Below are positions 1-64,000 of a stretch of DNA of 64,000 nt, in pieces; within the stretch, counting starts at the first letter, position 1, and every line of letters starts with the position of its first letter. Source of the stretch: Phaeocystidibacter marisrubri. Lineage in GTDB: Bacteria; Bacteroidota; Bacteroidia; Flavobacteriales; Schleiferiaceae. The translations under genes and the position numbers were made by a program. The stretch is from assembly GCF_008933165.1 (NCBI RefSeq), contig NZ_WBVQ01000001.1, positions 1,488,001 through 1,552,000 of the forward strand. The letters run 5' to 3'. The notes beneath the pieces were generated by a model. The model worked only from the letters and a program-made list of their open reading frames with translations. It searched no databases and had not been told where the DNA came from.

Positions 1-612
1 CTTACTTTGACCCATTGCGGACAGCAACAAAAACCCGACAAGGAAACTTCGGACAAATTGGATGATGTAATACGGGAAGGAGATCCATCAATGGAACAAC
101 CACCTCCTTCTATTGAGTACTCAATTGATGACCTGAAATTCATTTTTTCTAACTTGACAGACCCATATGACCTTGGACTCTATCAACGTTTTGAAGCAAA
201 GCTAGCAGATAGTAGCCAAGTGACGATTCAATCAAGAACTCTTGAGCTAGAAGGACAAAACTTTGAACTCACCCCAGATTATGTCTTCATAACAGATTCG
301 GCATCATTCTATTTGATTACCGCTAACAACCGACCAGAACCGAACTACTTCTACATTCTAAAACGAACCGGACAGAAGGTTGAACTCGTTGGACAAACCG
401 AGCCATTGACAAAAGAGATTTTCGGTGATGTAGATAATGACGGATACCTCGAAATTGGCGGATTCAACACACACTGTCAAATAGCAACTAAAGAGGACCT
501 TAAAGACCCCGATTTCTGTTTAGACCACTTCAGAGTGTTTGAGATAAATAATGGAATTAACCGAGACGAAGAAACAGAAGAAAAAGAAAGAAATAACGTA
601 CGCCAACAATGA
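1..612 (+). CDS. Lipoprotein of unknown function, 5' end outside the window
   Basis: The frame is open from the first base of the window and stops at 610-612, so the real start lies upstream. The first residues read L-T-L-T-H-C-G, which fits a lipobox with the Cys as the lipidation site; the protein would then be membrane anchored and exposed in the periplasm or at the surface. A polar Gln/Lys/Glu linker follows, then a globular part of about 130 residues. The stretch GDVDNDGYLEIGG near residue 138 resembles a calcium-binding DxDxDG loop of the FG-GAP/dockerin kind. The C-terminus is a very charged Glu/Lys/Arg tail. I do not recognise a family. The next gene starts 32 bases downstream on the same strand. 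Confidence 0.55.
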   Translation, partial: LTLTHCGQQQKPDKETSDKLDDVIREGDPSMEQPPPSIEYSIDDLKFIFSNLTDPYDLGLYQRFEAKLADSSQVTIQSRTLELEGQNFELTPDYVFITDSASFYLITANNRPEPNYFYILKRTGQKVELVGQTEPLTKEIFGDVDNDGYLEIGGFNTHCQIATKEDLKDPDFCLDHFRVFEINNGINRDEETEEKERNNVRQQ

Positions 613-644
613 CCGACTTATAGATATTTTAAAACATCATTAAA

Positions 645-944
645 ATGAGTCAGAAATTACGAAACGGAGAACTTGACGATAACTTCTTTAACCGCGTGGA
701 TGACCACATCAATCTATCAAACGAGCAGTTAAAATATGAAACACGAGGCAGGGTCAGTGCTTCAATGATGTATAGCGTTGCTAGATATAATGCTTGGGTT
801 AGCGCTTGCGGATGGAGTAATGCGGAGGAAATGAAGTCAGCGAAAGAAGAGACGTTGCAGTACTTTGTAGACGAATACAGAAAAATGCTCAACGAAAACT
901 TGGATGATTATATTGAGAATTTCGAATCTTACATGAAGTATTAG
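645..944 (+). CDS. DUF3144-family small protein
   Basis: A 99-residue soluble protein without signal peptide or membrane segment. The pattern FFNRVDDHINLSNEQ, then VSASMMYSVARYNAWV, then YFVDEYRKMLNENLDDY matches what I remember of DUF3144, a family of about 80-100 residues with an all-helical look and no established function. The length fits the family. The ATG at 645 is the first in frame after a stop and leaves 32 bases to the upstream lipoprotein gene, so the two may be co-transcribed. Family assignment is from memory of the conserved ARFNA-like and NLDDY segments; function is unknown. Confidence 0.65.
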   Translation: MSQKLRNGELDDNFFNRVDDHINLSNEQLKYETRGRVSASMMYSVARYNAWVSACGWSNAEEMKSAKEETLQYFVDEYRKMLNENLDDYIENFESYMKY

Positions 945-1222
945 ACTACAATGCGCGAGAAGAGCTTGGAGCGAAGTACTATGTGAGCGATGTCGATGAA
1001 AACAGAAACTTCCAACAGATAAATGAAAGCCTAGACTCGATCAAACCGCCAAATCCAAAACTATCCTTTCTCAGTTCTCATCTCACACCTCTCACCTCTT
1101 CCTTCAATGCAGACTCACGAGAGCACAAAAAGATGGCGTTCGAACGTGGTGATCAGGGCAGCATTAATGTAGCTCATGAGCTATATGATATGGCAATGAA
1201 AGGATCTCAACTTAAAATTTGA
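941..1222 (+). pseudogene. Possible 3' remnant of a coding gene
   Basis: A frame overlapping the stop of the DUF3144 gene reads sensibly for about 30 codons (LDYNAREELGAKYYVSDV, then DENRNFQQINESLDS) and then passes into a Ser/Thr/Leu/Pro-rich stretch made by a CTCTCACACCTCTCACCTC-type low-complexity run at about 1075-1105. The only in-frame start is a GTG at 983 with no supporting context. I read this as the tail of a decayed gene followed by low-complexity DNA, not as an intact gene. It overlaps the end of the convergent XRE gene by a few bases. Confidence 0.2.
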
Positions 1223-1427
1223 CAAGGCTTGGCAATGAGACCTCCAAAGCCTCAGAAACCTCCAAAAGAGAATAAAGAGTAGGATTTACCTTTCCATTCT
1301 CTAATTTCTCCACGGCTTGCCTGTCTTTATTGCAAGCCCTAGCAAGGTCAGATTGACTCCACCCCTTCTTGGTTCTTAGCTCGACAATACGCTGACCGAT
1401 TTTCTTTTTAAGCTCTTCTTTAGTCAC
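1212..1427 (-). CDS. XRE-family HTH regulator divergent from a SymE-type toxin gene
   Basis: A 71-residue protein consisting almost only of a Cro/C1-type helix-turn-helix: IGQRIVELRTKKGWSQSDLA (helices 1-2), then KDRQAVEKLENGKVNPTLYS (recognition helix region), then LLEVSEALEVSL. There is no other domain, as is typical for autoregulators of toxin modules or small mobile elements. The only in-frame start fitting the domain is a GTG at 1427. It is transcribed divergently from the SymE-like gene at 1523, with a 95-bp shared intergenic region that holds an inverted repeat. I infer that it represses both promoters; whether it also acts as a protein antitoxin cannot be seen. Confidence 0.75.
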   Translation of the reverse strand: MTKEELKKKIGQRIVELRTKKGWSQSDLARACNKDRQAVEKLENGKVNPTLYSLLEVSEALEVSLPSLVKF

Positions 1428-1448
1428 AACATAAATGTCATCTTATTA

Positions 1449-1466
1449 TACGACAATCTTGTCATA
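1449..1466. promoter_or_regulatory. Inverted repeat between XRE regulator and symE-like gene, candidate operator
   Basis: TACGACAA-TC-TTGTCATA is an 8+8 inverted repeat with one mismatch, centred between the two divergent starts. A further TTGACAG half-site follows at about 1473. The position and size are typical for an XRE-family operator, so binding by the adjacent regulator is a plausible inference. Confidence 0.45.
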
Positions 1467-1522
1467 CTAAAGTTTGACAGATCGATTTCTTTTTATAGAT
1501 TCGTCATGTAACTATATAACAA

Positions 1523-1708
1523 ATGAACCGATACAGAAAATTGAAAATACACAGTAAATATCGCCCCAGAAGATTGCACAATTCAACTGTGCCTCAAATT
1601 AGACTTGAAGGAAGATGGTTGGAAGAGTTGGGATTCATAGAAGGGCAACAAGTCCAAATCGAACAGCAGTACAATAAGCTGACGATAACACTTCTTAAAA
1701 ACAAATGA
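1523..1708 (+). CDS. symE: SymE-like toxin (SymE_toxin family)
   Basis: A 61-residue basic protein. The segment STVPQIRLEGRWLEELGFIE followed by GQQVQIEQQYNKLTITL matches the core of the SymE family (VPxLRLxGRWLxxxGFxxGxxVxVxxxxGxLxIT), which has an AbrB/MazE-like swapped-hairpin fold and was described in E. coli as an SOS-induced type I toxin. The N-terminal RKLKIHSKYRPRR is the usual basic lead-in. In E. coli, SymE is controlled by LexA and the antisense RNA SymR; here a divergent XRE gene sits next to it instead. No LexA-like site was recognised. Biochemical activity (RNA cleavage or nucleic-acid condensation in other members) is not shown by the sequence. Confidence 0.72.
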   Translation: MNRYRKLKIHSKYRPRRLHNSTVPQIRLEGRWLEELGFIEGQQVQIEQQYNKLTITLLKNK

Positions 1709-1901
1709 CTTCGCCTTACAAGAAGTACACGTAAAAAAGGGATTCAGCGAACAAATGACTTGAAGCACCAAATAGCCCGTCATATCAATACTTTATCCTA
1801 CATTTCACTATTAGAGCACTAGGCTATGGCTACAGTCCGCGTGAGATAAATCGCTACTGATTAGAACTTTAGCACCAAGCATAACTAAACTGCAAGCGGG
1901 A

Positions 1902-2489
1902 ATGAAAATGATCAATCCATTACTGACTCTTTGTTTACTAACAATTTCGTTAAGTTGTAATTCTGGTAAAACGGATAATGACTCTTCAAATCTTGAAATG
2001 GCGGATACTTTATACAAGGATTCAGCGGCAAGAACCGTCGACATACGACCTAGAATAATTAATGTCACCTATGGTTCCTTTTGTGGCCATTGTATCGAAG
2101 AATGTACTAGAATGTACTCCCATTATCTCATTGGAAATGCCACAACATTTTGGACAGATACAACCGATTCATACTTCAAAGATGGAGGATTAAGATGTGA
2201 GACTGAAATGTCGCGAGAATCACAAAAAATCGGATTTGAATTGATCAATAGCATTCCAGAATCTATTCTAAAATCGGACAGCACAAGAAACGTTTTTGGA
2301 TGTCCAGATTGCAATGATGGATGTGGATTGTATTTTGAATTCACACTTGACAAACCAAACTCAGAGCCAATCATCTATGAAATGGAATATGGACTTGATG
2401 GTACCACAGGAGAAATAAAGCAGTTTGGTGAACGTATTATACGTACGATTGAAAAATTAGAAAGTCACCGCTTACAAGGTGAAAGCTGA
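1902..2489 (+). CDS. Cys-rich lipoprotein of unknown function
   Basis: The 195-residue product begins with a lipoprotein signal peptide (NPLLTLCLLTISLSC-N, Cys near residue 19 as lipidation site). Two Cys clusters stand out: CGHCIEEC (about residues 61-68) and CPDCNDGCG (about 133-141). They could bind a metal or form disulfides in the periplasm. The central part is otherwise globular, with a late VKYEME/YGLDGTTGEI-like strand pair. ATG codons at 1902 and 1908 are both usable. No family recognised. The gene stands alone between low-coding stretches in an AT-rich accessory region. Confidence 0.6.
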   Translation: MKMINPLLTLCLLTISLSCNSGKTDNDSSNLEMADTLYKDSAARTVDIRPRIINVTYGSFCGHCIEECTRMYSHYLIGNATTFWTDTTDSYFKDGGLRCETEMSRESQKIGFELINSIPESILKSDSTRNVFGCPDCNDGCGLYFEFTLDKPNSEPIIYEMEYGLDGTTGEIKQFGERIIRTIEKLESHRLQGES

Positions 2490-2592
2490 ATTGGCGAAGC
2501 AGACACAAATCCGCGTCATAACAGGCATATCGAGTGTAGTGCTCAATCGACAGTTACATGATTCACAATCGAACCGTTTGATATTTCATCCA

Positions 2593-3157
2593 ATGAAAAG
2601 ACTCATAATCCTATTCTTCATCACGAGCATTTTCACGGCTTAGTCCTGCCGTCAAAGCTTTTGACGACCAAGACTTGCTCACGATCCATACTTACCATGT
2701 GGGTGATACATTGATCTTTAAAAGTGACGTAGGAGACTATGACTCTATTACCATTGTAAGCAAAGACATCAGATATAATGGACTGAGTGAAGGGTACTCA
2801 GGAAACCCTCAGTCTTGCTGGATTGAATACCAAACCATTCCTCCAGGAAAACCAAGACTTGTAAGCTTTGGTGGACCACAAGGTGACGTTTATAGCCAAG
2901 ACAGAAGCTTCTTAACTGCAACAAAGTGGGACGTCAATAAACCCGCTAGATTTGAAATTCAGTTTAATGGATCTCATGGAATGCTTCCACCCATGGATTC
3001 CTTAAAAAAGGATGAAAACCACGGAGACCACTTTCTCATTCAGCACAATTGCACAGGACTAGATCCAACGGACGTCATTCAATTGATTTGGACACCCAAA
3101 AGAGGAATTGTTCAATACAAGACAAAGGATCATCAAACATGGCGACTCATCCAATAA
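2593..3157 (+). pseudogene. Secreted protein gene with a frameshift inside the signal peptide
   Basis: An ATG at 2593 starts a clear signal peptide (MKRLIILFFITSIFTA) that runs into TAG at 2641-2643. In the next frame the sequence is open to TAA at 3155-3157 and begins LSPAVKAFDDQDLLTIHTYH, which would complete a signal peptide with an A-x-A-like cleavage site just before FDDQD. One inserted or deleted base near 2635-2645 therefore separates the export signal from a mature domain of about 160 residues. The mature part is rich in Asp, Gly and aromatic residues and contains GGPQGDVYSQDRS. No family recognised. It is either a recent pseudogene or a sequencing error. Confidence 0.5.
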
Positions 3158-3321
3158 GAAAATAGCCAACACATCAGATGTGTGAGTGATACATCCCTGA
3201 CGTAAAAACGGACTCCCCTAGCGAACAAACCCGATATTCATAAAATTGGTGGTAATCTCCTAGTACTTTCCCTCCCCCCCGACCACAGAATTCTGAACCT
3301 GTAATTCTTCCATACGGTGTA

Positions 3322-3389
3322 TACGTAGTTATACGTATTGCGCGCCTTTCTCTAGTTCCCTAACTTGTAGGGACTAACTAACCGCTCTC
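3322..3389 (+). repeat. 68-bp upstream element, copy A, containing a TACGTA-N4-TACGTA dyad
   Basis: This stretch aligns without gaps to 4432-4499 at 51 of 68 positions by hand count. It opens with TACGTA-GTTA-TACGTA and ends with the 19-mer GGACTAACTAACCGCTCTC, which is identical in both copies. It ends 120 bases before the ATG of the P-loop NTPase gene. It also holds a small hairpin, TCCCTA-ACTTG-TAGGGA, that copy B does not conserve well. The rest of the 352-bp gap between 3158 and 3509 shows no other clear feature. Confidence 0.65.
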
Positions 3390-3509
3390 GAAGACAACAC
3401 TACGACTTATTGGATGGGAGAGATTCTCAAGATATCTAGACATTATTTCAGATATCGCGTGGCTTTTCCAATTCTTAAATATTAGACATCAATACCAAGG
3501 CAACAACGA

Positions 3510-3968
3510 ATGAAAAAAATATTCATACTTAAAGGAATATCAAACACTGGGAAAACAACCAAGATCAATCAAACAGTTGACTGGATCATTACTAATTACG
3601 GTTGTCCTAACACGGTTGGCTACGACCCCAACAATCTTGAGAAAGACACATTCGGTGTATTGACCATAAACAACCTGACTATTGGAATAAACTCATCAGG
3701 TGACGATGAATACCAAGTAAAAAAGGTCGACAACCTCAAGACTACTACCGGAGAACTAGAATCCCCGGATATTATTATTTGTTCCTGTAGAACTCGCGGA
3801 AAGGGTCGAAGACACTTAACATCTCAGTATGGTCGCTCTAATGGTTGGCTGCATGTTTTCATCAATGTTGAGGAAATTGATAAATCAGATCCAACAAGAC
3901 GACAAAATAGAGACGCACGCATACTGGACGAACTACAAACCTGGCTTACAGGTTTAGAAAAATTGTAA
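3510..3968 (+). CDS. Small P-loop NTPase of unknown function
   Basis: A 152-residue soluble protein with a Walker A motif, GISNTGKTT, at residues 9-17 directly after the first beta-strand (KKIFILK). A hydrophobic strand, SPDIIICSCRTRGKGR at about 83-98, sits where a Walker B strand would be but lacks a clear terminal acidic pair. The C-terminal third is helical and charged. The size resembles small nucleoside/nucleotide kinases or phage-type ATPases, but no specific family is recognised. It is followed after three bases by the gene at 3972, so the two almost certainly form an operon. The 68-bp repeated element lies 120 bases upstream, suggesting control in common with the helicase gene at 4618. 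Confidence 0.6.
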   Translation: MKKIFILKGISNTGKTTKINQTVDWIITNYGCPNTVGYDPNNLEKDTFGVLTINNLTIGINSSGDDEYQVKKVDNLKTTTGELESPDIIICSCRTRGKGRRHLTSQYGRSNGWLHVFINVEEIDKSDPTRRQNRDARILDELQTWLTGLEKL

Positions 3969-3971
3969 CTG

Positions 3972-4352
3972 ATGGAAAAAGATATCCGGAGTAAGCTCAT
4001 TGAGCTGGCCAGAAATAAGACACCGTGGAGTTATTCCCAACTCAACGAACAACTAATGTTAGGGCTGAACTTCAAAAACGAACATCACAGAAAATATATC
4101 GGAGAAATATTAGGCGAAATCTCCATGTATGAGTACAACAACGGAAGACCCTTGTTGAGCGCCTTGATCATCCATAAATCCAAAGACAGAGAACAAGGCG
4201 ATGGTTTTTATAAGCTCTGTAGCGAAATCTACGGAAAGCAATGGGACGAGTTAAAATCAGATAAAGATTTTGAATTGGAACGCATGAAAGAATGCTATTC
4301 GTTTTGGAAAGACAACGACAACTACAAAAAGTATAAGGACGATTTTAAATAG
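3972..4352 (+). CDS. Conserved small protein paired with the P-loop NTPase
   Basis: A 126-residue soluble protein. Its middle, YIGEILGEISMYEYNNGRPL followed by LSALIIHKS and GDGFYKL, resembles a widespread uncharacterised family with the signature (L)GEIxxYExxxGRPLLSAxVxHK...PGxGFxxL, often seen in accessory regions. The N-terminus (SYSQLNEQL) fits the start of that domain. The C-terminus is strongly charged and helical (WKDNDNYKKYKDDFK). It starts three bases after the NTPase stop, so a joint role is likely. I know no established function. Confidence 0.55.
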   Translation: MEKDIRSKLIELARNKTPWSYSQLNEQLMLGLNFKNEHHRKYIGEILGEISMYEYNNGRPLLSALIIHKSKDREQGDGFYKLCSEIYGKQWDELKSDKDFELERMKECYSFWKDNDNYKKYKDDFK

Positions 4353-4431
4353 AAATACTCACATCTACCTAATCCACTTACCAACACGTCATAATATAAA
4401 CTTCTAATTATTTTCAAGGACTGTTCCCTTA

Positions 4432-4499
4432 TACGCGGTTTTACGTATTGCACATTTTTGTCTCTAGACCTAATCAGTATGGACTAACTAACCGCTCTC
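4432..4499 (+). repeat. 68-bp upstream element, copy B
   Basis: Ungapped partner of 3322-3389. It starts TACGCG-GTTT-TACGTA, a degenerate form of the same dyad, continues with ATTGCAC, and ends with the identical 19-mer GGACTAACTAACCGCTCTC. It ends 118 bases before the ATG of the helicase gene, almost exactly the spacing of copy A to its gene. Constant length and constant distance to the start codon argue for a shared regulatory or promoter element rather than a random repeat. Confidence 0.65.
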
Positions 4500-4617
4500 T
4501 AAAACTACTTTTAAAAGTCCAAAAACAGTCACCGTGTCTAAACAATAAATGTTTCATATGCTCTTTGAGACACATTTTTCATCGTAAAACTCCAACCACA
4601 TTCAAATAAATAGTCAA

Positions 4618-6315
4618 ATGCAATTCACAACTGAACAAAAGAACATTTTTGATTTCGTTGAAAATCAATCTGGCCATGGAATAATTGATGCCGTTGCTGG
4701 AGCGGGGAAAACAACGACAATCATGGAATGTGCTAAGTTCGTGAAGGACAAGAGGAAAATACTTTTTTGTGCTTTCAACAATAGCATTTCGAATGACATC
4801 GCTCAAAAATTTCACAACTTAGGATTAAATGAGGTTACAGTCAAAACCATTCATGCTCTTGGAAGGCAGATAATACAAGACAATAACAATACGGGTCAAC
4901 CTATTAAACTCATTCAATCAAAGTATCGTGATATTCTAAAATCGCCCGAAATCATAGATCAGCTTGAACCAATCTACAAGAAACTTTTAGAAATAAATGA
5001 TATTGAATTTGACGAATTTGATGACAAGAAAAATTTTGCAGCTAACAACCTAATCTATAGCATTAATACGAGGTTGATAGAAATAAATCAGAAGTATCGA
5101 TCAACCCTTTCAAAAGACAATCTTTCTGAATTTATTAGCCTTGTTACTCACTTTGGTATTTTCAACGAAATAGAACTCACGAAGGAAAACTTTAATCTTG
5201 AGATTCAATGTTACTTTGAAGCTCATAGGATTGTTCTTCAAGCAGGGAATTCACTATCAGAAAGGAGTATGATAATTGACTTCACAGACATGCTCTACTT
5301 ACCATATGAATGGAAGTTACAGCCGAATAATAAATTTGAGTTCCTATTTATCGACGAATGCCAAGACCTATCCAAATCACAATTTGCAGTAGCTGCTAAA
5401 TACGGCCATAGAGAAGGAAGAATATTAGCTGTAGGTGATCCAAGTCAATCCATTTATGGGTTTACTGGCGCAGATATTGAATCTTTTCAAAGGGTAAAAG
5501 ATTTTACAAAAGCGAAACAACTACCACTTACAACGTGCTTTCGTTGTCCAAAGAAAGTAATCGAATTGGCAAAAACCATACGGACAGACATTTCTGGATC
5601 AAAACAAGAAGAAGGCACTGTCACATCCATTCACTTTGAAGACGTAGTAAAATTAGCCAAGCCTGGTGATTTAATTATTTCTCGACTTCGATCTCCAATC
5701 ATTATTCTGGTTTTTAGTTTCATTGACAAAAACATCAAAGTTCAAATCCATCAGGATGAAGTCACTGAGATTATCAATGAAATTAAAAACATCTTCAAAG
5801 TAGAAGAACTGAACATAGTCATTAGTACTCTTCCTAATGGTTTTGAACAGCTGAAACAATCTGTAACAAGAAGATGGAACTATATAATTGAGAAGAATGC
5901 TCAACGAATCATGGACAGCACGGAAAGAAAAATATATATCGAAACAGAGCATGACTATTTAAACACCAAGCTAACATTTCTATCTAAAAAATATATCCAG
6001 TGGAAGTCACAGTGCGAAACAATGAATGACATATTGAAAGTCATTAAAGAATACATCTCTGATAGTGCAAATCCAATAAAACTTTCAACCATTCATAGAG
6101 CCAAAGGTCTTGAAAATGAAAGAGTCTTTATAATTAACTATGACGAACTGCCTTACTTCAGAATTCAACAAAAGGACTGGGAAAAAACACAAGAAGTAAA
6201 TCTTAAATACGTGGCCATTACCAGAGCGTTGAATGATTTGTTTCTTATCGAAAGTGAGATGATAGAAACTATGGAAATAGAAGAAAGTCTCTTTGATAAT
6301 TTACCTTTTGATTGA
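4618..6315 (+). CDS. UvrD/Rep-type superfamily 1 DNA helicase, stand-alone
   Basis: The 565-residue protein shows the ordered SF1A motifs: Q-motif start FTTEQKNIFDF, Walker A AVAGAGKTTT (residues 25-34), motif II FIDECQDLSKSQ, motif III VGDPSQSIYGFTGAD, motif IV TCFRCPKKV, motif V LSTIHRAKGLENERV and motif VI KYVAITRALNDL. It is shorter than UvrD, Rep or PcrA (about 650-750), with reduced 1B/2B subdomains and no nuclease domain. Stand-alone UvrD-like helicases of this size are frequent in phage-defence and mobile regions. Codon use is AT-rich compared with the housekeeping genes to the right. The upstream 68-bp element ties its control to the NTPase pair at 3510-4352. Direct substrate and role are not determinable here. 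Confidence 0.85.
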   Translation: MQFTTEQKNIFDFVENQSGHGIIDAVAGAGKTTTIMECAKFVKDKRKILFCAFNNSISNDIAQKFHNLGLNEVTVKTIHALGRQIIQDNNNTGQPIKLIQSKYRDILKSPEIIDQLEPIYKKLLEINDIEFDEFDDKKNFAANNLIYSINTRLIEINQKYRSTLSKDNLSEFISLVTHFGIFNEIELTKENFNLEIQCYFEAHRIVLQAGNSLSERSMIIDFTDMLYLPYEWKLQPNNKFEFLFIDECQDLSKSQFAVAAKYGHREGRILAVGDPSQSIYGFTGADIESFQRVKDFTKAKQLPLTTCFRCPKKVIELAKTIRTDISGSKQEEGTVTSIHFEDVVKLAKPGDLIISRLRSPIIILVFSFIDKNIKVQIHQDEVTEIINEIKNIFKVEELNIVISTLPNGFEQLKQSVTRRWNYIIEKNAQRIMDSTERKIYIETEHDYLNTKLTFLSKKYIQWKSQCETMNDILKVIKEYISDSANPIKLSTIHRAKGLENERVFIINYDELPYFRIQQKDWEKTQEVNLKYVAITRALNDLFLIESEMIETMEIEESLFDNLPFD

Positions 6316-6640
6316 ATATTTATTGACATACTTTATCACTCTTCATGAATACGCTATATGGTCTCAAGTCAAACTCAGAACAAAAAAATTTTTATAACCC
6401 ACTAAAATAAAAGGCGAAGGCATAACAATGTATATAAAAAATAGGCGGAACAGCAAGAATATGAAGACTTTTGGCTCGTATCAGACTTTGTGCTTAACCG
6501 AAAGTTTAGTACTTCGTAATCGCCTACTTTTCATATACTAACCGTTCCCCACAACAAAAAAGCCCCCGACCAAAATCGAGGGCTTTTCCATTATATGCTA
6601 ACAGTACGCTAGTACTCTAGTATACCAGACTACCAGTATT
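6316..6640. other. AT-rich intergenic stretch with one terminator
   Basis: No convincing gene. It holds a partial echo of the 68-bp elements (ACTAACCGTTCCCC at 6537-6550 resembles ACTAACCGCTCTC), the terminator described separately, and a quasi-palindromic CTAGTA/CCAGTA-rich run at about 6608-6645 that reaches the gmhA stop codon. Confidence 0.4.
6556..6588. terminator. Bidirectional terminator between the accessory region and the heptose operon
   Basis: A-rich run, GCCCCCGA, short loop CCAAAA, TCGAGGGC, then TTTT. One mismatch in an 8-bp stem. It can serve transcripts from both sides. Confidence 0.7.
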
Positions 6641-7252
6641 CTAGCTTACTCTCGAATCATACGTCCCACCCATACTCGGGTTCTCGCCCAAGTATCGCTC
6701 CATCATCGCTTTCTTTACAATGTTGAAGATGACCATGTGAATGTCTTCGGTAACTTCCATGTCCATGACTGGTGCGTGAACGTGTAGGTCGGCGATTTGG
6801 CCAATTTTACCACCTTTAAAGCCGGTCATAGCTACGGTGGTAACGCCGCGTTCTTTGGCGTATTCTAGGGCTTTGACAACGTTGGAAGAGTTGCCGCTTC
6901 CGCTGATGCCGATAACGAGGTCGTTTGGACCTAAGAAGTTCTTGAGGGGCTCAATAAAGATGTCGGACCAACCAATGTCGTTAGCAATGGCCATCATGCT
7001 GGGCAGGTTGTCGTTCAAGCAGATCATTTTGAAACGCTTGTCTAGGCCGTAGCTAGCTCCCTTGAGGAAGTCGCCGGCTGCGTGAGATGCCGAAGCACCC
7101 GATCCGCCGTTGCCCATGGTGTAGATGTTGCCGCCTGCTTCGTAAGTGGTGGCAAAGGCTTCAATCAATTGATCCAATGCTTGCGCATCAAGATTGTCGA
7201 GAGTGGCCTTTACGGTTTCAATGTAACTGCTGATATGCTTATTGGTCGCCAT
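6641..7252 (-). CDS. gmhA: Sedoheptulose-7-phosphate isomerase (phosphoheptose isomerase)
   Basis: A SIS-domain enzyme of 203 residues, the usual length of GmhA, which converts sedoheptulose 7-phosphate to D-glycero-D-manno-heptose 7-phosphate. The substrate loop GNGGSGASASHAAGDF (residues 48-62) and the second SIS loop ISGSGNSSNV are intact, and the C-terminal DIHMVIFN supplies the catalytic His region. In E. coli GmhA the catalytic acid is Glu in HFAEEL; here the aligned residue is Asp61 (HAAGDF), a conservative change found in the GHMP-kinase-linked branch. The gene overlaps the heptose kinase gene by 14 bases, as last gene of a three-gene minus-strand operon. Specificity for sedoheptulose 7-phosphate is inferred from the neighbours. 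Confidence 0.85.
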   Translation of the reverse strand: MATNKHISSYIETVKATLDNLDAQALDQLIEAFATTYEAGGNIYTMGNGGSGASASHAAGDFLKGASYGLDKRFKMICLNDNLPSMMAIANDIGWSDIFIEPLKNFLGPNDLVIGISGSGNSSNVVKALEYAKERGVTTVAMTGFKGGKIGQIADLHVHAPVMDMEVTEDIHMVIFNIVKKAMMERYLGENPSMGGTYDSRVS

Positions 7253-8222
7253 AGTGTATCAATTTGCTGCCTTCTCTTTCAAACTTGAAATGGAAGGGAC
7301 GTACTTTCTGTAACGCAGAACGCACCTTATCTTGTTTATCTGGAGTGCAATAAAAGAGCATAAAGCCTCCCCCACCTGCTCCTAGCAATTTACCGCCGGT
7401 TGCACCTGCTGCTCGTGCCGCATCGTACAACTCGGTAATCATAGGATTGGTAATGCCGCTCGCTAAACTCTGCTTGAGCATCCAGTTTTCGTGAAGAATC
7501 TCTCCCATACCGTCCCAGTTATTGGACGTAAGGGCATCGCGGAGATCGTACACCAAGCTCACCATTTGTACCAGGGCTTTGTGCTTGTCTTCTTGCGAGG
7601 TGTTCTTCTTTTGTTCCGCCAAAATGCTAGATGCACTTCGCTGATTGCCAATGTAGAACATCATCAAATGAGATTGCAAGTCAGCATCGGCTTCCTTGCT
7701 CAAATGAAGGGGCTCTACAGAAACGTGACCATTGGGCTTGAACTCAATCACATTCAACCCGCCATAAGCAGCGGCATATTGGTCTTGCTTTCCAATGGGT
7801 TCTTTGAGAATATCGATTTCAATCTCACATGCCTCCTTGGCCAACGTCTCCTTAGAAACGTATTGATTTTGATAGGCTGAAAGATTGTGAAGCACCCCCA
7901 CGGTGAAACTACTGGAAGACCCCATGCCTGTACCCGCAGGAACATCGGCAATGGAACTGATTTCAATTCCTCCAGAAATCTGTCGTCTCTGTAAAATGGT
8001 TCGAAGCAAGTTGTGCTTCAAATCCTCTACTCTATCTACAGTTTCTGTTTCTGAATACTTCGTACGAATCTTGTCGGGCTCAAAGAACTTATGACTCGAT
8101 ATATACATGTACTTGTCAATACTCGTACTCAATACAGCACCAGGATGTGTGGAGTAAAAGGCTTCCAAATCGGAACCTCCCCCAACAAAACTGATTCTAA
8201 ACGGGGTTTTAGTTATGATCAT
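7239..8222 (-). CDS. hddA: D-glycero-D-manno-heptose 7-phosphate 1-kinase, GHMP family
   Basis: The 327-residue protein is a GHMP kinase: start TPFRISFVGGGSDLEAFY, ATP-binding glycine/serine loop PAGTGMGSSSSFTVG (about residues 95-109), and C-terminal motif GGKLLGAGGGGFMLFY. The N-terminal segment is characteristic of the HddA branch, which phosphorylates C1 of heptose 7-phosphate to give the 1,7-bisphosphate in the GDP-heptose route known from S-layer glycans. It overlaps gmhA by 14 bases and the upstream fusion gene by four bases (ATGA), so translation is probably coupled. Related GHMP kinases act on fucose, so the call rests largely on the operon. Confidence 0.85.
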   Translation of the reverse strand: MIITKTPFRISFVGGGSDLEAFYSTHPGAVLSTSIDKYMYISSHKFFEPDKIRTKYSETETVDRVEDLKHNLLRTILQRRQISGGIEISSIADVPAGTGMGSSSSFTVGVLHNLSAYQNQYVSKETLAKEACEIEIDILKEPIGKQDQYAAAYGGLNVIEFKPNGHVSVEPLHLSKEADADLQSHLMMFYIGNQRSASSILAEQKKNTSQEDKHKALVQMVSLVYDLRDALTSNNWDGMGEILHENWMLKQSLASGITNPMITELYDAARAAGATGGKLLGAGGGGFMLFYCTPDKQDKVRSALQKVRPFHFKFEREGSKLIHYGDQ

Positions 8223-10105
8223 GTCAATACGGTGTCGTCAGCGAAGGTACGCCCTTGTTTGATGATTTCATACTCCCCACGCATGCGCAGCGCGTACAAA
8301 TCCTCAATTTCGGATGCAGTTTTTCCCTTCCATTCATAAAGGCGATTGAAACGGGTTCTCCTCTTCTCTTCATCCACTTCTACAAAAACTTTGTAATCGT
8401 AAATAGAGGCCATTTCTTCATCAACCAAGGCAGGTACCCCCTCCACAAACACGATAGGCTCTCCACTCCACTTGGCGTGAATAGAAAAGGCCATGCGCTG
8501 CGGGTGATCTGCATATCCCGGAATCTGGATGGAGGATCCCGATAAGAAGACTTTGATGTCCTCTTTCATCTTGTCGACTCTAAAGTTGTGGTAGACGTTT
8601 TCTTCAGGAGTTCGGTCGGATTTTGGGCGAATCCATTGATCTAGCGGAAGACGTATGCTCTGTATTCCCGATTGAGCCAAACGGTACATCATATCGCTTA
8701 CAAAGCTGGTCTTGCCTGAACGCGATTGCCCGCCAACCCCAATCACCAAAGGCGTTTTGCGAGTGTGAGCCATCTGTTTTCGTATGCGGGCAAAATGCTC
8801 TTCAAATGGATTGGTCAAGATAAAATGAACGGCGTCTTCCAAATTGTCGAAGTGGAAATCAGGACGTGCGTTGAGGGAAATCCCTCCGTGACCGGTGCGA
8901 AGCGCAATGGTGCGCACACCCGCGGCTTTACCCGACTCAATATCGCGGGAGCTATCGCCAATCATCCAGCTCTGACGCAAGTCGATGTTGAATCGCTTGG
9001 CCGCTTTCATTATCATACCTGGCTTTGGCTTCCTACAATCACAGTCGATTTTATACTCCGGACGCTCACCTTCGTATCCGCCGTGCGGGTGATGTGGACA
9101 ATAGTAGATGGCGTCCACAAAAGCGTGCTGCTCCCCTAGCTCCGTTTCCATTTTCTTGTGGATTTCGGCTAAACCTGCCTCATCCGTCATTCCACGAGCC
9201 ACTACACTTTGGTTGGTAGTTACCACGCTCAAATAATCCGAACGATTGATTTTTTGGAGGGATGGAGCCGTCCAAGGATACAGTTCTAAATCTTCGGGTT
9301 TATCAATGAGATCGGTGTCGTAATTCAACACCCCATCTCGATCTAAAAAAATGCATTTCTGCGGATGCGTCAGCGAACGTCGAGCTACTTTACCGCTCTT
9401 CACGTCTCCTTCCACTCTAGCCAATCGGTCAGGTGTCCCCATGTCCTTCAAATATTCTGTGGTAGAATACCCATACATGCGAACTTCGCCCACCCAAGAT
9501 GGAAAAATGTCCTTACCAAAATCAGCCTTCACCCCACTTTCGAGTCGGGATAATACGGAAGGGGAAAAGACATACGCTGCAGCATTCACGCAATTGTGAT
9601 ATCGAAGACCTTCAGCATGCGGCTTGGACAAAAAGGCCGTCACCTCATCGTTTGGATTGAGCTCAACTAAATCACTGTCGTATGGGTGATCATTGGGATG
9701 CACCACTAGCGTGGCTTCGCTCTTCTTATCCAGGTGGAATTGATACAATCGATGAAGGTCCATTTCCATCATCACATCTCCATACAGAACCAAGAAGTCC
9801 TCTTCAATGCGATCTTCAATGGCCTTCACACCACCAACGGTTCCCAAAGGAGATTTCTCTTCATAATAATCGATAGTGACACCTTGAAAGGACGTCCCAA
9901 AGTGTTCTATGATGGAATCTTTGAGGTGATTGACCAATAACGTTACGCGCTCAATACCTTGAGCCGCACACATTTCCAATTGATATTGTAGAAGTGGCTT
10001 GCCATCAACCGGCATCATAGGCTTGGGAACATCCTGACGAATCTCCGATAAACGCGTGCCTTTTCCGCCGGCCAAAATGACCGCATGTTTCAATGTATTA
10101 CCCAT
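8219..10105 (-). CDS. Three-domain fusion: heptose-1-phosphate guanylyltransferase, heptose bisphosphatase, P-loop kinase
   Basis: The 628-residue product combines three enzymes. Residues 1-235 are a sugar-phosphate nucleotidyltransferase (LAGGKGTRL at 11-19, VPKPMMPVDGKP, acidic YGDVMMEMD) of the HddC type. Residues 245-430 are a HAD-IIIA phosphatase of the GmhB type with FLDRDGVLN (253-261), zinc ligands CPHHPHGG (336) and CDCRKPKPG (355), and GDSSRD (383). Residues 445-628 form a uridine-kinase-like P-loop domain with GVGGQSRSGKTS (456-467). The first two domains perform the last two steps toward GDP-D-glycero-alpha-D-manno-heptose. The third domain's substrate is unknown. It is the first gene of the operon hddC/gmhB-hddA-gmhA and overlaps the flavoprotein gene upstream by 8 bases. 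No stop or frameshift separates the domains. Confidence 0.85.
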   Translation of the reverse strand: MGNTLKHAVILAGGKGTRLSEIRQDVPKPMMPVDGKPLLQYQLEMCAAQGIERVTLLVNHLKDSIIEHFGTSFQGVTIDYYEEKSPLGTVGGVKAIEDRIEEDFLVLYGDVMMEMDLHRLYQFHLDKKSEATLVVHPNDHPYDSDLVELNPNDEVTAFLSKPHAEGLRYHNCVNAAAYVFSPSVLSRLESGVKADFGKDIFPSWVGEVRMYGYSTTEYLKDMGTPDRLARVEGDVKSGKVARRSLTHPQKCIFLDRDGVLNYDTDLIDKPEDLELYPWTAPSLQKINRSDYLSVVTTNQSVVARGMTDEAGLAEIHKKMETELGEQHAFVDAIYYCPHHPHGGYEGERPEYKIDCDCRKPKPGMIMKAAKRFNIDLRQSWMIGDSSRDIESGKAAGVRTIALRTGHGGISLNARPDFHFDNLEDAVHFILTNPFEEHFARIRKQMAHTRKTPLVIGVGGQSRSGKTSFVSDMMYRLAQSGIQSIRLPLDQWIRPKSDRTPEENVYHNFRVDKMKEDIKVFLSGSSIQIPGYADHPQRMAFSIHAKWSGEPIVFVEGVPALVDEEMASIYDYKVFVEVDEEKRRTRFNRLYEWKGKTASEIEDLYALRMRGEYEIIKQGRTFADDTVLT

Positions 10106-11057
10106 TGAGTTTCCAATCTTGACTGCTGATCATAGTTCGAGCAGCTTCGTATTCAGTAACTATTTCATCTACAATTTCCGCGGTAGATTTTACGGAGTGA
10201 ATCAAGCCAGAAATCTGACCAATCTCCAATTCTCCTTCTACCATATCTCCTTCAAACATGCCCTTCTTAGCGCGGGCACGTCCCAGTACTTCTTTCAAAT
10301 CTTCTACGGTTGCTCCATTGGCATAGGCCGCTTGAACATCGTTAAAGAACTTATTCTTGATGAGGCGAACTGGAGCCAACTCCTTCAAGGTAAGCATGGT
10401 ATCTCCTTCAGCAGCCTCTACTACAGCCTTTTTGAAAGACTCGTGTCCAGAAGACTCGTGAGAAGTTACGAATCGACTTCCAATTTGAACTCCATCGGCT
10501 CCTAAAGTCATTGCAGCCAACATGCCTCGTCCGGTTCCAATACCGCCTGCGGCAATGAGCGGAATCTCCAATTGTTCCTTCACCATTGGAATCAAACAAA
10601 GAGTGGTTGTTTCATCTCTACCGTTGTGACCTCCTGCTTCAAAACCCTCGGCTACCACGGCATCCACCCCTGCGGCTTGCGCTTTCAAGGCAAACTTTAC
10701 GCTGCTTACCACGTGTACCACCGTAATGCCATGCTCCTTCAAATGAGCGGTCCATGTTTTCGGATTGCCCGCTGAAGTAAAGACGATCTTCACGCCTTCT
10801 TCAATGATAATTTGCATGTGCTTGTCGATATCGGGATACAACATCGGCACATTCACACCAAAGGATTTATCGGTAGCCGCTTTGGTTTTGCGGATGTGAT
10901 CGCGCAAAACTTCTGGATACATGGAACCCGAACCTATAATGCCCAATATACCCGCATTAGAAGCAGCCGAAGCAAGCTCCCATCCCGAACACCAGATCAT
11001 TCCGGCTTGGACAATGGGGTATTGGATTCCAAAAAGTGAGGTGACTCTATTCTTCAT
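10098..11057 (-). CDS. Nitronate monooxygenase / 2-nitropropane dioxygenase-like FMN protein
   Basis: A TIM-barrel flavoprotein of 319 residues when started at the ATG at 11057 (MKNRVTSLFGIQYPIVQAGM), which is where the family normally begins; an upstream TTG would add 20 residues without homology. Motifs include the GFEAGGHNGRDETTT flavin/phosphate region with the conserved AGGH, IPLIAAGGIGTGRGM, and GADGVQIGSRFVTS. Family members oxidise nitronates or, as FabK, reduce enoyl-ACP; the residues here fit the nitronate monooxygenase side better but do not settle it. It ends inside the start of the heptose fusion gene (8-base overlap), so they may share a transcript although there is no obvious metabolic link. 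Confidence 0.8.
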   Translation of the reverse strand: MKNRVTSLFGIQYPIVQAGMIWCSGWELASAASNAGILGIIGSGSMYPEVLRDHIRKTKAATDKSFGVNVPMLYPDIDKHMQIIIEEGVKIVFTSAGNPKTWTAHLKEHGITVVHVVSSVKFALKAQAAGVDAVVAEGFEAGGHNGRDETTTLCLIPMVKEQLEIPLIAAGGIGTGRGMLAAMTLGADGVQIGSRFVTSHESSGHESFKKAVVEAAEGDTMLTLKELAPVRLIKNKFFNDVQAAYANGATVEDLKEVLGRARAKKGMFEGDMVEGELEIGQISGLIHSVKSTAEIVDEIVTEYEAARTMISSQDWKLNG

Positions 11058-11134
11058 ACAATTGAACAAGATGTCGGTTAGGAGCGTGAAAATAGGCCTT
11101 TCACCAACCAACACCAAGCAGAAGAATGGAGGAT

Positions 11135-12814
11135 TTATGGTCGCTGAAGAAGGACCTTTTCTACGGTTACTTCATCTCCCTGAATCACGCGAACTTGGTA
11201 CAGACCATTAGCCGCTCCCAAAGGAAATAATATCCGATCATTTCGAGCAAAACCTAAGGTTCCATCAGCTATTACCCTACCGTTGATGTCGATGATTTGA
11301 TAAGTCGCCTTTTCGTCCGACTTCATCTTAACATATAACGCCCCTGCACTAGGGTTGGGGTAGAAAATACTGGGATTTGGACTGAGCGTACCCGATAATT
11401 CCATGGCAAATTGAAAGTTCGGGATACCGTAACCTATATCGTTGTTGGGACGTGCATAATGAGAAGCACTCTGACGAACCCAATCCATTATTTCGTAGTT
11501 GGTCGCATTGGGATTGGCCTGCCAGAAGCATGTTACAAAACCTGCTAGCAAAGGAGAAGAAAAGCTGGTTCCATTTCCACGAGTTACCGTTCCACTCGTT
11601 CCCAAATGAGCCGTAAGTACACCTTGGGCAGAAACATCGGGCTTAATACGACCATCGGCGGTTGGCCCACGGCTGGAGAACGCAGCCACTTGTCCGAGGG
11701 AATCCACCGCACCAATACTCAGAATGCTATCGGCATCGGCAGGAGCTGTAATAATTCTCCAAGAAGAAGCTCCCGAGTTACCCGCACTGTTCATCACCAC
11801 CATGCCCACTCTGTGTGCCATTACAGCACCGCGCGTAACGATGGCGGTTCTTCCTTCCATATCGGAAGGGAAGTATGACGGATCGGTATCAAACACGTTG
11901 TAACCCAAAGAACTGTTGATGACATCCACGCCCATGCTATCGGCAAACTCCATGGCGAAAATCCAATTGTCTTCCTCTACTTTACTCTCGCTCTCGTCAT
12001 CTTCAGAACGAAGAAGAACGTAGGATGCACGAGGAGCTGAACCCACAAATTGCGGTTCCAAATCGGCGGCCATAATGGACCAAACGCGGGTTCCGTGAGA
12101 ACCTACAGGACGAAACACATTGGTATCGCCATTCACAAAATCGTAAGTAGCCAGAACTCTGCCTTGCTGAAATACTTGGTAAAGAGGACCAATGTTATCG
12201 GCATTAAAGAAAGCACCATCAATCACCCCAATCAACATACCTGAACCGTCATAGCCCAAATCGTGTAGGGCTTCACCGTGTACCATTTCTGTTTGCGCCC
12301 ATGCTTGACCGTAATTGTAGAGGTGACTAGTAGGAGCCGCAGCAGCACTGGGAATGGGAGTTTCATCTAAAACTGGGGAAGTTTGTGGAGCCTCCAGGCG
12401 ACCAAGGGTTCGGACTGGAATTAACTCCACTTCACGATCCGTGTAAAGCGCTTTCAGTTCTTCTAGGTTGAAATCTTCAGAAGGCAATGAGATACTATAG
12501 GAGTTGAACCAGCGGGAATATCCGTGGATTTCCAAACCTATATCTTTCAACTTCGCTTCAAAACTTGGGTCTCTATGCGAATAATCGGTTTGACGAATAG
12601 GAATCCTTTGGCGTTCTCTTCTTTGATAGGCTCTTTCCGAAAGGGCTGGTAACGGAAGAGCATCCCAATCTATAGACGACATTAAGATTCCTCTGCATCC
12701 TGGGGATTCAATCCACCCTCTTTTATCCAATGGCGCTTCCAACCAATACTTCTGCTGTGCAAGGGTGGAAACCGTTGATAAGAGTAGAAATGCTAGGAAT
12801 AAATATCGCTTCAT
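11135..12814 (-). CDS. Secreted subtilisin-like (S8) serine protease with T9SS sorting domain
   Basis: The 559-residue protein has a signal peptide ending in ...STLAQ, an N-terminal prodomain-like region of about 140 residues, and an S8 catalytic domain with Asp199 (IGVIDGAFF), His240 (GSHGTRV) and Ser417 (GNGTSFSSPL); the oxyanion Asn lies in MNSAGNSG. The last 75 residues form a T9SS type A sorting domain (FYPNPSAGALYV ... NGLYQVRVIQGDEVTVEKVLL), so it should be exported across the outer membrane and attached or released at the surface. It lies five bases from mnmA on the same strand, but transcription unit membership is uncertain. Substrate unknown. Confidence 0.9.
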   Translation of the reverse strand: MKRYLFLAFLLLSTVSTLAQQKYWLEAPLDKRGWIESPGCRGILMSSIDWDALPLPALSERAYQRRERQRIPIRQTDYSHRDPSFEAKLKDIGLEIHGYSRWFNSYSISLPSEDFNLEELKALYTDREVELIPVRTLGRLEAPQTSPVLDETPIPSAAAAPTSHLYNYGQAWAQTEMVHGEALHDLGYDGSGMLIGVIDGAFFNADNIGPLYQVFQQGRVLATYDFVNGDTNVFRPVGSHGTRVWSIMAADLEPQFVGSAPRASYVLLRSEDDESESKVEEDNWIFAMEFADSMGVDVINSSLGYNVFDTDPSYFPSDMEGRTAIVTRGAVMAHRVGMVVMNSAGNSGASSWRIITAPADADSILSIGAVDSLGQVAAFSSRGPTADGRIKPDVSAQGVLTAHLGTSGTVTRGNGTSFSSPLLAGFVTCFWQANPNATNYEIMDWVRQSASHYARPNNDIGYGIPNFQFAMELSGTLSPNPSIFYPNPSAGALYVKMKSDEKATYQIIDINGRVIADGTLGFARNDRILFPLGAANGLYQVRVIQGDEVTVEKVLLQRP

Positions 12815-12819
12815 ATTTA

Positions 12820-14016
12820 CTAATGAATCACGCCGGAGCCTACCAATTCAGCATCCTGATACCATGCGGCAAATTGTCCGGGGGTAATAGCCTTTTGAGA
12901 CTCTACGAAAACAATGTACAAACCGTTGGCCTCGCGATACAGAGTGGCTGCTTGAAGCGGTTGGCGATAACGTATGCGGACGCTGAAGTCTTTCGATTCA
13001 CCGATCTTCAGTTGCAGGTCTTCACGCACCCAATGCAATTCGTCATTTTTAATGAACAAGGCCTTGCGGTAGAGTCCTGGATGAGAATCACCCATTCCGG
13101 TGTAGATGATATTTTTCTCTACATCGGTACCAATAACGAACAAGGGTTCTGGCGTTCCACCCACCATTAATCCTTTGCGTTGCCCCACGGTAAAGTAATG
13201 AGCACCGTTGTGTTCGCCCACCACTTTACCCATTTCGGGCGTTAGAGTTGCGGGAGTGCTCCATCCTTCCAAATCAGGTTCGCTGTAATCTCCAGCAGGA
13301 ATCGCATTGGCAAAGGCAGGGGCATTTGCATCTATATTGATGATTTGGCCCTTCTTTGGCTTGAGTTGTTGTTGAAGGAAATCAGGAAGACGCACTTTCC
13401 CAATAAAGCACAACCCTTGGCTATCCTTCTTTTCTGCTGTAACGAAGCCTTGCTCCATGGCAATTTTGCGCACTTCACTCTTCTCCAAATGTCCAATTGG
13501 GAAAAGAGCCTTGCTCAATTGAAACTGATTCAACTGACACAAGAAGTACGATTGATCTTTATTCTTATCAACGCCAGCTAGCAATTGATAAACGGGCTCC
13601 CCCTCTACTTCCACCTCGCCACGTCGGCAGTAGTGACCAGTGGCCACATAATCTGCCCCCAGCTTCAGGGCCGTATCTAAAAATGTATCAAACTTGATTT
13701 CGCGGTTGCAAAGAACATCTGGGTTCGGCGTTCTTCCCGCTTCGTATTCAGCGAACATGTAATCTACAATTCGCTCCTTGTATTCAGCACTGAGATCCAC
13801 TACTTGGAACGGAATACCGAGAGCTTCCGCCACCATCATGGCATCGTTAGAATCTTCAATCCAAGGACATTCATCGTGGAGGGTGACACTTTCATCCACC
13901 CAATTGCGCATGAAAAGACCAATTACCTCATGACCTTGCTGTTGTAACAAGTATGCGGCAACACTGGAATCTACTCCACCACTAAGTCCTACTACTACTC
14001 TACTCATCTGTTTCAC
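12820..14016 (-). CDS. mnmA: tRNA-specific 2-thiouridylase
   Basis: The 398-residue protein carries the PP-loop [15 protein letters not shown] near the N-terminus, the catalytic Cys segment [13 protein letters not shown], the second catalytic Cys in [11 protein letters not shown], and the C-terminal barrel with [10 protein letters not shown]. MnmA thiolates U34 of tRNA-Lys, -Glu and -Gln using ATP and a persulfide relay in the cytoplasm. The start could be the ATG at 14016 or the one three codons later, just before [10 protein letters not shown]; the first overlaps the MORN-protein gene by 17 bases. Length matches the family. Confidence 0.95.
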
Positions 14017-14728
14017 TCTCCTCTAACTCTGGACAACCTTCTGAATTCAAACATTCTGAATCCAATAAAGTTCCCATGTCATAGATCTCCTTAATATGCT
14101 GACGACCACCTTTAAAGATGTACCAATTGCCATCCTTCAGTCCATTCACATACGACCCAATGTATTCAGGTCGTCCTTCTTGTCCGTAGTACATCACGTC
14201 TCCATGCAGTCGACCATTGGCGTAAACACCTCTTGCTCGCGTACTACCGTCGGGGAACTTCTGAACCCATTCTCCCTCTTTCACACCGGCTGCCCAAGTA
14301 ATGGTTTCAGCAATGCTACCGTCGTGGTATAGAATGGTTTCAACCCCGTCTTTCTCTCCCTTCTTCCAATTGATAGTAGAGACCAAATCTCCATCTGGTC
14401 CGTAATATCTCCACGTACTATCTCGCTTTTCGTTCACGAAAATTCCTTCGGCCATTTTCCAGCCTCCGCGTTCGTACATGGTAGCATACCCCACACCTGT
14501 TTCTCCTCTGTATTCAATAACCGACAAACGGGCACCGCTTTGGTGGAAATACGTAAATGTCCCAATGGGAATATCGTTGTGAAACTCACCGCGATAGCGT
14601 ACCTGATTACTGTTCTCATATTTCTTTTCCCACTGTCCCTGCTTTCTCCCCTGAGCATCGGTTTGATTAACCTGAGCCACGAGAGTAGTTCCAATGAGAA
14701 GAGCTAGAGTTAGAAAAATGTGCTTCAT
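14000..14728 (-). CDS. Secreted MORN-repeat protein
   Basis: The 242-residue protein has a signal peptide ([18 protein letters not shown]) followed by at least seven MORN/YwqK-type repeats of about 22 residues with the pattern G-x-W-x-x-Y-x-x-x-G-x-x-x (for example [40 protein letters not shown] and [18 protein letters not shown]). The C-terminus is acidic. Such proteins are common in Bacteroidota and are sometimes auto-named as YwqK antitoxins without evidence. It overlaps the start of mnmA by 17 bases and is therefore probably co-transcribed. Role unknown; periplasmic or surface location is inferred from the signal peptide. Confidence 0.8.
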
Positions 14729-14778
14729 GTGCTTTTAAAACGGTGCAAAGTTAGCATTCTTACTATTGATGGAATCTA

Positions 14779-17700
14779 TCAGTTGAGTTTGACCTGGAGC
14801 TCATCGATCTCGTGCAACTGGTCGAGAAGTTCCTTGGAAATCTCTACCCTTCGGGTCCGGCTCGGAAGCTTAACGAATATGTTCTCGGTAGAATCAATAA
14901 CGTGAAAGGCCACCTTCTTTTTTCCGGGATGTCGCGTCAGTGCCGCTTCTATCTTGTCCATCAGGTACTCGTCAAGTTCATCCAAACGGAGTGAAACGTC
15001 TAAGGATTTACTCAACTCTTCCATGATTTCTTGGAGGAGCTTCATATCGAAAATGTCCACATTGATACGTTCAATCACCTCTCCATCTTTTTCCCATGAA
15101 CGCTTCGAAACCTTGGCCTTCATGAAGATCATTTGATTGGTCACCAAGAAGTGTTTGAATCGCAAGTACGGTTCACCAAAAAGTCGGAATTCATGCGAAC
15201 CTCTCAAGTCTTCTAACGTAAAGAAGCCGAATTCCTTTCCGTTCTTCGAAACTCTGTGCTGAACATCGGTCACAATGCCCGCCACATGAATCTCTCTTCC
15301 CACCAAGGTGTGTTCATCAACAAATGCCTCTACATTTTGGTTACAGAAGGCATTGATCTCATAACGAAAATCGTCTAACGGGTGTGAACTCAAGTACATC
15401 CCGTTCACTTCTTTCTCACGATTGAGCTGCTGAATCCTCGACCATTTCTCCACATCTGGAAGAGGTGGCTCTGGAATTTGAACTTCGGAAGACTCACCAA
15501 AGAGGGAAACTTGTGCCGATTCCTCACTGGCCTTCACGTTCTGAGCGTACTTGATGGCGCGCTCTAAGAAGGAACGCCCATCGCCCATTTCATCGGCAAA
15601 GTAGATAGCTCGGTGTTCATTTTCAAAACTGTCGAATGCTCCACCGAGAGCCAAACTCTCGATGGTTTTACGGTTTACAATGCGCAAATCCACGCGCTTT
15701 AGGAAATCGAAAATTCCCTTGTACTCCCCATTCTTCTTGCGTTCTGCTACCAAGTGGTCTACAGCATTTCCACCTACACCGCGCATACCTCCCAGCCCGA
15801 AGCGAATCGCACCTTCATCGTTCACGGTAAACACGTACGACGATTCGTTCACATCCGGTAAGAGAACTGGAATATGCATTCGTCGACATTCCTCCATGAA
15901 GAAGGTCACCTGCTTGATGTCGTTCATGTTGTTGCTCAACACGGACGCCATGTATTCCGCAGGGTAATGCGCTTTTAGATAAGCCGTTTGATAAGCCACC
16001 CACGCATAACAGGTAGAGTGAGATTTGTTGAAGGCGTAGGATGCAAATGCCTCCCAGTCCTTCCAAACCTTATTCAGTTTGTCTTCATCATGACCACGGT
16101 CTTTACCACCGTTGATGAACTTTGGTTTGAGCGTTTCTAGTAAGGCAAAGATCTTCTTACCCATGGCCTTACGGAGGGTATCCGCTTCACCTTTGGTAAA
16201 CCCTGCCAATTTTTGAGAGAGCAACATAACTTGCTCCTGATATACCGTAATACCATAGGTTTCCTCTAGATATTCCTGCATATCATCGAGGTCGTACGTG
16301 ATTTCCTCTATTCCGTGTTTACGGCGAACGAAGGAAGGAATGTACTCCAATGGTCCCGGACGATACAGTGCGTTCATCGCAATCAAATCCGCAAACACCG
16401 TTGGCTTTAAATCCTTCAGATACTTCTGCATACCGGCAGATTCGTACTGGAACACCCCTACGGTTTCACCGCGTTGGAAAAGCTCGTAGGTCTTTCTATC
16501 ATCAATGGGAATGGCTTCCATATCCAAGTCCACTCCATGGTTCTCCTTCACCATGACCACTGCATCTTTAATGAGGGTCAAGGTTTTGAGTCCGAGGAAG
16601 TCCATTTTCAAGAGACCCGCACTTTCCACCACCGAGTTGTCGAACTGGGTACACCACATATCCGAATCCTTCGCCAAGCTCACTGGAACGAGTTCGCGAA
16701 TATCCGAAGGCGTGATGATCACCCCACAAGCGTGAATCCCCGTTGAGCGAACTGAACCCTCTAAAGTATGGGCCTGCTTGAGGGTAATCCCTTCAATATC
16801 GGTCTTTTGGAATGCCTGAACCATGGAGTTTGCCTTGTCCAAATCCTCTGCTCGGAACTTGCTCTTCATGGTCTTTTCGTCCATGGCCATGAGCTTGTTC
16901 AACGTGGTATCCGGCATCATCTTGGTGAGACGATCGGCTACGTCGAAGGGCAAATCGAGTACACGGGCGGTATCTTTAATCGATGACTTTGCTGCCATCG
17001 TACCGTATGTGATAATCTGAGCTACTTGGCTCGATCCATATTTGTCGATTACGTATTGGATCACCTTCTCTCGACCTCTATCGTCAAAATCGATATCGAT
17101 ATCGGGAAGGGACACACGTTCAGGATTCAAGAATCTCTCAAAAAGTAGATCGTATGCAATAGGATCAACATTGGTAATACCGATACAGTACGCAACGGCA
17201 GAACCCGCGGCAGAACCACGACCCGGACCAACGCTAACACCCATATCTCGGGCCGCATTACAGAAATCTTGAACAATCAAGAAGTAACCCGGATACCCTG
17301 TATTCGCAATGGTCTCCAACTCAAAGTCGAGGCGCTCTCGAATCTCGTCAGTAATCTCATCATAGCGTCGTACCGCCCCTTCATACGTAAGGTGACGAAG
17401 AAAGGCATTCTCCCCGCGCTTCCCTCCATCCACCTCATCCTGTGGATCTTGGAATTGCTCTGGAATATCGAAAGCTGGCAATAAGACATCGCGAGCCAAT
17501 TCAAAAGGCTCCACCTTATCCAGAATCTCACTGATATTCTCAATGGCTTCTGGAATATCGGCAAAGAGCTTCTTCATCTCGTCTTGCGACTTGAAGTAGA
17601 ACTCATCGTTCGGGAAACCATAGCGATAGCCTCTACCTCTGCCAATAGGAGTCGATTTCTTCTCACCTTCTTTTACACAGAGGAGGATATCGTGTGCTTC

Positions 17701-19167
17701 CGCATCTTTTTTATCTAAATAGAACGTGTTATTGGCGGCAATGCACTTAACACCATACTGCTTGGCAAAGCGCAGAAGGACTTCGTTTACGCGGTCTTCT
17801 TCCGGCAGATTATGTCGGTTTAATTCCACATAAAAATCATCGCCAAACTGTTCGTGCCACCAAACAAAGGCCTCTTCAGCCTGTTTTTCACCCACGTTCA
17901 AAATGAGCTGTGGCACCTCTCCCTGAAGTCCACCTGTGGTTACCATCACATTCTCCTTGTGCTGAACAATCAAGTCCTTGTCAATTCTTGGCACATAGTA
18001 GAAACCGTTGATGAATCCTTCCGAACTCATCTTGGCCATGTTCAGATAACCCGCTTTATTCTTGGCCAACATGGGTATTTGGAACCCATTGTCTTTCACA
18101 GATTTATTGAGACGATCGCCACAAACGAAGAACTCACAGCCCACAACGGCCTTCATTGGAACTTGGTCGAATGGCTCTCCTTTTGCCTCGGCATCTTTCG
18201 CCCCTTGAGCCACACTCTTATTGTAGTCGCCTACGGCCTTCACAAAGTGGAAAGCGCCCATCAAGTTGCCCAAATCGGTCATAGCCACCGCAGGCATTCC
18301 TTCCTTACCCGCACGATTCACAAGGGATCGGATATCCGTAACCGCTTGAAGAATGGAAAATTGAGTGTGGTTGTGAAGGTGAGCAAACTTTACTTCCGAG
18401 AGTCGATCGAGGTTTTCATCAATCGCCTCATCAGAAATAGCAATACCCGCTTCCTTTTGTTCCGCTTTGCGAATTGCTTCACTTTGCTTCTTCAGGTTGC
18501 GGTGCTTGAGTCCGATGGTTTGGATAACATCCGGATTCGCCTGCACGAAATCGCGAACCATAGTATCGTCAAAGCCCAGCTGTTCGCGCTTAAAGACACC
18601 GGTTCGAATCAACTCGAGGAAACAGCGCGTTGTGGCTTCCACGTCGGCTGTTGCATTGTGCGCTTCACCGAAGGCTTCACCAAACAAGTGCTGGTGTAAT
18701 TCCGTCAGGGTTGGAAGCTTGAACTTCCCTCCTCTACCTCCGGGAATCTGGCAAAGCTGAGCTGTAACCTCGGTACAAGTATCGAGTACAGGCATTTCCA
18801 ACATGGGACTATCCAAGCCCAAGCGATAGAGTTCACAACCTACCACATTGATATCGAAGCCCACATTCTGACCAACGTTGAATTTCGAAACCTTCAACGT
18901 GCGAACAAAGTGCTCCATCGCCTCGCGAAGAGGCACACCATCGCGCTCTGCCAATGCCGTAGAAATACCGTGAATTTGTTCCGATTCAAACGGAATATCA
19001 AATCCATCCGGCTTGATCAAGTATTCAACCTGTTCAATCAACTCGCCTTTGGCACCGTGAAGCTGCCAGGCAATCTGAACGACCCGGGGCCAATTGTCCG
19101 TATCGGTAATTGGCGCCTTAAAGTCTTTTGGTAAACCGGTGGTCTCAGTATCGAATACTAAAAACAT
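14779..19167 (-). CDS. dnaE: DNA polymerase III alpha subunit with N-terminal proofreading exonuclease
   Basis: The 1462-residue replicative polymerase has three visible parts. Residues 1-190 are a DEDDh exonuclease (FDTETTG with Asp6 and Glu8, NVGFDINVVG, and HNATADVEATTR), so proofreading is built in rather than supplied by a separate DnaQ. From about residue 265 a PHP domain starts (AHLHNHTQFSILQAV). The C-family polymerase core follows with GPGRGSAAGSAVAYCIGI and the metal-binding PDIDIDFDDRGREKV, then the helix-hairpin-helix region and an OB fold (EIHVAGIVTDVQHRV). It is longer than E. coli DnaE (1160) mainly because of the fused exonuclease, a known arrangement in Bacteroidota. The gene stands alone, with a 494-bp gap upstream. 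Confidence 0.95.
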   Translation of the reverse strand: MFLVFDTETTGLPKDFKAPITDTDNWPRVVQIAWQLHGAKGELIEQVEYLIKPDGFDIPFESEQIHGISTALAERDGVPLREAMEHFVRTLKVSKFNVGQNVGFDINVVGCELYRLGLDSPMLEMPVLDTCTEVTAQLCQIPGGRGGKFKLPTLTELHQHLFGEAFGEAHNATADVEATTRCFLELIRTGVFKREQLGFDDTMVRDFVQANPDVIQTIGLKHRNLKKQSEAIRKAEQKEAGIAISDEAIDENLDRLSEVKFAHLHNHTQFSILQAVTDIRSLVNRAGKEGMPAVAMTDLGNLMGAFHFVKAVGDYNKSVAQGAKDAEAKGEPFDQVPMKAVVGCEFFVCGDRLNKSVKDNGFQIPMLAKNKAGYLNMAKMSSEGFINGFYYVPRIDKDLIVQHKENVMVTTGGLQGEVPQLILNVGEKQAEEAFVWWHEQFGDDFYVELNRHNLPEEDRVNEVLLRFAKQYGVKCIAANNTFYLDKKDAEAHDILLCVKEGEKKSTPIGRGRGYRYGFPNDEFYFKSQDEMKKLFADIPEAIENISEILDKVEPFELARDVLLPAFDIPEQFQDPQDEVDGGKRGENAFLRHLTYEGAVRRYDEITDEIRERLDFELETIANTGYPGYFLIVQDFCNAARDMGVSVGPGRGSAAGSAVAYCIGITNVDPIAYDLLFERFLNPERVSLPDIDIDFDDRGREKVIQYVIDKYGSSQVAQIITYGTMAAKSSIKDTARVLDLPFDVADRLTKMMPDTTLNKLMAMDEKTMKSKFRAEDLDKANSMVQAFQKTDIEGITLKQAHTLEGSVRSTGIHACGVIITPSDIRELVPVSLAKDSDMWCTQFDNSVVESAGLLKMDFLGLKTLTLIKDAVVMVKENHGVDLDMEAIPIDDRKTYELFQRGETVGVFQYESAGMQKYLKDLKPTVFADLIAMNALYRPGPLEYIPSFVRRKHGIEEITYDLDDMQEYLEETYGITVYQEQVMLLSQKLAGFTKGEADTLRKAMGKKIFALLETLKPKFINGGKDRGHDEDKLNKVWKDWEAFASYAFNKSHSTCYAWVAYQTAYLKAHYPAEYMASVLSNNMNDIKQVTFFMEECRRMHIPVLLPDVNESSYVFTVNDEGAIRFGLGGMRGVGGNAVDHLVAERKKNGEYKGIFDFLKRVDLRIVNRKTIESLALGGAFDSFENEHRAIYFADEMGDGRSFLERAIKYAQNVKASEESAQVSLFGESSEVQIPEPPLPDVEKWSRIQQLNREKEVNGMYLSSHPLDDFRYEINAFCNQNVEAFVDEHTLVGREIHVAGIVTDVQHRVSKNGKEFGFFTLEDLRGSHEFRLFGEPYLRFKHFLVTNQMIFMKAKVSKRSWEKDGEVIERINVDIFDMKLLQEIMEELSKSLDVSLRLDELDEYLMDKIEAALTRHPGKKKVAFHVIDSTENIFVKLPSRTRRVEISKELLDQLHEIDELQVKLN

Positions 19168-19661
19168 CTAACTATCAATATGTTACAGGAATCATCTATC
19201 GTCTCAGAGGGAACTTTCAAGTTACGTAGAAAGCCTTCCCCCGACAAGTTGGAGTTATTAACAAAACGAGCGGTGAAATGTGAATAGTGCTAGGTACTGG
19301 TACGGGGAGGCTACAGGGTTTTGCCAATTGACATTTGGCTCTATCGAGACATGATACAGACACTTCGCTAGGGAACGGCGGCACTTATACAGAAACGTCG
19401 CCGTTGCTGACGACGAACCCTAGCCAAGGGATTAAGGAGCGCAGCGACATCCCTAGGTTTTCGTTGCACAACATGAACATTATTTCCCTGTAGGGAAAGC
19501 AAACCATCTCGTTTCCGCTCCGCCCAAACGCCAATTGTCCACAGCCAACACCTCGCGTAGCAAAGGTATGCTTCAACCTCCATCATCTTTAATCCGTTAA
19601 ACTTGATGGATGCTCTTGTCCTAAACAAAAGAATCTTCCATTCATTCTAACTACTCTCAAT
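19168..19661. other. Intergenic stretch upstream of dnaE with an imperfect inverted repeat
   Basis: No credible gene: minus-strand frames here are broken or odd in composition. CCAAGGGAT (19424-19432) and ATCCCTAGG (19449-19457) form a 9-bp stem with one mismatch around an AAGGAGCGCAGCGAC loop, set in GC-richer DNA than its surroundings. It looks like a dispersed intergenic repeat, but no second copy was found in the window. Confidence 0.35.
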
Positions 19662-20510
19662 ATGAAAACGCTCACTACTCTGCTGTTTACAATGACTCTA
19701 ATTATGGGTACTTGTGCTTTTGGTCAATCTCAAGAAGAAATGACAAAGGCATTATGTGAATGCAGCGAGAAGAAACTCGATTCATTGGAATTGTACCTAA
19801 ACGCCATGTTTATTTCAATGCAAGACCTTGACAATGCAGAAGAGCTCCTATCTGTCGCGGAGAGGTCTCTTTCCGAGAACGACTCCATTGAGTTCTTCGA
19901 ACAAAGCATTGTTTTTGAAGATCTATTTGAAGAAACAGGTGCCATTCGACTTTGTATGGAGAGTCAATTTGACCGTGATATTTGGATGAAAGTTGGATTA
20001 GCTGTCCGCGATAATGAGCACTACAACCAAATGTTGAATCAAATAGCCGAATTGGACTGTGAGTCGACTCAACTCTTCCTGCGAATCTTTCGCTTTACTG
20101 TGGCCAATGCAGAACAACCTGTAAGTCGACTCCCTCAAAAGAACAAAGAGACTCTTGATGTTTATTGTGGGTGTTTAGAGAACGACTTAAAACCTTTTGA
20201 ATTCGTTATCACCACTATGGTAAATTACACCGACATGCGAAATCCAGACCATTCACTTGAGAACATCTACTCCGAACTCTCGCCTGCCGATTCTATTCGT
20301 TTCGCTTCTGAATCACAGGAGTTTCAACGTATGATTTCTCAAATCGCGCAAAACTGTGCAACCGACCAGCTCACCGAGGACGAGATCTGGGATCTTACCA
20401 AGAACATGGAATCTCCCCCGTTTGTGCGTGAATTCAACCTCTACGCTAAAGAATTAGATTGTGAAGTAACAGCCAGTTTTGTTAGATTCCTAATAAGTGT
20501 AGGAGGATAA
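19662..20510 (+). CDS. Secreted protein with two tandem Cys-motif domains (CxC...C...LDC family)
   Basis: The 282-residue protein has a signal peptide ending ...CAFGQ and then two copies of the same domain of about 115 residues. Copy 1 runs from ALCECSEKKLDS through IRLCMES to ELDCESTQLFLRIFRF; copy 2 from VYCGCLENDLKPF through IAQNCATD to ELDCEVTASFVRFLIS. Each copy has a CxC pair, a central Cys and a final LDCE followed by T-x-x-F. The same arrangement occurs once each in the genes at 20803 and 29667. It matches no family I know. The protein is expected in the periplasm or outside, possibly with disulfides or bound metal. Confidence 0.75.
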   Translation: MKTLTTLLFTMTLIMGTCAFGQSQEEMTKALCECSEKKLDSLELYLNAMFISMQDLDNAEELLSVAERSLSENDSIEFFEQSIVFEDLFEETGAIRLCMESQFDRDIWMKVGLAVRDNEHYNQMLNQIAELDCESTQLFLRIFRFTVANAEQPVSRLPQKNKETLDVYCGCLENDLKPFEFVITTMVNYTDMRNPDHSLENIYSELSPADSIRFASESQEFQRMISQIAQNCATDQLTEDEIWDLTKNMESPPFVREFNLYAKELDCEVTASFVRFLISVGG

Positions 20511-20523
20511 GGCATCAAGGTTG

Positions 20524-20802
20524 ACCAACACCTCAAATCCCCACGCGAAAGGATTCGCGCGGTAGAAGGGCCATCCGTCACCCGTCACCCAACATCCAAC
20601 CCCTTAAACACCTTAAACACCATAAACCCCTTAAACACCCATCCCATACCAACACCTCAAATGCCCACGCGAAAGGATTCGCGCGGTAGAGGGTGCACCA
20701 ACATCCATCACCCGTCACCCAACATCCAACACCTCAAACCCCTTAAACATCTGAAACCCATTAATCCCCAAATCCCCTATCTTCCACCAAAATCCCAACC
20801 TC
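20524..20802. repeat. Repeat-rich intergenic block: REP-like palindromes and 9-bp unit repeats
   Basis: Two near copies of about 46 bp start at 20524 and 20648; both contain the palindrome CGCGAA-AGGA-TTCGCG (20544-20559 and 20668-20683) followed by CGGTAGA. Each is followed by CATCCGTCACCCGTCACCC or a close variant, then AACATCCAAC, and then an imperfect 9-bp series of the CTTAAACAC / CATAAACCC kind (20601-20638 and 20731-20775). The same 9-bp series occurs at 62170-62255. Confidence 0.7.
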
Positions 20803-21255
20803 ATGAAAAAGTTCATTCCTCTTTTGCTTCTTACCTCGTGTGGAATTTTTCGTTCTTCTCCGGATATCAACGAATTGTATCCGAGTCAGCCGATATCTGC
20901 GGAATTTTGTAATTGTATTCAGGAGGGGATTGGCCCCATTGATGTACATGCAGCGGGAGCGATTCACTTCTATGCCACGCATTTGGATACGGATCTGGAT
21001 ATTGACGAGTATTCAGATTCACTGCGAAAAATCCTTCCGCCAGTAGATTTTGCCAGGTACGAGGCGTCCATCGGGCACCTCACAGAGGTATTCGACGATG
21101 AAGAAGTGTTCGATTTTTGCGCGGAAAGCTTGATAGAAAACTACCCGGGCATTGACACCTTAGACGATGAGCGTATCATAAAAATATTGACAGACACCAC
21201 TGGCAATTCCCATTGCGGACTCACCCGTGATTTCCTTACCATCCTAGCCGATTAA
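20803..21255 (+). CDS. Lipoprotein of the CxC...C...C secreted family
   Basis: The 150-residue protein has a lipoprotein signal peptide (KKFIPLLLLTSC-G, Cys13). After a short linker one copy of the domain described for the gene at 19662 is seen: EFCNCIQEGI, a central FCAESL, and a final SHCGLTRDFLTIL. The shared order of a CxC pair, a single Cys and a last Cys followed by T-x-x-F suggests common ancestry although identity is low. It lies 292 bp after its relative and its stop overlaps the convergent argH stop region by four bases. Membrane-anchored location is inferred; function is unknown. Confidence 0.7.
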   Translation: MKKFIPLLLLTSCGIFRSSPDINELYPSQPISAEFCNCIQEGIGPIDVHAAGAIHFYATHLDTDLDIDEYSDSLRKILPPVDFARYEASIGHLTEVFDDEEVFDFCAESLIENYPGIDTLDDERIIKILTDTTGNSHCGLTRDFLTILAD

Positions 21256-22547
21256 GCATCGACATTGTCCCAAACGCGGTGGTATTTGGCGGCTATCTCT
21301 GTAGTGCAGAGGTTTCCAATACTACCTTCGTGGGTGTGCTTTACCGCTCGGTCAGGTTCAAAATTGCCACTTTGAATTTCCATGCCCAGTTCTTTGTATG
21401 CTTCGCGGAAGGTTGCTCCAGCAAGCACTCGCTTGTTCAACGCATCTACAGAGAAGAGGTAGTTGTATGTGCTGTCATGTACCACAGATTCTTTCACAAT
21501 GATATTCTCCAACATGAAATGCGTGATCATCAAGATCTCCCTACACTGCTCAATGCCTTTCATGAAGGGCTCCTTGAGCAACTGATAATCTCGGTGATAG
21601 CCGCTAGTCATGTTCGTGGTGAGAAGGGTTAAGCGCTGCGGCAAGGCTTGAATTTCATTGGCCGTGGCCCTCACCAATTCAAACACATCAGGATTCTGCT
21701 TGTGTGGCATGATGCTCGACCCTGTGGTCAATTCCTTTGGAAAGCCAATAAAATCGAAATTCTGACTCATGTAGAGACAAACATCATCCGCCAATTTACC
21801 CAGTGTTGATGCTAGGGAAGCGAGTGCAAAACTGACGCTTTTCTCAAGTTTACCCCGACTCATTTGAGCCGCAACCGAATTGAATCGCATGGTTTCAAAC
21901 CCCAATTCATCGGTCGTCATGGTGCGGTTGATGGGAAACGAAGATCCATAGCCCGCCGCCGATCCCAAGGGGTTTTGATTACTGACTTGATATGCAGCCT
22001 TCAAGAAATGCATGTCATCCACCAAGGATTCTGCATAGGCCCCAAACCAAAGTCCAAAACTCGAAGGCATGGCCACTTGGAGGTGGGTGTAGCCGGGGAG
22101 TAGAACATCCTTGTGCTTTTCGCTCAAAGATTGAAGCAGTTCAAACAAGGAATCCACATGATCTTTGATATGAATGATCTCTGCCTTGGCAAAAAGGTGA
22201 AGGTCCACCAGTACTTGATCGTTTCTCGATCTAGCGGTGTGAATCTTCTTGCCGGCATCACCTACCCGTTCGGTAAGGAGGTGTTCAATCTTACTGTGTA
22301 CATCTTCAAATTCGGCTTCAATTTCGAATTCTCCATTCTCGATTTCCCCCAGAATATTCTGCAATTCTCCAAGCAAATCACGCACTTCATCCGTGCTCAA
22401 AATCCCGATGGAATGTAGCATCCTCGCATGGGCCATATTGCCTAGTACATCGTATTCCGCAAGCTTCATATCTAGCTCTCTGTCGTTGCCAACCGTGAAC
22501 TTTTCAATGGCTTGATCTACCGAAAACCCTTTATCCCACAACTTCAT
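21252..22547 (-). CDS. argH: Argininosuccinate lyase
   Basis: The 431-residue protein belongs to the fumarase/aspartase superfamily. The signature GSSIMPHKQNPDVFELVRA carries the catalytic serine loop, and TARSRNDQV and GYTHLQ give the substrate-binding segments typical of ArgH. It splits argininosuccinate into arginine and fumarate, the last step of the pathway. It is the last gene of the arg operon and overlaps argE by four bases. It is slightly shorter than E. coli ArgH (457) but the core is complete. Confidence 0.95.
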   Translation of the reverse strand: MKLWDKGFSVDQAIEKFTVGNDRELDMKLAEYDVLGNMAHARMLHSIGILSTDEVRDLLGELQNILGEIENGEFEIEAEFEDVHSKIEHLLTERVGDAGKKIHTARSRNDQVLVDLHLFAKAEIIHIKDHVDSLFELLQSLSEKHKDVLLPGYTHLQVAMPSSFGLWFGAYAESLVDDMHFLKAAYQVSNQNPLGSAAGYGSSFPINRTMTTDELGFETMRFNSVAAQMSRGKLEKSVSFALASLASTLGKLADDVCLYMSQNFDFIGFPKELTTGSSIMPHKQNPDVFELVRATANEIQALPQRLTLLTTNMTSGYHRDYQLLKEPFMKGIEQCREILMITHFMLENIIVKESVVHDSTYNYLFSVDALNKRVLAGATFREAYKELGMEIQSGNFEPDRAVKHTHEGSIGNLCTTEIAAKYHRVWDNVDA

Positions 22548-23593
22548 AGCACTGTCTTTAATAAATCGATATAGATCTCAATCCCCTTCTCTAATTCATC
22601 TACATAAATGAACTCATCAGCAGTATGTGAACGCTCTGATTTGCCTGGACCTATTTTCAAAGTTGGGAAACGCATGTGTGCCTGATCAGACAAGGTAGGT
22701 GAACCATACGTCTTTCTCCCCAGTGCAATTCCTCCCAATACAATGGGATGATCCGCTGGAATAGACGAAGGTCGCATTCTAAACGAACGTGCTGTAAGCA
22801 CACTCTCCGTGTGTGCGTCAATAATGGCAAACACCTCTTCTAATTCGTATACATCGGGCACTCGAACATCCATCACAAAAGAGGCTTTGGCCGGTACCAA
22901 GTTGCTCTGCTTCCCAGCTTGAACTTGAGTAACCGACATCCTCACAGGTCCGGTAACTTCAGAGGCTTTTTCGAAAGTGAATTGCTCTACCCATGCGATA
23001 TCTTTCGCAATCTTGTAAATGGGATTAACCGTGTTGGTATGCGCGGCGTGCCCCGGAACTCCCATTGCTTCGGCATCTATAACAATGAGACCTTTTTCTG
23101 CGATGGCTAAGTTCATTTCAGTGGGCTCTCCCACCAAGCCAAAACTGATGGGTGGCATTTTCTCAAGCGCGTGAATGGCACCGTTTAAACTAGATGTTTC
23201 TTCCTCTCCTACGGCCAAATAAATGAGGTTGTGCGACATTCCCTCTCGTTCGTAAAAGTGAACGAAAGCATGAAACATTGCGATCAACGCCCCACCCGCG
23301 TCATTGCTTCCCAACCCGTATAATTTGCCGTTCTCCACTTCTGGAGTAAAAGGATCGCGGGTATATCCCGAATTCGGTTTTACCGTATCGTGATGAGAGT
23401 TGAGCAAGATGGAGGGCTTCGCCGCGTCGAAGTGTTTGTTGAAGGCCCAAACATTGTTAATGGAGCGTTCATACGGAATGCCTCTTACTTCAAATTGAGA
23501 AGCGAGATAATCCGCAGTTCTATCTTCCTCCCCAGAAAAAGAGGGAATTCGAATTAGATTTTCGAGCATTTCAAGTGCTGAGTGAGCCATCAT
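22544..23593 (-). CDS. argE: M20-family N-acyl-citrulline/ornithine deacylase
   Basis: The 349-residue metallohydrolase has the M20 zinc motifs HHDTVKP (first ligand region), GSNDAGGALIAM (bridging Asp), GEEETSSL (catalytic Glu pair), GEPTE and the late RSHTADEFIY ligand His. The dimerisation domain starts near GVPGHAAHTNTVNP. Because the operon contains an N-acyl-ornithine carbamoyltransferase instead of an ordinary OTCase, the likely substrate is N-acetyl- or N-succinyl-citrulline rather than acetylornithine. It is coupled to argB upstream (four-base overlap) and argH downstream. DapE-like activity is possible in this family but unlikely here. Confidence 0.88.
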   Translation of the reverse strand: MMAHSALEMLENLIRIPSFSGEEDRTADYLASQFEVRGIPYERSINNVWAFNKHFDAAKPSILLNSHHDTVKPNSGYTRDPFTPEVENGKLYGLGSNDAGGALIAMFHAFVHFYEREGMSHNLIYLAVGEEETSSLNGAIHALEKMPPISFGLVGEPTEMNLAIAEKGLIVIDAEAMGVPGHAAHTNTVNPIYKIAKDIAWVEQFTFEKASEVTGPVRMSVTQVQAGKQSNLVPAKASFVMDVRVPDVYELEEVFAIIDAHTESVLTARSFRMRPSSIPADHPIVLGGIALGRKTYGSPTLSDQAHMRFPTLKIGPGKSERSHTADEFIYVDELEKGIEIYIDLLKTVL

Positions 23594-24369
23594 AGTACAA
23601 GTTCTGTATGAATAGTCTGGATAGGATTAAACACCTCTGTCCCTCCTAAAATCACGGTTTGAACCCCGTTGTTTAGCGCTCTAAATCCGGTGTCTAATTT
23701 GGGAATCATCCCTTGGTAAATAGCGCCTTTGTCCTTTAGCTCTGTGTATTCCGTAATCGACAAAGTCTTCAGAACCGAAGACGGATCTAGAACGTCCCTT
23801 AAAACACCGGGCTTGTCAAAGCAGTATCTCAGTTCTACCTCATAAAAATCCGACAAAGCCATTGCGATTTCACTAGCTTGGGTATCTCCATTGGTGTTAT
23901 AGAGCTGCCCTTCTAAATCTGCGGTTATGGCTGAAAACACTGGAACAATACCGCTGGAAAGGGTACGAGCCAATCGCTCACCATCCACCTTTACTATGTC
24001 GCCCACAAAGCCAAAGTCGATAGGCTTCACCGAACGTTTCTCCGATTGAATGTACGCCCCATCAGCTCCATTTACGCCTTGAACCACTAGTCCTCTGGAA
24101 TGGAGTTTAGCGACAAGATCGGTGTTGATTTTTCCAGCATACACCATCTGTGCTACTTCGAGGGTTTTGGCACTCGTTATCCTTCTCCCTTCGTGCATTT
24201 GCTGTGGAATATTCAGAACTTCAGCCAGTTGCGTAGCTAGTATTCCCCCACCGTGCACAAGGACTTTCTGATGGGGAAGATTCGCAAAATAATCGAGTAC
24301 GGTGTTGAGCAAATCCGGATTGTCAATTACGTTTCCTCCAATCTTGCCGACAATCAATTTATCTTTCAT
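23590..24369 (-). CDS. argB: Acetylglutamate kinase (amino-acid kinase family)
   Basis: The 259-residue protein has the amino-acid kinase layout: VGKIGGNVID at the N-terminus, VLVHGGGILATQLAE, MHEGRRITSAKTLE, GVNGADG, and the late LDTGFRALNNGVQTVIL. ArgB phosphorylates N-acetylglutamate (or N-succinylglutamate in lineages with the succinylated route). The length fits the short, arginine-insensitive type without the N-terminal helix of feedback-inhibited hexamers, so feedback control may lie elsewhere, for example in the upstream leader. It overlaps argF' by 11 bases. Confidence 0.93.
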   Translation of the reverse strand: MKDKLIVGKIGGNVIDNPDLLNTVLDYFANLPHQKVLVHGGGILATQLAEVLNIPQQMHEGRRITSAKTLEVAQMVYAGKINTDLVAKLHSRGLVVQGVNGADGAYIQSEKRSVKPIDFGFVGDIVKVDGERLARTLSSGIVPVFSAITADLEGQLYNTNGDTQASEIAMALSDFYEVELRYCFDKPGVLRDVLDPSSVLKTLSITEYTELKDKGAIYQGMIPKLDTGFRALNNGVQTVILGGTEVFNPIQTIHTELVL

Positions 24370-25318
24370 GGCTCAACAGTTTATAGAGAACCGCTTGGGC
24401 AGCAAAGGTTCGGTTGTTCGCCTGTTCCAGAATGAGTGAGGTGGGTGCATCAATGACCTCATCGGTAGCAATCACATTTCTACGGATGGGAAGACAATGC
24501 ATGAACTTCGCATTGTGAGTGAGTTGCATTTTTGCTCCATCCAAAGTCCAATGGTCGTATTCCCTTGAAACCTGACCATAGTTCTCATACGCACTCCAGT
24601 TCTTTACGTACACAAAATCAGCACCTTGCAATGCCTCTTCCTGATTATGAGTCATTCTAGCTCCCCGCGTAAAGTCAGGGTGGAGCTCGTAACCGGGAGG
24701 ATGTGCGATGGTGAGATCATACCCTGCGGCAAGCGTCCATTGCGCAAATGAATTGGCAACAGCCTGTGGCAAAGCCTTAGGATGCGGAGCCCACGAAAGA
24801 ACCACCTTTGGATTCGATTTGGTGTTCTGTTCTTTTAACGTGAGCATGTCAGCTAGCGACTGCAAGGGATGTAGGGTGGCGCTTTCCAAACTCACCACCG
24901 GAACGCGGGCGTATTTCACGAAAGACGAAAGGAACTTCTCGGCATAGTCTTCTTCTCTGTCGGTGAGCGTGGCAAAAGTGCGTACGGCAATGATGTCGCA
25001 ATACTGCGAAATCACCGAAGCAGCTTCAGAAATGTGCTCTTGAGAGGAACCATTCATCACTGCTCCATCTTCCATTTCCAACTGCCATCCTTCACCGTTA
25101 AAGTTCATCACCATCACATTCATCCCCAAGTTGCTCGCCGCCTTTTGTGTACTCAAGCGGGTTCTCAAACTCGGATTGAAGAAGATGATACCCAGTGTTT
25201 TATTGGCACCTAAGTGCTGATGTGCATAAGGATTGACCTTGAACTTTTGAGCAAGGCTGATCCAATCTCCCACATCCTCTACATCCTTTACGGATAGAAA
25301 ATTCGCGATCGAGTCCAT
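24359..25318 (-). CDS. argF': N-acyl-L-ornithine carbamoyltransferase (acetyl or succinyl type)
   Basis: The 319-residue protein is a transcarbamylase with the carbamoyl-phosphate loop NPSLRTRLSTQ (about 48-58), HPLQSLADM and HCLPIRRN. Overall sequence, including WAPHPKALPQAVANSF and KNWSAYENYGQ, matches the Bacteroidota N-succinylornithine/N-acetylornithine carbamoyltransferases, not ordinary OTCase. At the residue that in characterised enzymes separates acetyl (Glu92 in Xanthomonas) from succinyl (Pro90 in Bacteroides) specificity, this protein has Gln93 (SSQEHISEA), so the acyl group cannot be named. It sits between argD and argB in the operon. Confidence 0.9.
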   Translation of the reverse strand: MDSIANFLSVKDVEDVGDWISLAQKFKVNPYAHQHLGANKTLGIIFFNPSLRTRLSTQKAASNLGMNVMVMNFNGEGWQLEMEDGAVMNGSSQEHISEAASVISQYCDIIAVRTFATLTDREEDYAEKFLSSFVKYARVPVVSLESATLHPLQSLADMLTLKEQNTKSNPKVVLSWAPHPKALPQAVANSFAQWTLAAGYDLTIAHPPGYELHPDFTRGARMTHNQEEALQGADFVYVKNWSAYENYGQVSREYDHWTLDGAKMQLTHNAKFMHCLPIRRNVIATDEVIDAPTSLILEQANNRTFAAQAVLYKLLSHER

Positions 25319-25319
25319 C

Positions 25320-26444
25320 CTAAATCAAAGATTTTAAGGCCGTACAAAATTCAATGACAGCAGCTCTATCAATGGATAGCGGAGGCAGGATACGCAACAA
25401 GTTGGGGTTGGCAGAATTTCCCGTAAACATAAAGTGCTCCGACAATAACTTCCCTCGAATCTCTTTGATTCCAGAAGGAAGTTCAACACCCAGCATCAAT
25501 CCCTTCCCCTTGATACGAACGTGATCAACATCTACAAACTCCGCACGGAATGTCATCTCCAAAGCGGAAGCATTGGCCATCAGTTGTTCACTTTCCAGCG
25601 TTTCTAAAACCGACAAAGCCGCGGCACAAGCCAATGGATTTCCTCCAAAGGTGGTCCCTAACATTCCATATTTCGGTGCAATAGTCTCACTGATGAGCAC
25701 CGCTCCAATCGGGAAACCGTTGCCCAATCCCTTAGCCATGGTAACCACATCAGCTTGAATACCCGCACTCTGATGAGCGAAGAATTTCCCTGTCCTACCA
25801 CAACCGCTTTGAATCTCATCTAGAATCAGTACTGCGTCGTACTCTGTACACCATGCGCGAAGTTGAACGAGAAAGGCATCGGTAGGCATGTCAAGTCCAC
25901 CTACACCTTGAATTCCTTCAACAATAACTCCGCATACATCTCCTTTTTCCAATTCTGTTTTCAGCGCATCGGAATCGTTCAATTCCAAAAAGGTGACCGG
26001 GAAGTGAGCGGCGTTTAGTGGAGCCGACAAATTCGGATTGTCAGTTACTGCTAACGCGGCAGAAGTTCGTCCGTGGAAACTTCCTTTAAAGGCGATAAAC
26101 CTCTCTTTCCCATTGTGAAAAGAGGCTACTTTTAATGCATTCTCATTCGCTTCAGCTCCGCTGTTACAGTAGAAAACACTGTGCTGCTGATAGCCACTCA
26201 ATTCGCCAAGTTTGTGTGCCAACGCCTCTTGAATAGGGAGATGAACCGAGTTGGAATAAAAGATCAATTGATCCATCTGCGACTTCAAGGCTTTCACATA
26301 CGATGGGTGCGAATGACCAATGGAAATAACTCCATGACCACCGTACAAATCCAGATAACGCTGACCGTTTTCATCGTAGAGATAGATACCAGAGCCCTTG
26401 GCAAGACGGATATCAAACCGTGGATAGACATCAAATAAATTCAT
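25320..26444 (-). CDS. argD: Acetylornithine (N-acylornithine) aminotransferase
   Basis: The 374-residue class III PLP aminotransferase contains FYCNSGAEANENALK, the DEIQSGCGRTGKFFAHQ segment, the PLP lysine in VTMAKGLGNGFPIG, and GTTFGGNPLACAAAL. It converts N-acylglutamate semialdehyde to N-acylornithine using glutamate. The start abuts argC (one-base overlap) and the stop lies one base before argF'. The length is slightly short for ArgD (about 395) but all catalytic segments are present. Confidence 0.94.
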   Translation of the reverse strand: MNLFDVYPRFDIRLAKGSGIYLYDENGQRYLDLYGGHGVISIGHSHPSYVKALKSQMDQLIFYSNSVHLPIQEALAHKLGELSGYQQHSVFYCNSGAEANENALKVASFHNGKERFIAFKGSFHGRTSAALAVTDNPNLSAPLNAAHFPVTFLELNDSDALKTELEKGDVCGVIVEGIQGVGGLDMPTDAFLVQLRAWCTEYDAVLILDEIQSGCGRTGKFFAHQSAGIQADVVTMAKGLGNGFPIGAVLISETIAPKYGMLGTTFGGNPLACAAALSVLETLESEQLMANASALEMTFRAEFVDVDHVRIKGKGLMLGVELPSGIKEIRGKLLSEHFMFTGNSANPNLLRILPPLSIDRAAVIEFCTALKSLI

Positions 26445-27418
26445 CAGAATACATTGGTTTTGTAGGTGAGGCCCGCGCTTTGATCGAGCCCAAAAATGAG
26501 ATTCATGTTCTCAACAGCTTGTCCTGCTGCTCCCTTGAGAAGGTTGTCAATTACTGAGGTGATCAGGAGCTTTCCATCTACCACTTCTACTTGAAGAAGG
26601 GCATAATTGGAGTTCACCACTTTCTTGAGGTGAACTGGCTCCGTTGTCACTTTTGTGAATGGACTATGGCTATAGAATTCCGTGTACCGTTCCAACCAAG
26701 TGGCGGCATCCTCTTCCGTATTCATATAGGCCGAAGCAAAAATCCCTCGGGTGAAATTCCCGCGCATAGGCAAGAAGTTCACACGGTGATTCCAATCGGT
26801 TTGGTACGACTTTAAAGTCTCGCCAATCTCCCCCAAGTGTTGGTGTTGGAAGGATTTGTATAGACTTACATTGTTCGCTCTGTTGCTAAAATGAGAGGTG
26901 CTAGAAAGCCCCGCTCCCGCACCAGTAGATCCTGTTAGCGCATGAACATGTACATCATCCATCAACAAACCAGCCGCAGCAATGGGTAACAGCGCCAACT
27001 GAATAGCCGTGGCAAAGCAGCCCGGATTGGCTATGCTCTTGGAAGACACGATTTCATCTGCCCTCGCATCCACTAAACCATAAGTAAATCTCCTGCCTTG
27101 AAACTGAGCATCTGCATTCAACCTGAAATCGTTTGACAAATCGATAATCACGGTGGATTGTGAGATGGGGTACTGCTCTAAAAAAGCCTTTGATTTTCCA
27201 TGTCCCAAGCACAAGAAAAGCACGTCTACATTGGGATTGAGTTCAGATGTGAACTTCAAATCACTGTAGAACAAATCTCCGTGTGCTTCTCCAACGGATT
27301 TTCCCGGTTGCGAGTGGCTGTACAGAAAATCAATTTTCATTTCTGGATGATGGAGTGCGATCCGAATCAGCTCGCCTGCCACATATCCCGTTGCTCCAAC
27401 TATACCAACACTAATCAT
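26444..27418 (-). CDS. argC: N-acetyl-gamma-glutamyl-phosphate reductase
   Basis: The 324-residue NADPH-dependent reductase has GIVGATGYVAGELIRIALHH as Rossmann start, the catalytic Cys in NPGCFATAIQLAL, GSTGAGAGLSSTSHFSNRA, and HRVNFLPMRGNFTRGIFA. It reduces N-acylglutamyl phosphate to the semialdehyde. The gene overlaps argG by eight bases and argD by one, consistent with translational coupling along the operon. Confidence 0.95.
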   Translation of the reverse strand: MISVGIVGATGYVAGELIRIALHHPEMKIDFLYSHSQPGKSVGEAHGDLFYSDLKFTSELNPNVDVLFLCLGHGKSKAFLEQYPISQSTVIIDLSNDFRLNADAQFQGRRFTYGLVDARADEIVSSKSIANPGCFATAIQLALLPIAAAGLLMDDVHVHALTGSTGAGAGLSSTSHFSNRANNVSLYKSFQHQHLGEIGETLKSYQTDWNHRVNFLPMRGNFTRGIFASAYMNTEEDAATWLERYTEFYSHSPFTKVTTEPVHLKKVVNSNYALLQVEVVDGKLLITSVIDNLLKGAAGQAVENMNLIFGLDQSAGLTYKTNVF

Positions 27419-28607
27419 CGCTCGTATTCACTTTTTGATGCAACAGCATCGGATTCGCCAATATCTTCGTGAAGCCTTTTACGTCTTCTCCACTCCATCC
27501 CGCATTCATTTCACCATACTGTCCCCATTCGGAATTCATCAAGTCATACTTCGACTCAATCCCTTCAATCACAAAACGATAGGGATGCAATTGGAGAAAG
27601 ACCGTTCCGGTTACATTCTTCTGGGTGTCTTTTAAGAACGTTTCGATGTTTCTCATCACGGGTTCAAAGAACATCGACTCGTGTAGAAACATGCCATACC
27701 AATTTGAAAGTTGCTCCTTCCAATGCATTTGCCACTTGGAGAGGGTGTGCTTTTCCAGAGCCTGATGGGCCTTGATTAGAGTGATGGAGGCCGCCGCTTC
27801 AAACCCCACTCTTCCCTTAATTCCGATAATGGTATCTCCCACATGAATGTCTCTGCCTATGGCATACGCCGAGGCAATCTCTTCAATTTTAAGAATCGCT
27901 TCTACTGGAGATAGATCTTCACCATTCACTCCCGACACCTCTCCCTTGGTAAAGGTGATAGACAGTTGAGATGGCGTTTCCGATTTCAACTGACTGGGAT
28001 AAGCGGACTCAGGAAGGGCTTGGTTCGACGTCAGTGTTTCCACTCCGCCAACACTCGTTCCCCAAATTCCCTTGTTAATGGAATACTTTGCCTTTTCCCA
28101 AGGAAGATCCACATTGAACTTTTTGAGGTAATCGATTTCATCTTGGCGCGAAATCTTCAAATCGCGGATTGGTGTGATGATCTTCAACTGTGGAGCAATC
28201 AATTGGAAAGCGAGATCGAAGCGAACTTGATCATTTCCTGCTCCTGTACTTCCATGTGCAATGGCATCGACTCCAATCTCTAATGCATACTTGGCCAAAG
28301 CAGTAGCTTGGTGGACTCTTTCCGCACTTACCGAAAGTGGATACGTACCGTTCTTCAAGATATTTCCGTAAATCAAGTAACGGATAATATCCTCATAAAA
28401 ATCCTCCGTTTGCTCTAGCGCAACGTGACTTGTTACGCCTAGATCGTGAGCCTTTTGCTCTATGCTCTTGAGTTCAAGCGGTGAAAAACCACCCGTGTTT
28501 ACAATGGCCGAGTGAACCTCCATGTTCAGCTCGTGCATGAGGTACTTCACACAGAAAGTAGTATCGAGACCCCCACTAAAGGCGAGTAGGACTTTATTTT
28601 TTGTCAT
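27411..28607 (-). CDS. argG: Argininosuccinate synthase
   Basis: With the ATG at 28607 (MTKNKVLLAFSGGLDTTF) the product is 398 residues, the family's usual size; an upstream start at 28658 would add 17 residues overlapping the GNAT gene and is less likely. The PP-loop LAFSGGLDTT, HGSTGAGNDQVRFD and SINKGIWGTSVGGVE are characteristic. The enzyme joins citrulline and aspartate with ATP. Its placement directly behind the acyltransferase gene rather than beside argH is the usual Bacteroidota order. The start overlaps the end of the GNAT gene by 14 bases. Confidence 0.95.
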   Translation of the reverse strand: MTKNKVLLAFSGGLDTTFCVKYLMHELNMEVHSAIVNTGGFSPLELKSIEQKAHDLGVTSHVALEQTEDFYEDIIRYLIYGNILKNGTYPLSVSAERVHQATALAKYALEIGVDAIAHGSTGAGNDQVRFDLAFQLIAPQLKIITPIRDLKISRQDEIDYLKKFNVDLPWEKAKYSINKGIWGTSVGGVETLTSNQALPESAYPSQLKSETPSQLSITFTKGEVSGVNGEDLSPVEAILKIEEIASAYAIGRDIHVGDTIIGIKGRVGFEAAASITLIKAHQALEKHTLSKWQMHWKEQLSNWYGMFLHESMFFEPVMRNIETFLKDTQKNVTGTVFLQLHPYRFVIEGIESKYDLMNSEWGQYGEMNAGWSGEDVKGFTKILANPMLLHQKVNTSDD

Positions 28608-29238
28608 CGTTGTAATTTTTGAGGATTCCAGATTTTGCAGCTCTTCTCGACTTGACAAAATCAGTGAATCGATTCCATGCTTTCGGCTTGTCCACTTCGG
28701 TGGGTTTCGTCTGACTTAAGTCGCAGACCATAGCCGTACACAAACACATGCTTCTATTCGTTCTTGTCAGGATATCTACGTTCACACAACTGTTGCAGCC
28801 CTTCCAGAAAACCTCGTCTTTGGTCAGTTCAGAGAACGTCACGGGCTTATATCCCAACTCCGAATTGATCTTCATCACGGGCAAACTCGTAGTAATTCCA
28901 AAAAGCTTGGCATTGGGAAACATCTTCTTAGACAAGTTGAACGTTTGTAGCTTAATTTGTCGGGCTAGTCCCGTTCCGCGGTAATCTGGGTGAACAATAA
29001 GTCCGGAGTTTGCCACATACTTCTGTTCATCCCAGCTCTCGATGTAACAAAAACCTACAACGGCCTCACCGTCAAGGGCAATTACACCCTTACCCTCTTC
29101 CATCTTTCTTCGGATGTAAGCAGGATCGCGCTTTGCTATTCCGGTACCTCGCACTTTTGCAGAGCTTTCCATCATTTCGCAGATGGTTTCTGCGAATGGA
29201 ATGTGCTCGTTGGATGCGACCATCACTTGTATCGACAT
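28594..29238 (-). CDS. GNAT acyltransferase, likely N-acylglutamate synthase, with Cys-rich C-terminal extension
   Basis: The 214-residue first structural gene of the arg operon. Residues 1-150 form a GNAT fold with the acyl-CoA loop NSGLIVHPDYRGTGLARQIK. After the fold comes a Cys-rich segment, WKGCNSCVNVDILTRTN, then SMCLCTAMVCD, and a basic tail. Operon position argues for the first committed step, acylation of glutamate, which is otherwise not encoded here (no argA or argJ). The Cys cluster could bind a metal or act as an arginine or redox sensor; this is inference. Start ATG at 29238; the Arg-rich leader ends 116 bases upstream. Confidence 0.8.
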   Translation of the reverse strand: MSIQVMVASNEHIPFAETICEMMESSAKVRGTGIAKRDPAYIRRKMEEGKGVIALDGEAVVGFCYIESWDEQKYVANSGLIVHPDYRGTGLARQIKLQTFNLSKKMFPNAKLFGITTSLPVMKINSELGYKPVTFSELTKDEVFWKGCNSCVNVDILTRTNRSMCLCTAMVCDLSQTKPTEVDKPKAWNRFTDFVKSRRAAKSGILKNYNDDKK

Positions 29239-29354
29239 GTAATAGAAATGAAATTATCCCGAAGTAGTACAGAAACTACCGAGGAACGAATACTTAAAAA
29301 ATCAATAGGAAAACTGGGGGCACGTCTGGTACGGAACCAGACAAAAAGGACGTA
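29238..29354 (-). promoter_or_regulatory. Leader segment between the Arg-rich peptide and the first arg gene
   Basis: Read on the minus strand, the leader stop is followed by CTTTTT, then the hairpin GTCTGGT-TCCGT-ACCAGAC (7-bp perfect stem at about 29323-29341), GTGCCCCCAG and TTTTCC. The segment ACGTC before the hairpin can pair alternatively with the 3' arm (ACCAGACGT), so mutually exclusive structures are possible. A strong G+C hairpin followed directly by a long U run is not seen, so termination may be Rho-dependent or control may act on translation. Confidence 0.5.
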
Positions 29355-29459
29355 TTACGCGCGGAGGCGTCGCTCGAATCGTCGCAATGAACGCATAACA
29401 GCCACTTCCGCCATGATCATGGCAGCTTGTAATGAAGTGTATGTTGCGTTGTTTTTCAT
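29355..29459 (-). CDS. Arginine-rich leader peptide of the arg operon (34 residues)
   Basis: ATG at 29459-29457 opens a 34-codon frame ending in TAA at 29357-29355. It starts MKNNATYTSLQAAMIM and ends with RSLRRFERRLRA: six of the last twelve residues are Arg, written with CGT, CGA and CGC codons. It lies 116 bases before the first gene of the arginine operon and directly behind a promoter-like sequence. Leader peptides rich in the end-product amino acid are the classical signature of ribosome-mediated attenuation (his, trp, leu operons). The function is inferred; the reading frame and codon cluster are directly visible. Confidence 0.75.
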   Translation of the reverse strand: MKNNATYTSLQAAMIMAEVAVMRSLRRFERRLRA

Positions 29460-29465
29460 TGAGTT

Positions 29466-29500
29466 GCAAATGTATGCTCGAATTTTTGAGAAATACAAAA
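29466..29500 (-). promoter_or_regulatory. Bacteroidota-type promoter of the arg operon
   Basis: On the minus strand TTTTG (29500-29496) is followed after 21 bases by TACATTTGC (29474-29466), matching the TTTG / TAnnTTTG consensus. The leader peptide ATG follows the -7 box after only six bases, so the leader would be translated from a nearly leaderless transcript. Confidence 0.6.
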
Positions 29501-29666
29501 TTTTCCGTGTGTAAAAATTCATATCGCTCCATCACCTCATCGTTCAAAAGGTGCTACAACTCACAACTTATGCAACCCTACGCGATACATCAACATCTGA
29601 AATAATAGACTTCAGACTCTAGAAAAGCAGAGATTATTGTAAACTTGAAAATCAAAAAACATTTCA

Positions 29667-30125
29667 ATGAAAAGACTCTCTGCCCTATTTCTCGTCCTCT
29701 TCTCCACGTTGAGTATCCACAGCCTCGCTCAAGCTAGTACTTATCAAGAAGAGATAGAAAACGCTTGTGAATGTATAGGAAACAGTATGGATGAATTCCT
29801 TCCACTACTAAATGGATGGGTTGCATACATGGAAGCAAATCCTGGGTTATCAACAGAAAAAGGAATGGAGGGGTACCTCTCTAGTCTTACTGAAGATGAA
29901 ATGATAGAAATCTTGAATCAAGTCGAAATCATGACGGAATACTTCAGCGATACAAACGAAGATATGATTGCCAAGTGCATGGAACAAAAAGGACAAGCAG
30001 ATATCGTAGATGATATGGTTGATACTGAAGAGGGGAGAAATAAAATACTAAAACACTTGAAAACCTTAGATTGTGAAGGTCTCACAGCCATCATGAAACT
30101 CGGAATGATGAGTGGAGAATTATAA
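29667..30125 (+). CDS. Secreted single-domain member of the CxC...C...LDC family
   Basis: The 152-residue protein has a signal peptide ending ...IHSLAQ and one domain: NACECIGNSMDEFLPLLNGW, a middle MIAKCMEQ, and the closing TLDCEGLTAIMKLGMM. The order CxC, single Cys, LDCE-x-T matches both halves of the protein encoded at 19662 and, more loosely, the lipoprotein at 20803. The rest is acidic and helical. A terminator shared with rimO follows directly. Periplasmic or extracellular location inferred; no known family. Confidence 0.75.
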   Translation: MKRLSALFLVLFSTLSIHSLAQASTYQEEIENACECIGNSMDEFLPLLNGWVAYMEANPGLSTEKGMEGYLSSLTEDEMIEILNQVEIMTEYFSDTNEDMIAKCMEQKGQADIVDDMVDTEEGRNKILKHLKTLDCEGLTAIMKLGMMSGEL

Positions 30126-30130
30126 ACACA

Positions 30131-30158
30131 AAAGCCCGATTCGTCGAATCGGGCTTTT
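30131..30158. terminator. Bidirectional terminator between the secreted protein gene and rimO
   Basis: AAAGCCCGATTC-GTC-GAATCGGGCTTTT, a perfect stem flanked by A and T runs, placed between two convergent genes. Confidence 0.9.
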
Positions 30159-30179
30159 GTGTTTATATCGTGTGGAATC

Positions 30180-31487
30180 TTAAGAAACCACTTCAGCGAG
30201 CAAATCGTAATCTGTCGCTTCCAGAATTTTCACATTTACAAAGTCGCCAACGCGAACGTAAGTACTCTCGGCAGGAATTAGTACTTCGTTATCCACATCT
30301 GGTGAATCGAATTCAGTGCGCGCTACAAAGTGCTCACCTTCCACTCTATCAACCAATACGCGATAGGTCTTCCCCACCAACTCTTGGTTTTTATCCCAAG
30401 ATATCTCTTGCTGAACCGCCATGATGGCATCGGCTCTTTCGCGCTTTACTTCATCCGGAACATCATCCTCGAGCTTATAGGCATGTGTATTCTCCTCATG
30501 TGAGTACGTAAACACGCCCAGACGCTCAAACCGCTGATCTTGTACCCATTGCAACATGGTTTGGAAATCTTCCTCCGTTTCTCCTGGGTACCCCGTAATC
30601 AAGGTGGTTCGTATGGCAATTCCTGGAACCTTTTCGCGCATCATATCGAGAAGGCGATTGGTCTTTTCCATTGTCGTTCCTCGGCGCATGCTCTTCAGAA
30701 CAGGATCGGCGATGTGCTGGAGTGGAATGTCCACGTAGTTACAGATCTTCGGCTCTTCGCGAATCACATCGAGCACATCTTCAGGAAAGCCCGTTGGGAA
30801 GAGATAATGCAAACGAATCCACTCGATTCCCTCCACCTTGGCCAATGCTTTGAGAAGGTCGGCCAAACGGCGTTCTTTATACAGGTCTAGACCGTAATAC
30901 GTCAGATCTTGAGCGATGAGAATCAACTCTTTCACTCCCTTAGCCGCCAGCTTTTCAGCCTGTGTGACCAGATCTTCAATAGGCGTTGACTTATGCCCAC
31001 CACGCATTAGCGGAATGGCACAGAAGCTACACGGACGATCGCAACCTTCGGCAATCTTCATGTACGCGAAGTGCTGCGGAGTTGTGGTCAAACGCTCACC
31101 TACCAGCTGGTGCTTGTAATCGGCGCCTAGAGCTTTGAGCAGTTTGGGAAGATCTCGCGTACCGAAATACTGATCTACATTGGGAATTTCCTTCTCTAAA
31201 TCTGGTTTGTAGCGCTCCGACAAACATCCGGTAACGAATACTTTGTCTACAACGCCGTCTTCCTTCTTCTGAACGAAATCCAAAATGGTTTCTACGCTCT
31301 CTTCCTTCGCATTGTCAATGAAACCGCAGGTGTTGATCACAATGATGTTTCCCTCTTCGGCTTCGTGACGCACGTCCTTTCCATTGGCCTTCAACTGTCC
31401 CATCAACACTTCGGAATCGTAAATATTCTTACTACATCCGAGTGTAACTACGTTGATGACGTTCTTCTTGTAACTCTTGGTGCGCAT
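30180..31487 (-). CDS. rimO: Ribosomal protein S12 methylthiotransferase
   Basis: The 435-residue radical SAM enzyme has the three N-terminal cluster cysteines (VTLGCSKN, INTCGFIDNA, VTGCLSERY), the radical SAM triad CDRPCSFCAIPLMRGGHKS, and a C-terminal TRAM-like domain. The SKN and CDRPCSFCAIP variants separate RimO from MiaB. It adds a methylthio group to Asp89 of S12. In many Bacteroidota it follows ftsY, as it does here (29 bases between the genes on the minus strand). Confidence 0.95.
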   Translation of the reverse strand: MRTKSYKKNVINVVTLGCSKNIYDSEVLMGQLKANGKDVRHEAEEGNIIVINTCGFIDNAKEESVETILDFVQKKEDGVVDKVFVTGCLSERYKPDLEKEIPNVDQYFGTRDLPKLLKALGADYKHQLVGERLTTTPQHFAYMKIAEGCDRPCSFCAIPLMRGGHKSTPIEDLVTQAEKLAAKGVKELILIAQDLTYYGLDLYKERRLADLLKALAKVEGIEWIRLHYLFPTGFPEDVLDVIREEPKICNYVDIPLQHIADPVLKSMRRGTTMEKTNRLLDMMREKVPGIAIRTTLITGYPGETEEDFQTMLQWVQDQRFERLGVFTYSHEENTHAYKLEDDVPDEVKRERADAIMAVQQEISWDKNQELVGKTYRVLVDRVEGEHFVARTEFDSPDVDNEVLIPAESTYVRVGDFVNVKILEATDYDLLAEVVS

Positions 31488-31516
31488 GCTTGCTTTTCTG
31501 TCTGATTAGGTCTGGC

Positions 31517-32473
31517 TTAGCTAAAGAATCGATCTACAAAGGTCTTCCTGTCGAATACCTGTAAATCTTCAATCTTCTCACCAACACCAATATATTTCAC
31601 GGGAATTTGCAGCTGATCGGAAATACCAATCACCACACCTCCCTTAGCGGTTCCATCGAGTTTGGTAAGTGCCAAAGCCGAAACTTCCGTCACCTTACTA
31701 AACTCCACCGCTTGGTTCAATGCGTTTTGCCCAGTTGATGCATCGAGTACTAGGAGTACTTCGTGTGGTGCATCGGGAATCACTTTCTGCATGACGCGTT
31801 TGATCTTCCCTAACTCCGTCATTAGGTTGACCTTGTTGTGCAAACGTCCCGCAGTATCAATGAGGACTACGTCTGCATCTTGACTAACCGCCGACTGAAG
31901 TGTATCGTAGGCTACAGAAGCTGGATCGGACCCCATCCCCTGTTTCACAATGGGTACACCCGCACGCTCACTCCACACGACTAACTGATCTACAGCGGCT
32001 GCGCGGAATGTATCTGCCGCTCCGAGAACCACTTTCTTTCCGGCAGATTTAAATTGGCTCGCTAGCTTGCCAATAGTGGTAGTTTTTCCTACTCCATTCA
32101 CCCCAACCACCATAATCACATAAGGCTTCTTGTCGGGTAAATCGAAAGTAGCACCATCGCCTGCGCGATTCTCTGCCAGGAGTGAGGCTATTTCTTCTCG
32201 AAGAATCACTTGAAGTTCCGAGGTTCCCATGTACTTGTCGCGGGAAACACGCTCTTCAATTCTCTCGATGATTTTCACGGTTGTCTCAACCCCTACGTCG
32301 GATGTAATCAATACTTCCTCCAAGTTGTCAAGCACATCAGCATCTACCGTACTTTTACCGGCAACTGCACGAGCTAACTTTCCAAAAACATTTTCTTTGG
32401 TCTTCTCTAGACCTTCATCAAGTCGCTGGTCCTTCTCCGGACTACGTCCGAAAAGTTTACCTAATAATCCCAT
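31517..32473 (-). CDS. ftsY: Signal recognition particle receptor
   Basis: The ATG at 32473 (MGLLGKLFGRSPEKDQ) gives a 318-residue protein, the usual short FtsY without a long acidic A domain; the longer frame upstream has no homologous start. SRP GTPase motifs are complete: GVNGVGKTTTIGKLA (G1), DTFRAAAVDQL, LIDTAGRLHN (G3), TKLDGTAKGG (G4). FtsY docks SRP-ribosome complexes at the membrane. It forms a unit with rimO. Confidence 0.95.
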   Translation of the reverse strand: MGLLGKLFGRSPEKDQRLDEGLEKTKENVFGKLARAVAGKSTVDADVLDNLEEVLITSDVGVETTVKIIERIEERVSRDKYMGTSELQVILREEIASLLAENRAGDGATFDLPDKKPYVIMVVGVNGVGKTTTIGKLASQFKSAGKKVVLGAADTFRAAAVDQLVVWSERAGVPIVKQGMGSDPASVAYDTLQSAVSQDADVVLIDTAGRLHNKVNLMTELGKIKRVMQKVIPDAPHEVLLVLDASTGQNALNQAVEFSKVTEVSALALTKLDGTAKGGVVIGISDQLQIPVKYIGVGEKIEDLQVFDRKTFVDRFFS

Positions 32474-32587
32474 AGGTTCTAAATTGAGAGCTGCAAATAT
32501 CCGAAAATCAACGTGGCGAGACGAAGATTTCTGAATTTGGCATTTAATTTGATTTGCGGGCGTCATCAACACAACACAAGACCTACA

Positions 32588-33631
32588 ATGAAACGCTATT
32601 CAACAGCACTTTTTATCCTCGCCATTCCAAGCGTGATGGCCGCCCAAAAGACGACCATCCCTGTCCCTTCAGAACGAGGCACTAACCGCGAAGTTACCAT
32701 CGACCCTGAGTCTGAGGGGGATGTTGTCACCATCATTGAATACACGCAAGACACGCTGCCTTCTAGTACGTCGCCCTTTGTAGATCGCATCGTTGAAATT
32801 CGCGCGGGAATTGGTCTCTCAGGACTCAACGGAATCAACTCAGGCGGTATATCTGGGATGATAGAAGCTTCCAGTCAAATCAACGACCGCTTTCAATTGG
32901 ATCTCGGACTCTCGGGCATCACGAATCAAGGCGACGCCATTCCGACCAACTCCGATGTAGACTACCCAGAGTACACCTTCGACTCATGGGAGGTAAACGT
33001 AGGAGCAAGCATTGTTTTCTCCGATCGTCAAAAGCGATACTTAAAACCAGTAGTTTGGAAATACTATACTCCTTTTAGAGTTCGATACGAACGTCATGCT
33101 CAGACCATGGCCACTGCTCGTCACCGTCATTATGTTCGCGTGGGATGGCAACAAGCCGGAGGTTCACTTCTCGGGCATACCTCTCGCGTAACTAATGATG
33201 CGGAACAGGTAGTGGTTTGGAACAAATTCGACATTGGAAGTTTGAGTTTGGGATACGCCTACAGAATGGATAGAATCCTAAAAGTTCTGCCTTCCGAACA
33301 CTTTAGTGGAAAGAATTTGAGCAGAAGCAGAGTGTTCTACGCCGACCTCCTTCTAAGTCCGCAACAACACGGAACAGGAACACTATTTGAAAATACAGGT
33401 ACCGGTTATGTGGAGGTAGACGAAGTAAAAGAAACGGATTTGAAGTTTATGCCATTGGGAGGTAGAATTGGATACCGCGGCACCTACCTCTTTAATACCG
33501 CTGGTTGGGGAGTCTTCCACAAGTATGAAATGGGCTGGCGCCCTTCTTATGTAGACTCTAGCTTGGACATGCCAGAAGTAGACGCGGGAACCGGCTTCTA
33601 CTTCTCCGCAAGCGTAGGCATTCAATTCTAA
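32588..33631 (+). CDS. Outer-membrane beta-barrel protein of unknown function
   Basis: Starting at the ATG at 32588 gives 347 residues with a signal peptide (KRYSTALFILAIPSVMAAQ). After a polar, Thr/Glu-rich linker of about 60 residues the protein alternates short amphipathic strands and turns (RIVEIRAGIGLSGLNGINSG, then GMIEASSQ) and ends in GTGFYFSASVGIQF, with a C-terminal aromatic as in outer-membrane barrels. No specific family recognised. It is the first gene of the plus-strand block lying between ftsY and DUF4295 and is followed by its own terminator. Confidence 0.65.
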   Translation: MKRYSTALFILAIPSVMAAQKTTIPVPSERGTNREVTIDPESEGDVVTIIEYTQDTLPSSTSPFVDRIVEIRAGIGLSGLNGINSGGISGMIEASSQINDRFQLDLGLSGITNQGDAIPTNSDVDYPEYTFDSWEVNVGASIVFSDRQKRYLKPVVWKYYTPFRVRYERHAQTMATARHRHYVRVGWQQAGGSLLGHTSRVTNDAEQVVVWNKFDIGSLSLGYAYRMDRILKVLPSEHFSGKNLSRSRVFYADLLLSPQQHGTGTLFENTGTGYVEVDEVKETDLKFMPLGGRIGYRGTYLFNTAGWGVFHKYEMGWRPSYVDSSLDMPEVDAGTGFYFSASVGIQF

Positions 33632-33650
33632 AATTCATCATTCATACATA

Positions 33651-33682
33651 TCCCGCTGCATTCGTGTAGCGGGATTTTTTTT
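33651..33682 (+). terminator. Rho-independent terminator
   Basis: TCCCGCT-GCATTCGTGT-AGCGGGA followed by eight T residues, just behind the barrel gene. Confidence 0.9.
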
Positions 33683-33799
33683 GCCCTTGTGTTTGGCTTC
33701 CAACAAAACTACTTTCAATTGAACACAATTCGCGGTATACTTGCGCTCGGATTGCTCTCTTAACAGCTATTCTAGATTAACTATTCAATCGTGATTCAA

Positions 33800-36010
33800 A
33801 TGAAATCAGTTCTAACTGTCATTTTGTTTGCTTCATCGCTACTCTCATTTGGCCAAACCACCCTTCAGGCCAGTGGAAATATTCCACCGCTCTTCCGCTA
33901 CGAAGACCGAGTTGAGTACATGAAGCAACTTAGTCGTGACCGAAGCTCTACACCTGGTAAGTTTAACAAGCTTAAACACGAATTGCTCTACGCAAATGAG
34001 TTCATGTTTAGTGAATATGTTACAGACGGTGTAGTCATCTTTGGAGATGAAATCACAACTTACCTCAATGACATTGTGGATGAATTGATAGGAGAAGATT
34101 CACCTCTTCGCGATTCAATCACGGTCTATACACTTCGCTCAAGGGTTCCCAATGCATTTATGACGCCCAACGGACGAATGTTTGTGACCTTGGGCCTTGT
34201 GGCTCAGGTTCAGAATGAAACGGAGTTGGCATTCACCCTTGCCCATGAAATTGGTCACTTTGTATACCACGACTTTGAGCGCAAACTTCGCAACGGTTGG
34301 GACCTTAGACAGGAACGTAAGTATTCAGAGCGCGACAAAGAACGCGTAGAAAACTTGAGCAATATGTTCTCGAGGGAGCGAGAGGCTCAGTCTGATTTAT
34401 ACGCCGCTCAAATCCTTTCAAATTCCGACATCTACAATCCGGAGAACGCGATTGAAATGTTTGATGTACTCCTCTTCTCCTATCTGCCGATTGACGAATA
34501 CGAATTCTCCTTCGATTGGATTCTACCGGACTCTGTTCAACTTTCGCAAGATTTGAATGTGGAAGGAGTGAATCCAATTGTGGCGAAAGACGATGAAGAT
34601 GACACTGATCGTACGCATCCCAATATTCAATACCGAAGAGACCAATACATCGAAGAGATCATTGATGTGGTAGATGATGAAATGAAAAAGCGTTCTGCTA
34701 ACCCATCGGGCGATGAACGCTTTGCATCGGTAAACAAATTGGCTCGCCAAGAAGTGATACGCGTGAATTTGCACGACTTCGCCTATCCAAGAGCTATCTA
34801 CAACGCCTATGTATGTGCCAAACTCTATCCTGAGCTCACCGATGAAATGCGAATTTCAACAGGAATGGCTCTTCACGGACTGACCAACATCAAAGCCCAC
34901 GATTTCTATGGTGACATCAACCCAGAAGCAGATGAGACCGAAGGTGAAATTCACCGTGTTTACCACTTTTGCGAGAACACTTCAGGATCGAACATTGCGG
35001 CCATAGCGGTTGCGTACAACACGCAGCTTCATGCCGATTTCCCGGACAATGACTTTGTGAATCGAATTTACGAGGCTTCTGCCCGCGACTTTGTACGTCT
35101 CTACTCCCTTCATTTGTCATCCTACACCGCCGACCCCAAAGATTTGGAGCCTGTACAAGACACCCTTTCTGAGGAGGAGTTCCAGGCCTTGAGTAAGATT
35201 GATAAGATCTACTACCAAAGAAAACTACAGGGGATTGATTCTGATTGGCTTTCACCGCTCATGTTCAAATCTCCAAATAAGAACCAACTTGAAGAACTTC
35301 TAGATCGAGTAAAAGAAGAATACGAAAACGACAGCACAAGCCGCGAAGGTTTGGACGAAGTAGAATACCGCGAAATGGTTTGGGAAGAGTCCTTTGATCA
35401 AACCGGACAAGTATATTTCGATTTAGATTCGGTGATTTTCTTTGAGCCATGGACCTATTCCTACGACAAGAACTTTGCTAATTTCTACCGAATCAACTTC
35501 CGTGATGCTTTGGAGTTGCGAGAAAAGATCGCGCACATTTCCCAAGAATTGGTTTATGAATACGGAAGTGACCATATTCGATTCGTATCTTCTCAAGTAT
35601 TCGACGAATCCACAATTGACATTTACAACGATTACATCACTTGTGCACTCTTTGTAACGGAGGATCGTCACCGAGGTGCTGCTCAGATGGTCAACTCATA
35701 TCAGCGTGAACTCGCTGCTGTTGCAGATCGCACGGGAATGAAGTACCTCGCAATTCCTACCATTAGCGTAAAAAATGCAAAGTGGCCAACTTCTGGTGGA
35801 GCCGTATTGATGTATGTATTCCCTCCTTTCTGGCCGTTCTTGGTGGGTGCTGTGTTTGTCTTTCAAGACACCGATAACACCTTTATGGATGTGTACGATA
35901 TGAAAACCGGCGAAAAGGTGGGACGAATGGTACATGATTACAGAGGTCCAATGTCTACCGCCGCCAGTCAGATGGTCGTCTACGAAATGCTTATGCAACT
36001 CCAAAACTGA
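33800..36010 (+). CDS. M48-family metalloprotease, secreted (copy 1)
   Basis: The ATG at 33800 gives 736 residues with a signal peptide (KSVLTVILFASSLLSFGQ). The M48 core has FMTPNGRMFVTLGLVAQVQN, the zinc motif AHEIGHFVYHD (His149, His153) and the downstream glutamate ligand in REREAQSDLYAAQIL. The C-terminal 450 residues are unlike small M48 enzymes and include PVQDTLSEEEFQALSKIDKI, a segment conserved in copy 2, and a late hydrophobic stretch, VLMYVFPPFWPFLVGAVF, that may touch the membrane. It is followed after 7 bases by an outer-membrane protein gene; the pair is repeated at 37004-40044. Role in envelope protein turnover is inferred. Confidence 0.88.
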   Translation: MKSVLTVILFASSLLSFGQTTLQASGNIPPLFRYEDRVEYMKQLSRDRSSTPGKFNKLKHELLYANEFMFSEYVTDGVVIFGDEITTYLNDIVDELIGEDSPLRDSITVYTLRSRVPNAFMTPNGRMFVTLGLVAQVQNETELAFTLAHEIGHFVYHDFERKLRNGWDLRQERKYSERDKERVENLSNMFSREREAQSDLYAAQILSNSDIYNPENAIEMFDVLLFSYLPIDEYEFSFDWILPDSVQLSQDLNVEGVNPIVAKDDEDDTDRTHPNIQYRRDQYIEEIIDVVDDEMKKRSANPSGDERFASVNKLARQEVIRVNLHDFAYPRAIYNAYVCAKLYPELTDEMRISTGMALHGLTNIKAHDFYGDINPEADETEGEIHRVYHFCENTSGSNIAAIAVAYNTQLHADFPDNDFVNRIYEASARDFVRLYSLHLSSYTADPKDLEPVQDTLSEEEFQALSKIDKIYYQRKLQGIDSDWLSPLMFKSPNKNQLEELLDRVKEEYENDSTSREGLDEVEYREMVWEESFDQTGQVYFDLDSVIFFEPWTYSYDKNFANFYRINFRDALELREKIAHISQELVYEYGSDHIRFVSSQVFDESTIDIYNDYITCALFVTEDRHRGAAQMVNSYQRELAAVADRTGMKYLAIPTISVKNAKWPTSGGAVLMYVFPPFWPFLVGAVFVFQDTDNTFMDVYDMKTGEKVGRMVHDYRGPMSTAASQMVVYEMLMQLQN

Positions 36011-36017
36011 TAGCACA

Positions 36018-36824
36018 ATGAAAAAGTTCGCACTGATATTTGGAGTTGTTTTTGGCTTTCTTTCAAGCCACTCCGCAGATGCACAAGCCTACGGTTATTT
36101 AGGTAAGAAAGATATCCTTTTTTACCAGGCCAATGTATGGAACAACTACTTGGGGCTCTACAACGTGGGCAACAAAGATGGGGTGGATTACACCAAGTTT
36201 CAACTCAACCATCAGGTGGGTTATGAAAGAGTAGTAAGTCGTAAGTTTACTTTATTGGCTAAGGTTGGATACACCGTTTCTTCCATGAAGCCGTTTAGTT
36301 ATTTCAACACGTATGATGAACTAAATGGCGAATACCGTTATTACACTCCTGAGAACGATTACAACACGCCTTATTCCGCACTGGAGTTTGCCATCGGCTT
36401 CAGAAAGTACACTACTATTTACGCTCCACAAGGTCGCTATTGGGGTTTTGCTTTTGCCATGTCGAATGTGAGTATGGACTTTGACTACACCAATTACACC
36501 TATGAAATGATAAACGGTCAAATGGTGAGCATATCCGAGAACGACGCGGCTACAATTGCAGGTAATGCCAGCCGAATCATTTTTGAATCTGGTAGAACTC
36601 GCATTTTTGCCGACCGATTCCGCTTTGATTTAGGGTTACAGTTTTCAATCCCTTTGAATAGCTATGGCTACAAGGAAGTGTTCAATCACGACCCTGAAAA
36701 TCAGGGAATCTCAGATATCAATTCTCCAGATCAACTCATCGAGAATTCGGAAAATACACTCGTAGGATCCCATCTGAAGTCCATGTATATCATGGTACAC
36801 ATGTCATTGGCCTTCCTTCCATAA
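36018..36824 (+). CDS. Outer-membrane protein partner of M48 copy 1
   Basis: The ATG at 36018 gives 268 residues with a signal peptide ending ...SADAQ and then AYGYLGKKDILFYQANVW. The pattern of alternating strands, the internal APQGRYWGFAFAMSN and the final YIMVHMSLAFLP suggest a beta-barrel. It is clearly related to the protein at 39229 (shared GYLG-K, SRK, MK-F, APxGRYxGF), so the M48 gene and this gene were duplicated together. The gene starts seven bases after the protease stop and ends at a terminator. No known family name comes to mind. Confidence 0.7.
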   Translation: MKKFALIFGVVFGFLSSHSADAQAYGYLGKKDILFYQANVWNNYLGLYNVGNKDGVDYTKFQLNHQVGYERVVSRKFTLLAKVGYTVSSMKPFSYFNTYDELNGEYRYYTPENDYNTPYSALEFAIGFRKYTTIYAPQGRYWGFAFAMSNVSMDFDYTNYTYEMINGQMVSISENDAATIAGNASRIIFESGRTRIFADRFRFDLGLQFSIPLNSYGYKEVFNHDPENQGISDINSPDQLIENSENTLVGSHLKSMYIMVHMSLAFLP

Positions 36825-36829
36825 ATAAT

Positions 36830-36858
36830 GAGGCGCTCATCGAGTGCCTCTTTTTTTT
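36830..36858 (+). terminator. Rho-independent terminator after module copy 1
   Basis: GAGGC-G-CTC-ATC-GAG-T-GCCTC followed by a run of T, separating the two protease/barrel modules. Confidence 0.88.
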
Positions 36859-37003
36859 GCTTTGAACGACCCTCTTATTGCATTTGCAACTTTTTAATTC
36901 TCGTTGTATTATTGGAATCCGATTGAGAAAGACTACTCGATCCACTGATTTAACGCTCTCAAATTCTGCGCAAGCACACACTCAACTCACTCAATTACCC
37001 TCT

Positions 37004-39226
37004 ATGACAAAGAGATACACTCCCGCATGGATGCTGGTCATCCTATGCACACTCTTTTCTAGTACGTTTACTTTTGGTCAGACGTACACTGAATCTCAAG
37101 GTGATATTCCAGATGATTTGACCTATCGTCATCGTTTACGCCAGTTAGAACGTCACGAAGATGCCGGTTGGTTCGCCTCTAAAAAAGAAGACGCCAAAGT
37201 AGACTTCGATCGCTACAACGAATTTTTCCTCAATGAACTCCTCTTAAGTGGAGACGTTCTATATGGGGATGATATGACCAACTACCTCAACGACATCGTT
37301 GACAAGTTAATCGCTAGCGACCGTGAGCTTCGTGAATCCATTATTGTGTACACCATTAAAATGGATGTACCCAATGCCTTTATGACGGCAGACGGGCACC
37401 TATTCGTAAGCACGGGCTTGCTCGCACAGGTTCAAAACGAAACCCAGCTCGCATTCATCTTGGCTCATGAGATTGGTCACTTTGCGAACAACGACGTAGA
37501 TCGCGAATTCGACTACAATTTCGAGCAATCCGTTCGCACTACTTTCGGTTCCAAGAAGAGCATCCTAAGCGAGTATTCCTACTCTAAGAAGTTGGAGGAA
37601 AGCGCTGATGAATTTGCCACGGAACTCTTGATTAGTAGTGGTGCTTATAACCCAGAGAATGCCATCGAAATCTTCGACATCCTTCTCTACTCCTACCTTC
37701 CATTTGATGAAATTGAATTCAATCCTCATCGTCTTTTGCCAGAAGGTGTGAGTCTCCCACCTACACACATTGCCAATGAGATCAACGAAATCACTGCTGT
37801 AGATGATTACGATGATTCTGAAAGCACCCACCCGAACATCAAGGCCAGAAGAGAAGCCTACATCGATGCTTTGCTGAATGCTGAATTCGATAAAACCGTA
37901 ACCGAATCTCCACTAGGCGTAGAGAGATTCCACGCGGTTCAAGACATTGCTAGAAAGGACGTTCTCCGTTCTGATCTCATCGAAAGAGACTACAGTCGCG
38001 CGATTTACAACGCTTATGTAATGACGCACAGAGATTCTGTAGTTTCACCAGAAATCGAAGCCGTTATCGGTTACGCGATTCACGCGATTGCTGCCTACAA
38101 AGTAGCCGGTGAATACGACGAAGTTGCTCCAGATCTAGAAGACGTTGAAGGACAGAGCTACGGCGTGAATTACTTCTTTGAAGAAATTTCTAAGTTGGAG
38201 GCTACCGCTTTGGCTGTATCGTACAACTATGCACTCTTCAAGCAATTCTCGGACAATAGTTTCATCGAGATGAACTACAAAGAGTCGTTGAAAACACTAG
38301 TGGTTTATTTTGAAAAAGACCATGACGACTTCATTGCAGCAATGGATACGACACCAGTGAAAGATACGCTCACAGATGAAGAGTTTGAAGCACTATCTAA
38401 GTTGGATAAAATCCGCTACAAGAGAGAACTCGAAGGTATGGGTAACCAATCTTGGGTTTCTTCAGTACTTCATCAGTTTAGAGAAGACGAGCAACTCATT
38501 GCCGATTTCAAAACCATCCGTGATGCATCTGATGAATCCAAATCGGACTACATCACGATCAACATGTCGGACATTGCATTGAGCAGTAGTGAAATTCGAA
38601 ATATCCTCAATCATGAATACGCTCTAGGCATCAACGAAGCGATTGTATTGGCTCCGTCCTACATCCGCTTAAACGAAGGAAAAGACAATCCACTCGACAT
38701 CCAGGAAACGTACTATCAGCGCAAGCATGTAAGTGAATTGATGAAGTATGTATTCCGTCAGACTCGTTTCCAGGCTCATTTCCTCTCACCTATCGACTTC
38801 CGTTCAAATGACGGACAGGATTACAGAGATTTTGCCTTTTTGAGAACTTGGGCGTCAGAGCAATTGAGCCACGGTAGAACAGTTGTCAATCACAGTATGC
38901 AATCCGAAGCGGATGCATTGGTTGAGCGATATGGAACACCATACGTGGTAATGCCTCTACTATTAGAAATCAAGGAAAAAGACATGAGTGCACAAGTACT
39001 ACTCGGTAGCTTACTTTACCCTGTCGTTCTACCTTTTACGGCTCCTTGGGCTATTTATGAAGCCTTTACACCGCAGTACAATCAGATGTTCATCACGTTT
39101 GTATTTGACTTGAACAACAATGAAGTAATGATGGTGGACATCGAAGAATTCGACGGATCCATGTCAAAGGATTACGCTTCAATGATCATTTACGACGCAT
39201 TCTTCCAAATCCAGAACGGCAAATAA
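37004..39226 (+). CDS. M48-family metalloprotease, secreted (copy 2)
   Basis: Started at the ATG at 37004 the product has 740 residues with a signal peptide ending ...TFTFGQ. It shares the whole layout of copy 1: NAFMTADGHLFVSTGLLAQV, zinc motif AHEIGHFANND (His155, His159), the third ligand region EESADEFATELL, the signature DTLTDEEFEALSKLDKIRYK, and a late hydrophobic LLYPVVLPFTAPWAIYEAF. Catalytic residues are intact in both copies, so neither looks decayed. Identity outside the motifs is moderate, so the duplication is not recent. Its barrel partner starts two bases after its stop. Confidence 0.88.
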   Translation: MTKRYTPAWMLVILCTLFSSTFTFGQTYTESQGDIPDDLTYRHRLRQLERHEDAGWFASKKEDAKVDFDRYNEFFLNELLLSGDVLYGDDMTNYLNDIVDKLIASDRELRESIIVYTIKMDVPNAFMTADGHLFVSTGLLAQVQNETQLAFILAHEIGHFANNDVDREFDYNFEQSVRTTFGSKKSILSEYSYSKKLEESADEFATELLISSGAYNPENAIEIFDILLYSYLPFDEIEFNPHRLLPEGVSLPPTHIANEINEITAVDDYDDSESTHPNIKARREAYIDALLNAEFDKTVTESPLGVERFHAVQDIARKDVLRSDLIERDYSRAIYNAYVMTHRDSVVSPEIEAVIGYAIHAIAAYKVAGEYDEVAPDLEDVEGQSYGVNYFFEEISKLEATALAVSYNYALFKQFSDNSFIEMNYKESLKTLVVYFEKDHDDFIAAMDTTPVKDTLTDEEFEALSKLDKIRYKRELEGMGNQSWVSSVLHQFREDEQLIADFKTIRDASDESKSDYITINMSDIALSSSEIRNILNHEYALGINEAIVLAPSYIRLNEGKDNPLDIQETYYQRKHVSELMKYVFRQTRFQAHFLSPIDFRSNDGQDYRDFAFLRTWASEQLSHGRTVVNHSMQSEADALVERYGTPYVVMPLLLEIKEKDMSAQVLLGSLLYPVVLPFTAPWAIYEAFTPQYNQMFITFVFDLNNNEVMMVDIEEFDGSMSKDYASMIIYDAFFQIQNGK

Positions 39227-39228
39227 GC

Positions 39229-40044
39229 ATGAAAAAGATTACGAGAATAGTTCTCCCTATTATAGCCTTGATCACGGCAAGTCAAACAGCCAATGCTCAG
39301 GCGAGAGGATACTTGGGACACAAAACCTATGTGACCTATAGTTTAGACTTTTGGGCCAACGGAATTGCCTTACCTAATGGTATCACGGCATTTCAAGACG
39401 AAGACCACAGTCCTTTTATGGATTTCAAACACACGGCTCAGATCCATCATTGCATATCTAGAAAGTGGATGGCTACCGGTGGAGTGTCTTTCCAAAGAGC
39501 ACCCATGAAGCGATTTGGTGAAATCAACTACAATGGTTCTACCTATTCTACCCTAAGTAGTAAAAGGGAGAACTACATGACAAATGGACTTGAATTGAAT
39601 GCAGGTTTCCGCTATTATTCCAACATCATTGCACCTGTTGGACGATACTATGGTTTCCGTTTGGGGTATGCTATGTACTCCGGGACTTATGATTTTAGCG
39701 ATTACTACAACGGTGCTAATGAAATGCCTTCAGAGGGTGAAGAACGCATCAGTTCTAGCAGTTTGAGATTCTATTTCGATGTAGGAGCTACTCGAGTGAT
39801 CGAAAGTAAGTACATTCTTGAATACGGCATCCAGTTTGGCTTGGCACTTACCGGTTCAGAAGTCAATAGCTATGAGTACTTAATGAATGGCAGCGATGAC
39901 TACTTCGAATATAACCAAGCGATTTACAGCTTTGACGATTTTTCGTCTTCATCCTACAACGATCAGGTTGCAGCACACCTTCCTGCCATCCATTCTGCGC
40001 ATGGCTTCTTCTTGTTGCATTTCGCGGTTGGATATCTATTGTAG
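39229..40044 (+). CDS. Outer-membrane protein partner of M48 copy 2
   Basis: A 271-residue paralogue of the product at 36018: signal peptide ending ...TANAQ, then ARGYLGHKTYVTYSLDFWAN, ISRKWMATGG, FRYYSNIIAPVGRYYGFRLG and a C-terminal hydrophobic aromatic strand FFLLHFAVGYLL, consistent with a beta-barrel. It starts two bases after the protease stop, so translation is coupled. A strong terminator follows at 40072. Possible roles are a substrate, anchor or regulator of the protease; none is shown by the sequence. Confidence 0.7.
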   Translation: MKKITRIVLPIIALITASQTANAQARGYLGHKTYVTYSLDFWANGIALPNGITAFQDEDHSPFMDFKHTAQIHHCISRKWMATGGVSFQRAPMKRFGEINYNGSTYSTLSSKRENYMTNGLELNAGFRYYSNIIAPVGRYYGFRLGYAMYSGTYDFSDYYNGANEMPSEGEERISSSSLRFYFDVGATRVIESKYILEYGIQFGLALTGSEVNSYEYLMNGSDDYFEYNQAIYSFDDFSSSSYNDQVAAHLPAIHSAHGFFLLHFAVGYLL

Positions 40045-40071
40045 AATTTCTAGCCATAACTAGATATGAGA

Positions 40072-40098
40072 AACCAGAGTGAGAGCTCTGGTTTTTTT
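40072..40098 (+). terminator. Rho-independent terminator after module copy 2
   Basis: AACCAGAG-TGAGAG-CTCTGGTT followed by a T run, closing the plus-strand block. Confidence 0.88.
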
Positions 40099-40375
40099 GT
40101 GCCTATTCAGTCCTAGGTTTGGGATTGAGAGTGAATGAAAGATTGGAATAATAGGTGGAGAGGTTTCATGATCAAGTTGAAACGAAACAGTTCTAGATGA
40201 TTTCGAAAAGTGTGATCCGATGGTAGATTGGCAGTCCTCCATTATGTACACTAGTAGCCGTAGACTCCGATTGTTATCAACCACGTGTTTCCGCCGTAGC
40301 CAACGACCAAGGACTACACCTTAAACCGCACGACACCACGGCCAAGAGCCAAAGGCCGCTCCACCTAAAACAAAA
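40099..40375. other. Non-coding stretch between the protease block and the ribosomal operon
   Basis: No plausible gene was seen on either strand. The right half is GC-richer and looks like decayed intergenic DNA. Nothing else to report. Confidence 0.4.
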
Positions 40376-40400
40376 TAACCCCGACAAACTGTCGAGGTTA
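40376..40400 (-). terminator. Terminator of the rpmB-rpmG-DUF4295 operon
   Basis: Minus strand: TAACCTCGACA-GTT-TGTCGGGGTTA followed by TTTTG; one mismatch in the stem, placed 28 bases behind the DUF4295 stop. Confidence 0.75.
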
Positions 40401-40427
40401 AATTTTTGTAGAGCGAAGGTCGCTAGA

Positions 40428-40577
40428 TTACTTACTAAAGAAATCTTTAGTACCGTCTTTAGTTACGATGCGCTCTTCAAAGGCGTATGAGCCGTTATCT
40501 TGCTTCACCATGCGTACCACTTTGGTAAACATAGCAGAACCCTCTTTCTTTAGGGTTGCAACTACTTTCTTTGCCAT
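40428..40577 (-). CDS. DUF4295-family small basic protein
   Basis: A 49-residue gene that length cut-offs easily miss. The frame from ATG at 40577 to TAA at 40428 reads MAKKVVATLKKEGSAMFTKV and ends RIVTKDGTKDFFSK. This is the Bacteroidota DUF4295 family, always found behind rpmG and thought to be ribosome-associated because of its basic composition and neighbours. It lies 20 bases after rpmG in the operon rpmB-rpmG-DUF4295. Confidence 0.88.
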   Translation of the reverse strand: MAKKVVATLKKEGSAMFTKVVRMVKQDNGSYAFEERIVTKDGTKDFFSK

Positions 40578-40597
40578 TGCTTCCGGTCTTTAGGTGC

Positions 40598-40780
40598 TTA
40601 CTTAATCTCTTTATGAACAGTGTAACGCTTGAGGATAGGGTTGTATTTCTTCAACTCCATACGATCTGGCGTATTCTTTTTGTTCTTGGTAGTGATGTAC
40701 CGAGAAGTACCCGGTTTTCCGCTCTCTTTGTGCTCAGTGCACTCAAGGATCACTTGGACGCGGTTTCCTTTCTTTGCCAT
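40598..40780 (-). CDS. rpmG: Ribosomal protein L33
   Basis: A 60-residue basic protein, [20 protein letters not shown], then [20 protein letters not shown], then [14 protein letters not shown]. It is the L33 family in its zinc-free form: the cysteine pairs of C+ variants are absent apart from one Cys. L33 sits in the 50S subunit near the E site. It lies between rpmB (14 bases upstream) and the DUF4295 gene. Confidence 0.95.
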
Positions 40781-40794
40781 TTGCTATATCCTTT

Positions 40795-41034
40795 TTACTT
40801 GGCAATCATTCCATTATCGCGTGCTTCTTTGAGCACGGCAGAAATGCCTTTCTTATTGATTGTCTTCAATGCAGAGGTGGAAACTCTTAAAGTAATCCAC
40901 TTGTCTTCCTCTGGGATATAAAAACGCTTGCGGGTCAAGTTCACATTGAACTTGCGCTTGTTCTTCTTGTTAGAGAACGAAACGTGGTTTCCCACCATGG
41001 CTTTTTTACCCGTCAATTCACAAACTCGTGACAT
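40795..41034 (-). CDS. rpmB: Ribosomal protein L28
   Basis: The ATG at 41034 (MSRVCELTGKKAMVGNHVSF) gives the usual 79 residues; an upstream in-frame start would add a non-homologous stretch. L28 signature segments are CELTGKKAMVGNHVSFSNKK and the C-terminal STSALKTINKKGISAVLKEA. It is first in the operon with rpmG and DUF4295. A TTG/TATTTTGC promoter lies about 40 bases upstream. Confidence 0.95.
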   Translation of the reverse strand: MSRVCELTGKKAMVGNHVSFSNKKNKRKFNVNLTRKRFYIPEEDKWITLRVSTSALKTINKKGISAVLKEARDNGMIAK

Positions 41035-41073
41035 CGTATTTCCTCGTTTAAGCGCGTACTTCGAAATTGGCTT

Positions 41074-41105
41074 GCAAAATAAATACATTCAATCGATTCT
41101 CACAA
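41074..41105 (-). promoter_or_regulatory. Candidate promoter of the rpmB operon
   Basis: Minus strand TTG (41105-41103), 21-base spacer, TATTTTGC (41081-41074), a near match to the Bacteroidota TTTG / TAnnTTTG pattern, 39 bases before the rpmB ATG. Confidence 0.4.
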
Positions 41106-41146
41106 GCCCCTTCGTGATAGAATCACTAGGAATTTTAGATTTTAGG

Positions 41147-42406
41147 TCAAATTGACCTTTTTTCATCCTCTAAAATCATCTTCCTAAGCATGTCAAGTGC
41201 CATTAATACTGAGCGTTTGACATTTCGTGCGCGGTTATTACCAAATTGAAATTTTTCCGCTTTTGTTGAATTTGGACCTGCAACACATATCCAAACCGTG
41301 CCTACTGGCTTATCCGGTGTTCCTCCATCTGGCCCTGCTATTCCGCTTGTTGCCACACTATAGGTCGAATGCAATCTCTTTTGCACTCCTTTAGCCATTT
41401 GACGAACAACGTTTTCACTTACAGCTCCATGAACCAATATTTCGGCCTCATTTACACCGAGTTGATGTACTTTGACTTCATTGGAATAGGACACTATGCT
41501 TCCTAAAAAGTAGGAAGAGGAACCTGGAATGGAAGTTATTTTTGCCGCGATACTTCCACCGGTGCAGCTTTCAGCGGTTGCAAAGGTAGCGTGATTTCTC
41601 TTAAGTAGTACACCTATTACTCCTTCAAGATTCTGAGCATCTTCTCCAAACACCACATCACCTAGAATTTCTTTTGCTTTTTCAAACTGACGCTCAATGG
41701 TGGCAACGTTCTGTAGATGATCTCCGGTCCGCGCGGTGAGTCGGAGTTTTACAGACCCTGGCGACGGCAAATAGGCCAACTTCAACGGTTCAGGTAACTC
41801 GTTCTCCCACTCCTCTAACATATGAGCTAATTCCGATTCTGGAACACCGTGCGTGAGTAGTGTTTTATGGGTAATAGGTTGATCCATAAATGTGGATTCA
41901 ATCCAAGGAAGAACTTCACCACTCATGATTCCCTTCATTTCATAGGGAACACCTGGCATGGAAACATAGAACACTCCATCCTTGTGAAACCTCATCCCTG
42001 GAGCCGTTCCATTGGGATTGGACAATGGAGTACAAACGTTGGGAAGCATGGCCTGACCGCGATTCATCTCGTTGGGAACGCGATTGAGTCGAGCGAAAAG
42101 AGCTTCAATATGAGCATAGACCTCCTCGTGATATGCCAACTGCCCGCCAAAGTAATCGTTGAGGGTATACTTGGTTAGATCATCTTTCGTTGGCCCTAAC
42201 CCTCCCGTCATCAAAACCAGTTTCGTGTCGGGGTGAATGGAGTTTAGTGCAGCTACAATAGCATCTGCTGTGTCTCGAATGGATCGAACCTGACAAACAT
42301 CTACGCCCACATCATTGAGAGCGGCACCCATCCATGCAGAATTGGTGTCTATCGTCTGACCAATGAGAATCTCGTCTCCTATGGTGATTATCTCTGCCTG
42401 CATCAC
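41147..42406 (-). CDS. cinA: CinA-like competence/damage-inducible protein
   Basis: The 419-residue protein has an N-terminal MoCF/COG1058 domain (AEIITIGDEILIGQTIDTNS, LVLMTGGLGPTKDDLT) that in studied members hydrolyses ADP-ribose or related pyrophosphates, and a C-terminal CinA/PncC domain with TAESCTGGSIAAKITSIPGS and SGIAGPDGGTPDKPVGTVWI, the nicotinamide-mononucleotide amidase signature. It probably recycles pyridine nucleotides. Position upstream of rpmB is typical for Bacteroidota. The stop lies inside the short palindrome AGGTCAAATTGACCT. Confidence 0.93.
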   Translation of the reverse strand: MMQAEIITIGDEILIGQTIDTNSAWMGAALNDVGVDVCQVRSIRDTADAIVAALNSIHPDTKLVLMTGGLGPTKDDLTKYTLNDYFGGQLAYHEEVYAHIEALFARLNRVPNEMNRGQAMLPNVCTPLSNPNGTAPGMRFHKDGVFYVSMPGVPYEMKGIMSGEVLPWIESTFMDQPITHKTLLTHGVPESELAHMLEEWENELPEPLKLAYLPSPGSVKLRLTARTGDHLQNVATIERQFEKAKEILGDVVFGEDAQNLEGVIGVLLKRNHATFATAESCTGGSIAAKITSIPGSSSYFLGSIVSYSNEVKVHQLGVNEAEILVHGAVSENVVRQMAKGVQKRLHSTYSVATSGIAGPDGGTPDKPVGTVWICVAGPNSTKAEKFQFGNNRARNVKRSVLMALDMLRKMILEDEKRSI

Positions 42407-42539
42407 AATTGTTTAATGCCGTAAATTTAGGCGAGATTTTTGGGGATGACTAACGAAAGTATCTGATGTTGGTATTTCATATTATACTGACAGATTGATT
42501 GACAGAACCCATGTACTTTTACCCGATAAAACAAACAGT

Positions 42540-43277
42540 ATGAGAACCAAACTAACCGTTGCTTTACTGGGAGGCCTCACCCTCCTTACTCCTTCTTGTG
42601 ATGTCCTAATGACAATGTCGGAGACGATGCAGACGAACATGCCACTAACGGAAGCTGAAGTTTCAAATGGACTGAAGGAGGCGCTTCGAGTAGGCATCAC
42701 CAACGCCGTTACACAAACGAGTCAAACCGATGGCTACCTGAACAACTCTCTCATTCGCATTCCTTTCCCCCCCGAAGCACAGAAGGTGAAAGAAGCCCTG
42801 AACAACATTGGCATGAACAATCTGGTGAAACAGTTTGAAGAATCCATGAATCACGCTGCTGAAAATGCATCTGCCAAGGCAACGGATATTTTCGTGGATG
42901 CCATTTCAAAAATGACCATTACTGATGCCATGAGCATTCTAAAAGGAAGCGATGATGCCGCTACCCAGTATTTGCACCGTACTACCGGTTCTCAATTAGA
43001 AGCGGCTTTTACTCCAATTGTGGAAGACGCACTGAAATCTGTGAATGTAACACAGTATTGGTCGGACATCACTACCGCATACAATCAGATTCCATTCGTA
43101 TCACCTGTCAATACTGATTTGACCGGATATGTAACTCACAGTGCAATTGATGGTCTGTTTATCATGGTCGCAAATGAAGAAAAAGAGATCAGAGAAAACC
43201 CTCAAGCAAGGGTTAATGATATTCTCAAAAGGGTGTTTGGGTCTACAGAAGCTACCCGTTCTTCCCTATCACACTGA
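42540..43277 (+). CDS. DUF4197-family lipoprotein
   Basis: The ATG at 42540 gives 245 residues with a lipoprotein signal peptide (LGGLTLLTPSC-D). The body matches DUF4197 as I remember it: GLKEALRVGITNAV, GYLNNSLIRIPFPPEAQKVK, MNHAAENASAKATDIFVDAI, MTITDAMSILKGSDDAATQY. The family is helical and periplasm-facing with no known function. A start further upstream in the frame would prepend non-signal sequence and is rejected. The gene stands alone and is followed by a strong terminator at 43386. Confidence 0.85.
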   Translation: MRTKLTVALLGGLTLLTPSCDVLMTMSETMQTNMPLTEAEVSNGLKEALRVGITNAVTQTSQTDGYLNNSLIRIPFPPEAQKVKEALNNIGMNNLVKQFEESMNHAAENASAKATDIFVDAISKMTITDAMSILKGSDDAATQYLHRTTGSQLEAAFTPIVEDALKSVNVTQYWSDITTAYNQIPFVSPVNTDLTGYVTHSAIDGLFIMVANEEKEIRENPQARVNDILKRVFGSTEATRSSLSH

Positions 43278-43297
43278 CACTCACAGGAAAAATTCTG

Positions 43298-43418
43298 CCT
43301 TACGTTGTAATGGTTACAAAATAAACTATATATTCGTAAGGAACCGCCCGCTTATCAGCGAACGATTTGTGTGAAGTTGTATGTCAAGGCTCCGAAAACT
43401 CGGAGCCTTGTTTTTTTT
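43298..43418 (+). ncRNA. Candidate structured RNA or 3' UTR with terminator (1 of 2)
   Basis: Nested pairing is visible: CCTTACG (43298) with CGTAAGG (43335-43341), enclosing TTGTAA-TGG-TTACAA. Then comes ATTTGTGTGAAG (43365-43376) and a perfect 10-bp terminator stem AAGGCTCCGA/TCGGAGCCTT with T8 (43386-43418). There is no ORF. It could be the 3' UTR of the DUF4197 gene or a separate small RNA. The 12-mer recurs in the next candidate. Confidence 0.4.
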
Positions 43419-43708
43419 ATAACATTCCGAACAGAATCACACCCCTCATTGCTCTTCCTCAATATTTATGGGAGGTTGCTTTGATAGGACTAGTATCCAT
43501 ACAATAAGTAAGATGAGTAAAGAGTGGAGAATCAAATGCACAATGTAACCCATAGGTTAATTCATTCCGCAACAGCTTCAAAACTCAGCTGAATCTCGTA
43601 CTAAAATGCTTGTAAATTGGGAATTTAGAACAAATATCCACCCTTAAAACTTACATAACACTCTCTCCTCTTCACCTCTAACTCATCGAAAATTATCGTT
43701 GCTATAAA

Positions 43709-43862
43709 TACGTTTGTCGGTAAGCTTTCGTTAGTTAATTTTACAACGAGGGAATATATCAGATGTTAAATGATTAACCTCTCGCTCTGCATACCTCTCA
43801 AATCATGGCAGAGAAGAATTTGTGTGAAGGCAGTATGGTTCGCGACCTACTGCCTTTTTTTT
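43709..43862 (+). ncRNA. Candidate structured RNA with terminator (2 of 2)
   Basis: A -7-like TACGTTTG lies at 43709-43716. Downstream are a CTCTGC...GCAGAG hairpin (about 43785-43812), the motif ATTTGTGTGAAG (43818-43829), and a terminator AAGGCAGTA-T-GGT/ACC-TACTGCCTT with a T run (43827-43862). Only minute ORFs exist. It ends 56 bases before the barrel gene at 43919, so it is either an independent small RNA or a leader with a conditional terminator. Confidence 0.4.
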
Positions 43863-43918
43863 CTCTCATCTTCAATAGATTATAGTAACTTACAGTCTAC
43901 TAAATAATCTATTCCTCA

Positions 43919-44452
43919 ATGAAAAAGTTCATTTCTCTCTTTGCATTGTGCCTTTTCGGTTTCGCCGCCCATGCACAAATGTTCTCCTATGGTCCAGTTG
44001 CAGGCGTCGGTGCCAGCACGTACGCTTACGACGGAGGTACGGCATCTCCGCAACTAAGCTACCAAGTAGGGGGATTTGCTCGATTTAAACTGGCATTTCT
44101 CTATGTGCAGCCAGAAATTCTCTTCCAATCTCTTTCTTCCAAAGAAACAGACTTAGACCTTGTTCTGACACACAACCGTTTTGATGTGCCTGTAAATGTG
44201 GGTTGGAAATTCTTGATGTTCGATGTGAATACAGGCCCAATGCTCTCCATTCCACTTACCGCTAAATTGGACGACCTAGATGTAAAGGAGCAGTATGTGG
44301 GGGCATACCTTTCTTGGCAGCTTGGAGCAGGGGTTGAACTTGGCCCTATTCACGTAGGCGCACGTTATAGCTACGGTATTCAAGATGTAATTGAAGATTC
44401 CGATAAAACGAGATGGCACAACTTGTTTGCACACATAGAATATCAATTCTAA
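43919..44452 (+). CDS. Small outer-membrane beta-barrel protein
   Basis: A 177-residue protein with signal peptide (KKFISLFALCLFGFAAHAQ) and a barrel of about eight strands of the OMP_b-brl type: YGPVAGVGASTYAYDGG, QLSYQVGGFARFKLAFLYVQ, then PEILFQS, FDVPVNVGWKFLMFDVNTGP, GAGVELGPIHVGARYSYGIQ, ending in HIEYQF with a C-terminal Phe for BAM recognition. This resembles PorT-like and related small barrels but is not specific enough for a name. The candidate RNA with terminator at 43827-43862 lies directly upstream. Confidence 0.75.
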   Translation: MKKFISLFALCLFGFAAHAQMFSYGPVAGVGASTYAYDGGTASPQLSYQVGGFARFKLAFLYVQPEILFQSLSSKETDLDLVLTHNRFDVPVNVGWKFLMFDVNTGPMLSIPLTAKLDDLDVKEQYVGAYLSWQLGAGVELGPIHVGARYSYGIQDVIEDSDKTRWHNLFAHIEYQF

Positions 44453-44477
44453 GTGCACCAACTCAAGTTGTAAACTC

Positions 44478-44504
44478 TAAAGCCCGATTAACGTCGGGCT
44501 TTTT
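44478..44504. terminator. Bidirectional terminator overlapping the end of the next gene
   Basis: AAAGCCCGA-TTAACG-TCGGGCTTTTT. The stem overlaps the last codons of the convergent gene at 44488. Confidence 0.88.
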
Positions 44505-44928
44505 CACATTCTAAACTATAGGTAATCGGCCCACTCAGTATAGGCTCTCTATTCTCGGTTAATAGGATAACCACATGGAATACCCGAACTTTGCTTTCCT
44601 GTTCTACCTCTCCATCGCCATTGGTCGATTCGTGCTGAGAAGTGGAAATAATTTCCACCTGAAAGTCATTCGGATCCAATTCTTCCAATTTCAACTTTCC
44701 TCTCTCATCTAGAATAGCATCTGAACCTGTGGGATTGACGTTAGCTACAACACCGATTGTTAAGGAAATATCGTCTGAGAGATCTTCAATAGTTCCATTA
44801 TCATCCCAAATCTCAACCGCAGCAAAGTACTTCTCACCATTCATAGAGACACTAACGATAGTGGCATATTCGTCCGCAGAGGACCAAAGCGCACCCAATG
44901 AAAAGAGAATGGAAAGAAGTGACTTCAT
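44488..44928 (-). CDS. Secreted protein of unknown function
   Basis: A 146-residue protein with a short signal peptide (KSLLSILFSLGALWSSADE). The mature part looks like an all-beta, acidic domain (VSMNGEKYFAAVEIWDDNGT ... ISLTIGVVANVNPTG) and contains a single late Cys (SLECEKARR). The last codons form the left half of the terminator stem shared with the barrel gene, so gene end and transcription stop are built into the same sequence. No family recognised. Confidence 0.6.
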   Translation of the reverse strand: MKSLLSILFSLGALWSSADEYATIVSVSMNGEKYFAAVEIWDDNGTIEDLSDDISLTIGVVANVNPTGSDAILDERGKLKLEELDPNDFQVEIISTSQHESTNGDGEVEQESKVRVFHVVILLTENREPILSGPITYSLECEKARR

Positions 44929-45060
44929 GACATTGATTTAGACGGAAAGGTAAAAAATGAATACCATTCCCCTTTGTGAAAACATCTGAATAAGTCGCCG
45001 ACCTCTCTTGTGATGATTTCACGCTCCTCCCTATCTTCACCCCTTCAATAAGATGACGAC

Positions 45061-46065
45061 ATGAACATTTCAGAAGCCTATACAAAATCGATATCCCTGG
45101 TTGTAAGTGAACGAGCAGAAAAGGTCGTGGAAGTGGATCAATACGTGGTTGGTGACAACCAGGACTTCTTCACTCAAGCCCTTCTTCGCCATTTTAAAGC
45201 CGCAGATTTATTGCGCTTTGAGTTCACCCACCCTATCGATTTGAAGTACAATGTACTGTATGAAGCATCGAGGGCATTTTTTAAGGATGATGAATCAGCC
45301 AACTTTACGGAACTGATCTCCAAACACCTCGCAGAAGCATCTTCCCACCCTAACATCAAACCCGGCGATCTTGTTGTAGCCAAGTTTACAGAGATTGAAT
45401 ACGACGGCATCCCCTGTGAAGCGATCGGAATCTACAAGTTCGATTCTCGTCAGCGGATTTTGAGCGTCAACTCCTCTGGAGGAGTCCGATTAGAATCTGG
45501 AATTGGAACACAAAAGCCAGACAAGGCCTGCTTTATTATAGACGGAGGCGTGGAACCAACTCTTTTTATTCTGGACAACGACCAGAAGGATTCTGAATTC
45601 TGGACGCATAATTTCATCAACGCAAGACCTAAGTCGGAGGAAGCCAATTACACCTCTGAAATTATTTCAGCCACCAAAGATTTTGTCACCAAGAAGCTTC
45701 CCGAAGATTTTGTTGTTTCCAAGGTTGACCAAGTGGATCTGATGAAGCGATCTATGGATTACTTCAAAGAGGCAGAACAGTTCAACCAACACGAGTTTGA
45801 ACAAGCGGTATTGGTTGAAAACGACGTCATTGAATCCTACAGAGCTCATAAGTCACAGACCGCTGCAGAAAGCGGCATGGCTGTTCCCGAGTCTTTCTCT
45901 ATGGCAACAGCTGTGGTAAAGAAACAAGCGGGAAATTATAAGGGAGTGATTAAACTCGATAAGAACTTTCACATTTATGTTCATGGTGACCGATCGATGA
46001 TTGAATCGGGTACGGATGAAAATGGAAGAAAATTCTACAAGCTCTACTACGACAAAGAAGAGTGA
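45061..46065 (+). CDS. Nucleoid-associated protein, NdpA/YejK family
   Basis: The 334-residue cytoplasmic protein matches the 37-kDa nucleoid-associated family: SLVVSERAEKVVEVDQYVVG, FTELISKHLAEASSHPNIKP, LVVAKFTEIEYDGIPCEAIG, IGIYKFDSRQ, and a C-terminal NFHIYVHGDRSMIESGTDEN motif. Relatives bind DNA and are found with the nucleoid; their role is poorly known. In Bacteroidota the gene usually stands alone, as here. Length matches the family (about 335). A terminator follows at 46154. Confidence 0.85.
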   Translation: MNISEAYTKSISLVVSERAEKVVEVDQYVVGDNQDFFTQALLRHFKAADLLRFEFTHPIDLKYNVLYEASRAFFKDDESANFTELISKHLAEASSHPNIKPGDLVVAKFTEIEYDGIPCEAIGIYKFDSRQRILSVNSSGGVRLESGIGTQKPDKACFIIDGGVEPTLFILDNDQKDSEFWTHNFINARPKSEEANYTSEIISATKDFVTKKLPEDFVVSKVDQVDLMKRSMDYFKEAEQFNQHEFEQAVLVENDVIESYRAHKSQTAAESGMAVPESFSMATAVVKKQAGNYKGVIKLDKNFHIYVHGDRSMIESGTDENGRKFYKLYYDKEE

Positions 46066-46153
46066 TGATTAGAGAAAACAAGTGAACGCTATCCTACATT
46101 CTTTCGCGAATTTAAATAGCAGACTCAGCCACGTAAAAAGGGTGTTTATAAAG

Positions 46154-46184
46154 AAAGTCCAAGCTAAGACAGCTTGGACTTTTT
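46154..46184 (+). terminator. Rho-independent terminator
   Basis: AAAGTCCAAGCT-AAGAC-AGCTTGGACTTTTT, a perfect 12-bp stem behind the nucleoid-associated protein gene. Confidence 0.9.
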
Positions 46185-46517
46185 CTTTCGCGCAGTTTCA
46201 CTTCTATCAATTCTCCTTTATTCTGTGTTTAGTTAATTGACTGTTTAATTAAAATGTATGGGAAGAAAGTAGCTCAGAGAACGCGGCTTCCTTCCGCATA
46301 CATCTAAAAGTGTAGAGCGAGACACAACCTAATAAAGACACAACCCAAAGGCCACATCGTAAGTCGGAATTTGAAGTGTTGCCAAACACGGTTCAAAAAC
46401 AATAACGGCTCAATTCTCTTACTCCCAGCAAGTATAACCAATCGGTTGTAAGTACTTACTGACACTCGTTACGATATTAGCTGAAATAGCTCGATGATTC
46501 CACCGGACTTCGAGTTG
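46185..46517. other. Intergenic region with a long imperfect hairpin
   Basis: No gene seen. ATGTATGGGAAGAAAG (46254-46269) and CTTCCTTCCGCATACAT (46287-46303) can pair along nearly their full length around a 17-base loop. GTAAGTACTTAC (46448-46459) is a perfect 12-bp palindrome. Either may be an RNA structure or a protein site; nothing more can be said. Confidence 0.4.
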
Positions 46518-47171
46518 TTAAATTTGGCCATATTGAGCCGCAATCAGTCGAAGATCATTGATGGAATCTGCCCCCAACTTTCGAGCGATACGCGTGCGGA
46601 AACTCCCAACAGTATTCACTTCAATAAAGAGTTCAACAGCAATGTCGCGATAGGATTTCCCCAGAATCAACAACTTAAACACTTGAATTTCTCGAGGCGT
46701 CAATCGTTCAAAAGGATCTTCAGTATGGGAGAAATTATTCACCGACAAACGAGAATCAATATACTTCTCTCCGTTTAGTACCAGTCGGATTGCCAAGGCC
46801 AATTCATCGTTCCCTGCCATCTTCCCTACAAATCCACTAGCACCCATATTCATATAGCGGGTTAAGGTAGAACTATGGCTGAGCCCCGTAAGAATCAGCA
46901 CTTTGAGCCAACTGTAATCACGACGGAGTCGAACAATTAGGTTTTCAGTATTCGTATTTGGAATACCTAAATCCATTATTAACAAATCGTAAGACTCTCC
47001 CCGCTTCAGCGCATTGAGAAAGTCATTCCCACAAGAATAATGGTCGAGGACTTTAAATCCCCAGTCTTCCAAATGATGCCGCATACCCTCTACCACAATC
47101 AAGTGATCCTCTAAAACTGCAAGTCTTTTCTTTCTGGTATTCATAGGTCTCTTCGGTTTGATTCTATTCAC
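46518..47171 (-). CDS. LuxR/NarL-type response regulator
   Basis: The 217-residue protein has a receiver domain (residues about 15-130: LAVLEDHLIVVEG with acidic pair Glu21/Asp22, phospho-acceptor Asp67 in LLIMDLGIP, Lys in GFVGKMAG) and a LuxR-type helix-turn-helix at 153-217 (LTPREIQVFKLLILGKSYRD, EVNTVGSFRTRIARKLGA). An alternative ATG at 47144 would remove nine basic residues. It lies 21 bases after the histidine kinase gene on the same strand, so the two form a two-component pair. Targets are unknown; TACGTA-type dyads upstream of nearby T9SS cargo genes are candidates. Confidence 0.9.
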   Translation of the reverse strand: MNRIKPKRPMNTRKKRLAVLEDHLIVVEGMRHHLEDWGFKVLDHYSCGNDFLNALKRGESYDLLIMDLGIPNTNTENLIVRLRRDYSWLKVLILTGLSHSSTLTRYMNMGASGFVGKMAGNDELALAIRLVLNGEKYIDSRLSVNNFSHTEDPFERLTPREIQVFKLLILGKSYRDIAVELFIEVNTVGSFRTRIARKLGADSINDLRLIAAQYGQI

Positions 47172-47191
47172 TTTTGCTTCTTATCCGCAGA

Positions 47192-48322
47192 TTATTCCTC
47201 TAGCTCGAAACCAGAAATGAACACCCGTGTCCCTTTGCCTAGTTCCGACTCAAACTGCATCTCTCCTCCCAATCGATGAACGTACTTCAAAGCAGCACTG
47301 ATTCCCAGTCCTAATCCACGTTCTCCTTTCGTGCCCATCATGGAGTCTACTCTGCCTGTTGTCTGGATGGCCCTTAATTGATCCGGATCCATTCCCACTC
47401 CGTTATCCTCAACTACTACATGAAGCACCCTTCTTTGTCGATAAGCCGAAAGTCGCACGTGACCGCCACTGCTGAACTTCACAGCATTGACCACCACATT
47501 TCGCAACACAATGGAAACCATTCGATTATCACTATTCACTTGAATAGACGGGGAGATGGCATTGATGAGTTCAACCTCCTTATGTATCGCCATCAACTTT
47601 ATACTATTCAGAATAAAATCTACGGAGGTCCGCAGTTGAAAGAACTCAGACCGAGGAACGATGAGACATTCCTTATCGGATGACCATTCCAACAACTCTT
47701 CTAAAGTACCTTGAAGATTGATGGCACTTGCAAGCGCTTCACGATGACATTGCATCTTGCTCTCACCTTTGAATGATGGGTTTTGATTCAATTCCAAATA
47801 CTGACGAATGGCCCAAATAGGACTTCGCAAATCATGCCCAAGAATAGAAAGCAGTTCTTTCCTCTTCTCATCCATAGCCCTCAGCTGCTGATTCTGCCGA
47901 TCCACCTCTTCCATACTCCTCGCCAGCTTATTTCGGACCGAATTCAAACGAATGGTCATGATGATGAGCACAAGAATAAAAGGCACAGCCATCCATATCA
48001 CATTTCGCTGTATCAGGTTTTGACCGTTGTACGCAACGGCCTTTCTCTGGAATGATTGAAAGGTGTTTGGAAGATCGAAAAGAGAAATCGTTCCAAAAAA
48101 TGACAAGAATGGAGAAGCGACAGGCGACAACATTCCCTTCAACAAAGGCGAAAGTATGGGAACATAAGGTATAGGAAGATGATTGTCCGCTCCATATTCA
48201 ATGGAAACAGTACAACCCTCCGCCTGTACAAACCATGTGCAAGTAGGCCATCTACTACCTGCTAGCACACTCAAACTACTGAACATCAACGCGAACGCGC
48301 AAACTAGCTTCGTTCTCTTCAC
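47192..48322 (-). CDS. Membrane sensor histidine kinase with a minimal periplasmic domain
   Basis: A 376-residue protein: signal peptide or first membrane segment (VCAFALMFSSLSVLAG), a periplasmic part of only about 80 residues with three Cys (two near WPTCTWFVQAEGC), a membrane helix at 107-124 (NVIWMAVPFILVLIIMTIRL), a coiled-coil linker, a HisKA domain with His163 in LGHDLRSPIWAIRQYL, and an ATPase domain with NVVVNAVKFS, DNGVGMD and GLGLGIS. The sensor region has no known fold. It is the first gene of the operon with the response regulator. HisKA kinases pair less often with NarL-type regulators, which more usually have HisKA_3 partners. Confidence 0.88.
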   Translation of the reverse strand: MKRTKLVCAFALMFSSLSVLAGSRWPTCTWFVQAEGCTVSIEYGADNHLPIPYVPILSPLLKGMLSPVASPFLSFFGTISLFDLPNTFQSFQRKAVAYNGQNLIQRNVIWMAVPFILVLIIMTIRLNSVRNKLARSMEEVDRQNQQLRAMDEKRKELLSILGHDLRSPIWAIRQYLELNQNPSFKGESKMQCHREALASAINLQGTLEELLEWSSDKECLIVPRSEFFQLRTSVDFILNSIKLMAIHKEVELINAISPSIQVNSDNRMVSIVLRNVVVNAVKFSSGGHVRLSAYRQRRVLHVVVEDNGVGMDPDQLRAIQTTGRVDSMMGTKGERGLGLGISAALKYVHRLGGEMQFESELGKGTRVFISGFELEE

Positions 48323-48475
48323 TTTCCCTTGTAATGGGTGCTTGGCAACACACCAAAAAAGTAGGAATTATTACCGATTAAATGGACAAAACCACAATAG
48401 ATTCTGAACGCTTACACAAATCTGTTCAGGATTGATAGTAGCCTCGTGCTCATTCAACGCATGTAAAACGCCCAT

Positions 48476-48507
48476 AAAAAAAGCCGACCCATTTCTGAGT
48501 CGGCTCT
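48476..48507 (-). terminator. Terminator behind the T9SS cargo gene at 48527
   Basis: Minus strand GAGCCGAC...GTCGGCTTTTTTTT, with an AAGCCGAC/GTCGGCT stem (48481-48505), 20 bases after the stop codon. Confidence 0.85.
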
Positions 48508-48526
48508 TGGACACACACTTATCTAA

Positions 48527-50221
48527 TTAATGCGTCACTACAACTTCTTTGGTAAGTCTTTTACCGTTTTCAGTCTCAAAAACAAACCAGTACACACCTG
48601 AAGCCATGGAGGATGTGCTGAAATTCATTTGACCTTCTGACAGTTTCATTTCTTTAACCGTTTGGCCATTTTGATTAACCACTCTCAATTGAGTTTCACC
48701 CGAAACAGCAATATCAATGGTCACAGAATGGTCGGCTGGATTTGGATAGACATCCCCCAACTCGATAGCTGCTCTTTCACCTGGAAGACCAAGCATAATC
48801 TGACTGGAAGAAAGCTCTACTCCATTTTGATACGGAGCAAAAGCACTGCCATTTTGCGTTCCTAGGCTCATCTTGCTAAATCCTGAATTGGTGAGCTTAG
48901 ATCGATACTCATACGAACAAAGACCATTGTCGTACGACACGGTATAAACCACTACGTAACACTTTAAAGAACTCAATCCAGAATTGTCATTGAACGTAGA
49001 CGTAGTATATGATACGCTTACAGGCTGAGGGTTGGTCAACTCATTTAGAATCGTCTTATCTCCTTCATCACAATTGGCCGCTTCATAGATCACCCAAGAG
49101 TGCGTAATTCCAGTCCCTGAAATACTGCTTGAACCATCAATCTGAACTGTGCCATTTCCATTGTCTGTAATGGTAGCAGATAGAGAACTACCCAAACCCT
49201 CCAATGAAGGATAGATGGTAACAACCTTCGTAAAGTTATAGACCTTGCAGTTACATGTCACTTGCAAACTGATTGTTACTTGACCAGAGGTAGTACCCCA
49301 GCTATTCACATTGATCGAGTTGGTCCCTTGGCCAGTGAACGTAACACCCGCTGGAAGTGACCATACATAGTCAGCAGAAGAAGAACCGTTAAAACTGTAG
49401 CTATTGGAATTCAATCCTGCTGTACAAATCGTGCCTGGACCTACAATCTCATCACCAATACAGCAATCATCTTCGGTATAACAATTCTTGATACAGGTGT
49501 TGTCAATGGTCCCTGTCATCTCACGATCGAATGTACCTGAAGGTGAGTTGGAGTGCTGAATATATCTCAAATTAGAAATATCCCCCTCGATATCGAAACA
49601 ACTGCTGTAAATCTCCGCTGCTGGCTCTTGTTCTTCATCAAACAAGGTCACCCTCCCCTTATCGGGCCCCAATCGCTCCAAACGAACACTGTACAAATTG
49701 TTCAAAAGCAAAAAAGAGGATTCACAACCTGTTACGGGAGTATTCGCCCCATCCTTTAGCTTCACTTGCATCTTCATGTCTGATGCACCCGCACCAGTAC
49801 CATCTACCAATTGAATAACAATGGCATCATTATCCGATCTAACGCTGTTCTCATCTTCAATCCAATTGAGGTTATTTTCTGTGAGAGCAAGAATAGAATG
49901 CCCAATGGTTCTTCCATTCGCTACATCGAGTCCATCGCCTACTCCCGTCACTTCAAATTCAAAATCCACTACAAAGTTTTCGCATAAGTCAACATTTAGA
50001 TCGCGATAAACCCGAGTATCATTCGGTCCGTCAATTGCATTGATAAATTGAACTTGTCCACCGCTAACTTGAATTCGCGATGGAGATGCCAAGCCAGATG
50101 TAGTAACATCTACCTCAGTCCAATTCAGCGGATCGTTGTACAAAAACTCATGGGTACATGTTTGCCCATAAGTCGCTAATCCTGAGAACAGCAAACCTGC
50201 TGAGAGAAAAAGATTTTTCAT
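48527..50221 (-). CDS. T9SS-exported protein with lectin-like and PKD-like regions
   Basis: The 564-residue protein has a signal peptide (LFLSAGLLFSGLATYGQ), an N-terminal beta-rich domain of about 220 residues resembling a concanavalin-A-like fold (DPLNWTEVDVTTSGLASPSR, GTGAGASDMKMQVKL), a Cys cluster (CIKNCYTEDDCCIGDEIVGP), PKD/Ig-like repeats (ADYVWSLPAGVTFTGQGTNS) and a type A sorting domain (VYPNPADHSVTIDIAVSG ... GVYWFVFETENGKRLTKEVV). Export across the outer membrane by T9SS is expected. It reads away from the histidine kinase region, 205 bases upstream of the kinase start on the same strand. Ligand unknown. Confidence 0.82.
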   Translation of the reverse strand: MKNLFLSAGLLFSGLATYGQTCTHEFLYNDPLNWTEVDVTTSGLASPSRIQVSGGQVQFINAIDGPNDTRVYRDLNVDLCENFVVDFEFEVTGVGDGLDVANGRTIGHSILALTENNLNWIEDENSVRSDNDAIVIQLVDGTGAGASDMKMQVKLKDGANTPVTGCESSFLLLNNLYSVRLERLGPDKGRVTLFDEEQEPAAEIYSSCFDIEGDISNLRYIQHSNSPSGTFDREMTGTIDNTCIKNCYTEDDCCIGDEIVGPGTICTAGLNSNSYSFNGSSSADYVWSLPAGVTFTGQGTNSINVNSWGTTSGQVTISLQVTCNCKVYNFTKVVTIYPSLEGLGSSLSATITDNGNGTVQIDGSSSISGTGITHSWVIYEAANCDEGDKTILNELTNPQPVSVSYTTSTFNDNSGLSSLKCYVVVYTVSYDNGLCSYEYRSKLTNSGFSKMSLGTQNGSAFAPYQNGVELSSSQIMLGLPGERAAIELGDVYPNPADHSVTIDIAVSGETQLRVVNQNGQTVKEMKLSEGQMNFSTSSMASGVYWFVFETENGKRLTKEVVVTH

Positions 50222-50278
50222 TGAAAAAAAATTAAATGAACAAATCGGATATCACCCCCAAGATGATAATCCATAAAG

Positions 50279-50317
50279 AACATAGCAGCCATCCATTCTC
50301 TCGACAGCTGCTATGTT
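50279..50317 (-). terminator. Hairpin behind the T9SS cargo gene at 50329
   Basis: AACATAGCAGC (50279-50289) and GCTGCTATGTT (50307-50317) form a perfect 11-bp stem followed on the minus strand by CTTT. Confidence 0.75.
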
Positions 50318-50328
50318 TACTTTTATAC

Positions 50329-51690
50329 TTATTGAATGATTAGACGTTCTGAATGTGTAGTTCCTCCAGCCGTCCATCTCACTAGGTACACTCCAGATGG
50401 GTGGTTCGAAACATCCAAGCGATGCGTTTCACTAGGTAGGATCTCCATGTTCTCCATCACTTGCCCCATTGCCGATACGAGAGTCATTTGAATCGATTGA
50501 TCGGTTGTATTCTCGATAGTTACATGATCACCTGCTGGATTCGGGAAGAAAGTCACATCGTCGTTAAACGCTGTACCTGCTACCTCTTCCTTCTTACAAC
50601 CTGAAATATCGTACTCAAAATTCATCAAGCGAGTCCCACTGCTCACCACATCGGTATAAAGAATTTCACCATCATTGATCCATACTGGAGAAGGACTCGT
50701 TACCACTCTAGGGTTTACAAGAAAATCGTTCCATGTACCGCCAGAGTAGTAAATGTTTCTAACCTGATTGTTAGATGCAACGAAGACCATTTTACCATCT
50801 CCATACGTCATGCTCATCACATGACCTTGAGCGGCGTAAGATCCTACGATAGACCATGGGCGGTCTCTATCTCCCGGTGAACCCGCGTTGAAGTAAACGA
50901 TGCGTCCGTCACTTCTACGGTAGTACACATCACTGTTATCTGCCACCACAATAGGCGAATTCACAGCGTCTGGAGCAAAATCTGGTACTCCCGGAAGATT
51001 ATTACTCGGGTCGTTGTCATGTGGCCATCTAATCAGAGTCCATCCCGTAAAATACCCAGGAGCGAGAGAATAGTACAGGTAACTGATTGATCCTCCATCG
51101 TATGAAAACCAAATGCGCTCCTGATTATCCACAACCAAGTCTGTTACATCATCAAAGGCGAGAAAAACTCCGTTGTAATGCTGGAATAGATTCAAATTGA
51201 GGAGTTGATAAGATCCACCCATGGAAAGGATATACATCTTACCATCTGACCCGATATAGTAAATCTTGTTATCTGAACTCGAATACGCAATTTGAGAATT
51301 CGATCGAACCAATGGGGCAGAAGAATTGAAGACAGAAGTCGTCCATCCACTTGCAGTCCAATACGTCTTGTAGATCTTATTGTCCGTTCCTACATAATAA
51401 AGATCAGAAGAGGTAGGATGCTTCAAAAACCTAGTACCTGATCTTACAGGCTGCGAACTGTTGTCTAGCACACCGTACATCCAAGTACCTCCAAAGATGT
51501 TGGCAAGTCTCTTTGTAGAGTTATCCACGTAGAAGTATTTGTCGCCAGAATGCATTGCATTATTCGTAGCGCTTACGGTTGGATTTGAATTCGAATAGGG
51601 ATAAGAGGCAATCCATCCACACTGTGCAAAAGTGTACATAGAGCTCAGTAGAAATGTAGAGAGTAGCCCCACACGTAAAATACGTTTCAT
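50329..51690 (-). CDS. T9SS-exported beta-propeller-like (lectin-type repeat) protein
   Basis: The 453-residue protein has a signal peptide ending ...SMYTFAQ and about six to seven repeats centred on [D/N]-N-K-I-Y-Y-I-G-[S/T]-D (YYVGTDNKIYKTYWTASGWT, YSSSDNKIYYIGSDGKMYIL, VYYRRSDGRIVYFNAGSPGD), typical of tachylectin- or fucose-lectin-like propellers. The end is a type A sorting domain (VTFFPNPAGDHVTIEN ... SGVYLVRWTAGGTTHSERLI). It is probably a secreted carbohydrate-binding or adhesin-like protein. It diverges from the cargo gene at 52296 across a 605-bp region with TACGTA sites. Confidence 0.82.
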   Translation of the reverse strand: MKRILRVGLLSTFLLSSMYTFAQCGWIASYPYSNSNPTVSATNNAMHSGDKYFYVDNSTKRLANIFGGTWMYGVLDNSSQPVRSGTRFLKHPTSSDLYYVGTDNKIYKTYWTASGWTTSVFNSSAPLVRSNSQIAYSSSDNKIYYIGSDGKMYILSMGGSYQLLNLNLFQHYNGVFLAFDDVTDLVVDNQERIWFSYDGGSISYLYYSLAPGYFTGWTLIRWPHDNDPSNNLPGVPDFAPDAVNSPIVVADNSDVYYRRSDGRIVYFNAGSPGDRDRPWSIVGSYAAQGHVMSMTYGDGKMVFVASNNQVRNIYYSGGTWNDFLVNPRVVTSPSPVWINDGEILYTDVVSSGTRLMNFEYDISGCKKEEVAGTAFNDDVTFFPNPAGDHVTIENTTDQSIQMTLVSAMGQVMENMEILPSETHRLDVSNHPSGVYLVRWTAGGTTHSERLIIQ

Positions 51691-52295
51691 TGAGATTGAT
51701 TTTGATTAGTAGTATTCATTAACACAATCTGATTAGGCCTATCAACTGCGCTAAATGAATGTACAAACTCGAATCTTCAATGCGTAAATACCATACTATA
51801 AAATAGTACGTATATTATTAGGTTTTTTTTTATGATTTTACGCGATGACCACCACTATCCCACGCATCCCCAAACACAGCGGCGCTTTGAGTTTATTTGG
51901 ACATACATAACCACCCCATACATTCTGTAAAGAAGAATACAACTCACTCGTAACCAACATCTATTAGTTGAAATTTATTTTGTGCGAATTCTCTTACAAG
52001 TGATATCGAATATCATCGATTTCCCTCATCGATGAAGCCATGAGAGCAAGCCTAGCTTTATAATGTGTATAGATTTTGAGACCTGATTTTATGTAGTATG
52101 ATTCCTACAAAAACAGAGATATCTATATGATATACGTATTTCTACGTACAAATATAGTATAAATACGTATTTGTTTATGATTTTTCGATAGTTACATTTG
52201 ACACTAATTCAATGATTCATAGGCGTAGAGAGACCTATATATTACTATACCATCTACGGCTAGTTTCTCAATTTCTCAACTATCAATACTTACTT
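51691..52295. promoter_or_regulatory. Long divergent regulatory region between two T9SS cargo genes
   Basis: No gene in 605 bases. Visible sites are the inverted repeat TACTAT-AAA-ATAGTA (51794-51808) running into TACGTA (51807-51812), the dyad TACGTA-TTTC-TACGTA (52133-52148), and a further TACGTA at 52164-52169. The dyad ends 147 bases before the ATG at 52296. AT content is high. These look like operator sites for a shared regulator. Confidence 0.55.
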
Positions 52296-53891
52296 ATGAA
52301 AAAAGTATTATTCATGATGCTGCTTTCTGGTGGTGTCTTTGCTCAAACCTACAATCCACCCGTTAGTGTGGAATATGCGTACCCTACCAGCGTTTCACCC
52401 GGAGCCTCTACTCACTCCTCGTGCTACGTTTTTGACGACATCGCCCTGGCGGCGTATGACGATGGTAACGATGGCCAGGTTATTTGGCAATACTTCAACC
52501 CAGGCGGTCCATCTATGAACTGCGGTGGTACTATTAACTACAACGGCGGTTACAGCTACTTGGAAGTTGGAGCCTTAGCTGGAAGCGCGAGCGGTGGTGG
52601 TGCTACCTACACCGTTTTTGTTGCCTACCATCAAAATGGCGTGGGTCACGCGGTTGACTTGTACGACTTTGACCCTTATGGTTGTAACATCACCTATGTA
52701 ACAACACATAACCTCTCCAACTACCCAGACCCTACGCGCATCAGTATGGATAACCATATAGAGTACGCGCTAGCTATGGCTTGGACCGACGACCTCTACA
52801 TCTACACTGCCACTTACAATTCAGGCACTTTCACACCTTCTCCGGTGCACCAAATCACTCCAGTGGTTGACCGTCCTATTAACGTTGACGTTGCGTTTAC
52901 ACACGCCCCAGCAAACATGAACCCGAACAACTGGGATCTAGTGATGCACTATGTGTACACCCAGCCTACTTTTGGTCAAAACGTTGTGACTTGTGCTTTG
53001 GATTTCTGGACAGTAATGGGATATGCAACTCCGCAAGTACTAGCTGCCACAACTGAAGACGTCAATTTCGTTACAGGAAATGTCATCTTCCCGAATATTG
53101 ATGGAGCAGACCACGACCAAAACAACTGGGCCTACGCTTACACTGCAAACGGGTTAGATATTGAAGTACGTTTAAACGACTTCGCAGGTGGCGTTCCTCC
53201 TACTACAGTTGTAGTAAATAACGGATCTATGGGTAACACAGCGAACAACTCCACTAAGAACCTCCTTCCTACCCTAGCATACAATGCACCTCCTGCGCAA
53301 GAAATCAACGTGGGTTGGTACACGAGAGATCAAAATGAATCTTACATCGGTGTTATCATTCAAAGTAACGGTAGCGGCATGGTGAGTGCTAATGACTATT
53401 TAACTATTCCAAACAACCCAGGTGCTTCTAGCTCCACTCCCGCTCTTGCCTACTCAAAAATGACCGAGTTCTCCATTCCTCATCAGTATGTGTTCTTCGC
53501 TGAACAAAACGGTGCTACGTATGACTTCGTGCACAAGTTCCACGATCAAACGAACTTTGCCAACTTCAAATCTGAAGAGCCACACACCACCACATGTTCA
53601 CACTATGCCAACACTGCAGTGGAGCGCGAAATGGCATCTATTGAAGTATTCCCTAACCCCGTTCGCAACTCTATCTCCTTGCAAAGCGACGAGCTTTCTG
53701 TAGACACAGAGTTAAATGCTCGCTTGGTCGACATCACAGGAAAAGTAATTCTCGAAGGCAAGGGATCACTTTCTGAGATCAATGACTTGATGAACAGTCA
53801 TATTGAATCTCTACAAACAGGTAGCTACACGCTGAACCTTGAAATTGAAGGTGGGTCCGTTTCTCGATCCATCAAGATTCAAAAACTCTAA
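52296..53891 (+). CDS. T9SS-exported protein of unknown function
   Basis: The ATG at 52296 (MKKVLFMMLLSGGVFAQ) gives 531 residues with a clear signal peptide; the longer frame upstream is not signal-like. The mature part consists of repeated beta-strand units (YSYLEVGALAGSASGGGATY, IEYALAMAWTDDLYIYTATY, LTIPNNPGASSSTPALAYSK) rich in Tyr, Asn and Gly, possibly a propeller. A type A sorting domain closes it (EVFPNPVRNSISLQSDEL ... LQTGSYTLNLEIEGGSVSRS). The upstream region carries the TACGTA-N4-TACGTA dyad. A terminator follows at 53914. Confidence 0.82.
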   Translation: MKKVLFMMLLSGGVFAQTYNPPVSVEYAYPTSVSPGASTHSSCYVFDDIALAAYDDGNDGQVIWQYFNPGGPSMNCGGTINYNGGYSYLEVGALAGSASGGGATYTVFVAYHQNGVGHAVDLYDFDPYGCNITYVTTHNLSNYPDPTRISMDNHIEYALAMAWTDDLYIYTATYNSGTFTPSPVHQITPVVDRPINVDVAFTHAPANMNPNNWDLVMHYVYTQPTFGQNVVTCALDFWTVMGYATPQVLAATTEDVNFVTGNVIFPNIDGADHDQNNWAYAYTANGLDIEVRLNDFAGGVPPTTVVVNNGSMGNTANNSTKNLLPTLAYNAPPAQEINVGWYTRDQNESYIGVIIQSNGSGMVSANDYLTIPNNPGASSSTPALAYSKMTEFSIPHQYVFFAEQNGATYDFVHKFHDQTNFANFKSEEPHTTTCSHYANTAVEREMASIEVFPNPVRNSISLQSDELSVDTELNARLVDITGKVILEGKGSLSEINDLMNSHIESLQTGSYTLNLEIEGGSVSRSIKIQKL

Positions 53892-53913
53892 TTACTCCTT
53901 TTTGAAGTTTGAG

Positions 53914-53940
53914 AAGCCCGGTCAGTTGATCGGGCTTTTT
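53914..53940 (+). terminator. Rho-independent terminator
   Basis: AAGCCCG-GTCAGTTGAT-CGGGCTTTTT behind the T9SS cargo gene. Confidence 0.88.
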
Positions 53941-54396
53941 CAATTCCATAGATCCCTTAACACGGGTTCATACCGATATGAACTAAAAGCACATTACCCT
54001 ATAATTACTTATCAAATTTTAAAAAGATGATTCTAATTAAATATACAATTCATTAATTATATACAATTCGTATGGATAAATACCAAAAAAATACGTAAGA
54101 ATACGTATTGTATAACACTATCTACATTGTTACATTTACTAACGATTACAATCGACACAAAATTAGTCAAGCCATGATAAACCCCAATTTCATGCCGTCG
54201 AATTGGAATCTCGCCGAATAGGTCTCTATAGGATTTGCGTAGAGGAGTCGCAATTTATCGCACATCATTTGAATCTATAAATGTCGTCTTGTCAAACGAC
54301 CTAGGAAAGATATGTATTTACCATATCTATAAATAAGTAGAGAATGCCGAAAATCTACACATAAAAAGAGTAGGCACTAACCATTAATCTAATTCT
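53941..54396 (+). promoter_or_regulatory. Regulatory region of the T9SS cargo gene at 54397, with TACGTA dyad
   Basis: No gene in 456 bases. TACGTA-AGAA-TACGTA stands at 54092-54107, the same N4 spacing as at 52133 and 3322. A direct repeat, ATATACAATTC, flanks 54041-54070. The start codon lies 289 bases after the dyad, so a long leader or further promoter elements are likely. Confidence 0.5.
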
Positions 54397-55809
54397 ATGA
54401 AAAAGATTAAAATGACCTTGCTGTCGATACTTTTCCTATCAGTATCGACCTTCGCACAAACCACTGTCTTTGACCTCACCACAGGTGTAGGTGGCGTAGG
54501 CACTGTAGACCCGAATTGGTCTGTCAATATTCAAGGCTGGGGCCCTGGATATATTGATGCCTATATCAGCACAGGCAACAACCAATCCAGTGGCGGAACA
54601 GTTTACACCAGTTTTGCTCAGGATCCGTGCGGAACATACATCTCACACTTCCTAACTGCTGCTAACCACGTAGCTTCGAATGCCCCAACAGATACTTTTA
54701 CCTATAGGTACACTTTCAACTTGAATAACTGTCCTGTTGTTAGTGCAAACATCAATGTTGGTTTTATTGCAGCCGATAATGAATTGCACAGCATGAGCAT
54801 TAATGGTAACCCAATCACCGTTCCTGCGGGGGTCACCTTTAATACACCGGGTTCATTTTCACAACTCATCCCTCCTGGACAACTCATTCCAGGTGGCACC
54901 AATACCATTCTCGTTAAAACCTATAACGCGGGTCTTTACGAAGCACTTCAACTCTGTGGTAGACTGCGTGTAGATCAGCAATGTTGTAACGAAGAGCTTC
55001 AGATCGAAATGTGTGACAACCCTTGTGCGAATCCAGACATCCTTTCTCCGATTTGGATCACTGACGGTTTCGGTCAAACACTAACAGAGCCAAACTACTC
55101 ATTCAGCTGGAGCAATGGTTCAACGTCTAGTGTACCGGTAATTTCTGCAGGAGACTTACCAATCACGGTAACCGTAACCAACAATGCTACAGGCTGTACT
55201 TACACTTTGACCTACGACTGTCCTAAGGATTGTGACATTGATGCACCAGTAGAACTCTACTGCGAAATTGATGCAGATGGAAACGTGACCCTTAACTGGA
55301 ACGCAGTTCCCGGAGCCGTGGACTACATCATTGAAGTAAACTGGGACGACCCTACATACTGTAACACAGGTACTCCACCAACCGGAATGTTGTACAACTC
55401 TCCTGTGAACAGCGTAAGCATCCCACTTAACAGCACCTGCTTCAGCTGGAGAGTGAGAGCAAAATGTGAAGACGGAACACTTGGTCCTTGGAGTGATTAC
55501 ACCTTCTGTTCATTCGACAAAGGCAAAATGGCCAACAGCGGTTCAGACGAAGCTACAAGCAAAGACCTTGACTTCTCGATTGTTCCCAATCCATTTGACG
55601 CCAATGTAGAATTGCAAATTCCTGCAGCTCCGCAAGACGGTCAGTTGAACATCGAAGTAACTGATGCTACGGGTAAAGTCGTTTACACCGACCAAACCGA
55701 ATCTCGTTCTTCCATCATCATCAACACTGAATCTTGGAGCACTGGCATGTATATGTGCAAAGTTGAGATCAGCGGCGAAGTCATCATCCACAAGATGATC
55801 AAGCAATAA
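54397..55809 (+). CDS. T9SS-exported protein with galactose-binding-like and FN3 regions
   Basis: The 470-residue protein has a signal peptide (KMTLLSILFLSVSTFAQ), an N-terminal beta-sandwich-like domain of about 170 residues (DPNWSVNIQGWGPGYIDAYI ... NTILVKTYNAGLYEALQLCG), a Cys-rich SprB-like segment (QQCCNEELQIEMCDNPC, FSWSNGSTSSVPVISAGDLP), a fibronectin type III domain (NVTLNWNAVPGAVDYIIEVN) and a type A sorting domain (VPNPFDANVELQIPAAPQDG ... MYMCKVEISGEVIIHKMI). It is a surface or released protein; ligand unknown. The TACGTA-AGAA-TACGTA dyad lies upstream. Confidence 0.82.
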   Translation: MKKIKMTLLSILFLSVSTFAQTTVFDLTTGVGGVGTVDPNWSVNIQGWGPGYIDAYISTGNNQSSGGTVYTSFAQDPCGTYISHFLTAANHVASNAPTDTFTYRYTFNLNNCPVVSANINVGFIAADNELHSMSINGNPITVPAGVTFNTPGSFSQLIPPGQLIPGGTNTILVKTYNAGLYEALQLCGRLRVDQQCCNEELQIEMCDNPCANPDILSPIWITDGFGQTLTEPNYSFSWSNGSTSSVPVISAGDLPITVTVTNNATGCTYTLTYDCPKDCDIDAPVELYCEIDADGNVTLNWNAVPGAVDYIIEVNWDDPTYCNTGTPPTGMLYNSPVNSVSIPLNSTCFSWRVRAKCEDGTLGPWSDYTFCSFDKGKMANSGSDEATSKDLDFSIVPNPFDANVELQIPAAPQDGQLNIEVTDATGKVVYTDQTESRSSIIINTESWSTGMYMCKVEISGEVIIHKMIKQ

Positions 55810-55832
55810 CACATCACGTTTTTGATGGTATC

Positions 55833-55868
55833 ACCCCCGCAGCGTCTGTTGCGGGGGTTCTTTTTTTT
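55833..55868 (+). terminator. Rho-independent terminator
   Basis: ACCCCCGCA-GCGTCTGT-TGCGGGGGT followed by TC and a T run. Confidence 0.9.
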
Positions 55869-55980
55869 GTGATAACAACAATGAAAAGGTGACTCCATTA
55901 AATCGAGCAGGTCAGACTTCCCGCCAAAAAAAGAGCTGCACTTTCGTACATCTCCTCTTTGATAATACCAAGCTGAATAA

Positions 55981-56713
55981 TCAATATGAAATTGAATACG
56001 TTCCATCGTCTGCATCAAAGAACACGAATGTTGTATCCATGTGTCGAAAGTTTGGATAGGCTAGAGGCACAAGTAACGAATCAGCCCCATCTTGCGAACC
56101 ACCTATCAAATAAAGTGGAGCAGATTTTCCAAGTGATAGGTAGGCCATTCCCGTATTCTCAACTGTGTCACCGATATTCTCACGATCTACTAAGTAAGCA
56201 TACGTGGTCACCAACGAATTTCTGCCATTTCCGATACTAAAGTTGCCCCCTTTCAACTCTGCTAATGACCTTTTTGAGTAGACTTTTAAGTTCACCCAAA
56301 AGTTCGGGTAATAGTAAACTTCAAACTCATTAACCCCAAGTTCAGCGTCAAAATCTACAGCCCCATTGTGAAACGGATTTGAAAACTCCGAAGGAGCATC
56401 TACATCAAGCTCTTCTGTTGCTGCTAATTCAATAGTTACGGGATGAACACCTTCGTAAGCAAGGGTTCCTTCCAATACATATGGGTCATCTACTGTTGGA
56501 TTGAGCTGAACAACATCAATCAGCTCGTAGCTGCGATTATTATAAGGACCTGTTCGTACATAGGCTTCAAACATGGCCCCCCCAAGAAATGGGGGTAACA
56601 CCAGGAATGGAAACCACCCAAATAGTGGTTTCACTTTTTCCTGTATTCATACCATCATCATTCTTACATGATGAAAACAGCACCAAAAAGAAAGCGATAA
56701 GTAGATACTTCAT
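55981..56713 (-). pseudogene. Lipoprotein gene with a frameshift in a G7 tract
   Basis: On the minus strand an ATG at 56713 starts a lipoprotein signal peptide (MKYLLIAFFLVLFSSC-K) and about 45 residues (through TTIWVVSIPGVTPISWGG) before a stop shortly after a run of seven G at about 56577-56583. Removing one G would join it to the following 200-codon frame (AMFEAYVRTGPYNNRSYELI ... FVFFDADDGTYSISY), giving an intact protein of about 240 residues. The downstream frame alone lacks a credible start. The mature part looks all-beta. The cause may be a true mutation, phase variation in the G tract, or a sequencing error. Family not recognised. Confidence 0.65.
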
Positions 56714-56788
56714 TATATTGGGTTGGGTGTGATACTATTCAAAGGATAGCTTAAACAAAGATACTCCACGCCCCACAAATCGAACTCC

Positions 56789-57217
56789 ATGCGTTTCTCC
56801 AATAAGTATTTATTGATCTTCACAACAACTTCTACACTCGCAGCTGTTGCTATGTTTATTTACTCATGGAACTATTACAATATGCCAGACACTAACTGGA
56901 AGGAGGAGACCATTGAGGCACATGTACACGTCCAAGACTTGAGCGCAAAGCCCGTCCGAGGAGGGTTTCACAAAGTTGCACATTTCACTTACACCTTTGA
57001 AGACTCCACGTACGACGGTATATACATCTTCCACCGCATGGATGAACAATGCGGAGTTGGAGATTCATTGAAAATTGTCTTCGAAAAAGAAAAGCCTAGC
57101 CACTACAATGTTCGAGGTGTGGCCTATAAGAAACCCAACAAAGGAGTTAACATCGATTCACTTTCCCAGCGATTTACTTCCAGTGACACCATTTATTCAC
57201 CAACTGATTTAGAATGA
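56789..57217 (+). CDS. Small membrane-anchored protein, DUF3592-like
   Basis: A 142-residue protein with one N-terminal membrane segment (YLLIFTTTSTLAAVAMFIYS) and an extracytoplasmic or cytoplasmic beta domain with the pattern TIEAHVHVQDLSAKPVRGGF ... FTYTFEDSTYDG ... CGVGDSLKIVFEKEKPSHYN. The 'V-G-D-x-[IL]-x-[IV]-x-[FY]-x-x-x-x-P' ending is reminiscent of DUF3592-type domains, a tentative comparison. It is divergent from the broken lipoprotein gene, 75 bases away. Function unknown. Confidence 0.55.
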   Translation: MRFSNKYLLIFTTTSTLAAVAMFIYSWNYYNMPDTNWKEETIEAHVHVQDLSAKPVRGGFHKVAHFTYTFEDSTYDGIYIFHRMDEQCGVGDSLKIVFEKEKPSHYNVRGVAYKKPNKGVNIDSLSQRFTSSDTIYSPTDLE

Positions 57218-57409
57218 CGCTTCGATGTTACCCATCCACTGCCTTTCTAAAGTCGATAGTACCACATCAACCCTGAGAGCAACTTCCAAATTGACTTCAC
57301 ATCAAAAAATCCCTAGTGCGAAAGGGTATTCTATTCTGAATCAACCTCAATACCTTTTCGTGATAGTCGTTTGAACGAAGAATAATTCTACAAAAGAAGT
57401 CAATTCAAT

Positions 57410-58597
57410 TCAATTCAATGCGAATAGGTATACGTACATACCAAGACTGATAGAATTTCGAGCAAACCCTGTTTTAGAATATTCATCTGCCTTGTAGTAT
57501 ATATCCAATTGACCAAAGGCGTCAACCGACCTAGAAATAGGATACCTACACGCGAGCCCTACACTTAAATTAGGGTAATCCCCCATTTGGAATGGCAGAG
57601 ATTCGTTATTCATAAACGCTTCTTGATTTATCCCAGTTTGGGTCGCCCTGTTAAATGACCAATTATGAAGTAGGTCAAACTTGACATATTTATTGTTGTC
57701 CAATGGCATCCAATAAGAAACACCGAAATAGTTGTTTTGGATGTATTCCTGAAATATACCTCCTGTAATACCTAGACGAATCGACTGCGTTCTCCTAAAA
57801 AGCAAGGCCACATTCCACGGTTGATGAAAATATTCTAAACCAAGGGCATATCCCGTGTTGAGCGGCTCTGTCTTGTCAATAAATCCAAAATTTGGATTTC
57901 CTGTTATCAATGCCCCAAACTGAAAATTGAGCCCGTGACCATTTCTGATAGTTTCGCTCTCATTCGGTGACTTCTCTACAGATACTTGATTTGAGTAAAT
58001 CCGGATAGGATAGGTAGCTCGCAAGCTAATTCCAAAAGCAGGACCAAAAAGTGTGGGACTTAAATGTCCTTGAACCCTTTCAAAAAGGATAAACATCTCG
58101 TCTCTTAACTCAAAATCTATTTTACCATACTTCCAGCCGACCTTAAACCCTATCCCATTTTGATTGGCAGAACCCAAAGGCTCAATAGAAGCCCTGCTGT
58201 AGAACCTCTGACTCCAAACTAAACCAATTCTCAATTTTTCCCAGCGATAGTCTACGTCAAAAGATCTTGCTGACTTATAATCCAATAATGGGTAATATAT
58301 AAGTTCACCGTAGGGTGATGATATGGGCGCAATGTAAAACGAACCCCTAACACCAATATGGTAATCGGGAAACTCCAGCTCCACACCCACTGCAGGAGTA
58401 ATGACTTGAGTCTGTATAAAATCACCTCTCCAATGATCAGAAAAGACACTCTCAGCATCATTCACTGAACTAAACGAATTCAACGAAACTAGAACACTTG
58501 AGTTAACTGCAACTTGAGCATTCAATGAGAATTGACTGAGAATAAAAAGCCCGAAGACGTAAAGCCATCTTCGAGATTTCAGAATGAATAGTTCCAT
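57410..58597 (-). CDS. Outer-membrane beta-barrel protein of unknown function
   Basis: The 395-residue protein has a signal peptide (WLYVFGLFILSQFSLNAQ) and a chain of alternating amphipathic strands (VGVELEFPDYHIGVRGSFYI, RIGLVWSQRFYSRASIEPLG, YVKFDLLHNWSFNRATQTGI) ending in NSISLGMYVYLFALN. The pattern suggests a barrel of 14 or more strands. The stop codon lies inside a CAATT pentamer repeat (57401-57419). It stands alone; no family recognised. Confidence 0.65.
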   Translation of the reverse strand: MELFILKSRRWLYVFGLFILSQFSLNAQVAVNSSVLVSLNSFSSVNDAESVFSDHWRGDFIQTQVITPAVGVELEFPDYHIGVRGSFYIAPISSPYGELIYYPLLDYKSARSFDVDYRWEKLRIGLVWSQRFYSRASIEPLGSANQNGIGFKVGWKYGKIDFELRDEMFILFERVQGHLSPTLFGPAFGISLRATYPIRIYSNQVSVEKSPNESETIRNGHGLNFQFGALITGNPNFGFIDKTEPLNTGYALGLEYFHQPWNVALLFRRTQSIRLGITGGIFQEYIQNNYFGVSYWMPLDNNKYVKFDLLHNWSFNRATQTGINQEAFMNNESLPFQMGDYPNLSVGLACRYPISRSVDAFGQLDIYYKADEYSKTGFARNSISLGMYVYLFALN

Positions 58598-58870
58598 TGA
58601 GCGAAATTATAGCAATCTACCCTAATCACAACTCAAACAGTTGTCTTCGAGCGAGGTCACAATAAAAGCACAAGTAAGTATTTGGGCTTTATGTGACGTC
58701 GTAGGTTCTCGATCTGCAAACCTCCTGATCACTAACTAGGCGTCTGCATCATGATTAACAAACTGATGAGTGTATGAGCTGTTCAAATGACTATTGAAGT
58801 TAATCAGAATAAATTTCCATAACCTAAGGAATGTCTAGTATCTTGATACGATAATCACATCATCTAAAAT
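58598..58870. other. Upstream region of the FRG-domain gene
   Basis: No gene. It contains ACTAACTA at 58731-58738, 132 bases before the FRG start; the same octamer lies 129 and 127 bases before the starts at 3510 and 4618. The flanking bases match the 68-bp elements only weakly, so this may be chance. Confidence 0.25.
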
Positions 58871-59755
58871 ATGGGAAAACTTTTGAGGACAGCGTTGGTA
58901 GATTGGGAAAGTATATTTAAACTGAATAAATATTTTCTATCTCCATTTATTTTCCGAGGTCAGTCAAACTCAGATTGGTCATTAGCCACCTCTTTAGAAA
59001 GGTCAATGACTAAGTATGACTCTCTACAATTAGGTCAAAATTATTTTGAAAAATGGATGCTACATGAATTCAAGAAAAAATATCAACTCTATAGCCAACA
59101 TGCAATTGACGAAAACCAAGAAATTGAATGGCTGTCCGTCATGCAACATTACGGTGCTCCAACTAGATTGCTAGATTTTAGCTTTTCCATGTACGTAGCA
59201 ACCTATTTCGCTCTTGAATTTAATCACAATACTTCTTCTTCTATTTGGGCAGTGAATTGGCAAAAACTAAGAGATAATTTAAAAGAAACCTATGCACTAC
59301 CATACTCTAAAGGAAAAGTGCTAAAAGATGAGGTAAATCAAGTTCACAGAGCGTTGGCTAATACACACATAGGAAAAACTCAACTTGCAAAAGATTCGAT
59401 TCAGTCTTCAGTAATCCCAATTGAACCAAAACTATTCAACGAACGCATCGCAAGACAACAAGGGACATTTCTCTTTCCAACAAATGGAAATGAGACTTTT
59501 GAGTTCAACTTGAGAACAGCATTTAATGCACAAGAGGAAGGATACGAGAACATCAGGTTCGAAGACTTAGTTTCAATGAGCCATAAGCTAACTCACACAG
59601 CTAATATTGACGTAATTGTAATTGATATCCCAAGCGAATTAACTGAACATATCTTAGAAAGTTTATATACTATGAATATCAATGCTGAAATTCTATTCCC
59701 TGGTCTCGACGGGTTAGCTAGATCACTGCTACACACACAAATTAGAGTCTGTTAG
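58871..59755 (+). CDS. FRG-domain protein, putative defence or toxin factor
   Basis: The 294-residue protein carries the FRG domain: FIFRGQSNSDWSLATSLERS near the N-terminus (the Phe-Arg-Gly that names the family), then WLSVMQHYGAPTRLLDFSFS with MYVATYFALEF, and RIARQQGTFLFPTNGNE. FRG domains occur in proteins tied to phage defence and in suspected ADP-ribosyltransferase-like enzymes, though activity is mostly untested. There is no signal peptide or membrane segment. AT-rich codon use sets it apart from the housekeeping genes, and it lies in a cluster with a recombinase remnant and tRNA, suggesting horizontal transfer. It converges on the two-gene operon at 59767-61220. Confidence 0.82.
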   Translation: MGKLLRTALVDWESIFKLNKYFLSPFIFRGQSNSDWSLATSLERSMTKYDSLQLGQNYFEKWMLHEFKKKYQLYSQHAIDENQEIEWLSVMQHYGAPTRLLDFSFSMYVATYFALEFNHNTSSSIWAVNWQKLRDNLKETYALPYSKGKVLKDEVNQVHRALANTHIGKTQLAKDSIQSSVIPIEPKLFNERIARQQGTFLFPTNGNETFEFNLRTAFNAQEEGYENIRFEDLVSMSHKLTHTANIDVIVIDIPSELTEHILESLYTMNINAEILFPGLDGLARSLLHTQIRVC

Positions 59756-59766
59756 AAATAATCATT

Positions 59767-60282
59767 TTACTTTTTTACTCGCAATAATTTATATTCTTTA
59801 CGCGACCAATTATGCCACACGACACCACCGTAAATGGCGAAAATTGCACCAAAACCAAAGAGCACATACTTCCATATCCGAAATTCATCAGCTTTATTCT
59901 TAAGAATGCTGAGCATTTCCCTTTTAAAACCAAGCTCAATAAGCATTAAATTGAGTTCAGGATCTTTTGATTCAGACAGAGCGTTAATACTATCAAATTG
60001 ACTGACATAATAAATTTGACGAATGGAATCTGTCGAACTTAAAGTATCTAACCTGAGAAGGGAATCCACTTTTGCTCCAAGATCAACCATAAGATCAATC
60101 TCAGATTTAAGCTCTAAGTATGCGTATTCCACTCTCTTATATTCTGCATTAACTTCGGCCTTTTGCTGTAATAATTCTTCCTCTCTTTGGAGAGGATAAA
60201 CTAAAGCAAAAACTATCATTACCATTCCTGACAGAAAGGCAAACTTGAAAAAGTTCTCAGTATTAGCTATACCGTCAACCAT
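59767..60282 (-). CDS. Two-TM coiled-coil protein
   Basis: A 171-residue protein with a membrane helix at about 13-31 (FAFLSGMVMIVFALVYPL), a coiled-coil of about 60 residues (QREEELLQQKAEVNAEYKRV), a second charged helical part, and a second membrane helix at 137-157 (YVLFGFGAIFAIYGGVVWHN) followed by a basic end. Two helices around a soluble coiled coil is a common shape of membrane effectors in defence systems, but no specific family is seen. It is the second gene of an operon, two bases behind the gene at 60285-61220. Confidence 0.6.
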   Translation of the reverse strand: MVDGIANTENFFKFAFLSGMVMIVFALVYPLQREEELLQQKAEVNAEYKRVEYAYLELKSEIDLMVDLGAKVDSLLRLDTLSSTDSIRQIYYVSQFDSINALSESKDPELNLMLIELGFKREMLSILKNKADEFRIWKYVLFGFGAIFAIYGGVVWHNWSRKEYKLLRVKK

Positions 60283-60284
60283 AA

Positions 60285-61220
60285 TTAACGATCAAGATTC
60301 TCATTCATCCTTGCATTCAGCGATCTTCTAGTTTCTTGTAGAGAATGTACGGCATTCTCAATAGTCTTTTGATCAATTCCAGGCTCTATATCAACCACTT
60401 GATCACTTACGTTGCGAGAATCAACTTGATCTTGGGTACATGCAGTAAAAAGTACGAAAGCGAATGCCATGGCATGAACTGACGACCTAATCTTAACACC
60501 AATATCCCCAGGCGAATTTAGATTTACCTTAACTGTAACCTCACCAAAATCTGGATACTTAACACGGAATTCCTCGGCAAGACGGTCGATGGAATTAAAG
60601 ATCTTAATCAACTCCTGAATCGGAATCTCTTCTTCTATACCAACGTCAATGCGAAGATAGGTATAATCATCCTTCTGATATACACTACTAAGCAAGGAGT
60701 CAATCCTCGATGAATAATCTGAACTAATATCAAATATTGCATGATGAGCTCTAATCAAGCTAAAATCAGGATGCAACCTGTTTTTATTCTTCACACTCAC
60801 CCATTCAACCCTCCTCCTCTTAATATGTGGACACTCTCCACGATTATCATTTTCAAGGTAAACATGCGGATCCAACACTCTTCCAAATGCAAAGCGATCA
60901 GAATTATAACTAGGCATAACAACAATATCACCAACATTCATATCCCTGAACAATAGTAGCTTATTGAGAATTGATGTAATTTCCCTCTTGACTATCGAGT
61001 CTTCGATATCATGCCTTTCCTTGATTCTTCCGACTTTCAACCGAACCTCTTCTGTGTCCGCCCTTTTTAAATCATCTAATGTTATCGGATCCCAACCAAT
61101 TGCAACGAATCCATTTTCATAGAATTCGTCAAAATATCGGCCGTGATCAGTTCTTATAAAATAATATTTCCTCTGGTTTGAAACTTTTGGTACTACTGTT
61201 TCGAAATCGTTGTAGAGCAT
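60285..61220 (-). CDS. PUA/Mrr-N-like domain protein with C-terminal hydrophobic segment
   Basis: The 311-residue protein starts with KYYFIRTDHGRYFDEFYENG, FVAIGWDPITLDDL and NVGDIVVMPSYN (residues about 18-105), which resembles the PUA-like N-terminal domain found ahead of nuclease or GTPase domains in Mrr-, McrB- and other restriction-related proteins. Instead of such a domain there follow a charged region, a VTVKVNLNSPGDIGVKIRSS segment (228-247), a hydrophobic stretch of about 15 residues (HAMAFAFVLFTAC, 249-261) and a short tail. An SPG-type turn before a membrane segment recurs in small defence-related proteins. It is the first gene of the operon with the two-TM protein. A degenerate TACGTA-type dyad lies 105 bases upstream. 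Function unknown. Confidence 0.55.
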   Translation of the reverse strand: MLYNDFETVVPKVSNQRKYYFIRTDHGRYFDEFYENGFVAIGWDPITLDDLKRADTEEVRLKVGRIKERHDIEDSIVKREITSILNKLLLFRDMNVGDIVVMPSYNSDRFAFGRVLDPHVYLENDNRGECPHIKRRRVEWVSVKNKNRLHPDFSLIRAHHAIFDISSDYSSRIDSLLSSVYQKDDYTYLRIDVGIEEEIPIQELIKIFNSIDRLAEEFRVKYPDFGEVTVKVNLNSPGDIGVKIRSSVHAMAFAFVLFTACTQDQVDSRNVSDQVVDIEPGIDQKTIENAVHSLQETRRSLNARMNENLDR

Positions 61221-61324
61221 AATTCTTCAAGTTATCCTTAGCATGAAACATCATTTATCGATACTTCCACATGCAAGCAATTTAGCATCTTCACTTCAAA
61301 CACTTTAATGTCACAATTGTAAAT

Positions 61325-61340
61325 ACCGTATTTCTACGCA
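61325..61340. promoter_or_regulatory. Degenerate TACGTA-type dyad upstream of the PUA-like gene
   Basis: ACCGTA-TTTC-TACGCA keeps the N4 spacing and the TTTC spacer of the dyad at 52133. It may be an operator for the operon starting at 61220. Confidence 0.35.
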
Positions 61341-61389
61341 TAAAAAGTAGTATTTACACTACTTTATAGGTGATTATACTACACAATCC

Positions 61390-61950
61390 TTAATAGAGTA
61401 TGCCAAACCTATATCTCTCCTTATAAACATTCGCAATTTGATAGCCCGGCACCTCATGCCCCATTAGTTGAGTTAATAGATCTGGATCCACACCTACTTG
61501 ACGACCATGAGAAGCAAAAGTATGCCTGTCCATCTTCGTGCCTATCTTAATTCCTGGAAGGAGGATGGCCATTTTCTTTTGAATGCGATTCCGTTGGGAT
61601 ACGTATAGTTTATTATCTGATGGTTGATGATGCCAGGCAAAGAGTAAATGCTTGTCCGCTCGTGCTGCATACTTTTGAATAAGCACCCTTGCAGGCTCGA
61701 TAATCGGTACTTCTACCTCAATTCTCCCACCCGATAGCTTTTGACGCAAAAAGCGAATAGAAGGCTTCTTTACGACCTTTGCTGGCAACTGTGTCAAATC
61801 CACAGAATCGATTCCCACGAGGTAATACTTTGCTTCGTCCACGGGAGAGCAAGATCGCTCGACTTTCGCAGCAATTGACAAGTGAACATAAATGCGTAAC
61901 AGGGGCCATTCCCGAACTCCCCACCCCATACTAGTGTAACTACACCCCAA
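61390..61950 (-). pseudogene. N-terminally truncated tyrosine recombinase
   Basis: About 186 codons resemble the catalytic half of a Bacteroidota tyrosine integrase: KYYLVGIDSVDLTQL, then RFLRQKLSGGRIEVEVPI, then TKMDRHTFASHGRQVGVDPD (Arg and His of the active site), QLMGHEVPGYQIANVYKERY (His and nucleophilic Tyr). The SAM-like core-binding domain and first catalytic Arg region are missing or altered, and full members have about 300-400 residues. The usual HxLR is changed to MDRH. The first 20 residues of the frame are not integrase-like, so the start is arbitrary. It lies 390 bases from tRNA-Arg and is probably the relic of the element that brought in the neighbouring genes. Confidence 0.7.
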
Positions 61951-62169
61951 GTGACGAAGATTTATAAACCCAGACGGGAAGAATTCGACGACACTCCTGG
62001 GAATAGAATGTCAATAGAGAAAATACTGAAGAAAGAACTACGAGATAGGATTCGAACGGCAGTCGCAAAATACGCGCACAGCATCAATAGCACCCCATTT
62101 CCGTCACGACCAAATGCCCAAGCCGTAAGCCGTAAAACATCAGCGGCGGAAAAACCTCAACACAGTTAA
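61951..62169 (+). CDS. Doubtful small ORF between recombinase relic and repeat block
   Basis: A 72-codon frame from a GTG start: basic, with KILKKELRDRIRTAVAKYAH as a possible helix, then a low-complexity Ser/Pro/Ala tail ending where the 9-bp repeats begin. There is no recognisable domain, no ribosome site and no homology I can name. It may be a decayed fragment. Confidence 0.15.
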   Translation: MTKIYKPRREEFDDTPGNRMSIEKILKKELRDRIRTAVAKYAHSINSTPFPSRPNAQAVSRKTSAAEKPQHS

Positions 62170-62258
62170 CTTCTTAAACACCTAAAACGCCTGAAACGCC
62201 TAAAACCCCTGAAACCAATTAAACGCCTCAAACCCCTTAAACACCCCAAACACAATCC
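62170..62258. repeat. Imperfect 9-bp tandem series
   Basis: Consecutive 9-mers CTTAAACAC, CTAAAACGC, CTGAAACGC, CTAAAACCC, CTGAAACCA, ATTAAACGC, CTCAAACCC, CTTAAACAC, CCCAAACAC share C-T-N-AAAC-N-C. The same series with period 9 occurs twice in the block at 20601-20775. Confidence 0.75.
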
Positions 62259-62302
62259 GTCAAATCACCTAAGTAAAACGTGATGATTATCCCTTCGGGG
62301 AA

Positions 62303-62335
62303 TAAAAAAAGCCCAAGCAAAAACTTGGGCTTTTT
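62303..62335. terminator. Bidirectional terminator next to tRNA-Arg
   Basis: AAAAAGCCCAAG-CAAAAA-CTTGGGCTTTTT, directly behind the 3' end of the tRNA gene. Confidence 0.9.
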
Positions 62336-62336
62336 G

Positions 62337-62410
62337 TGACTCCGCAGGGATTCGAACCCCGAACCTCCTGATCCGTAGTCAGGTGCTCTATCCAGTTAAG
62401 CTACGGAGCC
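62337..62410 (-). tRNA. tRNA-Arg (anticodon ACG)
   Basis: Read on the minus strand the sequence folds as a cloverleaf: acceptor GGCTCCG/CGGAGTC (one G-T pair), D-arm GCTTAACTGGATAGAGC, anticodon stem-loop CCTGA-CTACGGA-TCAGG giving anticodon ACG, and T-arm CGGGG-TTCGAAT-CCCTG. The discriminator base is A and the CCA end is not encoded. ACG reads CGU directly and CGC/CGA after deamination to inosine. The 3' end faces the recombinase relic, the usual orientation for an integration site. Confidence 0.95.
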
Positions 62411-62508
62411 ATCCTATATGTAATCGGCCGTCCGGCCGGTGACCTTAAGCGTGGTTGATTGCTTAAGGGGCTGCAAATATACGCAGCATTTGGATTCTTG
62501 CAAGTACT

Positions 62509-62817
62509 TTAGAAAATTTCTGCAGATAAACCTTCAGATAAAAGCGCGGTACATCTAGGCTCTAGGTGATTATAACTACCGCTAAGTACCTCACACTTAC
62601 CTTTATAATGGGTGATAATTGCACACTGTTGAGCCTGCTCAAATGTGTGGTCACAAATTGAAATTAAACACTCAATTACGTGGTCAAAGGTGTTCTCTTC
62701 ATCGTTGTAGAGGACAATGACGTTCTCCTTGTCCTCCATTTCCAGTACATCCACCTCCGGAAGCTCTCGCTCTTCCGGTTGTGGTGTATAGGCCATCTTG
62801 ATTTTACTCTCTGTCAT
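62509..62817 (-). CDS. clpS: ATP-dependent Clp protease adaptor
   Basis: The 102-residue protein has a flexible N-terminus followed by the ClpS core: NVIVLYNDEENTFDHVIECL, AQQCAIITHYKGKCEVLSGS, and a short C-terminal helix. The NDEENTFDHV segment replaces the usual NDDYTPMDFV at the N-degron pocket, as is common in Bacteroidota. ClpS delivers substrates with bulky hydrophobic N-termini to ClpAP/ClpCP. Its ATG at 62817 lies inside the end of the upstream gene (14-base overlap), so the two are coupled. Confidence 0.9.
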   Translation of the reverse strand: MTESKIKMAYTPQPEERELPEVDVLEMEDKENVIVLYNDEENTFDHVIECLISICDHTFEQAQQCAIITHYKGKCEVLSGSYNHLEPRCTALLSEGLSAEIF

Positions 62818-64000
62818 GTCGTCTTAAGAATAGACTTACTCGTCCACGCGAGGTCTGATTGTAGGCGTATCTCGGCTTACCGCCCTCAGCTTCCAAAGCT
62901 CTCTCGTCTGCCTCTACCAATAGCACCATGGCTGTAATCTCCTCGTTGGTCGAGTAGAATTGCATTATGTTTCTTCTGTATTGGAAGAAGAAGTAGTCTC
63001 GAGTTGGCTCTAAATACAAGAACAACTCGTCCGATCTTCTTCGCGGCATTATTTCCATAATCCCTTCAACACTCTTGTTTACCTGTGCTTCGCCGAAGTT
63101 ACCGATACCTAAGTTGCCATCACTGACAAACGAACTGCGTTCTTCACTCCAAAGCAGGGTTATGTCTGTGAAAACAATGGTACGGCGTAAAGGTTTAGGA
63201 ACTTCTTCTGGCGCTCCGTAATTGGCGATGTCTGCAAAGTACTCTTGTCTATCTTCTTTATCCGTGATGATGTTCTGCATGGCGATGTTGTACCCCTCTC
63301 CATCTAAGGAAGAAGCTGCCAACCCACTCTCTGCATTGATCTCCATTGCAAAGGCGTTCATGAGGTCTTCGCTAAAGAGGAAGTTCCAGGTCATGGTCAC
63401 GTCTACTTGTAACTCGTCATTACGCAAGTCGTGCACGGCTACCCCGTAACTTTCTACTTCTACCCTGCCGGTGTTCTGAGCAAGGCTAATCTTCCCTTTC
63501 CCGGTCATGATACAATCGCGGTTGTTGAAGCTCACGTAATTGTCCGGAATACTCTCGTCGCGAAGTTTTCTGCGAGTGGTGATGATGTAACTGTTCAAGG
63601 TTTCATCATAGAACAATACTCCAGTCGCCGAAATGAGCTCCTTGTCTACCTTGGAGGCATCATTGTTCAAGAATCCGGTGTAGATACTCGTGCTGTCAGG
63701 TGCCAGATAGATACCGTTATAGATATCATCTCCACGAGTTGTTGGATTGTCTTCCGGTAAATCCACAACGATGTCGTTCGGATCAATCTCACTCTCAAAC
63801 TTAAACCAATCGGTTTCTAGGTTCTCACAAGTGTGCTGGATGAGCAGGTGACCATCGTACGTCATGAGTCGCTCTGGAGCGCGCAAACGGACTTTGCCGT
63901 AATAGCCAAAGAACGGACTCAGATAGAATTCATCCTCTTTCTTCACCTTGGCTAATCCAATGGTGGTTTCAGAGGTGTCTACTTTGATTTCCTCAAAGAA
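62804..64000 (-). CDS. C-terminal part of a large conserved protein, cut by the window end
   Basis: The minus-strand frame is open from base 64000 down to the stop at 62804, so the gene begins outside the window. About 398 residues are visible, soluble and beta-rich, without signal peptide in the visible part: PERLMTYDGHLLIQHTCENL, NNRDCIMTGKGKISLAQNTG, LRRTIVFTDITLLWSEERSS, FLYLEPTRDYFFFQYRRNIM. I recall a large (over 1000 residues) uncharacterised protein directly upstream of clpS in many Bacteroidota, and this fits its C-terminus. Function unknown. Confidence 0.65.
   Translation of the reverse strand, partial: FFEEIKVDTSETTIGLAKVKKEDEFYLSPFFGYYGKVRLRAPERLMTYDGHLLIQHTCENLETDWFKFESEIDPNDIVVDLPEDNPTTRGDDIYNGIYLAPDSTSIYTGFLNNDASKVDKELISATGVLFYDETLNSYIITTRRKLRDESIPDNYVSFNNRDCIMTGKGKISLAQNTGRVEVESYGVAVHDLRNDELQVDVTMTWNFLFSEDLMNAFAMEINAESGLAASSLDGEGYNIAMQNIITDKEDRQEYFADIANYGAPEEVPKPLRRTIVFTDITLLWSEERSSFVSDGNLGIGNFGEAQVNKSVEGIMEIMPRRRSDELFLYLEPTRDYFFFQYRRNIMQFYSTNEEITAMVLLVEADERALEAEGGKPRYAYNQTSRGRVSLFLRRHDRE

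Follow-up and report, generated by a model that had tools for sequence, protein, structure and literature searches.

Leader peptides as sensors of amino acid supply

The leader-peptide attenuators of the his, trp and leu operons are the familiar examples from Enterobacteria. The arginine locus described here resembles them in having a short ORF with a cluster of codons for the end product at the start of a biosynthetic transcript. It differs from them in that no intrinsic terminator is present and the Arg codons abut the stop codon, with a UNNGY-type hairpin following the stop in several families and Arg-rich frames sometimes standing in tandem.

The closest Arg-sensing leaders found, going by the portions of the reports available, are orf34 of Salmonella (PMC6386406) and rbfL of Staphylococcus aureus (PMC13009471). 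In orf34, the speF leader, ribosome pausing at consecutive Arg codons alters RNA folding with Rho-dependent termination involved, according to the part of the report available (PMC6386406). It is alike in relying on Arg-codon pausing in an upstream ORF, but its target is an ornithine decarboxylase, it has two consecutive Arg codons and it belongs to another phylum (PMC6386406). In rbfL, rare Arg codons likewise let a leader ORF respond to a lack of arginine, but it represses a biofilm regulator by occluding a ribosome binding site (PMC13009471).

Within Bacteroidota, the accessible sections on Flavobacterium psychrophilum report signs that amino-acid operons are preceded by leader-peptide attenuators, with conserved structured 5′ elements at pheA and hisG (PMC9723704). 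Leader-peptide attenuation is thus proposed there in general terms for flavobacterial amino-acid operons; the section consulted names no arginine leader, and where the main text mentions arginine, once, the subject is cyanophycin (PMC9723704). Short ORFs reminiscent of leader peptides appear in the available part of a study of B. thetaiotaomicron (PMC7366714). Term searches of two further articles, in the text available, gave no mention of Bacteroid-, Flavobact- or arginine (PMC2965389) and no mention of arginine (PMC4833913). Among the matches listed in the literature search, no title or abstract beginning described a Bacteroidota operon for arginine biosynthesis that is preceded by an Arg leader.

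The arginine operon and its leader

The window, the whole 64,000-nt stretch of Phaeocystidibacter marisrubri DNA that was analysed, carries on its minus strand an operon whose order was verified with Pfam and NCBIfam as GNAT, argG, argC, argD, an N-acetylornithine-type carbamoyltransferase (argF′), argB, ArgE/DapE and argH, eight genes, as in the operon read earlier from the bare sequence. The first gene encodes a GNAT acetyltransferase (28594-29238, minus strand) recognised by Pfam, with no NCBIfam model matching at E up to 0.001, and the seven genes from argG to argH occupy 21252-28658 (minus strand; Pfam and NCBIfam). The GNAT gene is absent from both other sampled genomes of the same genus and within the family was found only in the window genome and one other of the sampled genomes (G005), so that the nearest comparisons come from other genera. 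At the carA match of the same genome, no frame with at least three Arg was listed in the preceding 500 nt.

Upstream of GNAT lies a minus-strand ORF of 34 codons (29459-29355), with its ATG at 29459 and its stop at 29357-29355, encoding the peptide MKNNATYTSLQAAMIMAEVAVMRSLRRFERRLRA and ending in RSLRRFERRLRA directly before the stop. Arg makes up six of the last 12 residues (codons 23, 26, 27, 30, 31 and 33; 29361-29393, minus strand) and 116 nt separate the stop from the GNAT ATG at 29238. The sequence-only reading had given this frame, its six Arg and the 116-base distance, all of which were reproduced exactly in coordinates and translation, and its identification as an Arg leader peptide ORF is backed by Arg-rich frames at the equivalent site in relatives.

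The frame is open further 5′ as far as an alternative ATG at 29522, with the start at 29459 favoured by the position of the promoter. A −7 element, TACATTTG (TAnnTTTG; 29474-29467, minus strand), stands 7 nt 5′ of the leader ATG and a possible −33 element, TTTG (29499-29496, minus strand), was read 21 bases upstream of it, the two together matching what is taken to be the Bacteroidota promoter pattern with its −7 consensus TAnnTTTG. Of the 93 leader loci, 22 have TAnnTTTG 1-21 nt before an in-frame start, while seven altered versions of the pattern were found at 0-7 loci each; a gap of 7 nt, as in the window, is the most frequent (9/22). If the usual promoter spacing holds, the transcript would begin only a few bases before the leader ATG, making it probably near-leaderless. 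A scan for sigma70 promoters, which excludes Bacteroidota-type promoters, gave one match (29643-29616, same strand, further upstream) against 1.9 in shuffles, and an Rfam search of 28900-29900 returned no T-box or other cis-regulatory RNA at E up to 1.

Recurrence of Arg-rich frames upstream of GNAT

A frame with at least four Arg in ten residues was found in 7 of 94 upstream regions of other genes of the same genome, one having at least five Arg; these controls were drawn from 400 kb of the genome together with the window, the GNAT/arg operon being left out since the simple gene caller dropped GNAT owing to its overlap with an extended argG ORF. With similar frames at 7 of 94 sites a single sequence counts for little, and it is comparison that decides. 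The control scan also picked up an Arg-rich short frame, MCLGCLRGLRRLIGFRGFRRFRRFRCLRS, in an upstream region of the window at 61390-61950 (minus strand), which is probably a product of chance or of antisense coding.

The relatives’ upstream regions, which the sequence-only reading had named as the place to look for the Arg frame, answered in its favour. An Arg-rich short frame precedes 93 of 198 GNAT homologues, with Arg clusters near the stop, compared with 14.2 in dinucleotide shuffles, and no other residue gave a comparable excess, the next being Gly (10 vs 3.8) and Pro (10 vs 4.5). The rule was identical for all residues: the short frame had to end 30-320 nt before GNAT and to have, among its final 22 residues, a stretch of ten with at least four of the residue in question. 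The 198 upstream regions are those long enough (L017, with 97 nt, was omitted), 80 of them hand-picked for spread from longer, partly unlisted tables, and some of the loci come from near-identical species (L105, L110, L113 and L114 among them) or from families of common ancestry. At L018 the automatic picker settled on a spurious frame, and at loci with two frames it took the distal one; these cases were re-read.

By family, the leader frame was present in 27 of 33 loci of f3 (genus g21 excluded), 25/25 of f38, 5/6 of f22, 6/9 of f17 and 3/11 of f18, and in 12 of 50 named loci where 6.6 were expected. It was rare or missing in f6 (1/17), f24 (0/3), g21 (0/7) and f16 (0/4), though these carry GNAT and have no ArgR match. 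Family f3 is probably Flavobacteriaceae, since two loci of named genera, Mesonia (L025) and Dokdonia (L028), carry its motif; f38 appears to be Balneolaceae and f16 to comprise Blattabacterium-type endosymbionts. The f16 genomes (G062, G079, G208 and others; L151-L154) measure 0.3-0.6 Mb, with one of 1.3 Mb, and most have a GNAT frame of some 580-650 aa, probably through fusion to the next gene (argG), with no Arg leader in the four loci read. In g21 (L005, L006, L134-L137) there are related short frames, for example one ending in SRTNRPTTSPEVRML before the stop, with scattered Arg codons, that of L005 standing after a TACTTTTG box; these are possibly degenerate or different leaders. What appear to be two Arg-rich frames in tandem precede GNAT in 13 f3-type loci (L025, L070, L072, L075, L076, L082, L084, L089, L090, L091, L126, L128 and L132). 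The distal frame stops at −222 to −285 and the proximal one at −76 to −139, and an ATG is missing from some of them.

Peptide sequence and Arg codon choice

Leader peptides differ widely between families (for example MKGQRHISNTLSNLAPVRPFSRRRRP, MQKSLAHRIDRRSVRRIPRRR and one ending SRRRPYMPRA), varying in length and N-terminal sequence and having, as judged by eye, only Arg clusters in common. Over seven families 336 of the 385 Arg codons counted lie 1-11 codons before the stop, a figure to which the picker contributes by favouring frames with Arg near the end. Twenty-one related leader pairs show 137 synonymous and 281 nonsynonymous differences (pN/pS 0.68, p 1.5e-4), which serves as supporting evidence only because pairs and frames were picked by eye and by Arg content and pairs share loci; shared ancestry and overlapping pairs make this p-value, like those of the pairing, stem and codon tests, overstate independence. 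Arg columns were kept in 104 of 124 cases among these pairs, 17 of the kept ones with an altered codon.

In three families the leaders use Arg codons that are rare in the adjacent operon genes, CGG making up 66% of Arg codons in f38 (7% in the operon genes), CGC 61% in f3 (7%; 54% of leader Arg codons when the last five codons are removed) and AGG 69% in f15 (0%), a bias that points to tRNA supply. The trend is similar in the small sample from f2 (CGC 50% vs 3%), and no rare-codon bias was seen in the two f1 loci, one of which is the window, or in 12 named loci. The comparison covers loci for which 500 nt or more of sequence followed the leader, which in f3 means 19 of the 27 that have one, and the CGC excess in f3 may be driven in part by RNA structure.

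Structure of the leader RNA

The leader RNA of the window is more stable than its own shuffles (z −2.9), and over 93 loci fold stability near the leader stop is moderate (mean z −1.08). Minimum free energy folding predicts a hairpin over the Arg codons and stop (29349-29383, minus strand), followed by hairpin P2, GTCTGGT-TCCGT-ACCAGAC (29342-29324, minus strand), and by a third hairpin in the spacer (29256-29287, minus strand) that has no U-tract. P2 is the GTCTGGT/ACCAGAC hairpin noticed earlier, and it is real; an alternative pairing had been proposed alongside it, and no antiterminator partner was found. P2 has no U-tract and, rather than a terminator, is a UNNGY-pentaloop hairpin of a kind that recurs among these loci. 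Among nine near loci including the window, seven have the Arg-rich frame and six of these seven (not L020) the pentaloop hairpin, with loops UCCGU, UACGU and UACGC lying 15-19 bases from the stop, one stem mismatch being allowed. Outside f3 and f38, a UNNGY-loop hairpin occurs at 8 of 38 leader loci against 0.31 expected, the pattern having been defined after viewing the same loci.

In f3-type loci the exact string GGTGAGTCC follows the leader in 29 of 35, forming in those 29 the loop of a hairpin, P_b (GG-UGAGU-CC), whose invariance in the loop is a matter of selection as the loci were picked by that string. The stem varies, 17 distinct stems showing compensating changes such as GGAACT/GGTTCC, GGAAAT/ATTTCC, GGGATT/AATCCC and TTGAACT/AGTTCAG. 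On average 5.90 of 6 pairs are kept, compared with at most 5.34 in 5000 permutations with the stem register picked per locus and no more than 5.48 when the register was optimised afresh for each swap over 20,000 permutations. The loops of the 29 loci contain AGGTGA, which resembles an extended Shine-Dalgarno sequence; this is odd, as the group of these f3-type genomes is said to hide its anti-SD. Just 5′ of P_b a further hairpin, P_a, is found in 29/29 f3 loci vs 13.5 from shuffles, in the form GCCC-loop-GGGY in 25 of them and typically as CGCCC-GTAA-GGGTG over the last Arg codon and stop. P_a thus overlaps the end of the leader, and the hairpin over the Arg codons in the window is its possible counterpart.

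Family f38 has a different arrangement, a helix that overlaps the leader ORF by joining its 5′ part to the spacer (for example AGAATTGA/TCAATTCT, AGGATC/GATCCT and AACATTGTTCG/CGAACAATGTT), with within-locus pairing of 18.5 against 14.6 in swapped controls (p 2e-4). Such a helix was not found in f17, f18, f19 and f22 taken together (p 0.92), and in f3, where the same test yielded p 0.002, the stems are AT-rich and not consistently placed. Pairing between Arg codons and spacer was no better than in swapped controls in f38, in f3 or in f17/f18/f19/f22, and a plain MAFFT alignment of f38 did not serve for RNAalifold, its spacers being of unequal length. By these comparisons two families, f3 and f38, have covarying RNA at the leader or downstream of it.

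An RNA model of the f3 motif (R1), which acts mostly as a sequence model since its RNAalifold structure holds only five pairs, matched 69 of 120 f3 genomes at one site each, 60 of them new and nine from training. From these, 30 loci (six training) were retrieved and 29 contain a homologue of the window GNAT; in 26 of the 30 the loop is preceded by an Arg-rich frame and followed by the GNAT match 55-84 nt after the loop start. At the match without a GNAT homologue (L232) a different ORF, of 194 aa, stands at that site, and L243, L245 and L252 have no AGGTGAG in the stretch searched by script.

Absence of a terminator and the his leader of the same genome

In the window no U-tract hairpin lies between leader and GNAT, the terminator scan giving nothing above chance, and intrinsic terminators are likewise missing from leader loci at large (1/93 vs 0.2 expected) although the scan detected the positive control at hisG. 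Upstream of hisG in the same genome (L221, C2, 264999) a His leader, MSFSQNHHHHFHTCHQAR if its start is the ATG next to the −7 box, follows the same TACATTTG element, and after it stands a strong, perfect intrinsic terminator, AACCCGTCTGA-GCAA-TCAGACGGGTT-TTTTT, so that his is very probably under classical attenuation in this organism. From its sequence, the arg leader departs from this arrangement, and classical attenuation with GTCTGGT/ACCAGAC as terminator hairpin is not supported, given the missing U-tract and the lack of intrinsic terminators at these loci.

ArgR and the Arg leader in one slot

The DNA-binding domain of the Arg repressor (PF01316) was not found in the genome of the window, in a search positive for 9 of 14 control genomes; a model in which ArgR controls the operon requires an ArgR encoded by the genome and thus finds no support in this search. 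Across the order the domain was detected in 1 of 395 genomes, weakly and in a 312-aa frame. A sample of the phylum gave the ArgR domain in 118/392 genomes and GNAT in 174/392, with both in eight as read from two tables, two of these (G072 and G421) being doubtful.

Where ArgR is present it can stand at the very site of the leader. An argR gene lies directly upstream of GNAT in G605, G678 and G729, and among named, mostly Bacteroidales loci 17 of 20 tested upstream ORFs encode a two-domain ArgR, with 12-150 nt between the end of the ORF and the point where the GNAT match begins. These come from 30 loci inspected; at 22 an ORF lay no more than 250 nt upstream, and L058 and L064 were left out of the test; at L039, L042 and L050 the upstream genes encode an AIR carboxylase, an AAA protein and trigger factor. 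The slot before GNAT thus has two kinds of occupant, argR in one group and, in other groups, an Arg leader.

A model for arginine control and its alternatives

Comparison establishes the frame, its Arg specificity, its position, the conserved RNA and the tie to the operon. The recurrence, the Arg specificity, the argR slot and the conserved RNA strongly support the proposal of the sequence-only reading that an Arg leader controls the eight-gene operon, and Arg sensing by the leader is, at the level of sequence, well supported. The 5′ leader peptide gene of GNAT-arg operons would measure charged tRNA-Arg and set operon expression (probability roughly 0.8), the frame very probably being a built-in arginine gauge that works through the speed at which ribosomes read it. 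For stalling, the direction of the response and the output, we infer the following course. With arginine ample, the ribosome would pass the C-terminal Arg codons, terminate and leave, upon which the leader RNA would fold, with the hairpin over Arg and stop codons forming and then P2, and operon expression would be lowered. With arginine short, the ribosome would stall on the Arg codons near the stop, keeping the region unfolded, and expression would rise. The lack of an intrinsic terminator makes Rho-dependent termination (Rho is encoded in the genome), RNA stability or translation a likelier output than classical hairpin termination.

This last point separates the model from attenuation of the trp/his type, in which the leader RNA itself forms an intrinsic terminator. 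The layout of promoter, end-product-rich leader, hairpins and operon is alike, and hisG of the same organism appears to have that form, but terminators are missing both in the window and across the 93 loci, leaving this reading unlikely. The placing of the control residues at the end of the ORF beside the stop recalls TnaC and would suit an arrest peptide such as fungal AAP, TnaC or SpeFL, in which nascent peptide and free arginine together stall the ribosome. Arrest peptides require fixed residues, though, and by eye little beyond the Arg clusters is common to the families; the rare-codon bias of three families also favours tRNA supply, so that arrest by bound arginine seems quite improbable.

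The degree of amino-acid-level selection seen in the leader pairs would also fit a conserved small protein acting in trans and only incidentally rich in Arg, yet length and N-terminus vary by family and the f3 motif occurs once per genome with GNAT beside it at 29 of 30 loci, making a trans-acting product highly improbable. As to a functionless frame arising by chance or base composition, the similar frames at 7 of 94 control sites are what speaks for it; against it stand the excess over shuffled sequence in Arg alone, the covarying RNA after the leader and the out-of-sample motif matches before GNAT. Conservation contradicts this explanation, which is scarcely credible.

Beyond control of the operon by charged tRNA-Arg, a wider and more tentative picture, held at somewhat less than even odds, is of a terminator-independent arginine attenuator replacing ArgR in much of Bacteroidota. 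Its Arg leaders would be near-leaderless, apparently tandem in some Flavobacteriaceae-type genomes and built with rare Arg codons in several families, and a recurrent fixed-loop hairpin of the UGAGU/UACGU type may exert the output, with Rho, an RNase or an as yet undescribed bound factor as intermediary.

Significance

If true, control by the Arg leader would explain how arginine synthesis is regulated in ArgR-less bacteria of a major phylum, with one slot before one operon filled either by a repressor gene or by a leader peptide, regulators that are unrelated to each other. The loci would also provide a natural series for leader-peptide control without a terminator. Bacteroidota ribosomes make little use of Shine-Dalgarno pairing, and the series may therefore also inform how such control works with ribosomes of this kind.
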